A stretch of DNA of 64,000 nucleotides from Paenibacillus albus (GCF_003952225.1 NZ_CP034437.1:399001-463000), one strand, 5' to 3'; shown: positions 1 to 64,000, counted from the first letter of the stretch. The notes: a model not told the origin generated them from the sequence alone. A program made the numbers and translations.

Positions 1-953
1 TTATTGCGGACGACCGCGCCCATCCGGTCGCAATCGGGATCTGTGCCGATAATAATGTCGGCTCCGACCTCTTGGCCGAGCTTAATCGCCAGCGTGAACG
101 CTTCGCGCTCTTCCGGATTCGGCGACTTCACTGTGCTGAAATAGCCGTCTGGCTGCTCCTGCTCCGGTACAACATGTACATTCGATAAGCCTACTTCTTT
201 CAACACTTCGCGTACCGGCATGTTGCCAGCACCGTGCAGCGGCGTATAAACAACCGTCAACGCCTCGCCGAGACCGTTCTTCAGGCTCTCGCTATTCAAG
301 CTTTGTGCAGCGACCGTCTCCACATACGCACGATCCTCCGCCTCGCCCAACCAGTTAAGCAAGCCCTTCGCTTCCGCTTCTTCACGGCTGATCTTACAAA
401 CTTGATCGAAGCCGCTTATTTGCTGAATCGACGCGATGACCTGCTCGGCATCTGCCGGCACGAGCTGACAGCCATCAGAGCCGTATGCTTTGTAGCCGTT
501 ATATTCCGGCGGATTATGGCTCGCCGTAATGACGATACCGCTAGTCGCGCCAAGCGCGCGCACCGCATAGGACAATTGTGGAGTCGGACGAAGCGCCTTG
601 AACACATGCGCGGTAACTCCATTAGCTGCCAGCACTAGTGCGGCATCAAGCGCAAACTCAGGCGAGTTATTGCGTGAATCATAGGCAATGACAACCGATG
701 GCGAGCCGCCTCTGCTAAGCACCCAATTCGCAAGACCTTGCGTCGCTTTGCCTACGGTGTAGCTGTTCAGCCGATTTGTCCCAGCGCCCATGACACCGCG
801 CAGACCGCCGGTTCCGAACTCAAGCTCGCGATAGAAGCGATCTTCAATCTCCTTGTCGTTGCCTTGCAATGCAGCCAGCTCTTGCTTTGTTGCCACATCA
901 ATAAGCGGATCGTTAAGCCATGCTTGATACCGTTCTTCTGCCAAATGATTCAT
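1..953 (-). CDS. pgcA: Phosphoglucomutase/phosphomannomutase, N-terminal part (cut by window edge)
   Basis: Alpha-D-phosphohexomutase that interconverts glucose-6-phosphate and glucose-1-phosphate, feeding UDP-glucose synthesis by GalU. The first 317 residues are visible and the frame stays open to base 1; full-length relatives are about 575 residues. The phosphoserine loop TASHNPPEYNG (Ser about 145) and the metal-binding loop TDPDCDR just before the edge are both intact. The ATG at 953 follows a GAGAGAGG ribosome site with about 10 nt spacing. The N-terminus resembles the long Bacillus PgcA form rather than short GlmM. The family is certain; glucose versus mannose preference cannot be read from sequence. 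Confidence 0.9.
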   Translation of the reverse strand, partial: MNHLAEERYQAWLNDPLIDVATKQELAALQGNDKEIEDRFYRELEFGTGGLRGVMGAGTNRLNSYTVGKATQGLANWVLSRGGSPSVVIAYDSRNNSPEFALDAALVLAANGVTAHVFKALRPTPQLSYAVRALGATSGIVITASHNPPEYNGYKAYGSDGCQLVPADAEQVIASIQQISGFDQVCKISREEAEAKGLLNWLGEAEDRAYVETVAAQSLNSESLKNGLGEALTVVYTPLHGAGNMPVREVLKEVGLSNVHVVPEQEQPDGYFSTVKSPNPEEREAFTLAIKLGQEVGADIIIGTDPDCDRMGAVVRN

Positions 954-1007
954 TCGAAAACATCCTCTCTCCACTTAAGATGTCTATTTCAAGAAGGAAG
1001 CCTATGC

Positions 1008-1436
1008 TTACGCATCTTTAAGCGCAAACATAATTTCACCTTCGGCTACCACTTTATCGCCAACTTTAGCTACAGCCTGTCCCTTGCCAATCATGCCTTT
1101 GAGGCGCGTGATCTCCACTTCTAATGTAAGCGTGTCGCCAGGAACGACCTGACCGCGAAAACGGAAGTTGTCAATGCCGGCGAAAAAGCCGATTTTGCCG
1201 CGATTCGCTTCTACCTTCAATATGGCTACGCAACCGACCTGCGCAAGCGCCTCTACGATAAGGACGCCCGGCATAACCGGATATTGCGGGAAGTGGCCTG
1301 TGAAGAATGGCTCGTTCATCGTTACGTTCTTAATGCCGACAGCGCGTTTGCCGTCTTCCACCTCTAAAATTCGGTCCACCAGCAAGAAAGGCGGGCGGTG
1401 TGGAATGATTTCTTGAATTTCTCTAATATCTAACAT
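1008..1436 (-). CDS. fabZ: 3-hydroxyacyl-ACP dehydratase FabZ
   Basis: Dehydrates beta-hydroxyacyl-ACP to trans-2-enoyl-ACP in type II fatty acid elongation in the cytosol. The protein has 142 residues, normal for FabZ. The hot-dog fold signature is clear: catalytic His48 in FFTGHFP and Glu62 in [12 protein letters not shown]. The ATG at 1436 is preceded by AAGGGAG. It lies between the PgsA-like gene and pgcA. In Bacillus subtilis fabZ sits close to flhO/flhP, and here those genes are only about 4 kb away, so local order is partly conserved. Confidence 0.96.
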
Positions 1437-1440
1437 GCAA

Positions 1441-1592
1441 GTTGACTCCCTTCAGTCCGTTGTAATAAATTACATGGCAATGTGTCACAATAAATCCATC
1501 CTTCACGAAACTGCAGTCGCGGAGGTTAAGATAAGGGAGATTGAACGCTTTTGCCACCTACATGGGGGCAGCAGCGTCCAGTCTCCTTTTTT
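1441..1592 (+). ncRNA. Candidate small plus-strand RNA with terminator
   Basis: Between fabZ and the PgsA gene (both minus) the plus strand carries a terminator-like hairpin. GGAGATTGAACGC (1536-1548) pairs with GCGTCCAGTCTCC (1574-1586) through two wobble pairs and is followed by six T at 1587-1592. About 75 nt upstream is a TTGACT box (1441-1446) with AATAAA 16 nt later, a weak promoter match. A transcript of about 120 nt converging on the 3' end of the PgsA gene would result. The hairpin is seen directly; the RNA is inference and the promoter is poor. Confidence 0.25.
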
Positions 1593-2172
1593 ACATTTTA
1601 GCCTGCTTCGAATCGTTCTGTACTCCTCTGTTATGTACCGCTTCGGCTTCCTCTTCTTCGTCTTTATTAAGTGCGACAAACAAGAAGATGTAGATGAACG
1701 AGGTTACAAATGAGAACGCAATAACGCCCCATAAATAAGCGCGTGCAAAAGGCATTTCAAAGAAAATAAATAGAATGGCCAAGTAATACAAAATCGTCGT
1801 CAGCTTGCCCATCCAATTGGCAGGAACCGTCTTCTTCCCTCGAAAGTGAAAGAACGCCGACCCCACGATCATCCCTGCATCGCGAATAAAAATAGCCGCA
1901 CCCGCGCTCCATGGAATATGCCCTGTAATAAGCAGTGACAAGATGACTGTAATCATCATCGTTTTGTCGGCAAGCGGATCGAGCATCGACCCGACCATGG
2001 TGACTTGACCGTACTTACGCGCCAAATAGCCGTCTAGTATATCGGTAAGACCGGCAATGACGATAATTAGAAATGCCCATTTCATATGACCCGATGTATC
2101 TGATGCAAATACTGCGATGTATACGGGAACTAATGCAAATCGAAGCATCGTGAGCAAATTAGGCAAATTCAA
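1591..2172 (-). CDS. pgsA: CDP-alcohol phosphatidyltransferase (PgsA-type phosphatidylglycerophosphate synthase)
   Basis: Integral membrane enzyme that transfers the phosphatidyl group from CDP-diacylglycerol, most likely to glycerol-3-phosphate, the first committed step to phosphatidylglycerol. The family motif is complete at about residues 44-70: DILDGYLAR, then G, SMLD and PLAD, giving all the metal-binding aspartates. It has 193 residues with about five hydrophobic segments and a charged tail of about 25 residues rich in Glu and Asp. The start is TTG at 2172 behind a strong AAGGGGG site at 8 nt. It is divergent from the Big_2 protein. A second pgsA paralogue or another alcohol substrate cannot be excluded. 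Confidence 0.82.
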   Translation of the reverse strand: MNLPNLLTMLRFALVPVYIAVFASDTSGHMKWAFLIIVIAGLTDILDGYLARKYGQVTMVGSMLDPLADKTMMITVILSLLITGHIPWSAGAAIFIRDAGMIVGSAFFHFRGKKTVPANWMGKLTTILYYLAILFIFFEMPFARAYLWGVIAFSFVTSFIYIFLFVALNKDEEEEAEAVHNRGVQNDSKQAKM

Positions 2173-2223
2173 TCGTTCGGCCCCCTTACCTGGTAACCAA
2201 TAACGCCTCAGAGATTCTTACCC

Positions 2224-2229
2224 ATTATA
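2224..2229 (-). promoter_or_regulatory. Probable -10 box for the pgsA gene
   Basis: A perfect TATAAT on the minus strand (ATTATA at 2224-2229), 52 bases upstream of the TTG start of the PgsA-type gene. The -35 region about 17 nt away is T-rich and matches TTGACA poorly, so only the -10 element is well supported. Confidence 0.45.
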
Positions 2230-2450
2230 CCTCTACGCTGGAAAAAATAAAACTATCGTACCAGTACCTGTATGCCGCATTCCTTGCCATTTCCGCTGCC
2301 TTAACCACCGTAATTCTCCCCCCCTGCAACTAAATTTGGAATTGGTTGCATCACACCTTCAAAAACACGCCGCAAAAACCGTTAACTATAGAAGAAGCAA
2401 ATGATTTTGAGTGACCACGAAATTAACGTATCTGGAGGTAGTAACACAAC

Positions 2451-4631
2451 ATGTGTATGAACAAAACTGCAGCACGCGGAAAGCTTTTTCGCCCCTGGCT
2501 CACAGTCTTGCTGGCTTTTGTCCTGACCTTCTCGTCCTTCGCAGGCATTGCGAATGCCGATGAAGTCGTCACAGGAGTGAGCTTCGACGACGCACCGTCA
2601 CCAGCCGTCCTTTATGTCGATGACGACACCATTTCCCTTCACTTAGACGCAACCATTCAAGGCGCGACTTCTATGAAAGACGTCACAGCCGATTCCACTT
2701 GGTCATCCTCCAACAGCACGATCGTGAAAGTAAGCGGAGGCGTATTAACTGGCATATCCAACGGAACTGCAACGATTACCGCTTCCTATAAAGGATATAA
2801 AGCAACGCTGTCCGTGTCCGTTAAGTACCTGTACGACAAAGTAACGCTTACTGACGGCAGCACGGATCTGCCAACATCCGCAACGGTTAGCTTGGGCGAT
2901 ACGCTTGAGTATAACCTCGTCGGTGCGAGCAGCGGACAGGCCGATGAAGATGTGACGGACAACGCGACATGGACGAGTTCGAACACAGCAGTCGCTACCG
3001 TAGATGATGGTACTGTTACTTTGCTAACTGCCGGTGAAACAACTATTTTAGCGAAATATAAAGGCCGCTCTGATTCCATTAAGCTAACGGTTTCCTCTCC
3101 TTACAAATCCATCAGTATTCCTATGGATGATGATTTATTGGAGCTGTACACCGGGGATGTCCCCGTTACGCTTGAAGCAAACGCGGAAGGAAAAGATGGA
3201 AGTACGACTCCTGTAGAAGACAGCGCAACATGGTTATCGAGCAACGCAGCAGTTGTTACTGTATCCGGAGGTGTTGTAACACCGGTAGGCGCAGGTGTTG
3301 CGACGATCACCGCTTCCTATCTGGGCGCTAGCGGTACGCTTTCCGTAGTCGTCAGACCTTCTTATGAAGCGCTTCGTCTGACTCCTAAAGAAGACTTGCA
3401 CTTGACTCTTCAGGATGATCCGGTTTCCCTTACAGCAGAAGCACTTAAAGGCTCGGCCACTGCAGAGGATGTAACAACCACTGCAACTTGGAACTCCAGC
3501 AGCGTCTATGTTGCAACTGTAAAGAATGGCGTCATTACACCGAAAGGTGTAGGCACCACGGTCGTGAAAGCGACTTATAAAGGCATTTCCCAGCAAGTCA
3601 ATGTGACTGTGTATCCAACCGTTACGAGCGCAAAATCCGCTAAAGATACGATCGATGCCTTCCTAGACGATACGGTTAGTTTACCGAACGTATCCGCGGT
3701 ATCGATTTCCGGCGATACAGTTGACGTTACGAATCTGGCAACCTGGACAAGTAGCGATACCGACGTTCTTGACAAGGTTGACGGCAAATGGAAAGCGTTG
3801 AAGCTCGGTACGGCTACACTGACCGGAACGGTACAAGCGAAGACTGTTACTGTGACTGTCAGCGTGCATGAGAAGCCGCTCCTGCTCACACCAGAACAAA
3901 CCAATGCTTCTGTCGTAATTGGTAAAGAAGCGAAGCTTCCGACCATTATCGTGACTTATGAAAGTGGCAACGAAGAAGATGTGACTAGCCTTGTAACATG
4001 GAAGAGCTCTTCCGCCAACCTGCTCTTGAAGGCTCCAAATATGAAAGGCTTGCAAGCATCAGGCGTTACACTAACCGCGACGTATCTCGGCAAGAGCACG
4101 ACCGTTCGTGTCACGATTGAAGAAGAAATTACGAAGCTATTCGTAGATACTACTGCCATTACGCTGAACCCTAACCGTTCTAAGAGCGTGAAAGTAACCG
4201 GTATCTATAAGAGCGGCAAGTCCATCTCCTTAGCTTTAAAAATGAACTGGACGATCGACCCCGAGACTGTCGCGTCCGTTAAAGGCAGCACCTTCAAAGC
4301 ATTGGCTGAAGGTACAGCAAAGCTCACAGGTACGTATCAGGGCAAGAGCGTTGAGATTTCACTCGCTGTCGTTCCGAAGCTGAAGAAGCTAACTGCTTCT
4401 GCGAAGACGTTAACCCTAGCGCCGGAAGGCAAAGAATCCGTGACTGCAACCGCAGAATATGACACCGGCAAAGTAACGGACATCACCAAAACCGCAACAT
4501 GGACAAGCGGCAACGCAAAAATTGCAACAGTGACTAACGGCACGATTACTGCAGTAGCAAAAGGCACAACGGTTATTCGTGCCAATTACAACGGCAAATC
4601 TGTAAGTATCCGCGTAACCGTTAAATTATAA
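2451..4631 (+). CDS. Secreted protein made of about eight Ig-like (Big_2) repeats
   Basis: Extracellular protein of 726 residues. A signal peptide (basic start, hydrophobic core, cleavage near FAGIANADE at about 36) is followed by eight bacterial Ig-like repeats of about 80-90 residues up to the C-terminus. Each carries the Big_2 pattern: a TW.SSN core, then a G.GTATITASYKG-like strand pair and a closing V.V strand. There is no SLH, LPXTG or membrane anchor. The start at 2451 has GGAGG 12 nt upstream; ATG 2457 is a weaker alternative. It is a single-gene unit closed by a terminator. Such repeats usually serve adhesion or as structural spacers; no enzymatic domain is visible and I cannot name a function. 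Confidence 0.85.
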   Translation: MCMNKTAARGKLFRPWLTVLLAFVLTFSSFAGIANADEVVTGVSFDDAPSPAVLYVDDDTISLHLDATIQGATSMKDVTADSTWSSSNSTIVKVSGGVLTGISNGTATITASYKGYKATLSVSVKYLYDKVTLTDGSTDLPTSATVSLGDTLEYNLVGASSGQADEDVTDNATWTSSNTAVATVDDGTVTLLTAGETTILAKYKGRSDSIKLTVSSPYKSISIPMDDDLLELYTGDVPVTLEANAEGKDGSTTPVEDSATWLSSNAAVVTVSGGVVTPVGAGVATITASYLGASGTLSVVVRPSYEALRLTPKEDLHLTLQDDPVSLTAEALKGSATAEDVTTTATWNSSSVYVATVKNGVITPKGVGTTVVKATYKGISQQVNVTVYPTVTSAKSAKDTIDAFLDDTVSLPNVSAVSISGDTVDVTNLATWTSSDTDVLDKVDGKWKALKLGTATLTGTVQAKTVTVTVSVHEKPLLLTPEQTNASVVIGKEAKLPTIIVTYESGNEEDVTSLVTWKSSSANLLLKAPNMKGLQASGVTLTATYLGKSTTVRVTIEEEITKLFVDTTAITLNPNRSKSVKVTGIYKSGKSISLALKMNWTIDPETVASVKGSTFKALAEGTAKLTGTYQGKSVEISLAVVPKLKKLTASAKTLTLAPEGKESVTATAEYDTGKVTDITKTATWTSGNAKIATVTNGTITAVAKGTTVIRANYNGKSVSIRVTVKL

Positions 4632-4635
4632 TGCC

Positions 4636-4677
4636 AAAGAAGCACCCTTCGATGTGAAAACCGAAGGGTGCTTCTTT
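4636..4677 (+). terminator. Rho-independent terminator of the Big_2-repeat gene
   Basis: Perfect 16-bp inverted repeat (4636-4651 with 4662-4677) around a 10-nt loop, 5 nt after the stop codon. The right arm ends in CTTCTTT. The left arm starts with AAAG, so it could also act on the minus strand. Confidence 0.85.
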
Positions 4678-4717
4678 ATGTCAATCGTTATGCAGCCGAG
4701 TCTGTTGTATCAACCTC

Positions 4718-4753
4718 AATAAAAAAAGCCCGCTCGTCGTTACCGAGCAGGCT
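4718..4753 (-). terminator. Terminator after the flhO-flhP-epuA-like genes
   Basis: On the minus strand AGCCTGCTCG (4744-4753) pairs with CGAGCGGGCT (4727-4736), one wobble pair, followed by seven T (4721-4727). It lies just below the stop of the EpuA-like gene and closes the flagellar hook-basal-body unit. Confidence 0.88.
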
Positions 4754-4759
4754 CATTAC

Positions 4760-5074
4760 TTAATCCGCGAATACGAGATCGTACATATGCTTCCAGGTTT
4801 CAACTTCGAATACTTCATCGCCTGGACGTTTGCCTAGAATCGCGTAGCCGGCATACATGCCGCCTAGAATGGCTACGACACATAGTACGGGCACAACAAG
4901 TGCTCGCAGCGTCCACAGCAGCGCACGCAAAGCAGGATTACGCTTCTTCCGCAGCTTGCCTTGTACAGCTTCACGCTGAGCGCTGGCTGCTTGGCGCGGC
5001 TGATCTGTGGCGGATACTGCAGCCGCTTCTAAACCGGCCGCTGTTTCTTTCCTTGAATCCATATTAGCAATCAC
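4760..5074 (-). CDS. EpuA-like small membrane protein (annotated in the family as 'DNA-directed RNA polymerase subunit beta')
   Basis: Protein of 104 residues with a low-complexity charged N-terminal half (about 1-45), one transmembrane helix (about 50-75) and a short conserved C-terminus, GYAILGKRPGDEVFEVETW followed by KHMYDLV. This tail matches the EpuA family, small proteins whose historic RNA polymerase name is not backed by any polymerase motif. The GTG start (5074) has AGGA just upstream and lies 7 bp below the flhP stop, so it is co-transcribed with flhP. ATG at 5062 is an alternative. Function is not known. Confidence 0.75.
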   Translation of the reverse strand: MIANMDSRKETAAGLEAAAVSATDQPRQAASAQREAVQGKLRKKRNPALRALLWTLRALVVPVLCVVAILGGMYAGYAILGKRPGDEVFEVETWKHMYDLVFAD

Positions 5075-5081
5075 TCATTTC

Positions 5082-5903
5082 CTAAACGCGCAAATTATTC
5101 GCGAGGCCCATCATCGTATCGCTCGATGTCACTGCTTTCGCGCTGAGCTGGTAAGCTCGTTGCACGCTAATCAATTCTGTCATCTCGTCTGCCAAGACAA
5201 CGTTCGACTGCTCCAGAAAGCCTTGTTTAATTGCAATTTTATTCTCAGCATTTGCTGCGACGGGATGAAGTACATCCGTGACGTTCACGCCATCACCAAT
5301 GGCGAACAGGTTGTCTGCCACTTGCGAGAGCAAGGCAGGCTTGTCTACCTGTACAAGCTTAAACTGCCCTAATGTTACAATCTCACCTGTTGTTTTCGTA
5401 CCGACAACTTTGCCTTCCGCATCGACACTGACCATCTTCATATCGGGTGGAATCTCAATCGGCTTGCCATCCACCGAGGATACCGGGTATCCCTCTTTCG
5501 TTGCCAAGATGTTACGGCCATCCCTTGTAAGCGAAGTCTGGAACGATCCACCGCGTGTATAGCCGAGGTGACCGGAATCATCGACCGTCACTTCGAATAG
5601 AGCATTGCCTTCAATCGCGACGTCATACGGTTGATCCGTCTGCTGCAGCGGTCCTTGCGAGAAATCCGGCTGCACCATTGTTAGACGCGAGCCCCAGCCT
5701 TGGCTGAAGCCGAGTGGCGTTAAGCGACCCGGTTGATTGAACGCTTCCGGTTGCTCTTTCAGCGTTGTCAGCAGATCTTCAAATGTTCCTTGCTTGCGCT
5801 TGTAACCGACTGTATTCACATTCGCAATATTGTCAGCGAGCAAGTCAAGCTTCTGCTGCAGTCCATTCATGGACACCATCGCGTTAACAATCGAACTGTT
5901 CAT
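5082..5903 (-). CDS. flhP: Flagellar hook-basal body protein FlhP (FlgG-like)
   Basis: Rod/hook-type axial protein exported by the flagellar type III apparatus. The N-terminal rod motif, NGLQQKLDLLADNIANVNT.GYK, and the C-terminal motif ending in QRAYQLSAKAVTSSDTMM are the conserved coiled-coil ends of FlgE/F/G proteins; the middle is the beta-rich FlgG-like region. Its 273 residues agree with Bacillus FlhP (about 269). It follows flhO by 39 bp and precedes the EpuA-like gene by 7 bp. Its separation from the main flagellar operon and linkage to mbl is as in Bacillus subtilis. Confidence 0.92.
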   Translation of the reverse strand: MNSSIVNAMVSMNGLQQKLDLLADNIANVNTVGYKRKQGTFEDLLTTLKEQPEAFNQPGRLTPLGFSQGWGSRLTMVQPDFSQGPLQQTDQPYDVAIEGNALFEVTVDDSGHLGYTRGGSFQTSLTRDGRNILATKEGYPVSSVDGKPIEIPPDMKMVSVDAEGKVVGTKTTGEIVTLGQFKLVQVDKPALLSQVADNLFAIGDGVNVTDVLHPVAANAENKIAIKQGFLEQSNVVLADEMTELISVQRAYQLSAKAVTSSDTMMGLANNLRV

Positions 5904-5942
5904 CTTAGTAGCCTCCTCTGCCTTTCAACCGCATGCTTTCCT

Positions 5943-6809
5943 TTATACCTTACCGATTTCATTGACCGCTTTGTCCAAGCTCTTATCGAAGAATTGAATC
6001 ACTTTCTGATTCGCTTCATAAGCGCGTGACGCTGCCATCAGATCAACCATAGATTGAGTGGCATCCACGTTCGAGCGCTCGACATAGCCCTGGCGCACTT
6101 CTACGCGATCAGTAGCATCCAGCTCTCGAACACCTGTCGTAACGTCCGGTCCAAGCTTAAACTTGCCATCCCCTTCACGAACGAGGTCATTCGGGTTGTC
6201 CACGCGAGTCATGAGCAGCTTGCCTGCGCTCTTGCCTGTCAGCGGGTCAACGAGTCGATTGTCCTTCGTCAACGTGAGTGCATTAAAGGACATATCTGCC
6301 GGCAGTTGAAAAGGCTGTCCGCTCGAGTCGAGGACACGTGAGCCATCGGGTAATGTCAGGAAGCCTTCGCTGTCCAGCTTGAATTGGCCGTCACGCGTAT
6401 AGCGCGTCTCGCCGTTCGTATTCTGAACCGTAAAGAAAGCTTGCGGCTGAAACACGATTTGGCCATCTGCCCCCACCGACTTGCCGGAGGAGTCGAAATG
6501 GACGCCTGGCACTTCAATGTCCGATACAATTGCAAAGTCGCTGAATCGATTCGTCTGCATCAGGTCACCTTGCTGATTAATCTGCAGGCTTTCCTCGGCG
6601 AATACGCCCGTACTCAGCTTGCCGATGGCTTGTCCGCCAGCGTCCTTCGTACCTGTCAGATGAAGCAGCATGTCCGGGAACGAATGCGTAACAGCATCCT
6701 TCTGTTTATACCCAGGTGTATTTAAGTTTGAAATATTATTCGTTATCGTATCATGTCGTTGCTGTTGAGCCATCATGCCCGCAGCAGCTGTATAAAGACC
6801 TCTTAGCAT
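5943..6809 (-). CDS. flhO: Flagellar hook-basal body protein FlhO (FlgG/FlgF-like)
   Basis: Axial rod-type flagellar protein of 288 residues from the chosen start. The N-terminal motif MLRGLYTAAAGMMAQQQRHD with NNISNLNTPGYK, and the C-terminal SRAYEANQKVIQFFD, are the paired ends typical of FlgG-class proteins. The ATG at 6809 sits 8 nt below a perfect AGGAGG; the upstream in-frame ATG at 6833 lies before that site and is rejected. A sigma-D-type promoter is at 6845-6871, so flhO-flhP can be transcribed with the motility regulon as well as by read-through from mbl. Confidence 0.92.
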   Translation of the reverse strand: MLRGLYTAAAGMMAQQQRHDTITNNISNLNTPGYKQKDAVTHSFPDMLLHLTGTKDAGGQAIGKLSTGVFAEESLQINQQGDLMQTNRFSDFAIVSDIEVPGVHFDSSGKSVGADGQIVFQPQAFFTVQNTNGETRYTRDGQFKLDSEGFLTLPDGSRVLDSSGQPFQLPADMSFNALTLTKDNRLVDPLTGKSAGKLLMTRVDNPNDLVREGDGKFKLGPDVTTGVRELDATDRVEVRQGYVERSNVDATQSMVDLMAASRAYEANQKVIQFFDKSLDKAVNEIGKV

Positions 6810-6844
6810 GGAGCCGTCCTCCTGTTGGTACATCTATACCGTAT

Positions 6845-6871
6845 ATATCGGAACTTGCATCACTGCGTTGA
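6845..6871 (-). promoter_or_regulatory. Sigma-D-type flagellar promoter of flhO-flhP
   Basis: Minus strand: TCAA (6868-6871), 15 nt spacer, TCCGATAT (6845-6852). The Bacillus sigma-D consensus is TAAA-N15-GCCGATAT; only one base differs in each box and the spacing is exact. The start of transcription would fall near 6838, about 30 nt above the flhO start. Confidence 0.75.
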
Positions 6872-6984
6872 AGAGGACGTCCATAAAACTTGTTATTTTT
6901 ATATAAAGGTCGATATTCCTCAGCACGCCCCCCCAGGCGTCTTACCCGAACATCACCCAGGACGTTAATGGGTTGATACTCTGA

Positions 6985-8001
6985 TTAACGCTTGACTGCT
7001 CGGTTGCTCGACGAGCGAGGTGAACGGTCCAAGTGATCAAGCAGCAAGCCTGTCCCTTTAACGACGCAGTGCATCGGATCTTCGGCAATCAGCACCGGCA
7101 CCTTGAGCTCTTCAGCAAGAAGCGCATCCAGTCCGCTGAGCAGCGCGCCGCCGCCCGTCAGAATAACACCGCGGTCGATAATGTCAGCCGACAATTCCGG
7201 CGGTGTCCGTTCAAGCACCGATTTAGCCGCTGACACGATGGACGATACCGGCTCCCAAAGCGCTTCACGCACTTCTTCCGAATAAATCGTCACTGTCAGC
7301 GGCAAGCCGGTAACCATGTCCCGTCCGCGAATGTCAATCTCTTCTCTGAAGCCATTGTCGTATACAGATCCGATCTTAATCTTAATATCTTCGCTCGTAC
7401 GCTCACCAATCAGAAGCTTGTACTTGCTCTTGATATATTTCATAATGGCCTCGTCGAACTTGTCCCCCGCAACCTTAATGGAGGAGGCGGTTACTACGTC
7501 GCCCATCGAAAGCACGGCAACATCCGTAGTTCCGCCGCCAATATCAACGACCATATTGCCGCTCGGCTGGTAAATGTCCATACCTGCGCCGATTGCAGCT
7601 GCTTTAGGCTCCTCTTCGAGGAATACGTCTTTCGCGCCGGAGCGCTCTGCAGCCTCACGAATAGCCTTCTGCTCCACCGAAGTAATATTCGTAGGAGCAC
7701 AAATAAGAATGCGAGGGCGGCTGTACCAAGAACGGCCGCCGACGCGGTCAATAAAAGCTTTAAGCATAATTTCAGTAATCTCAAAGTCGGCGATAACGCC
7801 GTCTCTTAGCGGTCTGATGGCGACAATGTTGCCAGGAGTCCGTCCAACCATCCGATGCGCTTCTTCACCAACGGCAAGCACGCGCTTCGTCTCGCTCTCA
7901 ATTGCGACGACAGAAGGCTCATCTAGAACGACGCCCCTCCCTCTAACATGAATGGAGACATTTGCAGTCCCAAGATCAATACCAATATCCTTGCTAAACA
8001 T
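6985..8001 (-). CDS. mbl: Rod-shape-determining protein Mbl (MreB family)
   Basis: Actin-like ATPase that forms membrane-associated filaments guiding lateral-wall synthesis. Phosphate-1 loop DIGIDLGTANVSIHV (residues 5-19), phosphate-2 VVDIGGGTTDVAVLS (about 151-165) and the adenosine motif GVILTGGGALLSGLD are all present. Its 338 residues are normal; the basic Ser/Arg-rich tail is variable in the family. GGAGG precedes the ATG. The order spoIIID-mbl-flhO-flhP is that of Bacillus subtilis, which is why I call Mbl rather than MreB or MreBH. Confidence 0.93.
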   Translation of the reverse strand: MFSKDIGIDLGTANVSIHVRGRGVVLDEPSVVAIESETKRVLAVGEEAHRMVGRTPGNIVAIRPLRDGVIADFEITEIMLKAFIDRVGGRSWYSRPRILICAPTNITSVEQKAIREAAERSGAKDVFLEEEPKAAAIGAGMDIYQPSGNMVVDIGGGTTDVAVLSMGDVVTASSIKVAGDKFDEAIMKYIKSKYKLLIGERTSEDIKIKIGSVYDNGFREEIDIRGRDMVTGLPLTVTIYSEEVREALWEPVSSIVSAAKSVLERTPPELSADIIDRGVILTGGGALLSGLDALLAEELKVPVLIAEDPMHCVVKGTGLLLDHLDRSPRSSSNRAVKR

Positions 8002-8104
8002 ACGTCTGAAGTCCTCCAGGGCGAATAATAGTCGGTTTAATGTTCATCTTGTTTAGTATTCGCTAAAATGAGCGAAATTCCTCTATTCTTGTAGAAAAAA
8101 TCGC

Positions 8105-8392
8105 TTACGATTTTGCGGCAGCGAGAACCTCACGCTTGCGCCCTGAGCTCTTCTTATACTTGATCTTGGTCGCTTCTCCTCCCCTCAAATGCCGGATGGA
8201 CTTGTGGTATTCCAAAATGTGTTTGACCTGGTCAGCCAAATCAGGATTGATTTCCGGTAAACGCTCGGTCAAATCCTTATGGACTGTGCTTTTGGAGACG
8301 CCAAATTCTTTAGCGATCGTCCGCACCGTGTGCTTCGTCTCGACGATACAACGGCCGATTTTTATGGTCCGTTCTTTGATGTAATCGTGCAC
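8105..8392 (-). CDS. spoIIID: Sporulation transcriptional regulator SpoIIID
   Basis: DNA-binding regulator of the mother-cell programme that switches sigma-E genes and promotes sigK expression. It has 95 residues with a helix-turn-helix (about residues 23-45: VRTIAKEFGVSKSTVHKDL) and a basic C-terminal region (KIKYKKSSGRKRE) as in Bacillus SpoIIID. The start has GGGAGG 11 nt upstream. A sigma-E-type promoter lies 34-61 bases upstream. No terminator separates it from mbl, 103 bp below, so partial read-through into mbl is expected. Confidence 0.96.
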   Translation of the reverse strand: MHDYIKERTIKIGRCIVETKHTVRTIAKEFGVSKSTVHKDLTERLPEINPDLADQVKHILEYHKSIRHLRGGEATKIKYKKSSGRKREVLAAAKS

Positions 8393-8425
8393 GCTCCCGC
8401 CTCCCTACTCGAGATAGTTTGGTAC

Positions 8426-8453
8426 AGTATATGAGGGGTACGGGTATATATTC
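8426..8453 (-). promoter_or_regulatory. Sigma-E-type promoter of spoIIID
   Basis: Minus strand: GAATAT (8448-8453), 14-nt spacer, CATATACT (8426-8433). This matches the mother-cell sigma-E consensus (ATA-rich -35, CATACAnT-like -10, 13-15 nt spacer). The implied leader is about 25 nt and contains the spoIIID ribosome site. Confidence 0.72.
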
Positions 8454-8546
8454 TTTGTGTCCAAGCATGACAAGCAAGAGTTGTGCAATTATTTTCAAAA
8501 TTGTGATCCTAACCCTCATTACGCCGCTTCAAAGCTGTGAAAACGC

Positions 8547-8580
8547 AAAAAAAAGAAGGCAAGGATAGCCCCTTGCCTTC
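8547..8580 (-). terminator. Terminator of spoIIQ
   Basis: Minus-strand 10-bp perfect stem (8571-8580 with 8555-8564), 6-nt loop, followed by eight T (complement of 8547-8554), 10 nt below the spoIIQ stop. It separates spoIIQ from spoIIID. Confidence 0.92.
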
Positions 8581-8590
8581 ACTTCATATC

Positions 8591-9325
8591 TTAGTTCTCT
8601 GCGCTTGTAAGCAGCGTGTTCGGATTAACCGCTTTGCCATCCTTGCGTACTTCAAAGTGCAAGTGAATGCCAAGGTCCTTCTCGAGCTCACTCCGTCCAG
8701 CCTTCGCGATTACGGAGCCCTGCTTCACTTCATCGCCGACCTTCACTTGCAGATCGCTCAAGCTGTGGTAGACAGTCACAATACCGTCCGCATGCTTGAT
8801 CTCTACGATGTTGCCATTCAGCGGATGCTTCTCAGCGACTACGACACGACCGCTAAGAGCCGCTTTAACGTCGAATGGCTGATCGTTCTTAGCAAGGTCA
8901 ATCCCCATATTCGCCACGAACGTGTTGCCCGATTGGATGACAGCTGCCACGCGCTCATCGCTCGATGCCTTCGCATCATAGTAACCAGCGACAATATCCA
9001 CTTGGCTGCGATCAGTTGGCCACTGCATCACTTCATTTGCGGAATCTTTCACCATAGGGTCATCTGCAGGCACTTGAACTTCGTCATTGCTTACCGCGTT
9101 CGTACCTTGTGCATCTTCTACAGTGGTGCTGGCTGGTTTGTTACTAGATTCTCCAGCTCCCCCATAGAGCCACATTAAGGTTACGATAATTGCTGCCGCG
9201 GCTAGAAATGCTGTAGGTGCTGCCCATTTTTTTGCTAGCAGCTTTCTCCAGGCAGACGGTTTAACAGTTTTGCCTCCCACTGAATTTTTGGGAGCCTCTT
9301 CATTGAACTTTGATTTATCACTCAT
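8591..9325 (-). CDS. spoIIQ: Stage II sporulation protein SpoIIQ (degenerate LytM/M23 domain)
   Basis: Forespore membrane protein of the SpoIIQ-SpoIIIA channel that links forespore and mother cell during engulfment. It has 244 residues: cytoplasmic head (1-33), one transmembrane helix (about 35-54), and a LytM/M23 domain (about 130-238). The zinc site is incomplete. Asp143 of the GID motif and the His221/His223 pair (HLHFEV) remain, but the first ligand position (usually HxGID) is Asn139, so endopeptidase activity is unlikely. Bacillus subtilis SpoIIQ also lacks that histidine. A sigma-F-type promoter precedes it. Neighbours spoIID and spoIIID support the call. Confidence 0.93.
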   Translation of the reverse strand: MSDKSKFNEEAPKNSVGGKTVKPSAWRKLLAKKWAAPTAFLAAAAIIVTLMWLYGGAGESSNKPASTTVEDAQGTNAVSNDEVQVPADDPMVKDSANEVMQWPTDRSQVDIVAGYYDAKASSDERVAAVIQSGNTFVANMGIDLAKNDQPFDVKAALSGRVVVAEKHPLNGNIVEIKHADGIVTVYHSLSDLQVKVGDEVKQGSVIAKAGRSELEKDLGIHLHFEVRKDGKAVNPNTLLTSAEN

Positions 9326-9346
9326 AGTTCGATCACCTCACTAGCC

Positions 9347-9374
9347 ATTGTTGCCACAACCTAGCAGTTTATAC
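9347..9374 (-). promoter_or_regulatory. Sigma-F-type (forespore) promoter of spoIIQ
   Basis: Minus strand: GTATA (9370-9374), 14-nt spacer, GGCAACAAT (9347-9355), which fits the sigma-F -10 pattern GGnnAnAnT at every fixed base. It lies 21 bases upstream of the spoIIQ start, as expected for a sigma-F gene; sigma-G can read similar sites. Confidence 0.72.
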
Positions 9375-9427
9375 GTGAGGGATTAACATTTTATGAGATT
9401 GTTAGAGTAGAGCTCCTAAAGCCCCTG

Positions 9428-10579
9428 CTATTCTAGTACACCGCTCGCCTCTTCCAGCTTCGTTCCCGTATAGTAGTGCGCAAGAATCTGAGCTGCCGTT
9501 TTCCCTTCCATCGCCATTCCGTTCGCCCCCCACTGGCTCATGCCGACGCCATGTCCATAGCCGAAAGTGGTAATCCGAATCTGGTCGCCTATAATGGCCC
9601 AATTGAATTGCGAGGATGCAAGTCCTAGCTTCTCTCGTATTTCTTTGCCGCTGAAGCTCTCTCGTCCGATTCTTATCGTCTTGATGCGATGCCCCTCCGT
9701 CGTATCCATAATGCGCATCTGGCGCACATTGTTTGCTTTCACACCGAGCTTACGGCTAAAATCATCAAGATCCATGGTCGTTGTTTCTTTATAGTTAGGG
9801 GAAATCGACTTGTCCCACGGACTAGCAACGCTTCTAAGGTAAGGCAGATCCAGACTCCAATAGTCAGACGCATTCTCCGTGTAGCCATTGCTAGTAGAGA
9901 AGAAAGACGCCTCGATTGGACCTCCTTGATAAGTAACAATCTGACCCTTGGTTTCCTCCACGGCCTCATTAAGCTTCTTCAAATTGGCTTCTTTCTCCTT
10001 CCCGCTCCAGCGTCCAATCAGCTCGCCTAACGGGATATACACCTGATTCTTAATCGTATCGTCAACGTCCGCTTCGTCTGACGGTCCACTTACTCCGCCT
10101 GCTAGCAGCCTTCTATAAATATACGTACGTGCGGCAATTGCCTGCGCTTTGAGCGCCTCCAGTTCAAAATCAATCGGCATCTCTCCGGCCAGCACACCGC
10201 GCACATAGAGCTCGATTGGCATTTTCTCGACCCGCTTGTCCTCTGAGACATAGACGTTCACCCAAAGCCGGTCATAGGTACTCAGTTTATTTTGCGCGTC
10301 TGTGCCGGTGCTTGATGCAGAAGCTTGTACCGATTTGGAGGGCTCCGTAGTTGAAGATACTTCTTTCTTAGCATCAGACGGTCTAGGTGGCGCGGACTCT
10401 GCTACTTGTGTCCCTATGAGCTGCTGCTCTCTTATCGCGGCTGATCGCAGCTCTGTTACATAGACAACTCCTCGAACTAGCACAACTAGCAAGAGACCCC
10501 ACATAAACCCGATGATCCAATTCCTCGTCCGAATCCTCCGGCCGCTTATGCCTCCTGCCTTCCACTTGATCTGCTTCAT
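9428..10579 (-). CDS. spoIID: Stage II sporulation protein D (lytic transglycosylase SpoIID)
   Basis: Mother-cell membrane enzyme that cleaves denuded glycan strands and drives engulfment with SpoIIM/SpoIIP. It has 383 residues: basic N-terminus, one transmembrane helix (about 22-42), a Ser/Thr-rich linker, then the SpoIID domain. The catalytic glutamate is Glu133 in VRGVLAGEMP. The conserved GYGHGVGMSQWGA segment near the C-terminus carries the zinc and substrate residues. It sits between murA and spoIIQ as in Bacillus subtilis and has a sigma-E-type promoter about 50 nt upstream. Confidence 0.95.
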   Translation of the reverse strand: MKQIKWKAGGISGRRIRTRNWIIGFMWGLLLVVLVRGVVYVTELRSAAIREQQLIGTQVAESAPPRPSDAKKEVSSTTEPSKSVQASASSTGTDAQNKLSTYDRLWVNVYVSEDKRVEKMPIELYVRGVLAGEMPIDFELEALKAQAIAARTYIYRRLLAGGVSGPSDEADVDDTIKNQVYIPLGELIGRWSGKEKEANLKKLNEAVEETKGQIVTYQGGPIEASFFSTSNGYTENASDYWSLDLPYLRSVASPWDKSISPNYKETTTMDLDDFSRKLGVKANNVRQMRIMDTTEGHRIKTIRIGRESFSGKEIREKLGLASSQFNWAIIGDQIRITTFGYGHGVGMSQWGANGMAMEGKTAAQILAHYYTGTKLEEASGVLE

Positions 10580-10627
10580 CTCCCGCTCCCTTCTACAAGC
10601 TGCTATTCTCTTAACTGCTCTTGGTAC

Positions 10628-10655
10628 AGTCTATGAAGTGGAAAAGTAGAATAGT
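10628..10655 (-). promoter_or_regulatory. Sigma-E-type promoter of spoIID
   Basis: Minus strand: ACTATT (10650-10655), 14-nt spacer, CATAGACT (10628-10635). The -10 differs from CATACACT by one base, and the spacer equals that of the spoIIID promoter in this window. The start would be near 10620, giving a leader of about 40 nt. Confidence 0.68.
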
Positions 10656-10737
10656 ACGGGAGAAGAGGTTGAACGCGAGTCAAAACGAAAAACTGGGAGA
10701 TTCCCGCTGCGCGTGCGGATCATTGTTCCGATCGCTG

Positions 10738-10798
10738 TTGTCCTCGTATATATATATATGATTATCTAAAAGCTTAAGCGGTTTATATACGAGGACAA
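10738..10798. repeat. 15-bp perfect inverted repeat
   Basis: TTGTCCTCGTATATA (10738-10752) is exactly complementary to 10784-10798, with 31 AT-rich bases between. No T-run follows in either direction, so it does not look like an ordinary terminator. It could be a protein-binding cruciform or an RNA hairpin in read-through from murA toward spoIID; nothing in the sequence decides. Confidence 0.6.
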
Positions 10799-10891
10799 AG
10801 GCGACCACTACCGTTTCTCCACAACGATTCCGCCCGCTCCGCTCGCTCCCAGTTCGTTGAACTGCGTTCAACCTAAAGGAGAGGGGCAAAG

Positions 10892-10925
10892 AGCCTCATC
10901 ACTGTTTATTCGTGATGAGGCTTTT
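10892..10925. terminator. Terminator-like hairpin, orientation uncertain
   Basis: Perfect 11-bp stem (10892-10902 with 10912-10922), 9-nt loop, with TTT on the plus-strand side and CTTTG on the minus side. It may be a second terminator behind murA, which already has its own at 11011-11045. No plus-strand gene lies upstream. Confidence 0.6.
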
Positions 10926-11010
10926 GAAGACCCTTTTGAAATTTTGCGGTTACCTGAGCGGTTATTTTTAAATGCTCAATTCGATACCAATGTCACCGAA
11001 TCCCAATAGC

Positions 11011-11045
11011 AAAAACCCCATCTCCGTCGATCGGAGATGGGGTTT
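11011..11045 (-). terminator. Terminator of murA
   Basis: Minus-strand 14-bp stem (11032-11045 with 11013-11026) around the 5-nt loop, ending in a run of five T (11011-11015), 18 nt below the murA stop codon. Confidence 0.92.
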
Positions 11046-11062
11046 GGGATGACCCTATAGGT

Positions 11063-12475
11063 TTAAGCCCAAGTAGGCTGTGCTTTCAAACGTGGTACTT
11101 CTTTCTCACGCTTTGCCGCTGGCTCTGGAGACATTGCCGCTAAAACAACCGGCTCCGCTTCCTCAAGCGCTGCTGCGACCCCTTCAAGCACCTTGTAGAT
11201 CGGTGCAGGAGCTGGCGTGTCGTCTACACGGCTAATATCAGCGCCTAGCGCTGCAAGTTTGCCTGTAATATCGACATAACCGCGGTCCACGTGGTGAAGT
11301 CCTGTAAGCTCAGTCTCGCCGTCTGCCATGAGTCCTGCACACAGCAGCGCCGCGCCTGCGCGAAGATCTGTCGCCGTTACTTTCGCACCGGTTAAAGCTG
11401 TGCTTCCGCTAACGATTGCAGTGCGACCCTCGATCTTGATCTGAGCGCTCATTTTTTGGAATTCCTCAACATGCATGAAACGGTTCTCGAACACCGTCTC
11501 CGTCACAAGGCTGGTGCCTTCAGCTACCAATAGAAGCGCCATCATCTGTGATTGCATATCTGTCGGGAATCCTGGGTATGGTAACGTCTTGACATCAACC
11601 GACTTCAGCTTCTTCGGCGCCGTAACGCGAAGGCCGTTGTCCGTCTCTTCAATGACGACACCCATCTCTTCCAGCTTGGAGATAACCGGCGTCAAGTGAT
11701 CGCAGATTGCGCCTTCAACATGTACATCGCCGCCTGTAATAGCTGCCGCGATCATAAACGTACCTGCTTCAACACGGTCTGGAATAACGGTGTGACGAGC
11801 GCCTTTGAGCATCTCTACGCCTTCAATACGAATAATGCCTGTGCCGGCGCCGCGAACCTTCGCGCCCATAGCGTTTAAGTAATTGGCTAAATCAACAATC
11901 TCCGGCTCTTTCGCCGCATTCTCAATTGTCGTCGTTCCTTGAGCAAGTGAAGCTGCCATCATGATGTTCTCTGTCGCGCCAACGCTGGCATAATCAAGAT
12001 AGATCTTCGCGCCTCTCAGCTTGCCTGTAGAACGAGCCTCAATAAAGCCTTGACCGAGTACGATCTCCGCACCCATCGCTTCAAAGCCCTTCAAGTGCTG
12101 GTCGATCGGACGAGTTCCGATTGCGCATCCGCCTGGAAGAGAAATCCTTACGCAGCCGAGACGAGCAAGCAATGGTCCCATAACGAGAAACGATGCGCGC
12201 ATTTTGCGTACCCACTCGTATGGGGCTTCGTACGAAGTCAATTCCTCCGCCGAAATACGCATAATTTCATTGTCATATGTCAGCTTACCGCCGAGTGCGG
12301 TAAGCACTTGTTGAATTGTAATAACATCGTCAAGAAAAGGCACATCTTGAATGATACTTTCACCTTCACTAGCTAATAACGTGGCAGCGAGAATCGGTAA
12401 TACGGCATTCTTAGCTCCGCTTACGCGAACATTTCCGGTTAGTCGCTGGCCGCCGCGGACGATTATTTTGCTCAT
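11063..12475 (-). CDS. murA: UDP-N-acetylglucosamine 1-carboxyvinyltransferase MurA
   Basis: Transfers enolpyruvate from phosphoenolpyruvate to UDP-GlcNAc, the first committed step of peptidoglycan precursor synthesis, in the cytosol. Lys22 (GAKNAVLP) and the fosfomycin-sensitive cysteine Cys117 ([12 protein letters not shown]) are in place. The ATG at 12475 with GGAGG 10 nt upstream is chosen; an open extension to 12613 does not resemble MurA. Position next to spoIID and ywzB equals Bacillus murAA. The 470 residues exceed the usual 420-436: the last 40-50 form an Ala/Pro/Glu-rich tail ending RLKAQPTWA beyond the folded domain. Confidence 0.95.
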
Positions 12476-12703
12476 CCTGGGTTTCCCTCCGCGTGCAGTA
12501 GATTCTTTTTCTTCCTTAGCGGGCAATTTATGGCACACCTGGCCCTCACCCAAACTACATCTTACCACCTGCTTACACGAATCGACAAGCGTTATTTTCT
12601 GCCTGTCGAACACGGTAATATAAGCGGTTTTTTATAGGATTCGTAGCGAGTTCCAGTTTTAATACTGTCATATAATACCCATTGTTGACATGTTTCCACC
12701 TTG

Positions 12704-12952
12704 TTATTCGACAATGCCCTTCAGCTGGCCCGACCAGCCCCAATAATCGAGAATGAAACCGGCAAAAGCATGACCGATTACGATCGCGAGCATAATTTGC
12801 AGCACACGTGCCTGCGTGCTCCGCGGACGCTTCAGAATGGCATCCAGCTTCAGCTCCTGAATGACAATCCAAGCGAGCGCGATGCTAAACAGCTCGACAA
12901 GGATGGAGATCATCGCATGAATACCGGCATTTGCGGCGAGTTGGTCCATCAT
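12704..12952 (-). CDS. ywzB: DUF1146 membrane protein YwzB
   Basis: Small protein of 82 residues with two transmembrane helices (about 10-32 and 48-70) and the conserved family ending FILDYWGWSGQL. DUF1146/YwzB genes lie next to atp, murA and spoIID genes in many Bacillales, in agreement with murA immediately downstream. The start follows AGGGAG and lies 18 bp below the stop of the subtilisin gene, so the two may share a transcript. Function is unknown. Confidence 0.85.
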   Translation of the reverse strand: MMDQLAANAGIHAMISILVELFSIALAWIVIQELKLDAILKRPRSTQARVLQIMLAIVIGHAFAGFILDYWGWSGQLKGIVE

Positions 12953-12970
12953 GGCAGTAAACTCCCTAAC

Positions 12971-15900
12971 TTAAGATTTGGTGAAATGCATCGTTCTAAG
13001 CAGCACTGCCGCGAATTCCGCACGGGTCGCCGATGCTTCCGGCTTGAATCCGCCGTTCTCATATCCGCCAAGCAGATCCTTCTGCTTCATGGTCTGAATA
13101 GCCGGAGCTGACCAGCGGTCGGCAGCAACGTCTATGAACGGCGCATGCACCGGACGAACACTGCCAAGTCCAAAGGTACGCAGCAGCATAACCGCCATTT
13201 CTTCACGGTCAATCGACTGATTCGGGCCAAAGAACCCGCCAGGATACCCGCCGATCCAGCCTGAGGCTGCAGCGCTGTTAATCGGTCCGTACGCCCAGTG
13301 CGAGCGCGGCACATCAATAAATCCGACGACAGTCGAAGCGGCCTTCGGCTTCACTGCACGAACAAGCATGGACACCGCTTCTGCGCGCGTAATGCTTCGG
13401 TCCGGATAGAACCGATAGCTTCCGCTTCCAGCTACAACGCCTAGATCGCTAAGTGCTTCAATGGCATCACCCGCCCAATGATCTTCAATATCGCGGAAGC
13501 CGGCCACAAGCTGATCGGTCTGGACTTTCAGCTTGTAGTACTGCCTGTCGAAGCTCGCGCTCGCCGTCACTTTAATATAGTACACGCCCGCGCCAAGCTT
13601 CAATTCTTTCGTTAACCCCGTCTCATTCGGAGCCGATTGCTGCTGAGCCAGCAGCTTCTGTGTCTTATCATACAATTCGGCCTTCATCCGAATACCGCTT
13701 GGTATGCCGCTAAGCTGTACGGTTGTCATACTCGTACTTGCGAGCCGCAGCTGATACCAATCGACATCGTTTGCCGTTCCGATTACGCCCCAATAGCTCG
13801 AGCCCGGAGACACGCCTGTTGCTTCATAGATTTTGTTATTCGGTTCATTCGGATCCGTCAGCTTAGAGATCACCTCAAGCTTCAGATGATACTCTGCTAT
13901 TGCCATGCTGGCTTGTGCCGACATGCTGTTGCGGACCCGTATGTAATATTGGCCGGGAGTGACGTTGAACGAGCGCGTCGTTTCGGTCTCACCGTCCCCT
14001 TTCTCATCCGTTTCCTGCATCGCTTCGCCTTGACGTTGAAAGCCAACCGAGGGATCAATCCGCGCAGAGTCCACCGACATCGTCAGCTTCACAGTGCCCC
14101 CGGTATCGAAATGAATGGCATACCAATCCAAATCGCCCGTCTGATGAAAATTACCCGTAATCTGCTGCGAACGTGGCGATAAGGTAAACGCTTGGTACTG
14201 TTTATCATTGACTTCGTACGCATCCGGCGCGATCTCGAACGTGGAGGTAAGCAAGTACGGCAGATGCTGGCTAAGCGTCTTATCGAAGAGATGAAGTTCA
14301 AAATAGTTTCTACCCTTCTTAACGTTCCATTGCATCGTTTGGTTGCCGAGTTTTGCATCTTTTATACGTTGTGACGAAGTGTCGCCATCGTGCATCATTT
14401 GAACGGTTGGCATCTCATCGCCTACTCCAATTAGCCCTTGGAGCTGGATACTGATTACGCCGTCATATGGCGCATCAATGCTATACCAATCTTTATCGGC
14501 GCCGCCAGCAAGCTCGGCTGCGATCTTCTTCCCGAGCAAGAATACGGGCGCCGCATTCTTGCTGTTGTTCGGCTCGTAGCTATCCGGCTTCAATGCCGTC
14601 GTTACCGCATTATCCACCTGCAGCAGACCATAGCCGCTTGCCGTATCAAAGCCGGGATTGCCGATATCCAGCGCCGTCTGGCGAAGAAGTGCTCGAACCT
14701 GGTACGGCTTGTAATCAGGGTGAACCGCCCACACCAGCGCAGCCGCAGCCGCCACTTGCGGGGCAGCCATCGAGGTGCCTTCTTCTGCCTTATAGCCGCC
14801 TCCAATCGCTGTCGTATAGACATGCCATGGGGCTGCAAGATCGATCTCCGGTCCCGTATTTGACCGCGGCTCCGGATTGCCGTCAGGGTCAGCCCCCGCT
14901 ACGGCAACAACGGTCGGATAGGCTGCCGGGAACTTTACGTCTGCCCGGCTTCCGAGCGTCACCCCGTCATTACCGCTTGCTGCGACGAGCAGCGCCCCCT
15001 TCGACTCCGCATAATCCGCAATATCCTTTAAGTAGAGCGAATAACGATACAGCCCTACCGAGAGCACCACGATCCGTGCTCCATGATCTACTGCATATAC
15101 GATCGCTTTGCCAAGCCGCTCTTCGTCGCCGTAACCGTCAGCGTCAAGCGCCTTAATCGGCATGATGCGCGCATGCCATAAGATGCCGGCCACACCGAGC
15201 CGGTTGTTGCCCTCCCCGGCCACCACGCCGGCTACGGACGTACCATGCCCGTTATCGTCCTCCGGCGGCTTGCCCGGCGAGACGAGGTTCGTGCCCGGAA
15301 CCAAGTTATCCTTCAAATCCGGGTGGTCGAGATCAACGCCGGTATCAATGACGGCAATCGTAAGCGCCGTCTGATCATGCACGGTGTTCCACGCCTTCTT
15401 GGCCTCGATCTGATCGAGATGATGCTGAAGCGGCAGCTTCGGATCATTCGTTGCTGGCGAGGGTGAAGCGAGCAGCTCGACTGGGCTGAGCGGCTCGACA
15501 TATTCGATCTCCGGCGTCTGCTGCAGCCGGAGAAGCCACGCGGACGTGTCCGCCCCCGTTCCCTCGGGGCGTACAACGTCCACAGCGCCCGCCGCCGCCG
15601 GCTGTGCTAGGCGGCGGAGCACGCGCGTCCCCGGCAGCGGCTTCGCTTGCGCCGGGTCGCGCCACTTGACGAGCCAGCTTTGCGAAGCAGCTGGCTCAAC
15701 GCCCGCGGGAGCGGCGCTAGCGGGGGCGGGATGGCCAACCTCCCCCGCTAGCGCGCTCCAGAGCAGCAGCGCTGCGAGCGAAGCGTGCAGCGCGAGGCGC
15801 GCGAAGCCGCGTCTGCGCAGCGGCGGCTGCGGAAGCGCTGCTGCCGGCGAAGCCTCGGAGCGAGCAGCGCGCGCAGCAAAGGAAGCCTGGGCATTACGGC

Positions 15901-15979
15901 CCGGCTTTGTCTCGAGCTCTGACATCTGCATCGACGGTATGGAATTCGCAATCGCGGAACGCTTTTCGTTCATCTTCAT
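12971..15979 (-). CDS. Secreted S8 subtilisin-like protease with C-terminal SLH domains
   Basis: Extracellular serine protease of 1002 residues that should bind the cell wall through three SLH modules. The N-terminus is long, Ala/Arg-rich and GC-rich, with a hydrophobic signal segment at about 58-78. The S8 domain (about 200-455) shows the complete triad Asp212 (IAVIDTGVDLDHP), His245 (DDNGHGTSVAG) and Ser403 (EEGTSMAAPQVA). Then come three beta-sandwich repeats resembling pre-peptidase C-terminal domains (each with DWY.I or DWYQLR). The SLH repeats cover about 830-1002; the last two contain TRAE- or DREE-type motifs. It separates nuoN from ywzB. The natural substrate is unknown. Confidence 0.92.
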   Translation of the reverse strand: MKMNEKRSAIANSIPSMQMSELETKPGRNAQASFAARAARSEASPAAALPQPPLRRRGFARLALHASLAALLLWSALAGEVGHPAPASAAPAGVEPAASQSWLVKWRDPAQAKPLPGTRVLRRLAQPAAAGAVDVVRPEGTGADTSAWLLRLQQTPEIEYVEPLSPVELLASPSPATNDPKLPLQHHLDQIEAKKAWNTVHDQTALTIAVIDTGVDLDHPDLKDNLVPGTNLVSPGKPPEDDNGHGTSVAGVVAGEGNNRLGVAGILWHARIMPIKALDADGYGDEERLGKAIVYAVDHGARIVVLSVGLYRYSLYLKDIADYAESKGALLVAASGNDGVTLGSRADVKFPAAYPTVVAVAGADPDGNPEPRSNTGPEIDLAAPWHVYTTAIGGGYKAEEGTSMAAPQVAAAAALVWAVHPDYKPYQVRALLRQTALDIGNPGFDTASGYGLLQVDNAVTTALKPDSYEPNNSKNAAPVFLLGKKIAAELAGGADKDWYSIDAPYDGVISIQLQGLIGVGDEMPTVQMMHDGDTSSQRIKDAKLGNQTMQWNVKKGRNYFELHLFDKTLSQHLPYLLTSTFEIAPDAYEVNDKQYQAFTLSPRSQQITGNFHQTGDLDWYAIHFDTGGTVKLTMSVDSARIDPSVGFQRQGEAMQETDEKGDGETETTRSFNVTPGQYYIRVRNSMSAQASMAIAEYHLKLEVISKLTDPNEPNNKIYEATGVSPGSSYWGVIGTANDVDWYQLRLASTSMTTVQLSGIPSGIRMKAELYDKTQKLLAQQQSAPNETGLTKELKLGAGVYYIKVTASASFDRQYYKLKVQTDQLVAGFRDIEDHWAGDAIEALSDLGVVAGSGSYRFYPDRSITRAEAVSMLVRAVKPKAASTVVGFIDVPRSHWAYGPINSAAASGWIGGYPGGFFGPNQSIDREEMAVMLLRTFGLGSVRPVHAPFIDVAADRWSAPAIQTMKQKDLLGGYENGGFKPEASATRAEFAAVLLRTMHFTKS

Positions 15980-16307
15980 AGTCTGCCTTTAACCTGCAAA
16001 TTGATATCTGAAACTTGTTCGCTGCCTGGTGTCGTTTTCCTTTTAGAAAATTGTAGAAATATGAATTAAAAGGTCAGTGGTCCTACCTCAGCAACACGGG
16101 TATTCATTATTTATGCGCCGAATTGCCTTTATACGTCTAAAGATTCCGTGAAATTTGCCTCACTCTAGTAGGTCTATATACCTTTGATAGGTTTTCGCCG
16201 AATCTACCTGTAGACCTGCGAGAGACGCAAAAAAACCTCCAATTCTACCAGAGTTGCATAGAATCGGAGGTGTATTTAGTAGTACTTCATAAGTTTGTCG
16301 AATGACG
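15980..16307. other. Gene-free gap between nuoN and the SLH protease
   Basis: A 328-base, AT-rich interval. It contains the nuoN terminator (16228-16271) and, on the protease side, an imperfect inverted repeat with 7-bp core arms (AGGTCTA at 16170-16176, TAGACCT at 16211-16217). The protease promoter must lie here, but no convincing -35/-10 pair was recognised. No gene is seen. Confidence 0.6.
16228..16271 (-). terminator. Terminator of the nuo operon
   Basis: Minus-strand 13-bp stem (16259-16271 with 16235-16247, one wobble pair), 11-nt loop, then seven T (16228-16234), 36 nt below the nuoN stop codon. Confidence 0.93.
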
Positions 16308-17864
16308 TTAGCGAATAAACAAATCACTCACAATCGAGAAATGATCATTCACAAAGTCCAGCACCGGTCCTGGCACGATGCCAAGCACGAATGTCGCTCC
16401 GGCACACAGCCAGATCACGATCCCCGTCGTAACCGGCACGCGCACTTCGGCTTCCACTGTCGCACGCATGAACATCTGGCGGATAAGGCCGAAATAGAAG
16501 TAGTACGAGATGACGCTGCTGACGACCATAACGGCAATTATCCAGTACAGCTTCGACTGCGCCGCGCCTAGCAGGATGAACAGCTTCCCGAAGAAGCCGC
16601 CCGTTACTGGCAAGCCTGACAGCGAGAGCACGAACACGACGACTGCTACAGCTGTCCATGGTGCCCGGTAATAGAGGCCTGCGAAGCCGTTGATTTCCTC
16701 ATGTCCGACAGACTTGCTAGTGACCGAGAATACGGCGAGAATGCCGATTGTCATGAGCAGATAAGCTGCTAGGTAGAACAGAAACTCACCGATGTTCGAA
16801 GCGTGCATGCCTTTGAGCGATAGACCCACCGGTACGAGCAGATAGCCGGCATTGGCAACCCCGGAGAGCGCGAAGAGCCGCTTCACATTGTACTGGCGAA
16901 GTGCCATCGTCGAGCCGACCAGCATCGCAGCTGCTGCCATGACAAGCAGCGCTAGGAACACATCATCGGCAATCGGCTTATCCGGTGAAGATGCGAAGAA
17001 TGCTACATTGTACACAATTCGGATGATCACCGCGAATGCCGCACCTTTGGAAACGACTGCAAGGAATGCAGTTACCGGCGTCGGCGCGCCTTGGTACACA
17101 TCAGGCGCCCAGTAATGGAACGGCGCGGCAGCAATCTTGATACCTAGACCCGCAAGTATGAAGAATAGCGATACATAAAGCAGTGCCGGATAATCCGCTG
17201 CATGCTGCTGAATGCCCTGCGCAATCGCGCCGAGATTCGTCGCACCCGTAATGCCATACAAGTATGACATCCCGAAGAGGATCAGCGCAGACGAGATACC
17301 GCCGGTTACGACGTATTTGAACGCTGCTTCCGCAGACTTCACGTCCTGCTTGCGAATACCAACAAGCACATACGTTGTGATGCTCAGCAGCTCAAGACCG
17401 ATGTAGAGCGTAATCATATCGCCGGAAGAGGCCATAATCATGGCGCCAACGACAGCCGGCAGGAGCAAATAATAGAACTCGCCTTTATCCGCTATATCTG
17501 CCCGGCGCACCGTGCCGAGACTCATCAACACAATCAGCATCGTGGCGACGAGGAACAGAATCTTCATCAGGCTGGAGAATACGTCAATTCGGTAGCTGTC
17601 ACCCATCAATCGAATGACGTGGCTGACGGCCTGACCGTTCGCATCTGACTGCGTCTTATCGATAAGATCCGTTAAGCGCCATACGGCAAAACCGAGTGAG
17701 AGCGCAAGACCGCCGAGCGTCAGCCAGCCAATCAGCGAACGGCGCGGCAAGAACAGATCAAGCACCGCTAACACAATGGTAAATGCGACGAGTATCCATT
17801 CTGGGGCGAGATAGGCTGCGTCACTCCAGGTGAGCGACTGCAGCTGTTGTTGTACAGCGTCCAT
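16308..17864 (-). CDS. nuoN: NADH-quinone oxidoreductase subunit N
   Basis: Antiporter-like proton-pumping membrane subunit of Complex I. The 518 residues with about 14 hydrophobic segments fit the family. The core includes the discontinuous-helix segments around GIKIAAAPFHYWAPDVYQGA and a lysine-bearing helix in KRLFALSGVANAGYLL. It is the last gene of the operon, 3 bp below nuoM, and is followed by a strong terminator. Confidence 0.96.
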   Translation of the reverse strand: MDAVQQQLQSLTWSDAAYLAPEWILVAFTIVLAVLDLFLPRRSLIGWLTLGGLALSLGFAVWRLTDLIDKTQSDANGQAVSHVIRLMGDSYRIDVFSSLMKILFLVATMLIVLMSLGTVRRADIADKGEFYYLLLPAVVGAMIMASSGDMITLYIGLELLSITTYVLVGIRKQDVKSAEAAFKYVVTGGISSALILFGMSYLYGITGATNLGAIAQGIQQHAADYPALLYVSLFFILAGLGIKIAAAPFHYWAPDVYQGAPTPVTAFLAVVSKGAAFAVIIRIVYNVAFFASSPDKPIADDVFLALLVMAAAAMLVGSTMALRQYNVKRLFALSGVANAGYLLVPVGLSLKGMHASNIGEFLFYLAAYLLMTIGILAVFSVTSKSVGHEEINGFAGLYYRAPWTAVAVVVFVLSLSGLPVTGGFFGKLFILLGAAQSKLYWIIAVMVVSSVISYYFYFGLIRQMFMRATVEAEVRVPVTTGIVIWLCAGATFVLGIVPGPVLDFVNDHFSIVSDLFIR

Positions 17865-17867
17865 CGG

Positions 17868-19498
17868 CTACCTCCCCGCCTTCTCTGAAAGTTGCTGGAG
17901 CAGCGTATCGAAGCCATGCTTCATCGGCTCCGTCAATACGGCTGGGTAAACCCCGATCAGTACGATAAAAGCAAGCAGCGTAATCATCGGCACTGCTTCA
18001 ATAAGTCGTGCGTCGCGAAGGCCTGCAAGCTTCTCCGGTGTCGCGCCGAACGTAATGCCAAGGATGCTGCGCAGCACGTAGACCGCGGTCAGAATAACGC
18101 CTAGAACCGCTATTCCCGTCACGACGCGCTGGGAGTCAAACAACCCTAGCAGCGAGAGGAACTCTCCGATGAAGCCGGACAATCCGGGAAGTCCAAGCGA
18201 AGCCATGCCCGCTGTCAGCAGAATGCCGCTGATGAACGGCATGCTTCTTGCAAGGCCCCCGAGATCCTTCAGTTCCGTCGAGCCGGTTCGTTCGTAGATG
18301 CTGCCGACGATGAGGAATAGCAGCGCAGAGATCAAACCGTGTGAGATCAGCTGTATGATTGCCCCATGCAAGCCGATTTCATTGAGCGAAGCGATGCCGA
18401 GCAGCACGATGCCCATATGGCTGATCGACGAGTACGCGAGCACGAGCTTGAATTCCTTTTGCACAATGGCCAGTACCGCACCGTACAGAATATTAATGAC
18501 GCCTAGTATGGCGATCGCTACTTTCCAATCCTCCGTCACTCCTGGGAACATGAATACCCCGAAGCGGAGCAAGCCGTATGCCCCATCTTGAGCAGGACGC
18601 CGGAGTGAATCATAACGACCGAAGGCGGCGCTTCCGTATGCACCTTGAGCATCCACGTATGGAACGGGAAGATCGGCAGCTTAATGCCAAAGGCAATGAG
18701 CAGCAGCAGGAAGATCACCCAGCGCATTCGCTCGGACAGGTAGAACGGATTCTCCTGACCCGGCGTTTGTTCCGATGCCATATTCACATACGAATCGGCT
18801 TTTGTCAGGTTCGTCGTAATAACCTCGTAGCTGCCGCTGTAAGACAAGTTCGTTTGCTGTTTATCCGGCACTTGCTCCGCGCGGAAGCCTGCCGTAGCCA
18901 CAAGAATAACGAAGGCGATCAGCATAATTGCTGAGCCGATTCCGTTATAGAGCAGGAACTTGTTCGCAGCCTTCTCGCGGTTCATATAACCCCAAATGCC
19001 GATAAGGAAGAACATCGGAATGAGTGTCATTTCGAAGAAGACGAAGAACAAGAACACATCTCTGGCGAGAAACACGCCTAGCATGCCGATCTCTAGCAGC
19101 AGGAACCAAATATAGAATGACTTCCATCGCTTCTTCACATGGACAGAAGCAAGTGCAGCCATGACCCCAACGATGGTCGTGAGCAGCAGGAGCGGCATGG
19201 AAAGCCCGTCTACGCCCATATGATACTGCATCTCGAATTGATACGAGCTGACATCGCCGACTGCCTCTTTGTTGAGCGAGACGTCGAGCCAGGTTGCGGT
19301 CTCCTCGTACGCTTTGCCGCCTTTCGTGCCGTTATAATCGGCATACAGCCACAGCGACAGCAGGAGCGGAAGAATCGTTGCGGTAATCGCGGTCACCTTC
19401 AGCCACCGGCTCCGGTGCTTCGGCAGGAAGAGCAGAACGAGAATGCCGAGCAGCGGCGAGAACGTAATAAGCGATAGAATCGGAAGATCAGCCAGCAT
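17868..19498 (-). pseudogene. nuoM: nuoM, interrupted by a one-base frameshift
   Basis: Proton-pumping antiporter-like subunit M of Complex I, split into two frames. The N-terminal part (ATG 19498, overlapping the nuoL stop as TAATG, with AAGGAGG 8 nt upstream) reads normally to VVMIHSGVLLKMG. It then runs into an out-of-frame tail that stops at 18536. The C-terminal part resumes in another frame at GAYGLLRFGVFMFPG and continues to 17868. One extra G in the run of four at 18581-18584 (C on the plus strand) would restore an uninterrupted protein of about 543 residues. All flanking subunits are intact and the sequence is otherwise fully conserved, so a sequencing error or very recent mutation is more likely than an old pseudogene. 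Confidence 0.9.
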
Positions 19499-21375
19499 TA
19501 CCAAAACCTCCTTCCGACAAGTGCAACGATGAGAACGACGAGTCCGAGCAGCGTCACAACGCCATAAGTTTGAATTTGGCCGTTCTGTACGCGGGTTCCG
19601 CCACGGCCAAAGAGTACCGCCGTTCCGCCGACCAGTCGAACCAGTCCGTCCACAATATAATCGTCAATGGCATTCAGCAGATGACCAAGTCCCCTAAGCG
19701 GTCGTACCAGAAGCGCTTCATACAGCTCATCCATGTAATACTTGCGTTCCAACAGCCGAAGCAGCCATGGCACCTTCGAGGATACCGCATCGCGAGCAAT
19801 CGTTCCTTTCACGAATACGAGCCAGCCGAGGTATAAGCCGAGCAGACCAACCGCTGCCGAGATGACCATTACTATACCAGCTCCGCCATGCTCCTTCTCT
19901 GCACCGTCGGTCAGCCATGTGCCGAGCGTTTCGTTCCATGGCGTTTGGATAAAGCCCGCAATGACAGATAGCGCAGCCAGTATGATAAGCGGAATCGTCA
20001 TCGAGGATGGCGACTCATGCGCATGTGCGTGCTGCTCGCCTCTCGGCTTGCCCATGAACACGAGGAAGAACAATCGCGACATGTAGAATGCCGTGAAGAA
20101 GGCAGCAGCTACGCCGACTGCGAACAGCACAGGCTTCTCATGCAATGCGGTATTCAGAATCATATCTTTGGACCAGAATCCGGAGAACGGCGGGATACCC
20201 GACAACGCGAGCGTGCCGATGCCGAACGTCCAGGTCGTAATCTTCATTTTGCCACTTAGGCCGCCCATTTCTTGAATGTTCTGCGTATGTACCGCATGGA
20301 TGACACTGCCCGCTCCGAGGAAGAGCAGCGCTTTGAAGAAGGCATGCGTGAACAGGTGGAAGATACCGCCGGTCATGGAACCAAGCCCCAAAGCCATCAT
20401 CATGTAGCCAAGCTGACTGACGGTAGAGTACGCGAGAATCCGTTTAATATCGTTCTGCGCCACCCCGATGGTAGCCGCGAAGAGTGCCGTGAAGCCGCCG
20501 ATATAAGCGACGACATCCATTGCCGCCTGCGAAGCTTGAAAAATATCAAATGTCCGCGCAACGAGATAGACGCCTGCCGCAACCATCGTTGCCGCATGGA
20601 TCAGCGCACTAATCGGCGTCGGACCTTCCATCGCATCCGGAAGCCACACATGCAGTGGGAACTGACCGGATTTACCGACCGCGCCGACGAAGATCAGAAT
20701 GGCAATCCATGTCGTCACGCTCGCTGCGATAATGCCTGTCTGCCCTTCGAACACATTGCCGATATGGACAAAATCAAGCGCATGATCCGGCATATACCAG
20801 TACAGCAGCAAAATGCCGAGCAGCAGCCCCGCATCCCCGATACGCGTTACGATGAATGCCTTCTTCGCTGCCGCCCTCGCCTCCGGCTTACTGAACCAGA
20901 AGCCGACTAGCAGGAATGAGCAGACACCAACGAGCTCCCAGAAAATATAGAGCGTCAGCATGTTGTCCGCCAGTACGAGACCTAGCATCGAGAATGAGAA
21001 CAATGCGACATAGCTGTAGAAAACAGAGATCCGCTCGTCGCCCTTCATATAACCAGCCGAGTAAAGATTAACAAGGAAGCTGACCGTAGTGACGACAACC
21101 AGCATAAGTGCGGTCAGATTCGTCACTTCATAGCCTGCATTCAAGACCAGGCCGTTAAGGTCCAGCCATTTGAACGCATATTGATAGTATTTCGTTCCGT
21201 CTACCATATGCTCGATCAGGACGAGAACCGACAGTACGAGTCCCGCTAGCGAGCTCACGCAGCCAAGCAGAACGCCTAGCTTCTGCTGACCACGTCCAAA
21301 GGCGAGCAGCAATAGAAAAGCAAGGAACGGAAAGAGCGGAATGAGCCAGGCAGCTTGTGAGAAAGTTGTATCCAT
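19498..21375 (-). CDS. nuoL: NADH-quinone oxidoreductase subunit L
   Basis: Largest antiporter-like proton-pumping subunit of Complex I, 625 residues. It has the typical core GKSGQFPLHVWLPDAMEGPT and HAATMVAAGVYL, with the conserved pumping-path Lys/His residues, and a C-terminal lateral-helix region with a final transmembrane segment. It starts 5 bp below the nuoK stop and its stop overlaps the nuoM start by one base, indicating translational coupling. Confidence 0.97.
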   Translation of the reverse strand: MDTTFSQAAWLIPLFPFLAFLLLLAFGRGQQKLGVLLGCVSSLAGLVLSVLVLIEHMVDGTKYYQYAFKWLDLNGLVLNAGYEVTNLTALMLVVVTTVSFLVNLYSAGYMKGDERISVFYSYVALFSFSMLGLVLADNMLTLYIFWELVGVCSFLLVGFWFSKPEARAAAKKAFIVTRIGDAGLLLGILLLYWYMPDHALDFVHIGNVFEGQTGIIAASVTTWIAILIFVGAVGKSGQFPLHVWLPDAMEGPTPISALIHAATMVAAGVYLVARTFDIFQASQAAMDVVAYIGGFTALFAATIGVAQNDIKRILAYSTVSQLGYMMMALGLGSMTGGIFHLFTHAFFKALLFLGAGSVIHAVHTQNIQEMGGLSGKMKITTWTFGIGTLALSGIPPFSGFWSKDMILNTALHEKPVLFAVGVAAAFFTAFYMSRLFFLVFMGKPRGEQHAHAHESPSSMTIPLIILAALSVIAGFIQTPWNETLGTWLTDGAEKEHGGAGIVMVISAAVGLLGLYLGWLVFVKGTIARDAVSSKVPWLLRLLERKYYMDELYEALLVRPLRGLGHLLNAIDDYIVDGLVRLVGGTAVLFGRGGTRVQNGQIQTYGVVTLLGLVVLIVALVGRRFW

Positions 21376-21380
21376 ATCCG

Positions 21381-21683
21381 TTACCTCCTCATCTCGTCGT
21401 ACTCATCCACGTTGACGGTACCGCGCGCACGGAACAGCGCAATGAGGACAGCAATGCCAACAGCCGCCTCCGCTGCTGCAACGGCGATGCTGAACAGTGT
21501 GAACATTTGTCCTGTCAGCGATGGAACAACGCCATACTTCGAGAAAGCGACCAGATTGAGATTGACCGCGTTAAGCATCAGCTCAATCGACAATAGAATG
21601 ATGACTGCATTCCGTTTCACAAGCGCACCGTACAAGCCGATGCAGAACAGGATCGCAGCCATCGTTAAATACGAAGATAACAT
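21381..21683 (-). CDS. nuoK: NADH-quinone oxidoreductase subunit K
   Basis: Small membrane subunit with three transmembrane helices carrying the two buried glutamates of the E-channel (one in [14 protein letters not shown], the other in [12 protein letters not shown]). It has 100 residues, the usual length. The ATG at 21683 has AAGGAGG 9 nt upstream; a longer reading starting at 21731 would add an Arg-rich, atypical N-terminus and is rejected. The gap from nuoJ is 1 bp. Confidence 0.96.
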
Positions 21684-21684
21684 G

Positions 21685-22203
21685 TTAGTCCGCCTCCTTC
21701 TTCGCAAGCACGATCGCGCCGATAAAGGCAACCGTCAGCAGCACCGAAACAAGCTCGAAAGGCACGACATAGTTCGTGAACAGCAGCTTGCCGATTTCCA
21801 TCGTATTATCGGCCGCTGCGTTCAGAGGCGACGTAGGCTCGGGGAATTCCGACTGGCGGATGGCGTAGAACAGAATGCCGAACAGCGCCAAAGCGCCGAT
21901 CGCCGACAGCGTCTCATGCAAGGGGCGTGAACGCTCCTTCTCCCCATCCTGATGCTTCGTCATCATAATGCCGAAGATCATCAGAATGGATACCGCGCCG
22001 GCGTAGATAAGCACTTGAACGAATGCAAGAAACTCCGCCTGCAGCAGCACGAACATGCCAGCAATTCCGAGGAATACGGCAGCGAGCGAGACGACCATGT
22101 GGACGACTTTCGTGAAGCTAACCATCAGTACTGCGCCGCTAATAATGAGTACCGAGAAGATGAAGAAGGCGACAAATTCGCCCGTAAAATCCACATTGAA
22201 CAT
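21685..22203 (-). CDS. nuoJ: NADH-quinone oxidoreductase subunit J
   Basis: Membrane subunit of 172 residues with five transmembrane helices. The third contains the conserved pi-bulge region [20 protein letters not shown]. It lies between nuoI (3 bp above) and nuoK. Nothing unusual apart from a short hydrophilic loop before helix 5. Confidence 0.96.
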
Positions 22204-22206
22204 CGG

Positions 22207-22662
22207 CTACTTCGCTCCTCCCTTGGCTGCAGCGGGAGCACCAATATTGTTGTTATCCTGACGGACATTGTTGTTGTTATCGTCGAGCCACTTCAAGTCT
22301 TTGAACAATTCATCGCGGCTGTACGACGCCAATTCGAAATTGCCTGTCATGACGATCGCTTCTGTCGGACATACTTCCGTACAGAGGTCGCATAGAATGC
22401 AAATTTCAAAGTTAATGTCATACGTGTCGATGACCTTCCCTTTCTTCTCCGGGTCCGGATTCGCTTTGCCCGTAAGCGTGATGCACTCCGTTGGACAAAT
22501 TCGGACGCACTGGTTGCACACAATGCATTTGTCCGGCTCAAAATGCTGGATGCCGCGATAACGGTCCGGCATAATGATTGGCACATCGGGATAGGAAGTG
22601 GTAACTTTTTTCTCGGTCAATGATTTAAGCGTGACACCAAGCCCTTTTAAGAGACCTTTCAT
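22207..22662 (-). CDS. nuoI: NADH-quinone oxidoreductase subunit I (2x4Fe-4S)
   Basis: Peripheral-arm ferredoxin-like subunit carrying clusters N6a and N6b. The two motifs are complete: CIVCNQCVRICP and CILCDLCTEVCP. It has 151 residues; the last 30 are Asn/Ala-rich and not conserved. In this operon, which lacks NuoEFG, NuoI is the outermost iron-sulfur subunit encoded and therefore the likely electron entry point. Confidence 0.96.
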   Translation of the reverse strand: MKGLLKGLGVTLKSLTEKKVTTSYPDVPIIMPDRYRGIQHFEPDKCIVCNQCVRICPTECITLTGKANPDPEKKGKVIDTYDINFEICILCDLCTEVCPTEAIVMTGNFELASYSRDELFKDLKWLDDNNNNVRQDNNNIGAPAAAKGGAK

Positions 22663-22689
22663 TCCCTCATCCCTCCTGTCTTCGTAGCT

Positions 22690-23700
22690 TTATTTCACGA
22701 ACAGCTCCATGTAAACCGCTGTAAGAAACACATTCAAGATCGCAACCGGAAGCAGTACCTTCCAGCCAAGCCCCATCAGCTGATCGATTCGGATACGCGG
22801 CAAAGTCGCCCTGATCCAGAACAGGAAGAACACGATAAAGGAGAACTTGAGCAGGAACCAGATAATGCCTGGCACCCAGTCCAGGAACGGAAACGGTGCA
22901 TGCCAGCCGCCGAGGAACAGCACGGTCGTCAGTGCCGCAATCGCGTACACATATACATACTCCGTCAGCATGAAGAACGCGAATCGGAAGCCGCTGTACT
23001 CGACGTGATAGCCGGCAACAAGCTCCGATTCCGCCTCCGGCAAGTCGAACGGCGTCCGGTTCAGCTCCGATACGGCCGCGATAATGAATACGATAAACCC
23101 GATGATTTGCGGAATGAAATTCCACTGCCAGAACCAGTCGCCTTGCCCCTCCGCAATGGTGCGCAGATTAAGGGAGCCAGACATCATAATGACGCCGACG
23201 ACGGAGATGACAAGCGGCACTTCATAGCTGATCATCTGCGCGGCAGAGCGCATACCGCCGAGAAGCGCGTATTTGTTGTTGGACGACCAGCCGCCAAGAA
23301 CGATCGCAATCGTCGAAATGCCCGAGAGCGCGACGTAGTAGAGAAGTCCAACGTTGATATCGGCAAAATACAGCTTCTGCGTATAAGGAATTACGGCCAG
23401 AACAGCAAATGCAGGTACGTATGCAAGCGCCGGAGCCAAGATGAACAGCGCTCTGTCTGCTTTGCGAGGAATCGTATCTTCCTTCATGAGCAGCTTGGCA
23501 ATATCGGCGACGGATTGCAATAATCCCCAAGGTCCAACCCGGTTCGGGCCGATCCGGTACTGCATCCAGCCGATGACTTTACGTTCGAAGAAGATCGCGT
23601 ACGTTACGAAGCCTAATACGATACCAAGCAGGATGACGCCCCATAGGAAGAAAATCAGCGCATGACCCCAAGTTAACGTTTCATCGAGCCAGGACCCCAT
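22690..23700 (-). CDS. nuoH: NADH-quinone oxidoreductase subunit H
   Basis: Membrane subunit of 336 residues and eight or so transmembrane helices that joins the peripheral and membrane arms and lines the quinone chamber. Conserved segments include FFERKVIGWMQYRIGPNRVGP and the ELNRTPFDLPEAESELVAGYHVEYSG loop region (Glu-rich quinone loop). The ATG overlaps the nuoD stop by one base. Confidence 0.97.
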   Translation of the reverse strand: MGSWLDETLTWGHALIFFLWGVILLGIVLGFVTYAIFFERKVIGWMQYRIGPNRVGPWGLLQSVADIAKLLMKEDTIPRKADRALFILAPALAYVPAFAVLAVIPYTQKLYFADINVGLLYYVALSGISTIAIVLGGWSSNNKYALLGGMRSAAQMISYEVPLVISVVGVIMMSGSLNLRTIAEGQGDWFWQWNFIPQIIGFIVFIIAAVSELNRTPFDLPEAESELVAGYHVEYSGFRFAFFMLTEYVYVYAIAALTTVLFLGGWHAPFPFLDWVPGIIWFLLKFSFIVFFLFWIRATLPRIRIDQLMGLGWKVLLPVAILNVFLTAVYMELFVK

Positions 23701-24800
23701 TAGCAGTCAACCTCCCCGACGACAATATCGATGCCGCCCAAAATGGTAATGAGGTTCGTCATTGTCTCCCCAACGAGCAGCTTCGGCAGAATTTGCAGAT
23801 TCACGAACGACGGTCGGCGGAACTTCAGCCGGTACGGCTCCGCTTTGCCCTTCGAAACGATATGGACGCCAATCTCGCCGCGCGGCGATTCGATTCCTAC
23901 ATAGAGCTCGCCTGCCGGCGGACGAATGACGCGGGGTACTTTGCCCATCACGTCGCCGGAGGACGGGAACTGCTCCACCGCCTGCTTCAAGATGCGAAGC
24001 GACTGGCGAATCTCTTCGAGCCGGATCAGGTAGCGGTCATAGCAATCGCCGTTCTTGCCGAGCGGCACATCGAACTCAAAGCGATCATATAAGCTGTATG
24101 GCTTCGCTTTGCGAAGGTCCCAGTCCACGCCTGTTGAGCGGAGATTGGCACCGGATAAGCCATAATCGATTGCGGTCTGCGCATCATAAGCGCCGATGTT
24201 CTTGATCCGCGCAAGGAAGATTTCGTTGCCGCTGACCAAATTGTTGTACTCGAGCAGCTTGCCTTCCATATAAGGAATGAACTCGCGCACTTTATCAATC
24301 CAGCCGACGGGCGCATCCCACTTCACGCCGCCAACCCGCATATAGTTGTAAGTCAGGCGGGCGCCGCACAGCTCGTTGAACAGGTTGATTATAATCTCGC
24401 GATCGCGGAACGCGAACAGAAACGGGCTCATCGCGCCGATATCAAGCAGGTACGTTCCCCACCATACCAAGTGGCTGGCTATGCGCTGCAGCTCCATGAC
24501 GATAAGCCGCATGAACTCGGCGCGCTCAGGCACTTCAAGCCCCATCATCTTCTCCACGCCGTGGCAGAGCACGTAGTTCGTCGTCATCGCCGACACATAA
24601 TCCATCCGGTCGGTATAAGGAATAATTTGTGTATAGTTCAAATCCTCCGCAAGCTTCTCTGTTCCCCGGTGCAAATAGCCCATAACCGGAGTCGCTTCCG
24701 TTATCACTTCACCGTCAAGCTTGACGATAATGCGAAAAACGCCATGCGTGCTGGGATGCTGCGGGCCGACGTTAAGCAGCAGTTCTTCTGTACGAATCAC
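23700..24800 (-). CDS. nuoD: NADH-quinone oxidoreductase subunit D
   Basis: The 49-kDa-type subunit that forms the quinone-binding pocket with NuoB. It has 366 residues. The N-terminal loop NVGPQHPSTHGVFR with the quinone-contacting His is intact. One oddity is the C-terminus: it reads VVGEVDC, whereas most NuoD proteins end in Arg (GEVDR), a residue near cluster N2. The codon is TGC, one transition from CGC. It is 6 bp below nuoC. Confidence 0.96.
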   Translation of the reverse strand: MIRTEELLLNVGPQHPSTHGVFRIIVKLDGEVITEATPVMGYLHRGTEKLAEDLNYTQIIPYTDRMDYVSAMTTNYVLCHGVEKMMGLEVPERAEFMRLIVMELQRIASHLVWWGTYLLDIGAMSPFLFAFRDREIIINLFNELCGARLTYNYMRVGGVKWDAPVGWIDKVREFIPYMEGKLLEYNNLVSGNEIFLARIKNIGAYDAQTAIDYGLSGANLRSTGVDWDLRKAKPYSLYDRFEFDVPLGKNGDCYDRYLIRLEEIRQSLRILKQAVEQFPSSGDVMGKVPRVIRPPAGELYVGIESPRGEIGVHIVSKGKAEPYRLKFRRPSFVNLQILPKLLVGETMTNLITILGGIDIVVGEVDC

Positions 24801-24806
24801 GGCTCA

Positions 24807-25814
24807 TCACACCTCCGGGTCTAGCGGTACGTAATCTTTGCGCAGCGGATACCCCACCCAATCGTCAGGCATCATAATGCGCCGCAAATCGGGATGGCCC
24901 GGAAAATCAATTCCGAGCAAATCATAAATCTCGCGCTCGTTCCAGTTCGCCGTATCCCATATCGGGACAACCGACGGAATCTCAGGCTGCTCGCGGTTTG
25001 TCTTTACCTTCACGGCAAGCTCGTTCTTCGTCGTAAGCGATACGAGATGGTAGACGACTTCAAGATGCGTCTCATAATCAACGCCAGAGACGTTGCGCAG
25101 GTAGGTGAAGCTCTGCGCGTCATGCGACTTTAAGAGACGGGAAGTCTCAATTAATCGGTCCGCGCGAATGACTAGCATCGGCATATGGTCGTTCAGTTCA
25201 TTTATGTAAGCTTCTTCAATCGCATCTTCAGCAACTGATGCACGAATAAGCGCTGCCACCTCATCCAGCTGCGGCTGCTTCGGCGATGGCGCCTTCGGCT
25301 CTGCCGGCGCGGCTTCGCCGCCTTCAGCTGCTGCCTTGGCCGCTGCCCGCGCCGCGCGCGCTTCCGCTGCGGCGGCGATCTTCGCCGCTTTCTCCGGATC
25401 TTCCGCGCCGCCGGCTCCAGCAGCTGGCGCAGCTGCTGGAGTTTCGCCGCCACCCTCAGCTGCTGCCTTCGCGGCTGCTCTTGCGGCGCGCGCTTCCGCC
25501 GCCGCCTTCAGCTTCGCTTCGCGCTCCGGATCGCCCGCAGGCGCGGGCGCGGCATCGGCTGCGGGCGTCGCTTCGCTGCTAGGCACGCTGCTCACTTGCG
25601 CCGTCTCTGCGGCTCCAGCCGCGGGCGCAGGCTCGCTTGCTTGCTCCGCTGCCGGCGCACTTGGCGCTTCGCCTACCTCCGCTGCCGCGGGTGGCTCTGC
25701 GTCCTTCGGTACTTCCCCGCCCGCAGCAGCCTTCACCTCACCGGCTTCATCGCGACTGCCTTCCTCGCTCTTCGGCTGCTCTGCGGACTGCTCCTTCTCC
25801 TTCTCGTCGCTCAT
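24807..25814 (-). CDS. nuoC: NADH-quinone oxidoreductase subunit C with long low-complexity N-terminal extension
   Basis: The 30-kDa-type subunit of the Complex I hydrogenase module. The folded NuoC domain is residues about 185-335, ending in the signature with [20 protein letters not shown] and PLRKDY. Residues 1-180 form an Ala/Glu/Pro-rich extension with two copies of [19 protein letters not shown] (about 104-122 and 148-166). The ATG overlaps the nuoB stop (ATGA), so the extension is probably translated. A start further in would need a site inside the repeats, where none is seen. The extension may be a flexible linker; its role is unknown. Confidence 0.93.
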
Positions 25815-26329
25815 CGGTTGGTCACCCGCTTCCCGGTCTTCGCCTCGTAGCGAATTTTCTCCTGAAGCTTATTAATGCCATAGATAAGTGCGGCCGGGTT
25901 CGGCGGGCAGCCCGGAATATATACATCGACGGGCACGATCTGATCGACGCCCTTCATAACTGCGTATGAACGAACATAAGGCCCGCCTGCGGTAGCGCAA
26001 GAGCCCATTGCAATGACCCATTTGGGCTCAGGCATCTGATCATAGAGACGACGAAGCAGCGGTCCCATCTTCTTGGTGACCGTACCAGCTACAATCATAA
26101 CGTCCGATTGGCGCGGCGAAGTACGGAACATAACGCCGAAACGGTCCAAGTCATAATGCGATGCGCCTGTTCCCATCATCTCGATGGCACAGCAGGCAAG
26201 TCCAAAGGTTAGCGGCCACAGCGAGTTGCTGCGCGCCCAAGCCTTCAGCTGCTCCAGCGTGCCCATAAACACATTGCGTTCCAGCTCTTGTCTCTCTTCA
26301 GGGGTAATCGACTCTAAATTGAATTCCAT
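25811..26329 (-). CDS. nuoB: NADH-quinone oxidoreductase subunit B
   Basis: Carries the terminal 4Fe-4S cluster N2 that reduces quinone. Ligand cysteines are visible in [18 protein letters not shown] and YIPGCPPNP. It has 172 residues, normal length. The start overlaps the end of nuoA by 16 bp and has AAGGTG upstream; the stop overlaps the start of nuoC. Confidence 0.97.
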
Positions 26330-26685
26330 TTGAGCACCTTCTTCTTCCAGGCGTAGAGTAATCCAATTAACAATAATCCCGTAAAAATCGCCATCTCGAC
26401 AAGCACAAATAAGCCGAGCTGCTTATACGCAACGGCCCACGGATATAAGAAAACGGTTTCTACATCGAAGATTACGAACATGAGCGCAAACAGATAATAG
26501 CGCACATTAAACCGGACTTGACCCTCCCCTACCGGCTCATTCCCGCTCTCGTAAGTCGTCTTCTTCTCTTCATTCGGTTTGTTTGGGCGCAATAGTCGCC
26601 CAAAGGCCAGTGCGACCACGGGAAGCAGAATACCGAGCAGAATGAAGATGGCCACAATAACGTAATTGTTGATGTACTTCTCCAC
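26314..26685 (-). CDS. nuoA: NADH-quinone oxidoreductase subunit A
   Basis: Three-helix membrane subunit near the quinone chamber. The conserved loop [12 protein letters not shown] and the helix [11 protein letters not shown] are present. I choose the GTG at 26685, preceded by GGAGG at 8 nt spacing, giving 123 residues, the usual length. ATG 26700 (five codons longer) has no ribosome site, and the reading from 26850 adds an unrelated Cys-containing N-terminus. First gene of the operon, about 75 nt below a sigma-A-type promoter. Confidence 0.94.
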
Positions 26686-26757
26686 TATTTTCGCCTCCAT
26701 TGTTATGGATCTGCAGGGCGGGATCGGTGCTGCCAGCTTGGTCAAATTTCCCTCACA

Positions 26758-26786
26758 ATTATAACAAAACCTGCCACTTGCGTCTA
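26758..26786 (-). promoter_or_regulatory. Sigma-A-type promoter of the nuo operon
   Basis: Minus strand: TAGACG (26781-26786, 4 of 6 consensus), 17-nt spacer, perfect TATAAT (26758-26763). It lies between the terminator of the iron-uptake operon and nuoA and is the only good promoter seen in that interval. Confidence 0.7.
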
Positions 26787-26894
26787 TGACGGAGTTGAAT
26801 GCGCTTCCTTTCGACAAATTTTGGAACATACGAGTAAAAACAGCCTCCATTAGGATAAGCCGTTATTGGTAAAAATATGCAGACTCGGCACAAT

Positions 26895-26941
26895 AAAAAG
26901 ACTCCCGCTTCGCCGGCAGACCGGGGAAGACGAGAGCCTTT
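26895..26941 (-). terminator. Terminator of the iron-uptake operon
   Basis: Minus-strand hairpin with arms 26924-26941 and 26900-26918, one bulge and a few wobble pairs, a GC-rich apex and a TTTTT run (26895-26899). It lies about 20 nt below the stop codon of the FTR1 permease. Confidence 0.8.
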
Positions 26942-26961
26942 TACACTATTCACATATACCG

Positions 26962-27972
26962 TTACACCGCGGTTGTATTGCCCGGCTGCTCTTCCGCCAA
27001 CGTAGAAGCAGCAGCAACACCGTCGCTCAATACGCCTAGCTCAGCCGAGGCTTCCGCCTCTTCGCGTGCTTTGGCCTCTGCCAGAAGCGCAAGCTTTCGC
27101 TGCCTCGCGAGCAGCACGAATACCATCACATAGTAGAGCCAGTACAGCGCGAATTCTTCCAAAGATGGGTCCTGCGTATAGCCAAGGAACGCTTTGAAGA
27201 AGATGCCCACCTGCCCGTTTAATATCGGATGATGCCCTGTATCGCGAATATAGTTCGTTTCGTCGATCGGATGCTCCGGCATGAACCAAGTCAGATCGTA
27301 CATCGCGCCGATCTCGCCGCCAGGCGTCTTATACAGGCTGCCGATAATGCGCAAATCCTGCATAACCCCAATCGCCTGAACGAACAGGCCGGCAGCGATC
27401 ATAATGAGGAATATGCTCGTCACCCTGAAGAAGGTGCTGATCTTAATCCGCTTGCTGCCTTTGAATACGGCAACGCCGAGCAGACCAGCTGCGACAAGTC
27501 CAGCCAAAGCTCCCCAGCTCTGAATCGCTTTCGAAATGTCGCCAGAGGAGATCGCCGCGAAGAAGAAGACCGTCTCTACCCCTTCACGCAGCGTGACGAG
27601 GAAGGAGTGCACAATCATATTGATTGCACCGCCGGCACCGAGAATGAGCGCCACTTTATTTTGCAGCTTGCTTCGCATCTCTTGATTCTGCTTGCCCATA
27701 AACAAGATCATATGCGTTAACAACCCTGATGACACAAGCAAAATACCAATACGCAAATATTCTCTGCTGCCCATTGTCGCATATCCATCGAGCACGATCT
27801 GGAACACGAGTGCAACACCCAGGCTCGCGAGGATCGCCATAAACACTCCGACCCACACCCACTTATTCCATTTGCTCTGCCCGATCCGATTCAAATACGT
27901 AATGATAATGCCGACAATGAGAATCGCTTCGAACGCTTCGCGGAATGTGATGAGAAATGCCTGCAAATTCAT
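26962..27972 (-). CDS. efeU: FTR1-family high-affinity iron permease (EfeU-like)
   Basis: Integral membrane iron transporter of 336 residues with about seven transmembrane helices. Both iron-binding REXXE motifs are present: REAFE (11-15) and REGVE (129-133). In the EfeUOB type, EfeO and EfeB accompany the permease, but here the two upstream genes encode different extracellular proteins. Insertions in this copy include an extracellular loop with WFMPEHPIDETNYIRDTGHH before the last helix, and a cytoplasmic Ala/Glu-rich tail. AAGGAG precedes the ATG. It is the last gene of a Fur-type operon. Confidence 0.92.
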   Translation of the reverse strand: MNLQAFLITFREAFEAILIVGIIITYLNRIGQSKWNKWVWVGVFMAILASLGVALVFQIVLDGYATMGSREYLRIGILLVSSGLLTHMILFMGKQNQEMRSKLQNKVALILGAGGAINMIVHSFLVTLREGVETVFFFAAISSGDISKAIQSWGALAGLVAAGLLGVAVFKGSKRIKISTFFRVTSIFLIMIAAGLFVQAIGVMQDLRIIGSLYKTPGGEIGAMYDLTWFMPEHPIDETNYIRDTGHHPILNGQVGIFFKAFLGYTQDPSLEEFALYWLYYVMVFVLLARQRKLALLAEAKAREEAEASAELGVLSDGVAAASTLAEEQPGNTTAV

Positions 27973-28060
27973 GGAACGCTCACTCCTTATACCATCCTAA
28001 ATACGCATACCCGCCCTGCGAAGAGGACGGGCAAGCATGGGCGCAGCTAGTGAAAGGCGC

Positions 28061-29551
28061 CTATTTAATAACGATGATTTGACCTTTTTCAAAGTAAATG
28101 TGGTTGCCTGAAAGCTCAGCAATTGCACGAAGCGGCAGATAAGTGACATTGTCTTTCACGACAACAGCCTGATCCAGCTTGAAGTCAGCGATGGCTTCAC
28201 CATTCTTCGTTACAACGTCGCTGCCGATAGTAAGTCCCAGTGTTACTCCGTCTTTTGTTACTTTTGCCGTCTTCGTCGCGTTATCGAAGCTTACGACGAA
28301 GCCGAGCAGCTCCAAATAACGAGTCGGTACAAGCGTGCGGCCAGTTGCCTTCTCGATGAACGATGGCGTTACATCCTGCGCTTTGCCATTAACAACAACT
28401 TGCTTGTCGCCGGCTTTGAACGAAATGCCGTCAAGCTGTACAGCGTAGGACGCCATTTGGTAACCGATCGCGCGAACTTTGTCCGCATCGCCTGCAGCGG
28501 ATGCCGCAAGAATATCGTCATTCAGATGCTTCGCTTCTGCATATACGCCTGGTGCGTAGAACGGCTCCAATGCTGCGAAGAAGCCATACAGCTCGCCGCC
28601 TGTGCCAGCTGCGCCTGCTACGTCTTTCTTCTCAAGCTTCTCTAGAATCTCAATCGTGTACGCACTAACCTTAGCAACGTTACAGCGGATGAGCGCTTGG
28701 CGAATTGCAGCTGCATTAATTTGCTTCGGATCGCCTGAACCGAATGCCTTGAAGACAACATCTGCATCAACAGCGTCACCGCCGTGCAGGTAACCATAAA
28801 CGCTCATAAAGTAGAAGTAGCCTTCGATTACAGCTGCAGGCTGCTCGTCAGCAGACAGGCTCTTCATGCGGTCTGCTTGTGCAAGAGTAGCGAGATTGAA
28901 GATTTTGATCAATGTTTTGTCAAGCAATTGACGGTGAACGTTAAGCTGCGTCACGTCTTTGCTGTCAATATCGGATTTGAAAGCCGGGAATACGGTTTGG
29001 TTCAACAACGCGGAGGTTGTCGTGCCATAAGTGCTGTCTACCATCTTCGCAGTAGCGTCGAGCACGTCTGTGTAAACAAGCGCAGCCTTCGAGATGAATG
29101 CTTGAGCACCAGCTTGGTCGCCAGCTGTCAATGCACCCTTCGCGCCTGTGTTTGTCAGGTTCTTAATTAGGAAGTAGAAGTACCATTGAAGCCCTTTATC
29201 AACAGCTTGTTCAGCTTGCGCATATGTAAGCTTGCCCTCAACCGCATTATCAAGAACGAAACGAATGTTTTCGTTCACGACAGGGTCGCCGGCTTTGATG
29301 CTGCCATCAACGCCAAGGACATTTTTCTCAAAATCAGCTACGTATTGCGCTTTTATGTCGGCGATCGCTTTCTTCTGTTCAAACATGCCTAAGATGTTCT
29401 TGTAAGCAGCTAGTTGTGGAGCAACGTCCGTATTGACCGGTGCCTTCTGTGGTGAGTCGTCAGCGAATGCAGTAGCAGCAAAAGCAAATACAGCAGCTGC
29501 AAGCATCGTAACAGTGAGTAGGATGGACAATGACTTCTTGAATCGGTTCAT
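28061..29551 (-). CDS. Secreted helical protein with C-terminal copper amine oxidase-like (stalk) domain, in the FTR1 operon
   Basis: Extracellular protein of 496 residues. It has a signal peptide (1-30, ending ATAFADD), a long alpha-helical region (about 35-370) without cysteines for haem or iron-sulfur, and a C-terminal Cu_amine_oxidN1 module (about 375-496) with typical repeats RTLVPTRYLELLGF and VTYLPLRAIAELSG. That module is common in Paenibacillus secreted proteins and is not the catalytic oxidase domain. Place in the operon, between the anchored protein and the permease, suggests a role in capturing or delivering iron; this is inference. It has no EfeO peptidase-M75 signature that I can see. 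Confidence 0.8.
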   Translation of the reverse strand: MNRFKKSLSILLTVTMLAAAVFAFAATAFADDSPQKAPVNTDVAPQLAAYKNILGMFEQKKAIADIKAQYVADFEKNVLGVDGSIKAGDPVVNENIRFVLDNAVEGKLTYAQAEQAVDKGLQWYFYFLIKNLTNTGAKGALTAGDQAGAQAFISKAALVYTDVLDATAKMVDSTYGTTTSALLNQTVFPAFKSDIDSKDVTQLNVHRQLLDKTLIKIFNLATLAQADRMKSLSADEQPAAVIEGYFYFMSVYGYLHGGDAVDADVVFKAFGSGDPKQINAAAIRQALIRCNVAKVSAYTIEILEKLEKKDVAGAAGTGGELYGFFAALEPFYAPGVYAEAKHLNDDILAASAAGDADKVRAIGYQMASYAVQLDGISFKAGDKQVVVNGKAQDVTPSFIEKATGRTLVPTRYLELLGFVVSFDNATKTAKVTKDGVTLGLTIGSDVVTKNGEAIADFKLDQAVVVKDNVTYLPLRAIAELSGNHIYFEKGQIIVIK

Positions 29552-29643
29552 CAGTTCAACTCTCCCAAATAATTAAATTTAAATAATTCCAATAGAAACG
29601 GCTTTCGCCGGCTTTTGGCACAAAGAAGGATGAAGAGATAATG

Positions 29644-30909
29644 TTAGAAAATGCCTTTGCGGCGAGCCCACCATACGGCCCCCGCTCCTACAAGAACGAC
29701 GCCTCCAATGACGCTAATCGTTACAGCAGGGTTGGTCTTGCTCTCGTGGGCCATCGGCGCATGCGCCTTCGTTCCGTCAATTACTTCCGGTTCAGCTGCT
29801 GCTATTGTTGCGTCAGCCGCTGCCGTATCATCGGCAACTGCAGTGTCATTACCTTTTGATTCCGCGTTGTTGGTTGCTGCCGCATCATTCGTCGCTGCCG
29901 CATTACCAGCGGTATCTGCCGTCTTGGTGTCGTCAGCTGCTTGATTCGCATCAGCAGCATTCGATGATTGATCTGGCGCCGAGGCGTCATCTGCAGGTGC
30001 TTCAGTTGAAGTCTCTTTGCTAGAATCATCCTTGGCTGGTTTGTCCGCCTTATTCGCACTCGTTGCGTCTGCGCCGGACTTGCTATCATTAGCTGCCGGT
30101 TTATCGGATGCTGCCGCGCCTGTGGTCGTTGTACCCTTATCGGGCTGCTTCGTTGTGTTCGAACCCGTAGACGGCTTCGTTGTGCTGCCTGTCGCAGCGA
30201 CCGTTGAACCGCTTGCTGTTGTACCTTTGCCTGTCGATGCGTTTGTTTCCGGCTTCGCGGCGGTTCCAGTTCCGGTACCCGCAGCAGGCTTCGTCGTCTC
30301 CGCCTTGTAAGGCGTGAAAGGGAACAGCGGTCTAAGCACACTGTAAATCTGGTTTACCGCTGCTTTCAGCGATGCTTCGTCAGGGTCCTTCTTGCCGACG
30401 CCGAACAGTCCAGGATTGCCGATTGCCTCAAGTGCAGTGTCAAAGTCCTTCGAGAGGCCATCCAACTTCGCCGATGATAGCTTCGACTCCGCATACGGCG
30501 ACAACGTTTCGAACGTCGCGCGCGCCTTCGCAAGAAGCAGCTTCGCCTTCGTGTAATCCTTGTAATCGTGAAGCGCGTTCTCAAAGCGGCGATCTAAATT
30601 CATAATAAGAATCGCCTTATAGTTAGCAATCGTCTCAGTTGTCTTATGTGCTTTGATATCCGCATCCAGCGTTGCCGCAACGGCTTCGCCGAAGTGAGAA
30701 GCGATTTCGTCACGCCGTTCCTTATGCGCTGCTTGTGCCGTGTTCCAATCGACCGGATTCTTCCCAAGCGATGAAACGACCAGCTTGAACGTTTCCGCTA
30801 CATCCTCGGTATTGGCATCGCCATACGAATAAGCCCATACACTCGTAGGTGCCAAGACCAGAAAAATCGCGACAACAAGCGTTGCGATTCTCATTGACCT
30901 CATGCGCAT
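29644..30909 (-). CDS. Membrane-anchored extracellular protein with helical head and low-complexity stalk, first gene of the FTR1 operon
   Basis: Protein of 421 residues with signal peptide (about 1-26, PTSVWA-YS), a helical domain (about 30-200), a Thr/Ala/Asp/Lys-rich disordered stalk (about 205-385) and a C-terminal transmembrane helix (about 391-412) followed by RRKGIF, giving a type I surface protein. The helical head loosely resembles the extracytoplasmic helical region found at the N-terminus of some FTR1 proteins, which is inference. The ATG at 30909 has AAGGTGA 9 nt upstream. A consensus promoter overlapped by a Fur box lies about 80 nt upstream. Function in iron capture is proposed from context only. 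Confidence 0.78.
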   Translation of the reverse strand: MRMRSMRIATLVVAIFLVLAPTSVWAYSYGDANTEDVAETFKLVVSSLGKNPVDWNTAQAAHKERRDEIASHFGEAVAATLDADIKAHKTTETIANYKAILIMNLDRRFENALHDYKDYTKAKLLLAKARATFETLSPYAESKLSSAKLDGLSKDFDTALEAIGNPGLFGVGKKDPDEASLKAAVNQIYSVLRPLFPFTPYKAETTKPAAGTGTGTAAKPETNASTGKGTTASGSTVAATGSTTKPSTGSNTTKQPDKGTTTTGAAASDKPAANDSKSGADATSANKADKPAKDDSSKETSTEAPADDASAPDQSSNAADANQAADDTKTADTAGNAAATNDAAATNNAESKGNDTAVADDTAAADATIAAAEPEVIDGTKAHAPMAHESKTNPAVTISVIGGVVLVGAGAVWWARRKGIF

Positions 30910-30983
30910 AATTGCAACTCACCTTCCAAAAGTCTTAATCGCCATGCAGTGACTCCCAGGTTTTCTCAAAGTCTACGCTAGTA

Positions 30984-31012
30984 ATGATAATCATTTTCAA
31001 TTAGGGTGTCAA
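30984..31012 (-). promoter_or_regulatory. Sigma-A promoter of the FTR1 iron operon
   Basis: Minus strand: perfect TTGACA (31007-31012), 17-nt spacer, TATCAT (30984-30989). The leader to the first gene is about 70 nt. The -10 and spacer are overlapped by the Fur box, so repression by occlusion is expected. Confidence 0.82.
30985..30999. promoter_or_regulatory. Fur box over the iron-operon promoter
   Basis: TGATAAT-C-ATTTTCA matches the 7-1-7 Fur operator (TGATAAT-N-ATTATCA) at 13 of the 14 defined positions. It covers the -10 box of a consensus promoter in front of an iron permease operon, which makes iron-dependent repression the natural reading. Confidence 0.82.
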
Positions 31013-31157
31013 TAGACTTTATTACATAAAAATAACAAAGTGTTCGGACTGGAAATGACTTCTAATTTACTGCAATCAGAGTGGGAAAATCCATTATGAA
31101 AAATCTAGTATAAACCGCTAAATGAATTGAATTTCGGCATTGCCAAGCCTATAACGT

Positions 31158-31216
31158 AAAAAACCACTCATTGACCCCTACAGCGCCTATTCAGCACTTA
31201 GGGCGAAAATGAGTGG
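31158..31216 (-). terminator. Structured terminator behind the glycosyltransferase operon
   Basis: Minus strand: CCACTCATT (31208-31216) pairs with 31164-31172 and is followed by six T. The 35-nt interior can form a second stem (CCCTA with TAGGG plus a short GC helix). The unusually long loop makes it less typical than the other terminators of the window. Confidence 0.6.
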
Positions 31217-31328
31217 AAAAATCCAGTATCACTGCTAGAAAGGAATATTCCGCGAGTATTTGAGAGATGAAAGCGGTGGGAAATTTTATTTTTTTAGAAG
31301 AAAAGCAATCGGCGAGACCATGAAGAGG

Positions 31329-32972
31329 TTACTGGTTCTTGTCGCCAATCCACCTATATAAGGTGATCTCGTTGTAGACAGGCTCAAAGAGCGGATCGCT
31401 GCGATAAACTGCGATTGGCTGAACCTTATCCCGCAGCGAGCCAACCTGAGCTTCAAAGCCTTGCAGCACATGATCCGTCAGCAAAATCTCTGCCTTAGGA
31501 TCTGCCTGCACATCCGCGAGGAAGTACGCGTATGTCTCAATCCGCCGGTTCGTCACCGGGCAATGCAAGTACTGAAGGACGCGCATTTCCTCCCACGTGT
31601 ACACGACGAACCGCTGGTCCGAATGGCTATCCGCAAGCTGGCGCAGCCCTTGCGCAAGCTGATAGACGGCGGGCGTTTCTTCCGCCTGCCGTGCTACAAG
31701 CGCGCTGCCTGCAGTCGCCTGCAGCGCAATGACACAGGCGGCGCAGAGCACGCCCGCCGCCTGCAGTACGCGGCGAATGCGTGCGCCGCGCTCTTGCTGC
31801 TGCGCAGCAGCCGGCGCAGCCGTGCAGCACATCGCAAGCAGCAGCCATACCACGCCGATTAGCGGCGTGATATGGCGTGGCTTGTCGATGTTCTGCGCCA
31901 GCAGCGCCCAGGCGCCGTAGGCGCTCGCGAGCACGGCGAGCGCCCCCGGCAGCGCCGGGCGGCATAGCCATGCCGCCGCCCGGTGCGCCAAAGGCGCGCG
32001 CGTGCGCGCGCTGCCGCGGGGCGGGCGTGCCGCCTCCGCGGCGAGCACGGCGGCGAAGGTAAGCCCCGCCGCCGCTGTGAGCAGTGCCGTGGACCGGGCG
32101 AACATGCCGGTCCACAGCACGTTGTCGCCGGCGAAGCGCAGCAGCCGCGCGGCGAAGCTGATCTTGGCGGCGGAGGTTACGCCGCCGCCCCATTCACTGA
32201 AATGGCCCTCGGTGAAGGCGAGGGCCAGCTGCAGGAACCCGCGCAGCCCGCCTTCGCTCAGGGCTAGCCCAGCCACCCACAGCAGCTCGAAGCCTGCCGC
32301 GAGCAGCACGAACAGAATTGCACGTGGCAAAGCCCGCTTCCCTTGCCGACGCCAATCAAGAACATGCAGCGCCAGCAGCCACAGCAGGCCAACGCCGAAG
32401 GCGACAAAAGACAGCCTGATTCCCATCATCAGGCTGAAGAAGAACAGCGCTGCTGCTGAGCGCCGCCAAGTACGCCGTTCCATGGCTCGCCACCAGCTCC
32501 ACAGGAACCACCAGAGCATGGCAATGCCTGCCGCTTCTGACATCGGCCGCACAGCTTGCAACCACAGATACGGCGCTGTCAGCACGAGCAGCACCGCAAG
32601 CGCCGTCCATAGTGGAGACAGCACTCGCCGCGCGAGAAGCCAGAGTGGAATAATTGACAACGCAAGCAGTCCGATATTCAGCGTGTCATAGGCAAGCACC
32701 GGATTCTGCATGAACCGCTGCACCAGCATCGCTCCCGCCACGAAATACGGATATCCCGGAAAATGCGGCTGCATCGCCAGAAGATCAAACCGGCTAAGCG
32801 CCAGTACAAAATCAACCTCGTCCCAGCTGCCAACAAACCGACTCCGATGCTGCAAGCTGTACAGCACCCAAAGCAATACCCCAATAACAACAAAAGCCGG
32901 CGCGGCGACCGACTTCACAACACGCTTATAGCTGCTCTCAACCTGCAGATGATTCTTTTCTCGCCGCCGCAC
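31329..32972 (-). CDS. GT-C-fold membrane glycosyltransferase (PMT/ArnT-like)
   Basis: Integral membrane protein of 547 residues with about ten transmembrane helices. The first external loop carries the GT-C acidic motif GSWDEVDF (about 49-56), where the Asp or Glu acts with the lipid-phosphate sugar donor. Such enzymes use undecaprenyl-phosphate sugars made by GT2 synthases, and a GT2 gene lies directly upstream. The start is GTG 32972 with GAGGTGG close by; exact start uncertain because 139 bp separate it from the GT2 stop. The middle part (31750-32300) is very GC-rich. Acceptor unknown. Confidence 0.8.
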   Translation of the reverse strand: MRRREKNHLQVESSYKRVVKSVAAPAFVVIGVLLWVLYSLQHRSRFVGSWDEVDFVLALSRFDLLAMQPHFPGYPYFVAGAMLVQRFMQNPVLAYDTLNIGLLALSIIPLWLLARRVLSPLWTALAVLLVLTAPYLWLQAVRPMSEAAGIAMLWWFLWSWWRAMERRTWRRSAAALFFFSLMMGIRLSFVAFGVGLLWLLALHVLDWRRQGKRALPRAILFVLLAAGFELLWVAGLALSEGGLRGFLQLALAFTEGHFSEWGGGVTSAAKISFAARLLRFAGDNVLWTGMFARSTALLTAAAGLTFAAVLAAEAARPPRGSARTRAPLAHRAAAWLCRPALPGALAVLASAYGAWALLAQNIDKPRHITPLIGVVWLLLAMCCTAAPAAAQQQERGARIRRVLQAAGVLCAACVIALQATAGSALVARQAEETPAVYQLAQGLRQLADSHSDQRFVVYTWEEMRVLQYLHCPVTNRRIETYAYFLADVQADPKAEILLTDHVLQGFEAQVGSLRDKVQPIAVYRSDPLFEPVYNEITLYRWIGDKNQ

Positions 32973-33111
32973 CCTGCCACCTCATCCTCGCAATAGCTCT
33001 TACTCTTACCTTCTTCGACACTTGCAGCTCGTTCTTCTGGCTGCTCCAGCCCTTCCGCACTTACATGTTCGCGTTCAGCCAGCGCCTTGCTCAGCATAAT
33101 ACAGCCCTGCC

Positions 33112-33870
33112 CTACTTCTCCCCACTCATGGCAACCGCCTGCGCCTTCTTCGGGGCAGCGGCCCGCTTCCTGCTCACAGGTCGGCGCATTTCCTTCCACA
33201 CCGCCGGCAGCACGTTCGTCATATATTTATTGAACTTGATGAACGATTCACCATGCTCCCGCACCTGATACGTAATCGGCACCTCTTCCATCCTGAAGCC
33301 TTGACGGACCAGATTCAGCGTCAGCACCTGCGCGTAGTTGTAATCATGGATAATTTCCGCCCGCTCCATTGCCGCCCGCGAGAAGCCGCGCATGCCGGAC
33401 TGGCCGTCCCAAATCATCCTGCGAAGCAGCAGCGCCTGCAGCATTGTGAAGCAATAATTGCCGAGTCGACGGTGCAGCTTCATCCCGCGGATGACGCCTT
33501 TGAACCGCGATCCCATCGTATAATCAGCGCGCCCTTCCCAGATTGGAGCGATTACGATCGGTATTTCCTCTGCCGGATACTCGTTATCCGCATCAATCAT
33601 CAGCCCAATATCCGCACCGAGACGCACACAGGAGGCAAGCCCCTCTCGGACCGCAGCGCCAAGCCCACGGTTACGTGCGTGTGAAACAATATGCTCAGCG
33701 CCCGCAGCCCTTGCTTCCTTAACCGTACCGTCAGTTGACCCGTCATCAATAACGAGCACCTCCACCTGCCAGCCGGGATGAGGCGTGCGCGGAATACGAG
33801 CGATTACTTTCCCGATATTGCCTTCTTCGTTATGCGCCGGCAGGAATACGACCAGCTTCTTCTTGTCCAT
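33112..33870 (-). CDS. GT2-family glycosyltransferase (polyprenyl-phosphate sugar synthase-like)
   Basis: GT-A fold glycosyltransferase of 252 residues from the chosen start. It begins with VVFLPAHNEEGNIG, has the nucleotide loop VIDDGSTDGT and the metal motif MIDADNEYP. It resembles DPM1-like polyprenyl-phosphate mannosyl/glucosyl transferases, without C-terminal membrane helices. ATG 33870 begins the family homology; an extension to 33921 adds a basic stretch. It overlaps the 3' end of the phosphatase-family gene by 41 bp. It may supply the donor for the GT-C enzyme downstream; inferred from order. Confidence 0.85.
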   Translation of the reverse strand: MDKKKLVVFLPAHNEEGNIGKVIARIPRTPHPGWQVEVLVIDDGSTDGTVKEARAAGAEHIVSHARNRGLGAAVREGLASCVRLGADIGLMIDADNEYPAEEIPIVIAPIWEGRADYTMGSRFKGVIRGMKLHRRLGNYCFTMLQALLLRRMIWDGQSGMRGFSRAAMERAEIIHDYNYAQVLTLNLVRQGFRMEEVPITYQVREHGESFIKFNKYMTNVLPAVWKEMRRPVSRKRAAAPKKAQAVAMSGEK

Positions 33871-35368
33871 GCAGCACAGCTTCTTTCTCTGATTTAATCG
33901 TCTTTCCTGTTTCAAAAGCATCCATTAATACCGGTCCGCGACTATGGCTTGGCAGCGGCGCACCCAGCAGATAGCTAAGCGTTGGCGCTACCGATACAAG
34001 CGACTGCTTGGCATCGACTTTGACGCCCTGCCGCACGTTCGGACCATGCATGAAGAACGGCACGTACCGTTCGCCTTCGTCCAAATGTCCATGCCCGCCG
34101 ATTCCATCGGCCTGTCCATGATCGGCGCATACGATGAACGTTGCGTCCTCCGCGTGCCCATTTACCTCAAGCCACTGCACGAACTCGGCTATGAGCGCGT
34201 CAGCTTCTTCGATCTTTTGCCGGTACTCATCGTACAGCGCTCCCATGCTATGTCCGGTCTGATCCGTTGCAATGAACTGCACGATCAAGAGATCCGGGTT
34301 CTGCTCCGCCATAATGAGCTTTGCGCGCTCCATAATGTTACGGTCGGCTTTATCGTTATGCATAACTGCCGTGACGCTCTCTACATCATCGCCCATCGAA
34401 TCAATGAGGTGCGCGATGCCGAGCAGCCTTCCGACTTTGCCAACCTTCCGCAAGCTGTCGAAGATCGACTCGACTTTAATGCCAAGCTTCCACACCATGT
34501 TGGACGTAATGCCGTGTTCGCGCGGATACGTGCCTGTAAACATCGAAGAGAAACAGACGACCGTTCTCGCCGGATACAACGTCTCCATCTGCGTATATTC
34601 CGCACCTGCTGCCCGCCACCTTTTCAGGAAAGGAGCATCTGCCTCCTCGAACCGATCCTTCCGCATACCGTCAATGACAAGCACGAACACCTTGCCTTTA
34701 GCTGGCTGCTCCGGCGGCTGTACAGGAACCGTGTAATTCGGAATTTCTTTCGGCTTCCAATCGAATAGATTGCGGTGCAGAATGAATGCGTACACCGCTA
34801 CGCCAACGACGAACAAGCAATAGCTGCCCCAGCCAAAATCGCCCGCAGACCCGCTCCCATCGACCCAATATCCGCCTGCTACGTCAACAACGAAGAGAAG
34901 AAGCAGAAACTTCGGCAGCTGCTCCTGCGCATTGCCGCTCGTGGAATCGCTGTTCTTCAGCACGAGCTTCCAGAACCGTTTGAAATTCCACCATGACGTT
35001 CCGATCCTGAGGTGGTAATAGAACGTGCCCCAGAAGTAGATCGTAAAGAATAGAAACAGGAGCGTCGCAGTCGCATACAGCCCCAGATCAAGCGGCGCAT
35101 CACGCCACAGCACGAGCGCAGCAACAACCGGTAGCCACAGATAGTTACGTAGAAACAGCGGAAAATCATAATAGAAATACAGCGCTAACAGCGGAAGCGC
35201 CGCTAGCAGCCCCAGTCCAAACTGCCCCCAGAAACTCGCCATTCCCCACTGATTCATATGATAGAGCGCGTACGTGCCGATAACGAATATCGGCGTGAAC
35301 GGCTTCCCCTCATTCAGCAAATTCCAGCAGCGCGCCGCTACAATCTCAAACCTCGACGCCTTCTTCAT
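33830..35368 (-). CDS. Membrane alkaline-phosphatase-superfamily protein (type I phosphodiesterase/nucleotide pyrophosphatase)
   Basis: Protein of 512 residues. About six transmembrane segments occupy roughly 20-215, followed by an extracytoplasmic phosphodiesterase domain. Metal and nucleophile motifs are visible: VFVLVIDGMRKDRF (metal Asp), YPARTVVCFSSMFTG (Thr/Ser nucleophile region), ATDQTGHSMG and CADHGQADGIGGHGH (metal Asp/His). The ATG at 35368 overlaps the upstream stop (ATGA) and has GAGGGG upstream; a longer reading to 35404 is rejected. It may remove or transfer a phospho-group on a lipid or glycan. It is not an LtaS-type sulfatase by motif. Substrate unknown. Confidence 0.85.
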   Translation of the reverse strand: MKKASRFEIVAARCWNLLNEGKPFTPIFVIGTYALYHMNQWGMASFWGQFGLGLLAALPLLALYFYYDFPLFLRNYLWLPVVAALVLWRDAPLDLGLYATATLLFLFFTIYFWGTFYYHLRIGTSWWNFKRFWKLVLKNSDSTSGNAQEQLPKFLLLLFVVDVAGGYWVDGSGSAGDFGWGSYCLFVVGVAVYAFILHRNLFDWKPKEIPNYTVPVQPPEQPAKGKVFVLVIDGMRKDRFEEADAPFLKRWRAAGAEYTQMETLYPARTVVCFSSMFTGTYPREHGITSNMVWKLGIKVESIFDSLRKVGKVGRLLGIAHLIDSMGDDVESVTAVMHNDKADRNIMERAKLIMAEQNPDLLIVQFIATDQTGHSMGALYDEYRQKIEEADALIAEFVQWLEVNGHAEDATFIVCADHGQADGIGGHGHLDEGERYVPFFMHGPNVRQGVKVDAKQSLVSVAPTLSYLLGAPLPSHSRGPVLMDAFETGKTIKSEKEAVLHGQEEAGRIPAGA

Positions 35369-36339
35369 TTTACTTTCCCCTCTCCCTTGGGTCGCTGCAG
35401 CCATGTCCGCAGCTCTCTCATTGTGACGGCGCTCATCGCTAACGACACCGCACCGGTCACATAAGCAAACACAAATTTAAACCCATGCGATAACAGCGCC
35501 GCGGCAAAAGCGTCCCTGCCCGAAACGCCAAGCACGCCAAGCGATGCGGTCAGCGTCGTTTCGTAAGTACCAATTCCGCCCGGCGTAATATGAAACAGCT
35601 GCCCTGCGATCGTCATGCTCGTTACCCATATGGCTTCGAACGGGTTAATCGGCAGGTCAAGCACCCTTGTTACGCCATATACGACGGCTCCTTCCAGCAG
35701 CCAGCTTATCAGCGTTAGCAGCACCGATGCCGCTCCCTGTCTAGAAACCAGCGTCGATTGCAGCTTGCCATAATGCCGCAGCACAAGAGCGACTATACCT
35801 TTTCGCTCCGATTGAACTCGCCGGCCCATTCTGTATCGCTCGATCAGCAGCAGGACTAGCACACCAAGCACGGCCGCCGTCGCGACAACTAAGAACCAAG
35901 GCGAGGCCTCCAGCCCAAGCACCAGCGCGCCAACCGAACCAATGAGCAGCAGCGAAGCCATATCCAGAACTCTCATCACGGCAACCGAGTGCAGCGCGTC
36001 ATCCCAGCGCATCTTGGTTGACCTCGCCAGCAGTCCCACTCTTGCCAAGTCGCCAAGCTTCAGCGGCAGGACATGGTTCACAAGCAGGCTTACCAGCAGC
36101 GGATGTATGTAGCTCGATAAACGATCCACTTTGTCCCGTCTGGCATAGAGCCTCCAAGCAAGCGCCTTAAAGAAGAAGGACAATGCATAACCACCTGTCA
36201 TAAGCAGCAGCATCCCCGGCGCATGCAGCAGCTTAACCACACCGCTCCCAATCGCTTGACCATGAAAATACCGCCATGACAACCATATGAAGCAGGCTGC
36301 CATCATTAGCCCGCCTGCACGGATACCTATTTTGCGCAT
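35365..36339 (-). CDS. LPG-synthase-TM/UPF0104 integral membrane protein (flippase-like)
   Basis: Protein of 324 residues with about eight transmembrane helices, matching the membrane half of MprF and related UPF0104 proteins. Conserved pieces include LPLKLGDLARVGLL, the basic-acidic pair in the VMRVLDMASLL helix, and the C-terminal GGIGTYETTLTASLG segment. No aminoacyl-transfer domain is fused, so lysinylation of lipids is not implied; lipid or polyprenyl-sugar flipping is the usual suggestion. First gene of a four-gene operon (coupled by overlap to the next), with a Fur-like box about 45 nt upstream. Confidence 0.83.
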   Translation of the reverse strand: MRKIGIRAGGLMMAACFIWLSWRYFHGQAIGSGVVKLLHAPGMLLLMTGGYALSFFFKALAWRLYARRDKVDRLSSYIHPLLVSLLVNHVLPLKLGDLARVGLLARSTKMRWDDALHSVAVMRVLDMASLLLIGSVGALVLGLEASPWFLVVATAAVLGVLVLLLIERYRMGRRVQSERKGIVALVLRHYGKLQSTLVSRQGAASVLLTLISWLLEGAVVYGVTRVLDLPINPFEAIWVTSMTIAGQLFHITPGGIGTYETTLTASLGVLGVSGRDAFAAALLSHGFKFVFAYVTGAVSLAMSAVTMRELRTWLQRPKGEGKVK

Positions 36340-36382
36340 ATTTGCTCCATACTTCTGCTAGCTCGATTTGATCCCAATATAT

Positions 36383-36397
36383 TGAGAACTATTATCA
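36383..36397. promoter_or_regulatory. Fur-like operator upstream of the glycolipid-like operon
   Basis: TGAGAAC-T-ATTATCA: the right arm is a perfect Fur half, the left arm differs at two of seven positions. It lies in the divergent gap, 44 bases upstream of the UPF0104 gene. A PerR or Zur site would look similar. No consensus promoter was found around it, which lowers confidence. Confidence 0.45.
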
Positions 36398-36545
36398 ATT
36401 AGTATAGAAGGGGATACATGACTTCGTCAAACCTTTTTCCAATTCTTCTTACATGACAATATTCTAACGTTCACATGACTGCATTCCCCGTATCCCATGA
36501 CAAGGTTCTGTTTACAGCTCGAACATTTTCATCAAAAATTAATTG

Positions 36546-36559
36546 TGTAAGCGCTTTAT
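36546..36559 (+). promoter_or_regulatory. Candidate CcpA (cre) site upstream of the GH5 gene
   Basis: TGTAAGCGCTTTAT agrees with the cre consensus TGWAANCGNTNWCA except for the last two bases, and overlaps a TATAAA that could be the -10 box. It is 67 bases upstream of a secreted glycosidase start, where carbon catabolite control is usual. Confidence 0.55.
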
Positions 36560-36626
36560 AAAATAAACAGAGGAGGAAATCGTTAAGTGTGAAGATAGGT
36601 TTTCAATCTGAGAGGAGGAAGCTTGA

Positions 36627-38174
36627 ATGACGAAGCATGCACGCAGCAGATGGATATCCCTTGTGTTATCTCTAGCTATTTTGCTTGGTTCAATTAGTTT
36701 CTCATCATCCGCACATGCAGCATTTGGAGACCGCATTACGATTAGTGGAACCAACTTCTATGCCGGCGGCCAGCAAATCTTCATGAACGGGGCGAATACG
36801 CCTTGGAACAGCTGGAACGATTTTGGCGGCTCCTTTGATTACAATTGGTGGAACAACCACTTCGCCACACTTCACAGTAACGGAGTAAATGCGACAAGGG
36901 TTTGGATTACATGTAACGGAGAAGTTGGCATTAATATCAACAGCAGCGGGCAAGTGACAGGTGCAACGACCGCACACTGGAGCAACCTCGACAGCCTGTT
37001 CCAGATCGCCCAGAACAATGGCGTCTACATTATGGCGACGCTCATGTCATTTGACCATTTCAATAACAGCCACACGAACTACCAAAGCTGGCGCAACATG
37101 CTGGGCAGCGACTCCAATATTGACTCCTACGTCAACAACTACCTCATCCCCTACGTTAATCGTTATAAAAGCAATCCGTATCTCTGGTCCATCGACCTCA
37201 TGAACGAGCCAGATTGGGTGTATGAGGATGCGAACAACGGACAAATCTCCTGGGATCGTCTGCAAACGTATTTTGCCAAAGCAGCCGTCGCCATTCACCA
37301 GAACAGCAGTATTCTGACTACGGTTGGCCTCGGTATGGTCAAATATAACAGCTCCACAGCCAGCGGCTCGAGCGGCAACAAGATCAGCGATGCCGCGCTT
37401 CAAGCCAAAGTGAGCAGCACGCTCGCTAAAGTCGATTTCTACTCGCCGCACTATTACCCTTGGCAAGATCCTTACTGGGGTATTCCCTTCTATGTAACGC
37501 CTTCGTCTTGGTATCTCGTATTTGATCGGCCAGTGGTCATCGGCGAAAGCCCTGCGCTAGGCTCGACGGGGCATACGCTCACGAGCGATTTCTCCAATGC
37601 CTATACGAACGGCTATGCAGGGGTCATGCCATGGACCTCGAACGGCGTCGACAGCAATGGCAACATGACCAACCTTGCACCGGCCACATCCGCCTTTGCT
37701 AGCGCGCATAACTCACTGGTCTTCCCACCTGCGAACAGCGATAGCGCGAAATTCAACTTCGAGAACGGATCTCTGCAAAGCTTCTATGGTACGAACAGCC
37801 TTACGGTTGCTTCGAGCACCGACCGCGCTTATGCGGGCAGCTACTCGTTGAAAATGACTGCCAATGCAACTGGCGCTACAACCTACTACGCCCAGCTGGA
37901 TAACCCAGCAGGCCTGACCGCCGGCAGCACGGTCACCTTCCGCGTCTGGGTCCCAAGCGGCGCAGCCATTACCTCTGTCCAGCCCTTCATCCAGAGCAAC
38001 GCCTGGGCATGGCACGGCAATTACCAAGCCTACTCCGGCCTAACGAAGAATGCTTGGAATACGATCACCGTGACCATTCCATCGACTGCACCGACACCGA
38101 TGAAGTTGATCGGCATCGAGCTCAAAACAAGCGGCGCATGGAGCGGCAGCATTTATGTAGACAGCATTAACTAA
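36627..38174 (+). CDS. Secreted GH5-type glycoside hydrolase (mannanase/cellulase clan) with C-terminal carbohydrate-binding module
   Basis: Extracellular polysaccharide hydrolase of 515 residues. Signal peptide 1-32 (SSSAHA-AF). A TIM-barrel domain covers about 35-355 with acid/base Glu194 in WSIDLMNEPDW and nucleophile Glu307 in RPVVIGESPA, the clan A pattern. A jelly-roll carbohydrate-binding module (about 362-515) begins AKFNFENGSLQSFYG and ends SIYVDSIN. The start has GGAGGAAG upstream. Single gene with a probable cre site and a terminator. Motifs point to beta-1,4-mannanase or endoglucanase activity; the exact substrate is not decided. Confidence 0.88.
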   Translation: MTKHARSRWISLVLSLAILLGSISFSSSAHAAFGDRITISGTNFYAGGQQIFMNGANTPWNSWNDFGGSFDYNWWNNHFATLHSNGVNATRVWITCNGEVGININSSGQVTGATTAHWSNLDSLFQIAQNNGVYIMATLMSFDHFNNSHTNYQSWRNMLGSDSNIDSYVNNYLIPYVNRYKSNPYLWSIDLMNEPDWVYEDANNGQISWDRLQTYFAKAAVAIHQNSSILTTVGLGMVKYNSSTASGSSGNKISDAALQAKVSSTLAKVDFYSPHYYPWQDPYWGIPFYVTPSSWYLVFDRPVVIGESPALGSTGHTLTSDFSNAYTNGYAGVMPWTSNGVDSNGNMTNLAPATSAFASAHNSLVFPPANSDSAKFNFENGSLQSFYGTNSLTVASSTDRAYAGSYSLKMTANATGATTYYAQLDNPAGLTAGSTVTFRVWVPSGAAITSVQPFIQSNAWAWHGNYQAYSGLTKNAWNTITVTIPSTAPTPMKLIGIELKTSGAWSGSIYVDSIN

Positions 38175-38194
38175 ACCGGCTTCAACGCAAAGAA

Positions 38195-38227
38195 GGCTCC
38201 CTGCGCTTAGCGCTTAGGGAGCCCTTT
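38195..38227. terminator. Terminator shared by the GH5 gene and the convergent stalk-domain gene
   Basis: GGCTCCCT (38195-38202) pairs with AGGGAGCC (38216-38223) around a 13-nt loop, followed by CTTTGTT on the plus strand. It lies between two convergent stop codons (38174 and 38242) and may serve both. Confidence 0.75.
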
Positions 38228-38241
38228 GTTATACAAAAGGA

Positions 38242-39246
38242 TTATGCCATACCCTTCATAATTTCCTTGCCTGCTTCGACTTGTCTGTTGAACTCGTCGC
38301 GGTACGATTGAAGAACAGCTGTACTGTAGCCGTTTGCCTTTAACTGCTTTTCTGTATCACTGATGATGGTATTAAATTTCGCTGTACACGAATCAAGCTG
38401 CGCATAGCCTTGGTTCTTCAGCTTTGTCTTCTCTGTCGAATCATCCGTTCCGATATATTTTATACCGATGCTCATTAGCGATGATTGGCAGCCACTCTGC
38501 AGTGTATTGAGACGCTGCTCTGCATTCGCCGTGATGGACTCGTAAGTTGGCTTAGTCGTACTTCCGCCACCTATCGCTCCCCCAGTGGATCCGCCCGTTG
38601 TGCCACCAGTAGAACCACCCGTCGATCCGCCTGTTCCGTTACCGCCAGTACTCGAGCCTGTCCCAGAATTGCCATGCTCGGCACGGTATGCTGCTGACTC
38701 TGCAGACACTTGCTTCTTCACCGCATCCCACTGAATCGCCGTTCCAACCGCTTCCGACATGAAGCGAACCGGCACATACAACGTGTTGTTCACGATATAA
38801 CCGGATTGCCCGCTAGGCAGCACTTTCGTATTGCCATCTACCACAATATGTACAGCCTTCGGCGCGATCTGAATCGTCACACCGCCCTTAGCGGACACTT
38901 CATTCCCGTACGCGACCATATTCGTAAGGTAGTCTTTCAAAACTACAGCCTCTTGCTTCGTGGGAGTCGAGACTGTTACCTTCTGCGTCTTCGCATCCCA
39001 CTGCACACTCTTCTGCAGTCCATAGGACATAAAGCGAAGCGGCACGTACGATGTGCCATTCACAGCAAACACATACTGCCCATCTGGCAGCACAAGTTTC
39101 TTGCCGTCGAAGACCACATTAAAGGCGCTTGTCTTCAATTTCAACGTAGTGGAAGGGGCTGCTACAACGATAGAATGGATTGTGAGAATAAAGGCACTTA
39201 GCAAAATGAATGAAAACGTAAGCTTTCGCTTTTTGAGCATGAACAT
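38242..39246 (-). CDS. Secreted protein with copper amine oxidase-like (stalk) repeats and Gly/Ser/Thr linker
   Basis: Protein of 334 residues. N-terminal hydrophobic signal (about 10-30), two Cu_amine_oxidN1-type repeats (TSYVPLRFMSYGL and TLYVPVRFMSEAVGT, about 35-190), a repeated GGSTGG-type linker (about 195-232), and a helical C-terminal domain with two cysteines (about 235-334). It has no catalytic oxidase motif. GAGGTG lies 9 nt before ATG 39246. The repeat type is shared with the protein at 28061-29551. Function unknown; it is probably a wall- or matrix-associated protein. Confidence 0.78.
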   Translation of the reverse strand: MFMLKKRKLTFSFILLSAFILTIHSIVVAAPSTTLKLKTSAFNVVFDGKKLVLPDGQYVFAVNGTSYVPLRFMSYGLQKSVQWDAKTQKVTVSTPTKQEAVVLKDYLTNMVAYGNEVSAKGGVTIQIAPKAVHIVVDGNTKVLPSGQSGYIVNNTLYVPVRFMSEAVGTAIQWDAVKKQVSAESAAYRAEHGNSGTGSSTGGNGTGGSTGGSTGGTTGGSTGGAIGGGSTTKPTYESITANAEQRLNTLQSGCQSSLMSIGIKYIGTDDSTEKTKLKNQGYAQLDSCTAKFNTIISDTEKQLKANGYSTAVLQSYRDEFNRQVEAGKEIMKGMA

Positions 39247-39271
39247 AAATTATTGCACCTCACGAACTTTC

Positions 39272-40165
39272 TTAAGATAGAATGTTTTCTCGTTTTGTTT
39301 CCTTCTCTACTGTCTTCAATAGATAGCTCAAAAATTCTTCTCTTAAATCTTCTCTCTTTAATGCATACTCTACTGTTGCCTGTAAGAAGCCTTGCTTATC
39401 TCCCACATCGTATCTTCTACCTTCAAAGATATATGCATACATAGCTTCTCTTTGAGCTAATACGCGAAGCGCGTCCGTTAGCTGGATTTCTCCGCCTTTA
39501 CCCGGCTCCGTACATTCCAAGATCTCAAAGATTGCGGGCGTAATTACATATCTGCCCAATATTGCGATATTGGAAGGTGCATCTTCAACGGTCGGCTTCT
39601 CAACTAGACCTTTGACTTTATAGATTCGATCTTCGATAAACTTACCTTCTACAATTCCATACTTGTTGACATCTTCGTGCGCAATTTCTTGTACGCCGAG
39701 TATAGTCGTTTTATACTCATTGTAAATTTCCATCATCTGCTTCAAGCACGGCTTGTCACTATCAACAATGTCATCACCCAGCATTACCGCGAATGGTTCG
39801 TTACCAATGAAGCTCTTCGCACAGTAGATGGCATGCCCTAGCCCTTTAGGTTCTTTCTGGCGAACATAGTGAATATTAACCATTTCGGAAATTTTTCTAA
39901 CGTCTTCCAACAAATCGTACTTCCCTTTATGCTCTAATTCCAGTTCCAGTTCAACCGATTTATCAAAATGGTCTTCAATGCTCTTCTTATTCCTACCCGT
40001 AATAATCAATATTTCTTCAATCCCGGACTGAACTGCTTCTTCAATAATATACTGAAGTGTAGGCTTGTCCACAATTGGTAGCATTTCTTTTGGCTGTGCT
40101 TTCGTGGCTGGCAAGAATCTAGTTCCAAGGCCTGCAGCGGGTATGATGGCTTTCCGTACCTTCAT
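39272..40165 (-). CDS. galU: UTP-glucose-1-phosphate uridylyltransferase GalU/GtaB
   Basis: Makes UDP-glucose from UTP and glucose-1-phosphate, the product of the PgcA enzyme at the left edge. It has 297 residues. The nucleotide-binding start KAIIPAAGLGTRFLPATK and the LVEKPTVEDAPSN segment are typical. ATG 40165 has GGAGG at 8 nt; a reading extended to 40279 is rejected. It lies at the 3' end of the glycan cluster and has its own probable promoter 85-113 bases upstream of its start, so it may be expressed apart from the AT-rich genes above. Confidence 0.96.
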   Translation of the reverse strand: MKVRKAIIPAAGLGTRFLPATKAQPKEMLPIVDKPTLQYIIEEAVQSGIEEILIITGRNKKSIEDHFDKSVELELELEHKGKYDLLEDVRKISEMVNIHYVRQKEPKGLGHAIYCAKSFIGNEPFAVMLGDDIVDSDKPCLKQMMEIYNEYKTTILGVQEIAHEDVNKYGIVEGKFIEDRIYKVKGLVEKPTVEDAPSNIAILGRYVITPAIFEILECTEPGKGGEIQLTDALRVLAQREAMYAYIFEGRRYDVGDKQGFLQATVEYALKREDLREEFLSYLLKTVEKETKRENILS

Positions 40166-40249
40166 GCTGTCACCCTCCTCAATATCACTCATAATACGAT
40201 TCATTACTGGACATTTATATCCAAATAGAGTGAGGCCTATAAACATTGT

Positions 40250-40278
40250 AGTATATCCTAGACTCATGCCGATGTACA
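40250..40278 (-). promoter_or_regulatory. Probable sigma-A promoter of galU
   Basis: Minus strand: TGTACA (40273-40278, 4 of 6), 17-nt spacer, TATACT (40250-40255, 5 of 6). It lies in the gap between wzx and galU; the leader is about 78 nt. Confidence 0.5.
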
Positions 40279-40317
40279 TCTAATATTTTTGTCTAAACTA
40301 TTAAACAACAAGCTGCC

Positions 40318-41565
40318 TTAAACACTTTCAGCTGCTTCTCGTACAATTTTTCTTACAGAATCATTTCTATAATTTATAATAAAAATAACAATCATAAGGC
40401 CTAATTTGAAAACATTTGTTACTAATATACCGATGCAAAATCCGATCAGTCCATAGAGATTGAAAAATATAGTAGCACCAAGCACATAAACAATCAGATT
40501 AGAACCACTAATTAAGTATTGCCAATTAATATTACTGAATCTAAGTAAAAAAGGATGTAATACTGAGGCCACGACTTCTAATATCGCACTTGCAGTAGTT
40601 ATATAGATCAATTCCATAGAATCTGCTGCCCAGTTTGGATATAAAAAAGATAGAATACGATAACTAATAAGAATGGTTACCAAATACCCAATTCCACCAA
40701 TTATCCCTGTTAATCCAAATATACTAAAGAAGTATTTTAAGCTAATCTTTTCGGTTTTAGAAAGATAACTTAGCATTACACTATTAATTGGGGTTATCAT
40801 TATCGCAATTATTTTACCCAATATAGTTGCAGTATAGTAGATGGATACCGCTGTCGGACCAAGTAGTGGAAATAACAACAATTTATCCGCATAGGATAAT
40901 ACATTTTTTAAAAATACAGAAATAAATAAAACAAAACTTTTATATGCGATTTTTTTAAACAAACTAGTGACCGTAAAGCCTTCTCTTAATAAATTAGTAT
41001 TTCGGGTGATGTAGATTAAACTTAGACCTGAACCTATTATTAGGATCATTTGCCAGAGACCAGTAATATAGAAAACGGCAATACCTATTACATATCCGAA
41101 ACCTAATATGGCATTATTAATTAAAATGGCTTTATAATTTAGATTTATTCTAAAACTTACAATTAGATATTCCCTTAACAAGTTCAGGCAAGATATTACT
41201 ACAATGAGCGCAATACTTGAAAATGTAAAATTACCTTCATAGTAGATAGTCCCAAGCATTAAAATAAGTGAGCTTAGTACAATGCTCCAAGCAAGGAGAA
41301 CATTAAAATCCCCTTTGATCCCGTTAGATTCGTAATCTTTATTTTGTAGTAACCTTACATTATTTAATACATTACCAAAAGGAAGGCTTAATAATGTATA
41401 GAGACTTACTAACGTTACTACAAGGCCATATTGATTATTGCCAAGCTCTCTTCCGATAATAGGGAAAGCGATTAGTTGAAGTATTATTACCGGAATTGCA
41501 TAAGCAATAATATTCAACAATGCATCAAGAATAAATTTCTTACGTATCGGTTTTCCCTCCTTCAT
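40318..41565 (-). CDS. wzx: Polysaccharide flippase Wzx-like (MATE/PST family)
   Basis: Integral membrane protein of 415 residues with about twelve helices and a short basic start (MKEGKPIRKKF). It begins with the PST-type segment IPIIGRELGNNQYGLV (first helices). It should move the lipid-linked oligosaccharide to the outer face. ATG 41565 with AAGGA 7 nt upstream is preferred over a TTG at 41592. The gene is strongly AT-rich. It works with the Wzy-like protein encoded directly upstream; sequence divergence in this family prevents naming the substrate. Confidence 0.8.
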   Translation of the reverse strand: MKEGKPIRKKFILDALLNIIAYAIPVIILQLIAFPIIGRELGNNQYGLVVTLVSLYTLLSLPFGNVLNNVRLLQNKDYESNGIKGDFNVLLAWSIVLSSLILMLGTIYYEGNFTFSSIALIVVISCLNLLREYLIVSFRINLNYKAILINNAILGFGYVIGIAVFYITGLWQMILIIGSGLSLIYITRNTNLLREGFTVTSLFKKIAYKSFVLFISVFLKNVLSYADKLLLFPLLGPTAVSIYYTATILGKIIAIMITPINSVMLSYLSKTEKISLKYFFSIFGLTGIIGGIGYLVTILISYRILSFLYPNWAADSMELIYITTASAILEVVASVLHPFLLRFSNINWQYLISGSNLIVYVLGATIFFNLYGLIGFCIGILVTNVFKLGLMIVIFIINYRNDSVRKIVREAAESV

Positions 41566-41656
41566 CACTACATCCTTAGTAACTATTCTCAATTATAAAG
41601 AAAATCCTTGCCAAAAAGCTGCTTATGTTGACCAGTTTAAAGAGGCTTTACCTGGT

Positions 41657-43066
41657 CTAGGTCCCTCCCATTTTATTAATTTGGGAATCTGCTTCCAAAC
41701 GAAGTGTGGATACTCCTTTCAACCTTCCTCTTAACAACTTTTGGGAGCTATTATGAATAATTACTCCCAGAAAGTACCTCTTAATAATGAAATTAATAAA
41801 ATAGTATTGTATGAAGAAGATCATAATAGGATTTGTAAATCCTCCACGAACAAGGTGAAAGATCCAAGTGGAGCTCACAGCCCAAATGAGAAAACCTTTA
41901 AAGGTAACTTTTCTATCAAGCAGAGAGAATCCGATCCCGAACACTATCATCAATAGAACACCATAAACACCAAAATTAAGATATAAATCACCAATTATCC
42001 CTGGTGGCACAGACATTCCTCGAATCTCGGGGAATAACCATCCTCCAACAATAGTCTCTGTATTCAGTGGCTTCTCTGACCAAATTGATCTTGGAATTGG
42101 GGTTAAAAGAAGCTTCCAATATGACTGCCCATTTAAGTAATCATATGTATTAGGAACAAGATTAATAACTTTTAATACTGTACTGGAATATCCCAAGTCG
42201 CCATCCTCAACTGATTTCTGCAAGAAACTTTTCCAATTTATTTCGAATGTGGAAATATCGGATCCAGGCTGCAAATACCCTCTGAAAAACCTCGTAAAGA
42301 TGGCTATACAAACTATTATTACTCCAAAAAGTAATGCCTTCCCTTTTTTTGTCTTAATCTTAATTTCACTACTGAAGTATGCATAGCTATAATAGTATCC
42401 AACAAGACAGGATGCCAAATGTACTACCAATAACGATCTTGTTCTATAAAAAAGGAATATTATTATTTCAAGTACAATAACAAATATTGTCCAAAGGATT
42501 ATGTTAAATCGACTTCGCTTTTTTGCAGTAAAATATACTAAGAAGAATAACACTGAGGTCAGGTATAATCCAAAGGTAGCAGTAATTCTTAGCAAACTAC
42601 CTGCATTCTTCAGATCAAGTCTTCCCAAATTTAACACATTGAAGGTCTTTGCATCGACAAAAAGTAGCATAATACATAGAAGTGTTATTAATATTGAGAA
42701 GTTAATAGCTTGATTTATTTGTCTCTGCGGTATTTCAACATTTATAGATATTAATTTTTTTGTATTGAAGACCAAGTTACCTAAAATAAAAAAATGAATG
42801 CCTAGTACAGTGATAATAACTAGTGTTTTTATACTAGAAAAATCGTAAGAGTATTCTTCACCGGTAATAAAATACACTATGGGTTGAGCATAGAAAAGCA
42901 TAATATAAAACACAATAAAAAAGAAACTAGAAGATAAGAAATTAACAAAATAACGTATATATGCTAGTACTACTGGAAGACTAATTATAAAGCAACTTAT
43001 TATAGTTTTTTGATCAGTAGCATTAGAAATAACCAAGAGAATTATTCCGGAAACAACAAGAACCAA
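41657..43066 (-). CDS. wzy: O-antigen/oligosaccharide repeat-unit polymerase Wzy-like
   Basis: Membrane protein of 469 residues with about eleven helices and a large external loop around LTPIPRSIWSEKPLNTETIVGG, a pattern common in Wzy/O-antigen polymerases. The only start in this frame is a TTG (43066) without a ribosome site. Just upstream lies a run of seven T (plus strand 43080-43086); one more base there would join the frame to a TTG at 43095 and give a more natural LDIKKNIFG-type N-terminus. The 5' end therefore may be misread or shifted. Very low GC. Confidence 0.75.
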   Translation of the reverse strand: MVLVVSGIILLVISNATDQKTIISCFIISLPVVLAYIRYFVNFLSSSFFFIVFYIMLFYAQPIVYFITGEEYSYDFSSIKTLVIITVLGIHFFILGNLVFNTKKLISINVEIPQRQINQAINFSILITLLCIMLLFVDAKTFNVLNLGRLDLKNAGSLLRITATFGLYLTSVLFFLVYFTAKKRSRFNIILWTIFVIVLEIIIFLFYRTRSLLVVHLASCLVGYYYSYAYFSSEIKIKTKKGKALLFGVIIVCIAIFTRFFRGYLQPGSDISTFEINWKSFLQKSVEDGDLGYSSTVLKVINLVPNTYDYLNGQSYWKLLLTPIPRSIWSEKPLNTETIVGGWLFPEIRGMSVPPGIIGDLYLNFGVYGVLLMIVFGIGFSLLDRKVTFKGFLIWAVSSTWIFHLVRGGFTNPIMIFFIQYYFINFIIKRYFLGVIIHNSSQKLLRGRLKGVSTLRLEADSQINKMGGT

Positions 43067-43152
43067 TAACCCGAAAATATTTTTTTAATATCCAATCAAC
43101 AAGCACACACCTTTCAATTTTGTGTACCAGATATCTCCATATAAAGACTGTT

Positions 43153-44271
43153 TCATAGAATTATGGCATTCAATCTTTCTGCTAGTTTCTCGTTGTATAA
43201 TTTAATATTAATATCATTTTTATTATCCCGACAAGCTATTAAAATAGAATCATAGTAATTCTGATTGTTACTCAATCTATCCAATTCTTGCTGAAGTTCA
43301 AGTGAATTATTGTGGTCCACCGCAACACCTACTCCTTTATCTGTAACAATTTCCGACAAGTAGGTGCCTTTGGCAACAATAATAGGTAGTTCACAGTAAA
43401 TTGACTCATATAACTTATTGGGTAACGCCAACTTTACATTATTCAAATCCGCATCATACACTGAATAGATCGCATCTACCTGTTGGTATAGGCTAGCTAT
43501 TTCTTTTTCATAATTATATCTTCCAGAATACTTTATAAAGTTTTTTTCTTTGGATATTTGTTGGATCTCATCATCTAATCCTGCACCTGCAAACAAAATG
43601 TTTACATTACTTTTTTCTGCAGCTTCAATTAGCATTTTCATTTGATTTTTATATCGAATGGCACCAATGAAACCAACTGTAAATTTTTCATTCTTTGTTT
43701 TTGAGTAATTTTTAAACGCCTCTAAATTCGGAATGTTTGGGAAAAAGAGCAGCTTGGATTTCGGAACAAATTTTGAATAATAATGTTCGTAAAACTTCTC
43801 CGACGTTACCACTAGAGTACTAATATTTTGACACAATTTCTTCTCTAAGTATACTAACATCATCCTCATGAACTTCTTTAATGTAGTTGTTTGAGAATCA
43901 GCGATAAGTTGATTTAAATCTGCTATTTCATAAATGATTTTCGGCTTATTTTTTCTGCCAAATGCATATAAACTAGCTATGATCAACATGTCGATATTGG
44001 CAACATAGAGGCTTTTGGGTTTTAATCGAGCGATTTCTTTAATAGCTTTAACACCAAACTTAAAAGTTGGAATAATTCTCTTTAGTGGGTTTGTATAGTT
44101 CGCCTTAATTGATAATTTAATATTGGAAATATCAGCATGAAACACATCCCATATCTTCACTGTCCCTCTGTCCCAATAAATTACTCCTGTATTGCCTATC
44201 TCTTTGGCCACTTGCATTCTTTTATTCATCCTAGGATTAGGAACATGAGAAATCACAAATAATATATCCAT
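43153..44271 (-). CDS. GT4-family glycosyltransferase
   Basis: GT-B fold, probably retaining, glycosyltransferase of 372 residues. The C-terminal domain has the nucleotide-sugar signature region FTVGFIGAIRYKNQ and LALPNKLYESIYCELPIIV, in which the LPNKLYE glutamate contacts the donor. The N-terminal half starts MDILFVISHVPNPRMNKR. It should act on the cytosolic side, adding a sugar to the lipid-linked repeat unit. Lysine- and asparagine-rich, low GC like its neighbours. Sugar specificity is unknown. Confidence 0.85.
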   Translation of the reverse strand: MDILFVISHVPNPRMNKRMQVAKEIGNTGVIYWDRGTVKIWDVFHADISNIKLSIKANYTNPLKRIIPTFKFGVKAIKEIARLKPKSLYVANIDMLIIASLYAFGRKNKPKIIYEIADLNQLIADSQTTTLKKFMRMMLVYLEKKLCQNISTLVVTSEKFYEHYYSKFVPKSKLLFFPNIPNLEAFKNYSKTKNEKFTVGFIGAIRYKNQMKMLIEAAEKSNVNILFAGAGLDDEIQQISKEKNFIKYSGRYNYEKEIASLYQQVDAIYSVYDADLNNVKLALPNKLYESIYCELPIIVAKGTYLSEIVTDKGVGVAVDHNNSLELQQELDRLSNNQNYYDSILIACRDNKNDINIKLYNEKLAERLNAIIL

Positions 44272-44295
44272 AGATAACCTCTTTGTACGCTGTAA

Positions 44296-44763
44296 TTAAT
44301 AAATATTTTTAAGCAGGGAGTAAATATCCTCGTCTACCGATCGAAGCACCTTCGCTGGAATACCTGCAACAATAGAATTGTTCGGCACATCTTTTGTTAC
44401 CACTGAGTTAGCTCCAATAATTACGTTATTCCCGATCTTTATCTTTCCGATGATTCTGGCACCTGCCGAGATATATACGTTATCACCAATCTCAGGAATA
44501 CTGTCTGGATCAAGCGCACGTCCTATAGTTACGTTCTGGCCGATAATAACTCTTGAACCAATTTTGCTCCTACCATGAATGACAACCCCAATCGCACCAT
44601 AAGCAAACTTGCTGTCTCTACCGATTTCTGTAGTATAAGGAACCACCGAATTGAACATTAGGAACGTAATGGCCTTCAGCACTTTAGGTACTATAGGTAT
44701 TTTTTTTCTGTAAAACCAATTACTCACTCTATACAAACTAATAGCATTCAATATAATCACCAA
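44296..44763 (-). CDS. Left-handed beta-helix O-acetyltransferase (serine acetyltransferase-like)
   Basis: Hexapeptide-repeat acyltransferase of 155 residues. It has a helical N-terminus (about 1-45) followed by repeats (GVVIHGRSKIGSRVIIGQNV, then ISAGARIIGKIKIG and NSVVTKDVP). The catalytic histidine is probably in VVIHG. It resembles the CysE-like transferases of polysaccharide clusters that acetylate a sugar hydroxyl rather than serine; inferred from the location between a dehydrogenase and a glycosyltransferase. Confidence 0.82.
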   Translation of the reverse strand: MVIILNAISLYRVSNWFYRKKIPIVPKVLKAITFLMFNSVVPYTTEIGRDSKFAYGAIGVVIHGRSKIGSRVIIGQNVTIGRALDPDSIPEIGDNVYISAGARIIGKIKIGNNVIIGANSVVTKDVPNNSIVAGIPAKVLRSVDEDIYSLLKNIY

Positions 44764-44813
44764 TTCTAATTAATTTAACTTGCAAATCCAACATTACTTG
44801 ATAAATTCTGCTC

Positions 44814-46034
44814 TTACAGTTTATATGAATCTTTTAACACACAAATATTCTTTGTATCTAGCACAAGCTTGTTATTAATAAGCTCCATATTGTTTTTAAT
44901 ATGATCATGCCCCACCATAATAACCAAAATTTCAATCTCATTTAAAAAGTCTTCAAAGTTAATAAATTGGTGATCTACAATTCTAGTTTTAACAAATGGG
45001 TCAAACACTTTAACACCAAAAGCTAAATGCTCGTCCATTCGATCTAGCAATTGCAATGTAGGACTTTCTCTGGTATCATCAACGTTTTCTTTATAAGTAA
45101 GTCCATAAAGGCCAACTTTCGAGATATCTTTAATCCCGTGTTCTCTCATGATATCTCGAATTCTTCCTAATACATGTCTAGGCATTGAGTCATTTATTTT
45201 CCGAGCTGTTAAAATGAGATTGGTCAAATCTGGATAGTCCCCAACTAAGAACCATGGGTCAACCGATATACAGTGACCTCCAACTCCTGGACCTGGTTGT
45301 AATATATTAACTCGCGGGTGTTTGTTAGCAATTCTAATAATCTCATATACATCCATGTCATCGGTACGGCAAATTTTTGCCAATTCATTTGCGAATGCAA
45401 TATTAATATCTCTGTAGGTATTCTCCACAACTTTAGACATTTCTGCCGATCTTATATCTGTGACTAAGATTTCGGACTTGCAAAAACTAGAATACAAATC
45501 TTTGATTTTATTGCCAATTTCCAAGTTGTCTGTACCAATAGTTCTTGAGTTATGTTCTAGCTCATAGATCATACTTCCTGGAATTATTCTTTCAGGAGCG
45601 TGTAGTAGATGAACATCTTGTCCAATTACATATCCTCTTTTTTCTATTACGGGGCGAACATACTTATCAATTGTGCCTGGTGAAATAGTTGATTCAATAA
45701 TTATTGCCGTACCTTTTTCACAAACATCAAGAACGCTATTTACCGCTGCGAATACATATTTAGGGTCAAGTTTTTTGCTTTCTTTAATATAAGGCGTTGG
45801 TACCGCTATAATATATGTATGTGTTCTTTGATATTCAGTAGAAAATGCAATTCTATTAGCTTGTGCTGCTTGGAATAGCTCCTCTAAGCCTTCTTCCTCA
45901 AAAGAAAGACGTCCATCAGTTAATGAGCTTACAAGCTCTGCGTTGTTATCCGTTCCTACCACCTTAATACCATGTTTTGCAAACATTAGCGCTGTTGGCA
46001 AACCAATGTATCCCAAACCTATAATATTGATCAT
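44814..46034 (-). CDS. UDP-N-acetyl-D-mannosamine/UDP-sugar 6-dehydrogenase (WecC type)
   Basis: NAD-dependent four-electron oxidation of a UDP-sugar to its uronic acid. It has 406 residues with the NAD motif INIIGLGYIGLPTALMFA at the start and the catalytic cysteine in GVGGHCISVDPWF. The C-terminal region has the TYKENVDDTRESPTLQL motif. It is closer to WecC/WbpA enzymes, which use N-acetylhexosamine substrates, than to UDP-glucose dehydrogenase. No UDP-GlcNAc 2-epimerase gene is in the window, so ManNAc would need to come from elsewhere. It implies an acidic sugar in the exported glycan. Confidence 0.88.
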   Translation of the reverse strand: MINIIGLGYIGLPTALMFAKHGIKVVGTDNNAELVSSLTDGRLSFEEEGLEELFQAAQANRIAFSTEYQRTHTYIIAVPTPYIKESKKLDPKYVFAAVNSVLDVCEKGTAIIIESTISPGTIDKYVRPVIEKRGYVIGQDVHLLHAPERIIPGSMIYELEHNSRTIGTDNLEIGNKIKDLYSSFCKSEILVTDIRSAEMSKVVENTYRDINIAFANELAKICRTDDMDVYEIIRIANKHPRVNILQPGPGVGGHCISVDPWFLVGDYPDLTNLILTARKINDSMPRHVLGRIRDIMREHGIKDISKVGLYGLTYKENVDDTRESPTLQLLDRMDEHLAFGVKVFDPFVKTRIVDHQFINFEDFLNEIEILVIMVGHDHIKNNMELINNKLVLDTKNICVLKDSYKL

Positions 46035-46079
46035 CTTAAAACATCCTCTCCAGTTCAGTCGGCTATTGATAATTAGTTA

Positions 46080-47939
46080 TTAAAATAGATTAATTTCATA
46101 CTTCATTTTAAAAGAACGTTTAAAATAATTACTTCTAACCGTAACACAGTTTATTTTATCGTTCTTTAAGTAATACAAACTCCTATCTGCACACTTTACT
46201 TCAATATCCCCACCGGTTTCCACCTGGCATATTAAATTACCTTCATGGTATAGTCTGAATCCATTTGCAAATATTTCGACATCGCAAGGAGTGTGAAAAT
46301 ACGAATCACAATATTCTGCATTCTCTGATGTTACAATTTCATCTTCTACGATGTAGCTATTGTCATATCGCTTAATACTGCGTGTATGACAATATCCATT
46401 TTTAGAACAGAATGCCCCTGAGTAGGTATTGATACCATTTACTACATCTTTGCGTGTTATCCAATCATAGATCAAAAATGGGCCTCTTTTATTCATCTGC
46501 TCTTTATCTTGTACCATCACAGTATTGTGAGCAGCAGTTAATGACATCTTCTTCCCTATTTCTGTTGCGTATGAATATGTACCGCTATCACAGAACACAT
46601 TGATGCCTTTATGCCATATATCTATATGATGCTGGTCCATCTGTGCAGGGCGAGTATGGAAACTTTGTAATACGGTCATTAGAAAACCATTGTCGTGCCT
46701 TAGCGAATAGAAACCCGATTGACTAAATGACACTTGTTTCCTTTCTATCTTGGAAACTGGAATCTTATCTAACTCCATATTACCAAACCATAATAATTCT
46801 TCGTCATGAACACCTGGTGAAAATAATCTCTTACATTCAATAATTCCGAAAGTCGTATTTATAACCGCTTTAAAATCTCTATAATCACAGCAAGTAACAG
46901 GGAAAATTAACGCGCCGTCATTAGATCCATAATTCGGAACATCACCTGATTCATCTTGCATTTGATACATTAAAAGAGCACTTTCTCTTAATACCTTTTT
47001 ACTATCTGAAGATAAATCCATATTTGTTTCTTTACCGATTTTCATTACAAACTGTAATATTTGAAGTGCAAATCTTTGATAATTAAACGAATATTGTACA
47101 TATCCACCATCTGAATTAAACTGTTTCTCAATTACTCGATCAAGCAGCTTATAAGCGTTACTTAATCTCCTATTATCTTCGCAAGCCCATGCTCCAATAA
47201 TAAGACCTGTTATTTCAGATAGTGTATGATTGTTTTGTATACATTTATAAGCATAGAAAAAGTTTGATAATACTTTTTTATAGCTGCTCTCAACAAGAAC
47301 TCGTATGTTCTCTTTATCATTAGGAGTTACTAAACCATATGACTCAAATATTGAATAAGCAATTAATGCATTTATCATTCTTAAAGTAGCTTCTTGGCCG
47401 CACTTATAATTAGCACCATAGGAGTACTCATTCACCTTTAACCATTCTTTTAGTTGATTAGAGAAGGCTCGATAATACTTTTTATCTTTTGTTAACATGA
47501 AAGCCCTAACAAAATAGAAAAAGTGAGTAAACCTTGATACCTCCCATATTAATTTAATATCACCACGTACCGGATCAAAATCCGGAATTTTGTACCACTT
47601 TAGAGAATTATCAACGCATTGCTTGGTCAAAGGATTGTAGTGCCAATTTATTGGAAAGCCATAATCAAGTTGTATTGAGGAGAATCCTTTTATTTTCCCC
47701 TCTATTGCATTATCAGCATTTAGAATAATATCGGACTGCTCTTTTACAGTAGTAGCACTTAAAAATTCCTCTATTAAGTTAGTATTGACTTTAAAGATGT
47801 TAACTCTTTTAACAAAGGTTTTTCTTTCAAATATTCTTTCACTGCTAGGTATTGATCTCATCATCTTTAACTTTGCTGAATACAGTGTTCTATTAATAAC
47901 CCAAGGTAAACCATATTCAGATAACAGTGACTTAATCAT
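46080..47939 (-). CDS. Heparinase II/III-family protein
   Basis: Protein of 619 residues with the two-part layout of the family: an N-terminal alpha/alpha toroid (about 90-370, including INWHYNPLTK and CGQEATLRMINALIAYSIF) and a C-terminal beta-sandwich with DQHHIDIWHKGINVFCDSGTYSY, the Heparinase_II_III signature containing His residues. There is no signal peptide, so it probably acts in the cytosol or on lipid-linked material. Such genes are frequent in clusters that contain uronic acids, in line with the neighbouring dehydrogenase. Lyase activity is not proven; some members have other roles. Confidence 0.87.
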   Translation of the reverse strand: MIKSLLSEYGLPWVINRTLYSAKLKMMRSIPSSERIFERKTFVKRVNIFKVNTNLIEEFLSATTVKEQSDIILNADNAIEGKIKGFSSIQLDYGFPINWHYNPLTKQCVDNSLKWYKIPDFDPVRGDIKLIWEVSRFTHFFYFVRAFMLTKDKKYYRAFSNQLKEWLKVNEYSYGANYKCGQEATLRMINALIAYSIFESYGLVTPNDKENIRVLVESSYKKVLSNFFYAYKCIQNNHTLSEITGLIIGAWACEDNRRLSNAYKLLDRVIEKQFNSDGGYVQYSFNYQRFALQILQFVMKIGKETNMDLSSDSKKVLRESALLMYQMQDESGDVPNYGSNDGALIFPVTCCDYRDFKAVINTTFGIIECKRLFSPGVHDEELLWFGNMELDKIPVSKIERKQVSFSQSGFYSLRHDNGFLMTVLQSFHTRPAQMDQHHIDIWHKGINVFCDSGTYSYATEIGKKMSLTAAHNTVMVQDKEQMNKRGPFLIYDWITRKDVVNGINTYSGAFCSKNGYCHTRSIKRYDNSYIVEDEIVTSENAEYCDSYFHTPCDVEIFANGFRLYHEGNLICQVETGGDIEVKCADRSLYYLKNDKINCVTVRSNYFKRSFKMKYEINLF

Positions 47940-47957
47940 TTCAATACCCCGTTTATA

Positions 47958-49221
47958 TTATTTATGTACACTAGCAATTACATTTACCAATTTTTGAGTT
48001 AGATTTTTAAAGTCAAAATCTTTCACACCTTGTTTAGCATTAGCAGTTATGATCATATAATGTTCCACAGGCATGTTTTTCACCTGCAAAATAGCCTTCG
48101 CTAAATCATTAGCTGTGCAGCTATCTAGCTCTATTCCGCAATTATACTTACCAATGATGGAATAACCCATCTTAACTGTTGAAATAATTGGCTTTCCAGA
48201 GGCCATATATTCAAACAATTTGTTTGAGCTGTTGCCCCTTGTCCAATTGTATTGTGTTTGTGAGTAATTAAGAATGTTAATAGAAGACTTGCTTAATATA
48301 TAGGGTATTGAACTCTTATTTACAAAACCTTTAAATATAACATTCGTAAGATTCTCTTCAGCAACTCTTTTTCTAAAAGCTCTTTTTCATTGCCATCACC
48401 ATAAATTAAGAACTGGATCTTTTTTCATTTTTTAGAATGGAGGCTGCATCCAGGATATTCCCTACGTTATTAACTGGTCGAATTGCACCAACATAGACAA
48501 TATTAAACTTATCGCCACTTAAGTCAGGATCTTCAATCCTGTTCTCAAGAATAGATTTTTCAAATGCACCTATGTCCACGCCATTATTTATGTAGTGACA
48601 CTTACCTAGATCAATGTCCCCGCCTTGTCCTGTATCCCACTTCTTCTCCTTTATATAGTCGGTGTCGCCTTCTTTAGTAAATATAAGGGCATCAGCTTTT
48701 TTATAGATCCAGTGTTCACCTGCAGTAAGTAGTCTTCCTAATAGACTTGTTTCCTTTGCTTTATTGAAAGAGAAGATAGCTTCTGGCCACAAATCGCGAA
48801 TCTCACAAATACAAGGAATCCCTAGTTTCTTAGCAATTCGAATGCCTGCAACCATGGTAAGTGGGTGTACGCTTGAAGCAACTATAACATCAGGTTTACC
48901 CTCAGTTTTTATATACTCTTTCACAACAGCGTATAAGTTAATGTAGAATTGAACCATGTTTTTCACTCGAGCAATCCCGTTGCCCAACGCGGAAGTCGTT
49001 TTCACAAATACAAAAGGAATGTTGTCTATTGTATCTGTCGTATACTTCTTATTCTTTGTATCGATATATTCCGCATTATTATGATAGGTATTAGCACAGA
49101 ACACGGTCGTTTCATAACCTAGATTGATTAAATTATTGGCAAACCAATAATGTCGTCCCCCACGATTTCTGTACATATCCGTTGCATAGTGGTTCCATAA
49201 CCAGACTTTCTTCCTTGTCAA
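47958..49221 (-). pseudogene. GT4-family glycosyltransferase (WbuB-like), with two one-base frameshifts
   Basis: GT-B glycosyltransferase, about 421 residues if repaired. The N-terminal part (49221-48406) reads MTRKKVWLWNHYATDMYRNR to FNIVYVGAIRPVNN and ILKNEK, then leaves frame. A short middle part reads IQFLIYGDGNEKELLE in a second frame. The rest resumes as VAEENLTNVIFKGFV and runs through the donor-binding SSNKLFEYMASGKPIIS to 47958. Both breaks are one missing base in T runs of the plus strand: 48420-48425 (six, seven needed) and 48368-48372 (five, six needed). The protein is otherwise conserved, so undercalled homopolymers are likely. It probably adds a sugar next to the bacillosamine made by the upstream genes. 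Confidence 0.88.
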
Positions 49222-49252
49222 CTTAAGCCCACCTCAATAATGTTCACTTCAC

Positions 49253-49876
49253 TCAACTGCTCAATCTTTTAGCGGGAACTCCCACATAAGTACCAGCCAT
49301 CATAATATCTCTAACAACCACTGCTCCGGCACCAATTATACTTTCACTTGTTATTGTGATGTTATTAATAACTATACTGCCAATACCTAACCATGTGCCT
49401 TCACCGACTCTTACAGTACCTGCTAACCTCACTCCAGGGGAAAGATGTACAAAATCTTCAACTTGATTGTCATGTTCTACAATTGCACCTGTATTAATAA
49501 TGCATCCTTTACCAATGGACGTGCAGCAGTTAATAATTGCGCCTGCCATAACTACTGTTCCCGGTTCAATCTCAACTCTTTCACCTATGATAGCAGTAGG
49601 ATGAACTAATGTTGGTATACTAGCATGTTTAGATTCAAGATCAGTATGGATTCTTTTCCGTACTGCATTGTTGCCAATTCCAATAAAAACATCGTTATCC
49701 TTCACATATTGATGGACATCGGAGGATTTCCCGATTACTTCAAGACCCATTACTTGCAAAATATTTTCATTATCATCTAGAAAGCTAATACTCTCCCATC
49801 GCCCCATCTTCAAGGCAATGTCTGCAACCACTTTCCCATGCCCGCTGGCACCTATTATCAGCAGATTCTTTCCCAT
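49253..49876 (-). CDS. pglD: UDP-4-amino-sugar N-acetyltransferase PglD-like
   Basis: NeuD/PglD-family enzyme of 207 residues. The N-terminal Rossmann-like domain begins NLLIIGASGHGKVVADIA and binds the UDP-sugar. The C-terminal left-handed beta-helix contains the catalytic histidine in TGAIVEHDNQVEDF. In the Pgl route it acetylates the 4-amino group made by PglE, giving UDP-N,N'-diacetylbacillosamine. Gene order pglF, pglE, pglC, pglD in one direction supports this over a sialic-acid-type NeuD role. Confidence 0.88.
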   Translation of the reverse strand: MGKNLLIIGASGHGKVVADIALKMGRWESISFLDDNENILQVMGLEVIGKSSDVHQYVKDNDVFIGIGNNAVRKRIHTDLESKHASIPTLVHPTAIIGERVEIEPGTVVMAGAIINCCTSIGKGCIINTGAIVEHDNQVEDFVHLSPGVRLAGTVRVGEGTWLGIGSIVINNITITSESIIGAGAVVVRDIMMAGTYVGVPAKRLSS

Positions 49877-49888
49877 TCTTGTTTCTCC

Positions 49889-50509
49889 CTAGTTCGTCCC
49901 TTTGAAGGGCTCCATGGTTACCGAGGCTTCAGAGCTTATTCCTTCTCGGATAAACACCTTTTTAAAAGTTAAGAGGATGATTTGCCAGTCTCCACTGAAA
50001 CTAATATGGTCTACATATTCAACATCAAGATTAAACTTGCTCTCCCAACTAATTGCATTTCGGCCGTTTACTTGTGCCAATCCTGATAAACCCGGCCTAG
50101 CCTCATGTCGCCGCATTTGATGTTCGTTGTATAAAGGTAGATATTGTTCCAATAACGGTCTAGGTCCAATGATAGACATATCACCTTTAAAGATGTTAAT
50201 AAGCTCTGGGAGCTCATCTAGAGATGTTGCTCGTAAGAGCTTACCGAACTTCGTTAAGCGAACGCTGTCTGGGAGCAATTGTCCATTAGCATCTCTTTCA
50301 TCGGTCATTGTTCTGAACTTGTACATGAGAAAGACCTTCCCATGGCGCCCCGGTCTTCTCTGCTTAAACAATACAGGACTTCCCAGCTTAGACCGAACAA
50401 GCAAAGCTACGACCACCAGAACAGGGCTAAGTACTGTAATAGCAATCAAAGATAGCAGAATATCCATTGGTCTTTTTATAAACCTATTGTAGATCCCCTT
50501 AGGAGGCAT
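49889..50509 (-). CDS. pglC: Initiating phosphoglycosyltransferase PglC-like
   Basis: Monotopic phosphoglycosyltransferase of 206 residues that transfers a phospho-sugar from UDP-sugar to undecaprenyl phosphate. It has one N-terminal membrane segment (about 15-40), FKQRRPGRHGKVFLMYKFRT, the catalytic Asp-Glu pair in SLDELPELINI, and GDMSIIGPRPLL. It is the short PglC form, not the WbaP/WcaJ form with extra helices, which suits a bacillosamine donor. Spacing to neighbours is 3 and 12 bp. Confidence 0.92.
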   Translation of the reverse strand: MPPKGIYNRFIKRPMDILLSLIAITVLSPVLVVVALLVRSKLGSPVLFKQRRPGRHGKVFLMYKFRTMTDERDANGQLLPDSVRLTKFGKLLRATSLDELPELINIFKGDMSIIGPRPLLEQYLPLYNEHQMRRHEARPGLSGLAQVNGRNAISWESKFNLDVEYVDHISFSGDWQIILLTFKKVFIREGISSEASVTMEPFKGTN

Positions 50510-50512
50510 AAT

Positions 50513-51628
50513 TTATTCCCACCATAGTTTCTTAATATTCTCTACAACCCTTTGCAAATCTGCATCTGTCATCTTGGTATCTGATGGCAAACAGATCCCG
50601 TTCTCGAATAGTTTCTCTGAAACACCTGTTCCAACAAAATCATACTTTTCGAAGAATGGTTGCTTATGCATCGGTTTCCAAATTGGACGCGATTCGATAT
50701 TTTCTTTTTCCAATGCCTCAATTATGTCAATCGGTCTTACGCTGCCGCTCAGGGTCATTGAACTTAACCAAAAGTTCGGTTCATTCCAGTCGTTCCAAGG
50801 CATGAATTCAACACCTTCAAGCGGGCCTAGTTCTCTCCGATAGTATTCGAAAATATATTTCTTCTTAGCGACTCTCTGATCTAGTACTTGAAGTTGCCCT
50901 CTCCCAATACCAGCAACTACATTACTCATCCGGTAATTAAAACCGAGCTCACTATGCTGATAATGTCTTGCCTGATCCCTGCTCTGTGTGGCCCAGAATC
51001 TGCATTTCGCTATTCTCTCTTCATCATCGGAAACCAACATTCCGCCTCCCGATGTGGTAATGATCTTGTTTCCATTAAATGAGAATACTCCATAGTTGCC
51101 AAAGCTTCCCGTGTGCTTACCTTTGTAATATGTACCCAACGACTCCGCAGCATCTTCAATTAATACCACGTCGTATTTCTTGCACAACTCTACTATTCTA
51201 TCCATGTCAGCAGATAGTCCGTAAAGATGTACAACAATAACCGCTTTGACTTGTGGATACCGCTCAAAAGCTTGCTCTAACGACTCAGGACACATGTTCC
51301 ATGTCTTATAATCGCTATCAATGAAAACGGGTATAGCATTCTGATAAATAATTGGATTAGCAGTAGCTGAGAAAGTGAGGGATTGGCAAAAAACAATGTC
51401 ATTCTCGCTTACTCCCGCTGCTTGTAAAGCTAAGTGGATAGCCGCTGTTCCGGAAGATAGCGCCGCCGCTGATTTGGATCCCACTTTGGCAGCAAGCTCC
51501 TTCTCAAACTGATCCACATTTCTACCAAGAGGAGCAATCCAATTCGTCTGGAAAGCTTCATGAACATATTGAAGTTCAAAGCCCTCATCGCTCATATGAG
51601 GTGAAGAGAGAAATATCCGATCTTTCAT
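50513..51628 (-). CDS. pglE: DegT/DnrJ/EryC1 aminotransferase PglE-like
   Basis: PLP-dependent sugar aminotransferase of 371 residues. It converts the 4-keto sugar made by PglF to the 4-amino sugar. The PLP lysine is Lys188 in VFSFNGNKIITTSGGG, and the aspartate contacting the pyridine nitrogen is in LIEDAAESLG. ATG 51628 has AGGAAG upstream; a reading to 51703 is rejected. Length and motifs fit PglE/LegC-like enzymes. An alternative would be an aminotransferase for other 4-keto sugars, but the adjacent pglC and pglD favour bacillosamine. Confidence 0.9.
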   Translation of the reverse strand: MKDRIFLSSPHMSDEGFELQYVHEAFQTNWIAPLGRNVDQFEKELAAKVGSKSAAALSSGTAAIHLALQAAGVSENDIVFCQSLTFSATANPIIYQNAIPVFIDSDYKTWNMCPESLEQAFERYPQVKAVIVVHLYGLSADMDRIVELCKKYDVVLIEDAAESLGTYYKGKHTGSFGNYGVFSFNGNKIITTSGGGMLVSDDEERIAKCRFWATQSRDQARHYQHSELGFNYRMSNVVAGIGRGQLQVLDQRVAKKKYIFEYYRRELGPLEGVEFMPWNDWNEPNFWLSSMTLSGSVRPIDIIEALEKENIESRPIWKPMHKQPFFEKYDFVGTGVSEKLFENGICLPSDTKMTDADLQRVVENIKKLWWE

Positions 51629-51767
51629 CAATACACTTCCTATCAACATTCTAATGAAATGATAGACAAACGCTTCCCGCGATGCTGATAGCTTGATCGC
51701 CAACAGTCATACGGAAAGCGGTGGTTTACAGGTTTATTCAGTTTACAAAAGACTCGTATAATATAAG

Positions 51768-52403
51768 TTACTTTTGCTTAATTACTTCATCGTACTTTTT
51801 CCCTTGACTAACACCATACTTCTTGGCTATACCAGACAGCTCATTGTACTGATCTGGACTAACAGCCCCAAGTATAATTTGACGCGCCTCTCTCTTCTTC
51901 GCAATTGTGAGACCGCCGCTAGCTAACTTTTGCAATTTCTTTATATCTTGCACACTTAGCTTCTTCATAAGAATCGAAGCCACTGTCGCCTTATCTTTTA
52001 TTGTTATTTTATCTTTCACTGTCTTTGCTTTGTCTACCGATACTTCAGCAGCATACTTACTCGTATCTTCTTTTGCAGGAGGCGTCACATCTGCAGAAGA
52101 TTTCACTTCGTCCTTGGCATTATTGCTTTGGTTAGAGGATGACGAACTTGTCGATTGTGAAGAATCTTTAGAATCGACTGTATCTGACGCCTTTGAAGAA
52201 TCAGCATCTTTGTCCTCTTGTGCTCCAGCTGTACTAGAGGTATCTACCGGCTCATCTGATATCTCCGTCTCGAGACTATCTGCTAGTGATCCAATTACTT
52301 TATTAGTAGCATAGTTAGCCGCGAATAAACCAGCCGCTCCAATAATCACAACTATAGAGATTATCCAAATGAGAACTTTCTTCCATCGTTTCATCTTACG
52401 CAT
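51768..52403 (-). CDS. Membrane-anchored protein of unknown function in the bacillosamine cassette
   Basis: Protein of 211 residues. Basic start (MRKMKRWKK), one transmembrane helix (about 9-28), a Ser/Asp/Lys-rich low-complexity region (about 45-115), and a compact Lys-rich helical C-terminus (about 120-211) with SVQDIKKLQKLASGGL and LSGIAKKYGVSQGKK. I recognise no enzyme family. AAAGGGTG precedes the start at 7 nt. Location between pglF and pglE, same strand, suggests a link to the pathway or to assembly at the membrane. The first 28 residues could also be an uncleaved signal. Confidence 0.75.
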   Translation of the reverse strand: MRKMKRWKKVLIWIISIVVIIGAAGLFAANYATNKVIGSLADSLETEISDEPVDTSSTAGAQEDKDADSSKASDTVDSKDSSQSTSSSSSNQSNNAKDEVKSSADVTPPAKEDTSKYAAEVSVDKAKTVKDKITIKDKATVASILMKKLSVQDIKKLQKLASGGLTIAKKREARQIILGAVSPDQYNELSGIAKKYGVSQGKKYDEVIKQK

Positions 52404-52440
52404 TACATTACACCCTTTCGCCTAGGTTCGGCACTTGACG

Positions 52441-54255
52441 TTAGGAAACATCCTTATATAGTGGAACAATATACTCAATGACATTTCGAACTTCTTCTTT
52501 ATCATCACTAATTGCGCGTTCTAGGCGTCTAAATTGCAGTTCCAACTCAACACGATTAATCCCAAGTGGCTTGCCGACGAATATCCGATTATGTTTGGTC
52601 TTTTCTACAGCTTCTTCGTTCAAGAGCAGTTCTTCATACAGCTTCTCGCCTGCACGAATTCCGGTGAACTCAATTGGAATTTCAGTATGCGGCTCGAAAC
52701 CAGAGAGGCGAATGAGATCCTCGGCCAGTTCGACTATCTTCACGGGTTGTCCCATATCGAGTACGAATATCTCGCCACCTGCTGCGAATGCGCCTGCTTG
52801 TATAACAAGCTGAACCGCTTCAGGTATTGTCATGAAGTAACGCACCATCTCTGGATGTGTAACTGTTACTGGCCCACCAGATAGAATTTGCTCTTTAAAC
52901 ATTGGGATTACGCTGCCACGACTCCCTAGTACGTTCCCGAATCGAACAGCCACGTATTTGGTATTGCTTTGCGTATCCAAGCTTTGTATGTACATCTCTG
53001 CAATCCGTTTAGTCGCCCCCATAATGCTGGAGGGATTGACGGCCTTGTCAGATGAAATAAGGACGAATCGTTCTACTCCATATTTATCTGCTGCATCTGC
53101 CACGTTCTTAGTGCCAAATACGTTATTCTTAACGGCTTCAGCCGGATTTCTTTCCATTAGAGGCACATGCTTATGAGCAGCAGCATGGAACACTACATTG
53201 GGCCGGTATATTCGAAACACATCGTCTATACGCGAACGATCTTGAATATCGGCTATAACGGTTTCAATTCTTTGTCTTGGGAACCGTCTGCGCATTTCCA
53301 TCTCAATGGTATAAATACTGTTCTCTCCATGCCCGAGCAGAACTAACGTACTTGGATTAAAGATAGTAATCTGACGACAAAGCTCTGACCCAATTGAGCC
53401 GCCTGCCCCAGTTACAATGACGACCTTATTCTCTACATACTCAGCAATGCCCTTCAAATCCGGCAATATCGGATCTCTGCCTAGCAAATCCTCTAGATCC
53501 ACATCTCTCATTACATTAACAGACACTTTGCCTGCGATGAGATCATTAAGTGCAGGTATAATCTTCACCTTTGATCCTGTCGATTTGCATCTCGCAATAA
53601 TATCCGAGAGCTCGGACTTTGCCGCCGAGGGAATTGCAATGACAATCTCGTCAATCCTATGTTCGCTTACAATGTTATCGATCGTATAGCGACTTCCAAG
53701 TACAGGCTTGCCTAGAATCCGTTGACCAAATTTCTTCCGATCGTCATCAACAAATCCAACTACCGCGAGCTCTGAGCTTACATTGCTGAGGATTTCTCTG
53801 GCAATGATAGCTCCACAGTCGCCAGCCCCGATAATAAGAACCTTCGCCTTCTCGCTCGATACTTTTCTCTGATAGCTAATAATTCGCCACAATAAGCGAA
53901 CGCCGCACATTAAAAGCAGCATTGTCTCCAGCGTGCGCAGAGCTATCGATAGCGGAATACGATCATCTACATAATAATTGGTCACGCCGTATGCGATTAC
54001 CCAACCAAGTAATACAGCCTTCAATAACCCAATAACCTCGCCAATGCTGGCATATTTCCAAAGACGTTGGTACATTTTGAACCAGAACATCATGACTCCG
54101 CAAATAACTGCAGTAATCACCGCATATACCAGCATTTGCAAAAGCTTAGTTTGAGCATCCCACTCATACCTTAATAGGTACGATGAACTAATGCTAAAGC
54201 ACACAATAAGAAGATCAATAGCCAGTAATATAATAGAACGCCTTCTATAAAGCAT
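52441..54255 (-). CDS. pglF: UDP-GlcNAc 4,6-dehydratase, membrane type (PglF/CapD-like)
   Basis: First enzyme of the UDP-bacillosamine route: C6-dehydration and C4-oxidation of UDP-GlcNAc. It has 604 residues: four transmembrane helices (about 8-125), a first Rossmann domain with VLIIGAGDCGAIIARE (about 140), and the catalytic SDR domain with VIVTGAGGSIGSELCRQ (about 285). The active site is of the PglF type: SSDKAVNPSSIMGATKR, with Ser-Asp-Lys instead of the usual Ser/Tyr pair. Transcribed with pglE, pglC and pglD. Confidence 0.92.
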   Translation of the reverse strand: MLYRRRSIILLAIDLLIVCFSISSSYLLRYEWDAQTKLLQMLVYAVITAVICGVMMFWFKMYQRLWKYASIGEVIGLLKAVLLGWVIAYGVTNYYVDDRIPLSIALRTLETMLLLMCGVRLLWRIISYQRKVSSEKAKVLIIGAGDCGAIIAREILSNVSSELAVVGFVDDDRKKFGQRILGKPVLGSRYTIDNIVSEHRIDEIVIAIPSAAKSELSDIIARCKSTGSKVKIIPALNDLIAGKVSVNVMRDVDLEDLLGRDPILPDLKGIAEYVENKVVIVTGAGGSIGSELCRQITIFNPSTLVLLGHGENSIYTIEMEMRRRFPRQRIETVIADIQDRSRIDDVFRIYRPNVVFHAAAHKHVPLMERNPAEAVKNNVFGTKNVADAADKYGVERFVLISSDKAVNPSSIMGATKRIAEMYIQSLDTQSNTKYVAVRFGNVLGSRGSVIPMFKEQILSGGPVTVTHPEMVRYFMTIPEAVQLVIQAGAFAAGGEIFVLDMGQPVKIVELAEDLIRLSGFEPHTEIPIEFTGIRAGEKLYEELLLNEEAVEKTKHNRIFVGKPLGINRVELELQFRRLERAISDDKEEVRNVIEYIVPLYKDVS

Positions 54256-54372
54256 TGTTTTGCCCCCGTATCACATTATCATAGGTCGAACTTCCCTCTC
54301 AATTGGCAATATCCGACATTATACCCAAATATAATAATAGAACGTATCGGCTATAATAACAATACTCAAGAA

Positions 54373-55065
54373 CTACTTTTCTGTAGTACTATATTGATAA
54401 TAGTAGTAACCATCACCGTTCTTTTGCTTGACACTATTGAGAACAACTCCCAAAATCCGCGCATTAACCTGAGTTAGCTGCTGTTTCGCCTTTAAGACCA
54501 TATCCGATTTCACTTTACCGGCCTCTAGAACCAACAGTGAACCGTCACACTTGGTAGAAACAATTTGAGCATCAGTAACCGCAAGTGTAGGCGGGGTATC
54601 GATTAGAACAACATCAAACTGTTCACGTAATTGCTCAATTAATGCACTCATACGTTTCGATGCTAGCATTTCAGCGGGATTAGGAGGCACGGGACCTGAT
54701 GGAATTATGGAAAGGTTTGGGATTTCCGTAGATTGCACCGACTCCTCTATATCACATTGACGAGATAATATAGTGGATAAACCACGTCGGTTGCTTACAC
54801 TAAATGTATGATGGGCGGTCGGCCTTCTCATATCTGCATCTATGAGCACAACCTTTCGATCGGCTTGAGCATATACGACTGCTAAATTGGCAATTGTCGT
54901 TGATTTACCTTCACCGGGCGTTGCAGAAGTCACCATAATGACTTGGATGTTATCGTCAATCGATGAAAAATCAATATTGGTTCGTAACGAGCGGTACGCC
55001 TCCGATATAGGAGATTTGGGCTCAACAAATGATATTAAGTGCCTTTTACTCGCCAACTTGGACAT
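54373..55065 (-). CDS. Bacterial tyrosine kinase CapB/CpsD/YwqD-like
   Basis: BY-kinase that pairs with a Wzz-type activator to control export and chain length. It has 230 residues with Walker A TSATPGEGKSTT, Walker A' VVLIDADMRRP, Walker B VVLIDTPPT, and a C-terminal tyrosine cluster (GDGYYYYQY) for autophosphorylation. ATG 55065 is chosen over GTG 55077 because GGGTGA lies 8 nt before it. It overlaps the end of the activator gene, as usual for the split Gram-positive type. The counteracting phosphatase is probably the gene at 58351-59139. Confidence 0.93.
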   Translation of the reverse strand: MSKLASKRHLISFVEPKSPISEAYRSLRTNIDFSSIDDNIQVIMVTSATPGEGKSTTIANLAVVYAQADRKVVLIDADMRRPTAHHTFSVSNRRGLSTILSRQCDIEESVQSTEIPNLSIIPSGPVPPNPAEMLASKRMSALIEQLREQFDVVLIDTPPTLAVTDAQIVSTKCDGSLLVLEAGKVKSDMVLKAKQQLTQVNARILGVVLNSVKQKNGDGYYYYQYSTTEK

Positions 55066-55819
55066 GCTTGACTTCACCCGCCTTTACTTTACCACTCATA
55101 GATGCTTGTTTCCGATCATCATCTTGTCCGTCCATGCGGGCAATTTGACCAAGCGTTGGAAGCTCGAGAATCCGCCTCACATCTGATTCTGTCTTAATAG
55201 TGTCATCCATGTAATCGAGCAGGAAAGCAATCCCTACTGCAGCGATTAAAGAAACTACGAGAGCCAACATCACATTCAACTTTACTTTCTTATTCACCGG
55301 CGCTGGATCCTTAAGCGGTTGAAGATCAGCCAAGTTCAAGATCGTTACATTCTTCACATTGAAGATATTTGGAATTTGTTCTTTGAAAGCAACAGAAATA
55401 GCATTCACGATTTGCGCAGCCTTCTCATATGAAAGATCCTGTACATTCAATGTCATGACTTGCGTGTTATTGACGCTACTTACCTTTACCTTCTTAATAA
55501 GATCGAGCGCACTCAGATTAAACTCCGGATGCTGCTTCGCGACAACCTCCATAATTGCAGGAGTCTTAATGACCTCTTTGTATGTATCGATCAAACGAAG
55601 ATTAGCATTTACTTCATTAATCAAATTCGAATCATCAACAGAACTATCCGTAGCCGTGCGATTTACGACTATCTTTGTTGTTGCTTCATAGGTTGGCTGT
55701 ATCATGAAGTAGCTGTACAACCCCGCTGCCACCGAACAAACAAGTACAATGGCAACTATCATCCATTTACGTTTCATTATGATTTGGATGTAGTCTCGGA
55801 GCTCTAATTCCATCTGCAC
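55046..55819 (-). CDS. Wzz/CapA/YwqC-like chain-length regulator and kinase activator
   Basis: Membrane protein of about 257 residues: a short cytosolic start (ELRDYIQIIMKRKWM), transmembrane helix 1 (about 20-40), an extracellular domain, a PAPVNKKVKLN proline motif and transmembrane helix 2, then a cytosolic tail that activates the kinase. The GTG at 55819 has GAGGG at 7 nt; ATG 55813 is two codons further. The reading upstream to 55900 crosses a perfect hairpin and is rejected. Its 3' end overlaps the kinase gene. Confidence 0.9.
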   Translation of the reverse strand: MQMELELRDYIQIIMKRKWMIVAIVLVCSVAAGLYSYFMIQPTYEATTKIVVNRTATDSSVDDSNLINEVNANLRLIDTYKEVIKTPAIMEVVAKQHPEFNLSALDLIKKVKVSSVNNTQVMTLNVQDLSYEKAAQIVNAISVAFKEQIPNIFNVKNVTILNLADLQPLKDPAPVNKKVKLNVMLALVVSLIAAVGIAFLLDYMDDTIKTESDVRRILELPTLGQIARMDGQDDDRKQASMSGKVKAGEVKHVQVGE

Positions 55820-55884
55820 GTTATATCCCTCGCATTTTCTAAGTACAATATTGGGTTTAATTGGCTCTAAATGTTCATTAAAGC

Positions 55885-55918
55885 AATATACATCCCCCAA
55901 TTAAGGGGGATGTATATT
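55885..55918 (-). terminator. Hairpin between the S-layer gene and the Wzz-like gene
   Basis: Perfect 14-bp inverted repeat (55885-55898 with 55905-55918), 6-nt loop, 24 nt below the SLH-protein stop. On the minus strand it is followed by GCTTT rather than a clean T run, so it could be a partial terminator that lowers transcription of wzz and downstream genes relative to the abundant S-layer transcript, or an mRNA 3' stabiliser. Confidence 0.72.
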
Positions 55919-55942
55919 CATAACTGCATCAAAGCATCTTCA

Positions 55943-58267
55943 TTAGCCCTTGAAGTTAAAAGCACGGTAGATGATTACTGCCGCTTGAGCACGAGTAGCT
56001 GTTGCGTTAGGGTTGAACTTACCTTTATCGCCAACAACTAAACCGTTGTTTGCTGCGAAAGCGACTCCGTCTTTCAAGGATGCACTAATCGCGTTTGCAT
56101 CTTTAAACGCCTCAAGTGCCTTCAGGTCGCCTGCGCTAGCTTTAACGCCTTTAGTAGCTTCCAATGCGCGTGCAACCATGACAGCCATCTCAGCACGAGT
56201 AATTGTAGCTTTAGGAGCGAAGGAAGTTGCTGTACGACCTTTAATGATACCAGCTTCGGATGCTGCTGCTACGTATGGAGCAAACCAGTCAGTAGCGTTA
56301 ACATCGCTGAAGCCTTCTTGAGCAAGAACATTATCCAGATCCAAAGCTTGTACTAGCATTTTCGCGAATTCAGCACGTGTTACTTCGCCGTTTGGAACGA
56401 AGGCGCCCGAAGCACGACCTTGGATTGCACCTTTTGCAGCCATAACCTCAATTTGACGGCCAGCCCATGCTTTTACTTTGCTAATATCATTAAATGCGAC
56501 TTTATTCTCAACAACTACATAGGAAGAGAAATGATCACGATTCTCTGTGATGACACCGTCATGGTAAACACCGCCGAAGAATGTCTTTCCGTCATATACG
56601 GAGAGAAGATCTTTATCAACACCCGCCGGAAGCGTAACTGGGATGCTAATTTCAACTGGTTGGCTGAACTGGTGAACTGCAGTTCCGTCAACTGTCAGAT
56701 TAAAGTCGTAAGAGTCGGATACAGCCTTCAATGTGCTTGCAGCTGGTACGCTGTTCTTCACATTAAAGCCTACTGCGCCGTTCTTCGCTTGGCTTACCGG
56801 CAAGTTCGCGCTGAAACCGTTAACTGCGAACTTCGCACCGTACAGGCCAGCTCCTGTGATGTTCTTCACACCAACAGCATCTACGTTGAAAGTGATATCT
56901 TTCGAATCCACTTTACCAGCTTGGAACGTTACATTAATTTTAGGAAGACGGCTTTCTGCACCTGGAGCAGCGTCTTTCAATGCAGCAACGATGTCAGAGA
57001 TGTCATTTGTCACTTTGCTAACCACAATGCTATTTACATTAACCGTCGCTTTGCCGTCGACAATTACAACGTCTTTGCTAAGGTCGATCGTGGAGATCGC
57101 ATTGATTGCTTCCAGTGCTTTAGCAATCGCTTCTTTAATCAACTTCTCTTTCTCTTCGCCTGTTGCATTCGCGATCTTATCTTTCAGCGCTTTAAGCTGA
57201 TTTAATGCACCGTTAGGATCTGTTACAACACCACCACCGCCAACGTAGATGTTAAACGAAACATCTCCACTGTACACGACTTTACCCAGTAGCGTAGCTT
57301 GAACAGTTGCTGTTCCAGAAGTTGAGCTGCTAGCCAGCACTACTTTACCGTCTTCATTCACTGTAATCTTCTCGCTGCCGCTTACTTTAGACCATTCAAG
57401 AAGCTCCGATGGGATCTTGATGTTCTCAAGAGATAGCGAATATGTTTTGGTACGTCCGCTGCTTACAACCGAGCTCTTAGCTTCTGCACGAACAAATGCA
57501 ATCATAAGCGCTTTAGTTGCAGCGCTTCCAGAAGGAAGTGCAGTTGTGAAATTAGCAAACGTGTCTGTCAGACCAGCCGACAGCTCATCGTTAGTCGCAT
57601 CCGTATTATCTTTGAACCAGTTAAGAACTTTGCTAACTTCCAAGTCTTTCGAAAGTACCGATTTAACCGATGCTTTGATTAGCGAGTTAATCATACCATT
57701 GGAACCATCCAGAATCAGATCATCCAAATTCGTACTTACTTGATTTACCGCTTCTTTCTCGACTGCATCGATAAACGCTAGCAAATCATTAACAGTCAGC
57801 TTATCAGTGCCTGTGATAGTAGCTAATTCAACTAGTGCTTCTTGCAGATCCACGTTCGAACGGATCGCGTCAATTTCGTCGTTACGCGTGCTGTACATGA
57901 TCGAGCCAAGTGCTTGGAATGTGTCAAACAATACTTGTTTAAAATCTACATCAGCATCATTCTTAACAGCATCGGGAACATACACCCACAATGGGTTAAT
58001 CGCGTTAGAGTCAGTCAGACCACCGATTTCGCCGCGAAGATCGCGAACGCTTTGTGCGTCGCCACCAGCGATAAGAGCTGTGTGGATTTTATCCAAACGA
58101 GCCAGGAATTGATCATAAGTAGTTACTGTCGCTGCGGAAGCAACGTTAGCCAATCCTAGTTGTTGTGCTACACCTTTGTTGCTAAATGGCAGTCCTGCAA
58201 TAGAGCCAGCTACTAGGCTCGTAGCGATTGTTGTCATTACTAGTTTCTTTTTGAAAGTCACTTTCAA
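55943..58267 (-). CDS. Large secreted protein with three C-terminal SLH domains (candidate S-layer protein)
   Basis: Surface protein of 774 residues. Signal peptide about 1-45 (basic KKKLV start, ending NVASA-AT). Residues 46-590 form a long extracellular region with an Ig-like section (about 275-345, with KITVNEDGKVVLASSSTSGT) and no enzyme motif. Residues about 592-774 are three SLH repeats (FNDISKVKAWAGRQIEVMAA, then FSDVNATDWFAPYV and a third ending ATRAQAAVIIYRAF), which bind pyruvylated wall polymer. Codon use is even and the gene ends at a hairpin, compatible with high expression. Whether it is the major S-layer protein is not shown; its location in the glycan cluster makes glycosylation plausible. 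Confidence 0.88.
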   Translation of the reverse strand: MKVTFKKKLVMTTIATSLVAGSIAGLPFSNKGVAQQLGLANVASAATVTTYDQFLARLDKIHTALIAGGDAQSVRDLRGEIGGLTDSNAINPLWVYVPDAVKNDADVDFKQVLFDTFQALGSIMYSTRNDEIDAIRSNVDLQEALVELATITGTDKLTVNDLLAFIDAVEKEAVNQVSTNLDDLILDGSNGMINSLIKASVKSVLSKDLEVSKVLNWFKDNTDATNDELSAGLTDTFANFTTALPSGSAATKALMIAFVRAEAKSSVVSSGRTKTYSLSLENIKIPSELLEWSKVSGSEKITVNEDGKVVLASSSTSGTATVQATLLGKVVYSGDVSFNIYVGGGGVVTDPNGALNQLKALKDKIANATGEEKEKLIKEAIAKALEAINAISTIDLSKDVVIVDGKATVNVNSIVVSKVTNDISDIVAALKDAAPGAESRLPKINVTFQAGKVDSKDITFNVDAVGVKNITGAGLYGAKFAVNGFSANLPVSQAKNGAVGFNVKNSVPAASTLKAVSDSYDFNLTVDGTAVHQFSQPVEISIPVTLPAGVDKDLLSVYDGKTFFGGVYHDGVITENRDHFSSYVVVENKVAFNDISKVKAWAGRQIEVMAAKGAIQGRASGAFVPNGEVTRAEFAKMLVQALDLDNVLAQEGFSDVNATDWFAPYVAAASEAGIIKGRTATSFAPKATITRAEMAVMVARALEATKGVKASAGDLKALEAFKDANAISASLKDGVAFAANNGLVVGDKGKFNPNATATRAQAAVIIYRAFNFKG

Positions 58268-58350
58268 GTCACCTCTGTCTCAAATTTTGTATTAAATTGC
58301 CGCTATATGTAACAATCACTCACAATGGTAACATTTGAATCTAGCAGTGG

Positions 58351-59139
58351 TCAACCTTTTTGAGCGCTTTTTGTAAATTTAAACCAATTTAACCAACGAG
58401 TAGAACTGCTTTTTGAGGGACAATCTATCATTTCACTATTACTTATTATCGACTCGGCATTGGCGATATAGGTCTTAACGAATCCTTCTCCGAATTCCGA
58501 TTTCAATCTGTTGTATGCTTCCTTTAGTCGGAAACCTCGGCGTACCGTATGATGAGCATCAGAAGATATGATATGGATAAGACCATCTCGGCACAGCTGC
58601 CATGCTTTTCGTTCGATTTGCTTGCCAAATCCGCCCAATAGAGAGTGCGTGGTCATTTGACCAAATGCACCGGCCTCTATCATCTCTTTGAGCTTATCAG
58701 GATGCTTCACAACCTCAGCATTGCGCTCAGGATGCGCAATAATAGGGCGTATTCCCATAATCGTTAGCTCATGAATATACTCTAACATCCTCTTCGGAAT
58801 TGATGATGACGGCATTTCTAATAAAATATATCTTGAGCCAGCAAGTGTAGCCAGTTCGTTTGCGCTCCAAGCATCCAGCATATCGCTATGTACGCGAATC
58901 TCTTGTCCTGCATATACTTCAAGCGGAATCTGGTGATTCGCTAGTTCTTCTCTTAACCGCTCTACTTGTTCAGTGACGAACGCAGCATGATTCGTATATC
59001 TCCCATCAGCATGATGTGGAGTTGCAATTAGAGCTGTAATGCCATCAGCTACAGCCGCTCTTGCCAAATCTAGCGAATCCTCAATATTGGTAGCCCCATC
59101 ATCAATTCCAGGCAAAATATGTGTATGTATATCAATCAT
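58351..59139 (-). CDS. PHP-type protein-tyrosine phosphatase CpsB/CapC/YwqE-like
   Basis: Manganese-dependent phosphatase of the PHP family, 262 residues, that dephosphorylates BY-kinases and their targets. Metal-binding motifs are complete: MIDIHTHILPGIDDG at the N-terminus, IATPHHADG, the glutamate in VYAGQEIRVH, IIAHPERN, and ISSDAHH. The last 35 residues are a basic, aromatic extension (STRWLNWFKF) not typical of the core and possibly membrane-associated. It is separated from its likely kinase partner by the SLH gene. Confidence 0.92.
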   Translation of the reverse strand: MIDIHTHILPGIDDGATNIEDSLDLARAAVADGITALIATPHHADGRYTNHAAFVTEQVERLREELANHQIPLEVYAGQEIRVHSDMLDAWSANELATLAGSRYILLEMPSSSIPKRMLEYIHELTIMGIRPIIAHPERNAEVVKHPDKLKEMIEAGAFGQMTTHSLLGGFGKQIERKAWQLCRDGLIHIISSDAHHTVRRGFRLKEAYNRLKSEFGEGFVKTYIANAESIISNSEMIDCPSKSSSTRWLNWFKFTKSAQKG

Positions 59140-59206
59140 GGTGCAGCACCTAGTTTCTAGTTTCCTCTTATTCTTCCATTATACTTCAAAATGAACCACA
59201 AAAATA

Positions 59207-59257
59207 CAAAAAAGACTGATTCCTCCGCAGGGAATTTCTGCAAAAGAACCAGTCTTT
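59207..59257 (-). terminator. Terminator of the atp operon
   Basis: Minus-strand 12-bp stem (59246-59257 with 59211-59222, one wobble pair), 23-nt loop, then a run of T (complement of A-rich 59207-59213), 16 nt below the atpC stop. Confidence 0.88.
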
Positions 59258-59272
59258 AATTGCTGCAAATGA

Positions 59273-59671
59273 TTAGCGGCCTGCTACACCGATACGGTTA
59301 AGCGCACGCTGCAGGGCAAGCTCGGCACGAACGTGATCGTACTCGTCGCGCTTGCCGTTCAGACGCTGCTCCGCACGCTGCTTCGCTGATTCTGCGCGAG
59401 CAACATCAATGTCGCCCGGCAGCTCAGCGCTCTCAGCCAAGATAACCACTTTATCCTTACGGATCTCAAGGAAACCGCCGTTAACGGCGATAACCTCTTC
59501 AGAGCGGTCTCTCTTGATTGTGACAGGAGCAATCTTCAAAGGCGTTACCATTGGGATATGGTTAGGCAGAATACCCAGCTCACCCTCGGAGCCTTTGACG
59601 ATAATCATATTTACATCCTGAGCGTAAGCCTTACGCTCGGGCGTTACAATTTCCAATAAAAAGGAGCTCAT
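59273..59671 (-). CDS. atpC: ATP synthase F1 subunit epsilon
   Basis: Rotor-stalk subunit of 132 residues that couples rotation and inhibits ATP hydrolysis. The N-terminal beta-sandwich (FLLEIVTPERKAYAQDVNMI with GSEGELGILPNHIPMVTPL) is followed by two helices (ESAKQRAEQRLN and RAELALQRALNRI). Last gene of the operon, 31 bp below atpD, before a strong terminator. Confidence 0.97.
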   Translation of the reverse strand: MSSFLLEIVTPERKAYAQDVNMIIVKGSEGELGILPNHIPMVTPLKIAPVTIKRDRSEEVIAVNGGFLEIRKDKVVILAESAELPGDIDVARAESAKQRAEQRLNGKRDEYDHVRAELALQRALNRIGVAGR

Positions 59672-59702
59672 GGTTTACCTCCCTAACAGCTCTGAGCGAA
59701 AA

Positions 59703-61166
<1,464 letters not shown>

Positions 61167-61171
61167 TTATG

Positions 61172-62032
61172 TTACGCCTGCGCGTTCGCTCCGCCGACGA
61201 TTTCCGCGATTTCTTGCGTGATTGCTGCCTGACGCGCACGGTTGTACGTCAACGTCAAGCCTGCGATCATCTTCGTCGCGTTCTTCGTTGCATTGCCCAT
61301 CGCAGTCATACGTGCGCCGAACTCACTCGCTTTACCTTCCAATACTGCGCTGTAAATAACCGTTTCCGCGTATTTAGGAAGAAGAACGTCGAGCACCTTC
61401 TCAGGTGACGGCTCATATTCGTAGCTTGCCTTTGCGCCTGTGAAATCCGACTGATCCAGTGGAAGCAGCTGTTTGACAACAGGAACTTGGGTCATTGCGT
61501 TGTAGAATTGGTTGTAAACCAGATTCAATTCGTCATATTTGCCGTTCTCGAAGCCTTTAACAGCTGCTGCTGCTACCGACTTGATATCTGCAAATTTAGG
61601 TGTATCGGAAAGTCCCGTTACTTCGCCAGCCAGCTCGATGCCACGGCGTCTGAAGTAATCACGGCCTTTACGACCGATGACGAACACGTCGTATTCAGCA
61701 GAAGACTTATGCTTCTCCTCAATCGTCGTCCATACTTTACGAAGCACGTTGGCATTGTATCCACCCGCCAAACCACGGTCCGACGTAACGACCAGATAGG
61801 CCGTACGCTTAACTTCGCGGCTTTGCAGCATGGGATGCTTAATTGTGCCCCCGCCCGATGCAATGCTAGCTACGACTTCTTTGATTTTCTCCGTATATGG
61901 ACGTGATGCTACAGCTGCGTCTTGAGCTCTTTTGAGCTTCGCGGATGCAACCATCTCCATAGCCTTCGTAATCTGCTTCGTATTTTGCTTACTCTTGATC
62001 GAGCGCTTAATCTCGCGCATACCTTTAGCCAT
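61172..62032 (-). CDS. atpG: ATP synthase F1 subunit gamma
   Basis: Central rotor shaft, 286 residues. Paired terminal helices KGMREIKRSIKSKQNTKQIT and the C-terminal ALTLTYNRARQAAITQEI-like segment are characteristic, as is the SDRGLAGGYNANV motif. It lies 50 bp above atpD and 86 bp below atpA; the latter gap contains a small hairpin. Confidence 0.97.
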   Translation of the reverse strand: MAKGMREIKRSIKSKQNTKQITKAMEMVASAKLKRAQDAAVASRPYTEKIKEVVASIASGGGTIKHPMLQSREVKRTAYLVVTSDRGLAGGYNANVLRKVWTTIEEKHKSSAEYDVFVIGRKGRDYFRRRGIELAGEVTGLSDTPKFADIKSVAAAAVKGFENGKYDELNLVYNQFYNAMTQVPVVKQLLPLDQSDFTGAKASYEYEPSPEKVLDVLLPKYAETVIYSAVLEGKASEFGARMTAMGNATKNATKMIAGLTLTYNRARQAAITQEIAEIVGGANAQA

Positions 62033-62062
62033 TCGTTCTCACCACCTTATTACCAGCCCCCC

Positions 62063-62084
62063 GCGGCACCCTCTCAGGTACCGC
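62063..62084. repeat. Intercistronic hairpin between atpA and atpG
   Basis: GCGGCACC (62063-62070) pairs with GGTACCGC (62077-62084, one wobble) around a 6-nt loop in an 86-bp spacer. There is no T run, so it is more likely a translation or mRNA-stability element tuning subunit stoichiometry than a terminator. Confidence 0.5.
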
Positions 62085-62118
62085 TCGGGCCAGTTCTATT
62101 CCGCGCTAAGTTAACCTT

Positions 62119-63639
<1,521 letters not shown>

Positions 63640-63649
63640 TCACCCCTAT

Positions 63650-64000
63650 CTACAATGCTTGAGTTTTCAAAGCTTGTTCAAGTCGAGCAAGCTTGCCGGA
63701 GAGGCTGCCGTCATACAGACGATCACCGATGCGTACTTGTACGCCGCCGAGCAGAGCTGGTTCAACGATTTGTTTTGCAATAATGCGTTTGCCGATCATT
63801 GTACCGAACTGCGCCGACACTTTGGACAGCTCTTCAGCGGACAACGATTTAGCGGTATATATCGTAGCGTGTGCTTGACCGAGCGCATCTCCCGCTACTT
63901 TCGTATAAGCTTCGTACACATCAGCAATCGCAGCTTGACGACCGCGGATAATAAGAAGCTCTACAGTATTCAGAACCATAACCGACACGGTATCGGACAG
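63650..64000 (-). CDS. atpH: ATP synthase F1 subunit delta, C-terminal part (cut by window edge)
   Basis: Peripheral-stalk subunit that joins F1 to the b subunits. The frame remains open to base 64000, so the N-terminal part (about 65 residues) is outside. The visible 116 residues include VLNTVELLIIRGRQAAIADV and the C-terminal GVQVRIGDRLYDGSLSGKLA, the delta signature. A GTG at 63988 is an internal codon, not the start. Confidence 0.95.
   Translation of the reverse strand: MSDTVSVMVLNTVELLIIRGRQAAIADVYEAYTKVAGDALGQAHATIYTAKSLSAEELSKVSAQFGTMIGKRIIAKQIVEPALLGGVQVRIGDRLYDGSLSGKLARLEQALKTQAL

Follow-up and report, generated by a model that had tools for sequence, protein, structure and literature searches.

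A probable Fur-controlled iron-uptake cluster of Paenibacillus albus that combines a short FTR1 permease, two helical extracytoplasmic proteins and a linked set of putative glycosylation genes

In a 64,000-nucleotide stretch of the Paenibacillus albus genome, the whole of which we call the window, genes for two helical extracytoplasmic proteins (HEAD3 and HEAD2) and a short FTR1-family permease belong to a larger unit, and on balance we favor the view that this cluster is a Fur-controlled system for taking up inorganic iron, probably ferric, with a dedicated glycosylation arm. The first-pass annotation had described a three-gene operon; HEAD3, HEAD2 and FTR1 are present as described, but the account was incomplete because it missed four linked upstream genes. 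With these genes and a second promoter-like site, the unit reaches upstream to about position 36430. Its features are as follows.

26962 to 27972, minus strand: short FTR1-family iron permease (PF03239, E 7.3e-38), with two conserved REXXE motifs.
28061 to 29551, minus strand: HEAD2, 496 aa, with signal peptide, helical head and a Cu_amine_oxidN1 domain at 386-491.
29644 to 30909, minus strand: HEAD3, 421 aa, with signal peptide, helical head, stalk and C-terminal transmembrane segment (TM).
30984 to 31012, minus strand: sigma-70-type promoter of the HEAD3-HEAD2-FTR1 operon, TTGACA-N17-TATCAT, 11 of 12 consensus bases.
30985 to 30999, no strand assigned: Fur box that departs from TGATAATNATTATCA at one position and overlaps the -10 element of that promoter.
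31329 to 32972, minus strand: GT-C-like membrane glycosyltransferase, PMT_2-like (PF13231, E 8.8e-5, below the cut-off).
33112 to 33921, minus strand: GT2 polyprenyl-phosphate-sugar synthase, dolichol-phosphate-mannose-synthase-like (PF00535, E 1.3e-19), with a DxD motif.
33830 to 35404, minus strand: membrane-anchored alkaline-phosphatase-superfamily enzyme, type I phosphodiesterase-like (PF01663, E 3.5e-31), with catalytic-type motifs.
35365 to 36339, minus strand: LPG_synthase_TM (flippase-like) membrane protein (PF03706, E 2.7e-35).
36383 to 36430, minus strand: promoter-like TTGACG-N18-TATACT followed by the Fur-like box TGATAATAGTTCTCA, upstream of the flippase-first operon.

The promoter and the overlapping 13-of-14 Fur box that had been reported for the HEAD3 operon are both there. 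The TTGACA hexamer lies at 31012-31007 and is separated by a 17-base spacer from TATCAT at 30989-30984, and the Fur box, with its single mismatch in 14, sits over this -10 element. A 19-base Fur consensus with three mismatches is found once in the window, compared with 0.02 expected by chance. The box upstream of the flippase-first operon, at 36397-36383, has two mismatches. We then used a scan of one genome per species, covering 84,980 species, which gave 194 HEAD3 loci, and we examined the best 80 of these, from Paenibacillus, Cohnella, Brevibacillus, Aneurinibacillus, Neobacillus, Anoxybacillus and other Bacilli. Fur boxes were sought within 210 bases around each gene start, with the other genes of the same loci as controls. 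Among these best 80 of 194 loci, a box with at most two mismatches precedes HEAD3 in 64 of 80, compared with 6 of 506 control genes (16 of 506 at up to three mismatches), these counts coming from related loci and so not being independent. Within the same best 80 of 194, a box at the two-mismatch threshold accompanies 31 of the 33 lipoprotein-type HEAD2 genes and 13 of the 57 flippase genes, the latter rising to 26 of 57 at up to three mismatches. Where the cluster is split, Fur boxes also precede the separated pieces (a lone GT2 gene in G126, a divergent phosphatase gene in G007 and three units in G006). Since the boxes are conserved across loci, the Fur control that had been proposed from the P. 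albus promoter is supported by the sequence comparison.

Linkage of HEAD3 to FTR1 is near-absolute, the two occurring together at 77 of the best 80 of 194 loci. At the same 80 loci, HEAD3 has as neighbors GT-C (76), HEAD2 (69), GT2 (68), the phosphatase (67) and the flippase-like gene (57). The commonest order among the best 80 of 194, LPG-ALP-GT-PMT-H3-H2-FTR1, accounts for 26 loci, and an interleaved order found in Bacillaceae, H2-epimerase-LPG-ALP-GT-H3-FTR1-PMT, accounts for 21; at 77 of the 80, all of the cluster genes are on one strand. When HEAD2 loci of the order are taken instead, GT2 and the phosphatase are present in 24 of 26, in several gene orders. An interleaved, co-stranded arrangement of this kind is not expected from chance neighborhood, and the flippase-like, phosphatase, GT2 and GT-C genes are part of the HEAD3-HEAD2-FTR1 unit.

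The genes also share their distribution. Among 200 genomes of the order, HEAD3 is in 32 and HEAD2 in 33 (the same 32 and G194), and high-scoring matches to the short FTR1 (E 3e-35 or better) fall in the same 32 of the 200, the next match being at 1.7e-28. Matches to the phosphatase at E <1e-140 occur in 33 of the 200 genomes, namely the 32 with HEAD3 and G162. Across the phylum, HEAD2 and HEAD3 are found in exactly the same 8 of 398 genomes. The G162 phosphatase homologue (C1:4350592-4352031) is 47% identical, in a genome with neither HEAD2 nor HEAD3, and its neighborhood might give a clue to what the enzyme does. Paenibacillus cymbidii (L107 and L108; also G190 contigs C8 and C22) has two HEAD3-FTR1 loci, one of them lacking HEAD2.

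A change of transporter provides the best indirect evidence that iron is what the module handles. At three loci from other families of the phylum (L196-L198, in G575, G237 and G373), HEAD3, HEAD2, GT2, the phosphatase, the flippase-like gene and GT-C are all kept, the cluster contains no FTR1, and an iron-binding substrate-binding protein (SBP), a two-part permease and an ATPase stand in its place. In family searches on the L197 copy, the SBP matched FutA 2pt1 at E 7.4e-102, and a Fur box with no or one mismatch precedes futA in the L196-L198 clusters. G373 has no FTR1 anywhere in its genome, and G575 and G237 each have an unlinked one. To our knowledge, FutABC and FbpABC transporters are usually encoded by themselves, with no HEAD2, HEAD3 or glycosylation genes alongside. 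The position of the module beside a ferric ABC transporter argues that it handles iron before transport, probably ferric iron and upstream of whichever importer is present. All three genomes encode Omp85, which is absent from the window genome and from two Bacilli tested, and they therefore probably have an outer membrane.

The four upstream genes could instead serve an independent remodeling of the envelope under iron stress, sharing with HEAD3, HEAD2 and FTR1 only Fur control and neighborhood. In Paenibacillus they do make up a transcription unit of their own, preceded by a promoter-like site, and similar three-component glycosylation systems modify teichoic acids (PMC8035078). Against this, Bacillaceae have these genes interspersed with HEAD3 and FTR1, the genes remain together despite rearrangements, the phosphatase is in the same 32 genomes, and the four genes accompany the module when the transporter changes. 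We therefore consider independent remodeling unlikely, although it is the most serious of the competing explanations, and prefer a glycosylation arm that belongs to the iron cluster.

The composition of this arm resembles the CsbB-GtcA-YfhO and GtlA-GtcA-GtlB systems in that a GT2 lipid-phosphate-sugar synthase is accompanied by a candidate for the flippase and by a putative GT-C-like transferase. The GT2 protein matches the dolichol-phosphate-mannose synthase (DPMS) structure 5mlz at E 3.6e-16. GT-C carries the motifs WDEVDF and MQPHFPGYP, the WDxxDF-type motif being conserved in 66 of 72 GT-C proteins, and scores 23.2 bits against PF13231, under the cut-off of 26.1. Unlike in the two known systems, the candidate flippase is an LPG_synthase_TM-type protein and not GtrA, there is an extra alkaline-phosphatase-superfamily enzyme, and the cluster has Fur boxes and an iron transporter and also occurs in genomes with Omp85. 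Among the cluster genes, Pfam and NCBI profiles found no flippase of GtrA or Wzx type, so that the PF03706/TIGR00374 protein (46.0 bits against TIGR00374, above the cut-off of 43.2) is the sole candidate. Conservation of the catalytic-type motifs makes it likely that the phosphatase and GT2 are active. We also considered the HEAD3 stalk as the sole target of the glycosyltransferase genes and rejected it: Bacillaceae HEAD3 proteins are about 250 aa and have no long stalk, all of the glycosyltransferase genes are still present there, and the stalk is thus not the general acceptor. Teichoic acid, for its part, is a less natural acceptor where the genome appears to specify an outer membrane. The Bacillaceae version of the cluster (L133:5749-6696 and similar loci) includes a GalE-like NDP-sugar epimerase gene, absent from the window cluster, which hints at the sugar used.

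HEAD2 corresponds to the secreted helical protein with a copper-amine-oxidase stalk domain of the first-pass annotation. The C-terminal Cu_amine_oxidN1 domain at 386-491 is recognized by PF07833 at E 5.9e-22, and structure prediction with AlphaFold2 returned a confident, all-helical head (pLDDT 95.9). Fifteen of 23 HEAD2 heads match NF038033, the NCBIfam model for FEA1-related lipoproteins, at best with E 1.6e-12, and two HEAD2 relatives score 32.6 and 36.2 bits; no HEAD2 sequence was seen above the curated cut-off of 250 bits. The window HEAD2 has no direct match to NF038033 and finds NF038033-matching relatives at E 1e-12 to 1e-15. By these profile comparisons, HEAD2 is a remote relative of the FEA1-related lipoproteins, linked to them through its relatives, and not an M75 protein. 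As an M75 candidate it was rejected, hhalign giving 20% over 39 columns with no PF09375 or EfeO match. Compared with the algal FEA1/ISIP2a-type proteins, HEAD2 is bacterial and has a Cu_amine_oxidN1 tail, and its apparent similarity is remote. FEA1 is an algal iron-assimilation protein. In algae, Ot-Fea1 has been found in cells with iron bound to it, what FEA1 does in Chlamydomonas is a matter of debate (PMC4855317), and co-expression of the Chlamydomonas protein with FTR1 is reported in the title of a paper listed by PMC7676907 (Allen 2007). The best Foldseek matches of HEAD2 in the PDB had TMq of only 0.24-0.27 and VIA returned only general four-helix bundles, so that we assign it no PDB fold.

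The first-pass annotation had also suggested that the two proteins may form a module for capture or oxidation of iron, and here the two halves of the proposal part. If HEAD2 and HEAD3 oxidized Fe(II) for FTR1, as is thought for Fet3 or EfeB, they would parallel yeast, where FTR1-type permeases work coupled to oxidation (PMC7676907), and the HEAD2 domain is after all named for the N-terminal part of copper amine oxidase. We saw no oxidase, haem or copper center, and the invariant residues of HEAD2 (K, D, Q, D, K, E and F) suggest that there is no copper or haem site. PF07833 is known as a non-catalytic stalk, and PF07833-like stretches recur at a dozen other sites in the host genome. The domain also alternates with a lipobox: among the best 80 of 194 loci, a lipobox is present in 31 of 69 HEAD2 proteins, including 28 of the 33 of lipoprotein type, and the Paenibacillus type comprises 33 long proteins that lack it and have Cu_amine_oxidN1 instead. 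This alternation makes Cu_amine_oxidN1 look like an attachment or retention domain and not a catalytic one. As the module is found beside a ferric ABC transporter as well, an oxidizing role seems to us very improbable. Iron capture is the half that is retained, through the remote homology of HEAD2 to FEA1-related proteins and the exchange of FTR1 for the ferric ABC transporter. Some loci have no HEAD2 (L093-L095, L102, L107 and L116), so HEAD2 may be dispensable, or encoded elsewhere, in these. At L198:9630-11969, in the genome without any FTR1, HEAD2 is tandemly duplicated.

HEAD3 is the anchored helical-stalk protein that had been predicted, with a head at about residues 27-205, an Ala/Thr-rich stalk at about 204-376, a HAPM motif and a TM at 393-411. 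The AlphaFold2 model of the head is likewise confident and all-helical (pLDDT 94.3), no Pfam family was matched, and a GNPGL motif is invariant. The closest named HEAD3 among the best 80 of 194 loci, from Paenibacillus sp. OV219, is 92% identical. A HAPM[EQ] motif immediately preceding the TM is conserved in 26 of the 80 HEAD3 proteins from the best 80 of 194 loci (window 29644-29800), where a metal-binding or anchoring role is possible, and the C-terminus matches the NCBI GVDTG sorting domain weakly, under the cut-off (E 0.0099). HEAD3 was also considered as the detached N-terminal domain of a YwbL-type FTR1 and rejected, with hhalign at 0.4%.

HEAD3 might alternatively be a strongly diverged EfeO/EfeM protein of the M75 family, which would make the system EfeUO-like with an extra protein. 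With the HEAD3 model as query, Foldseek does put EfeM 7q1g (E 0.026, probability 1.00, TMq 0.45) and EfeO 7wgu (E 0.055, probability 0.97, TMq 0.38) at the top of its ranking, both weak matches, and the HEAD3 profile weakly matches the alginate-binding protein Algp7 (E 0.08-0.10), which we take to be a relative of EfeM/EfeO. By VIA-align, however, EfeM and EfeO are outside the 50 best for the same model; neither Pfam PF09375 nor the NCBI EfeO profiles match HEAD3, and hhalign against M75 sequences covers only 35 columns at 47%. HEAD3 aligns instead with HEAD2, over 149 columns at 91-92%, whereas reversed and block-shuffled controls stay below 10%. From this profile alignment we conclude that HEAD3 probably consists of a single lobe related to the first half of HEAD2, and an M75 origin is improbable. 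Sequence searches found no solved relative of either protein, and the P19-type partner family of FetMP is absent from the Pfam matches of both. The description of the two partners as non-canonical therefore holds, with the weak EfeM/EfeO fold resemblance of HEAD3 as its one qualification.

The permease had been called EfeU-type. Its membership of the FTR1 family is secure (130.9 bits against PF03239, cut-off 25.3) and both REXXE motifs, REAFE at 11 and REGVE at 129, are conserved in relatives, but at 176.5 bits it is below the NCBI equivalog cut-off of 255 for EfeU (NF041756). Similarly, EfeO and EfeB had been reported missing, and ORFs and family searches of the cluster genes show no M75 or DyP gene beside HEAD3-HEAD2-FTR1, but the host genome, searched as a single 6.63-Mb contig, has a complete EfeUOB at another locus (L003:6245-10287; C1 about 3632244-3636286). 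That locus encodes a long YwbL-type FTR1 and an EfeO and EfeB each above the NCBI cut-off, and HEAD3-HEAD2-FTR1 is thus a second FTR1 system. An apparent Fur-family regulator gene lies just upstream of EfeUOB (L003:5615-5998). The two systems in this genome are alike in having an FTR1-family permease, extracytoplasmic partners and a promoter Fur box; they differ in that the window cluster has other partners and a glycosylation arm, and its short FTR1 does not have the N-terminal domain found in the YwbL-type protein. Among the matches listed, other FTR1s of the order are mostly open frames of at least 400 codons, with G111 and G037 as exceptions.

We infer a scheme in which HEAD2 and HEAD3 would bind iron on the external side of the membrane, HEAD3 being fixed through its C-terminal TM and HEAD2 through a lipid anchor or, in Paenibacillus, through its Cu_amine_oxidN1 tail. 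The iron would be handed to the short FTR1, which itself lacks an extracellular domain, or in the three relatives that appear to bear an outer membrane to the FutA-type ferric ABC transporter. The flippase-like protein, GT2 and GT-C would make up a lipid-linked-sugar pathway whose product may be attached to HEAD2/HEAD3 or to an envelope polymer close by, and the alkaline-phosphatase-superfamily enzyme may edit or recycle this product. More tentatively, and with rather less than an even chance in our estimation, the whole may be a module that captures iron independently of the transporter and has its own lipid-linked-sugar pathway, directed at the iron-binding proteins or at a dedicated lipid glycan, serving FTR1 where outer-membrane genes are absent and FutABC where they are present. 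If true, this would amount to glycan-dependent iron capture and a bacterial counterpart of the algal FEA1 system.

The searched literature, whose coverage leaves out most subscription journals, contains no description of the cluster, which looks like a new route of surface iron gathering. Bacterial FTR1 permeases are known mainly with EfeO/EfeB or P19. The present cluster would add a third set of FTR1 partners, widespread in Bacilli, in which the main putative capture protein is remotely related to the algal FEA1 family, and a dedicated glycosylation pathway tied to an inorganic-ion importer would be unexpected. The module can be tested in culturable Neobacillus, Anoxybacillus and Paenibacillus.
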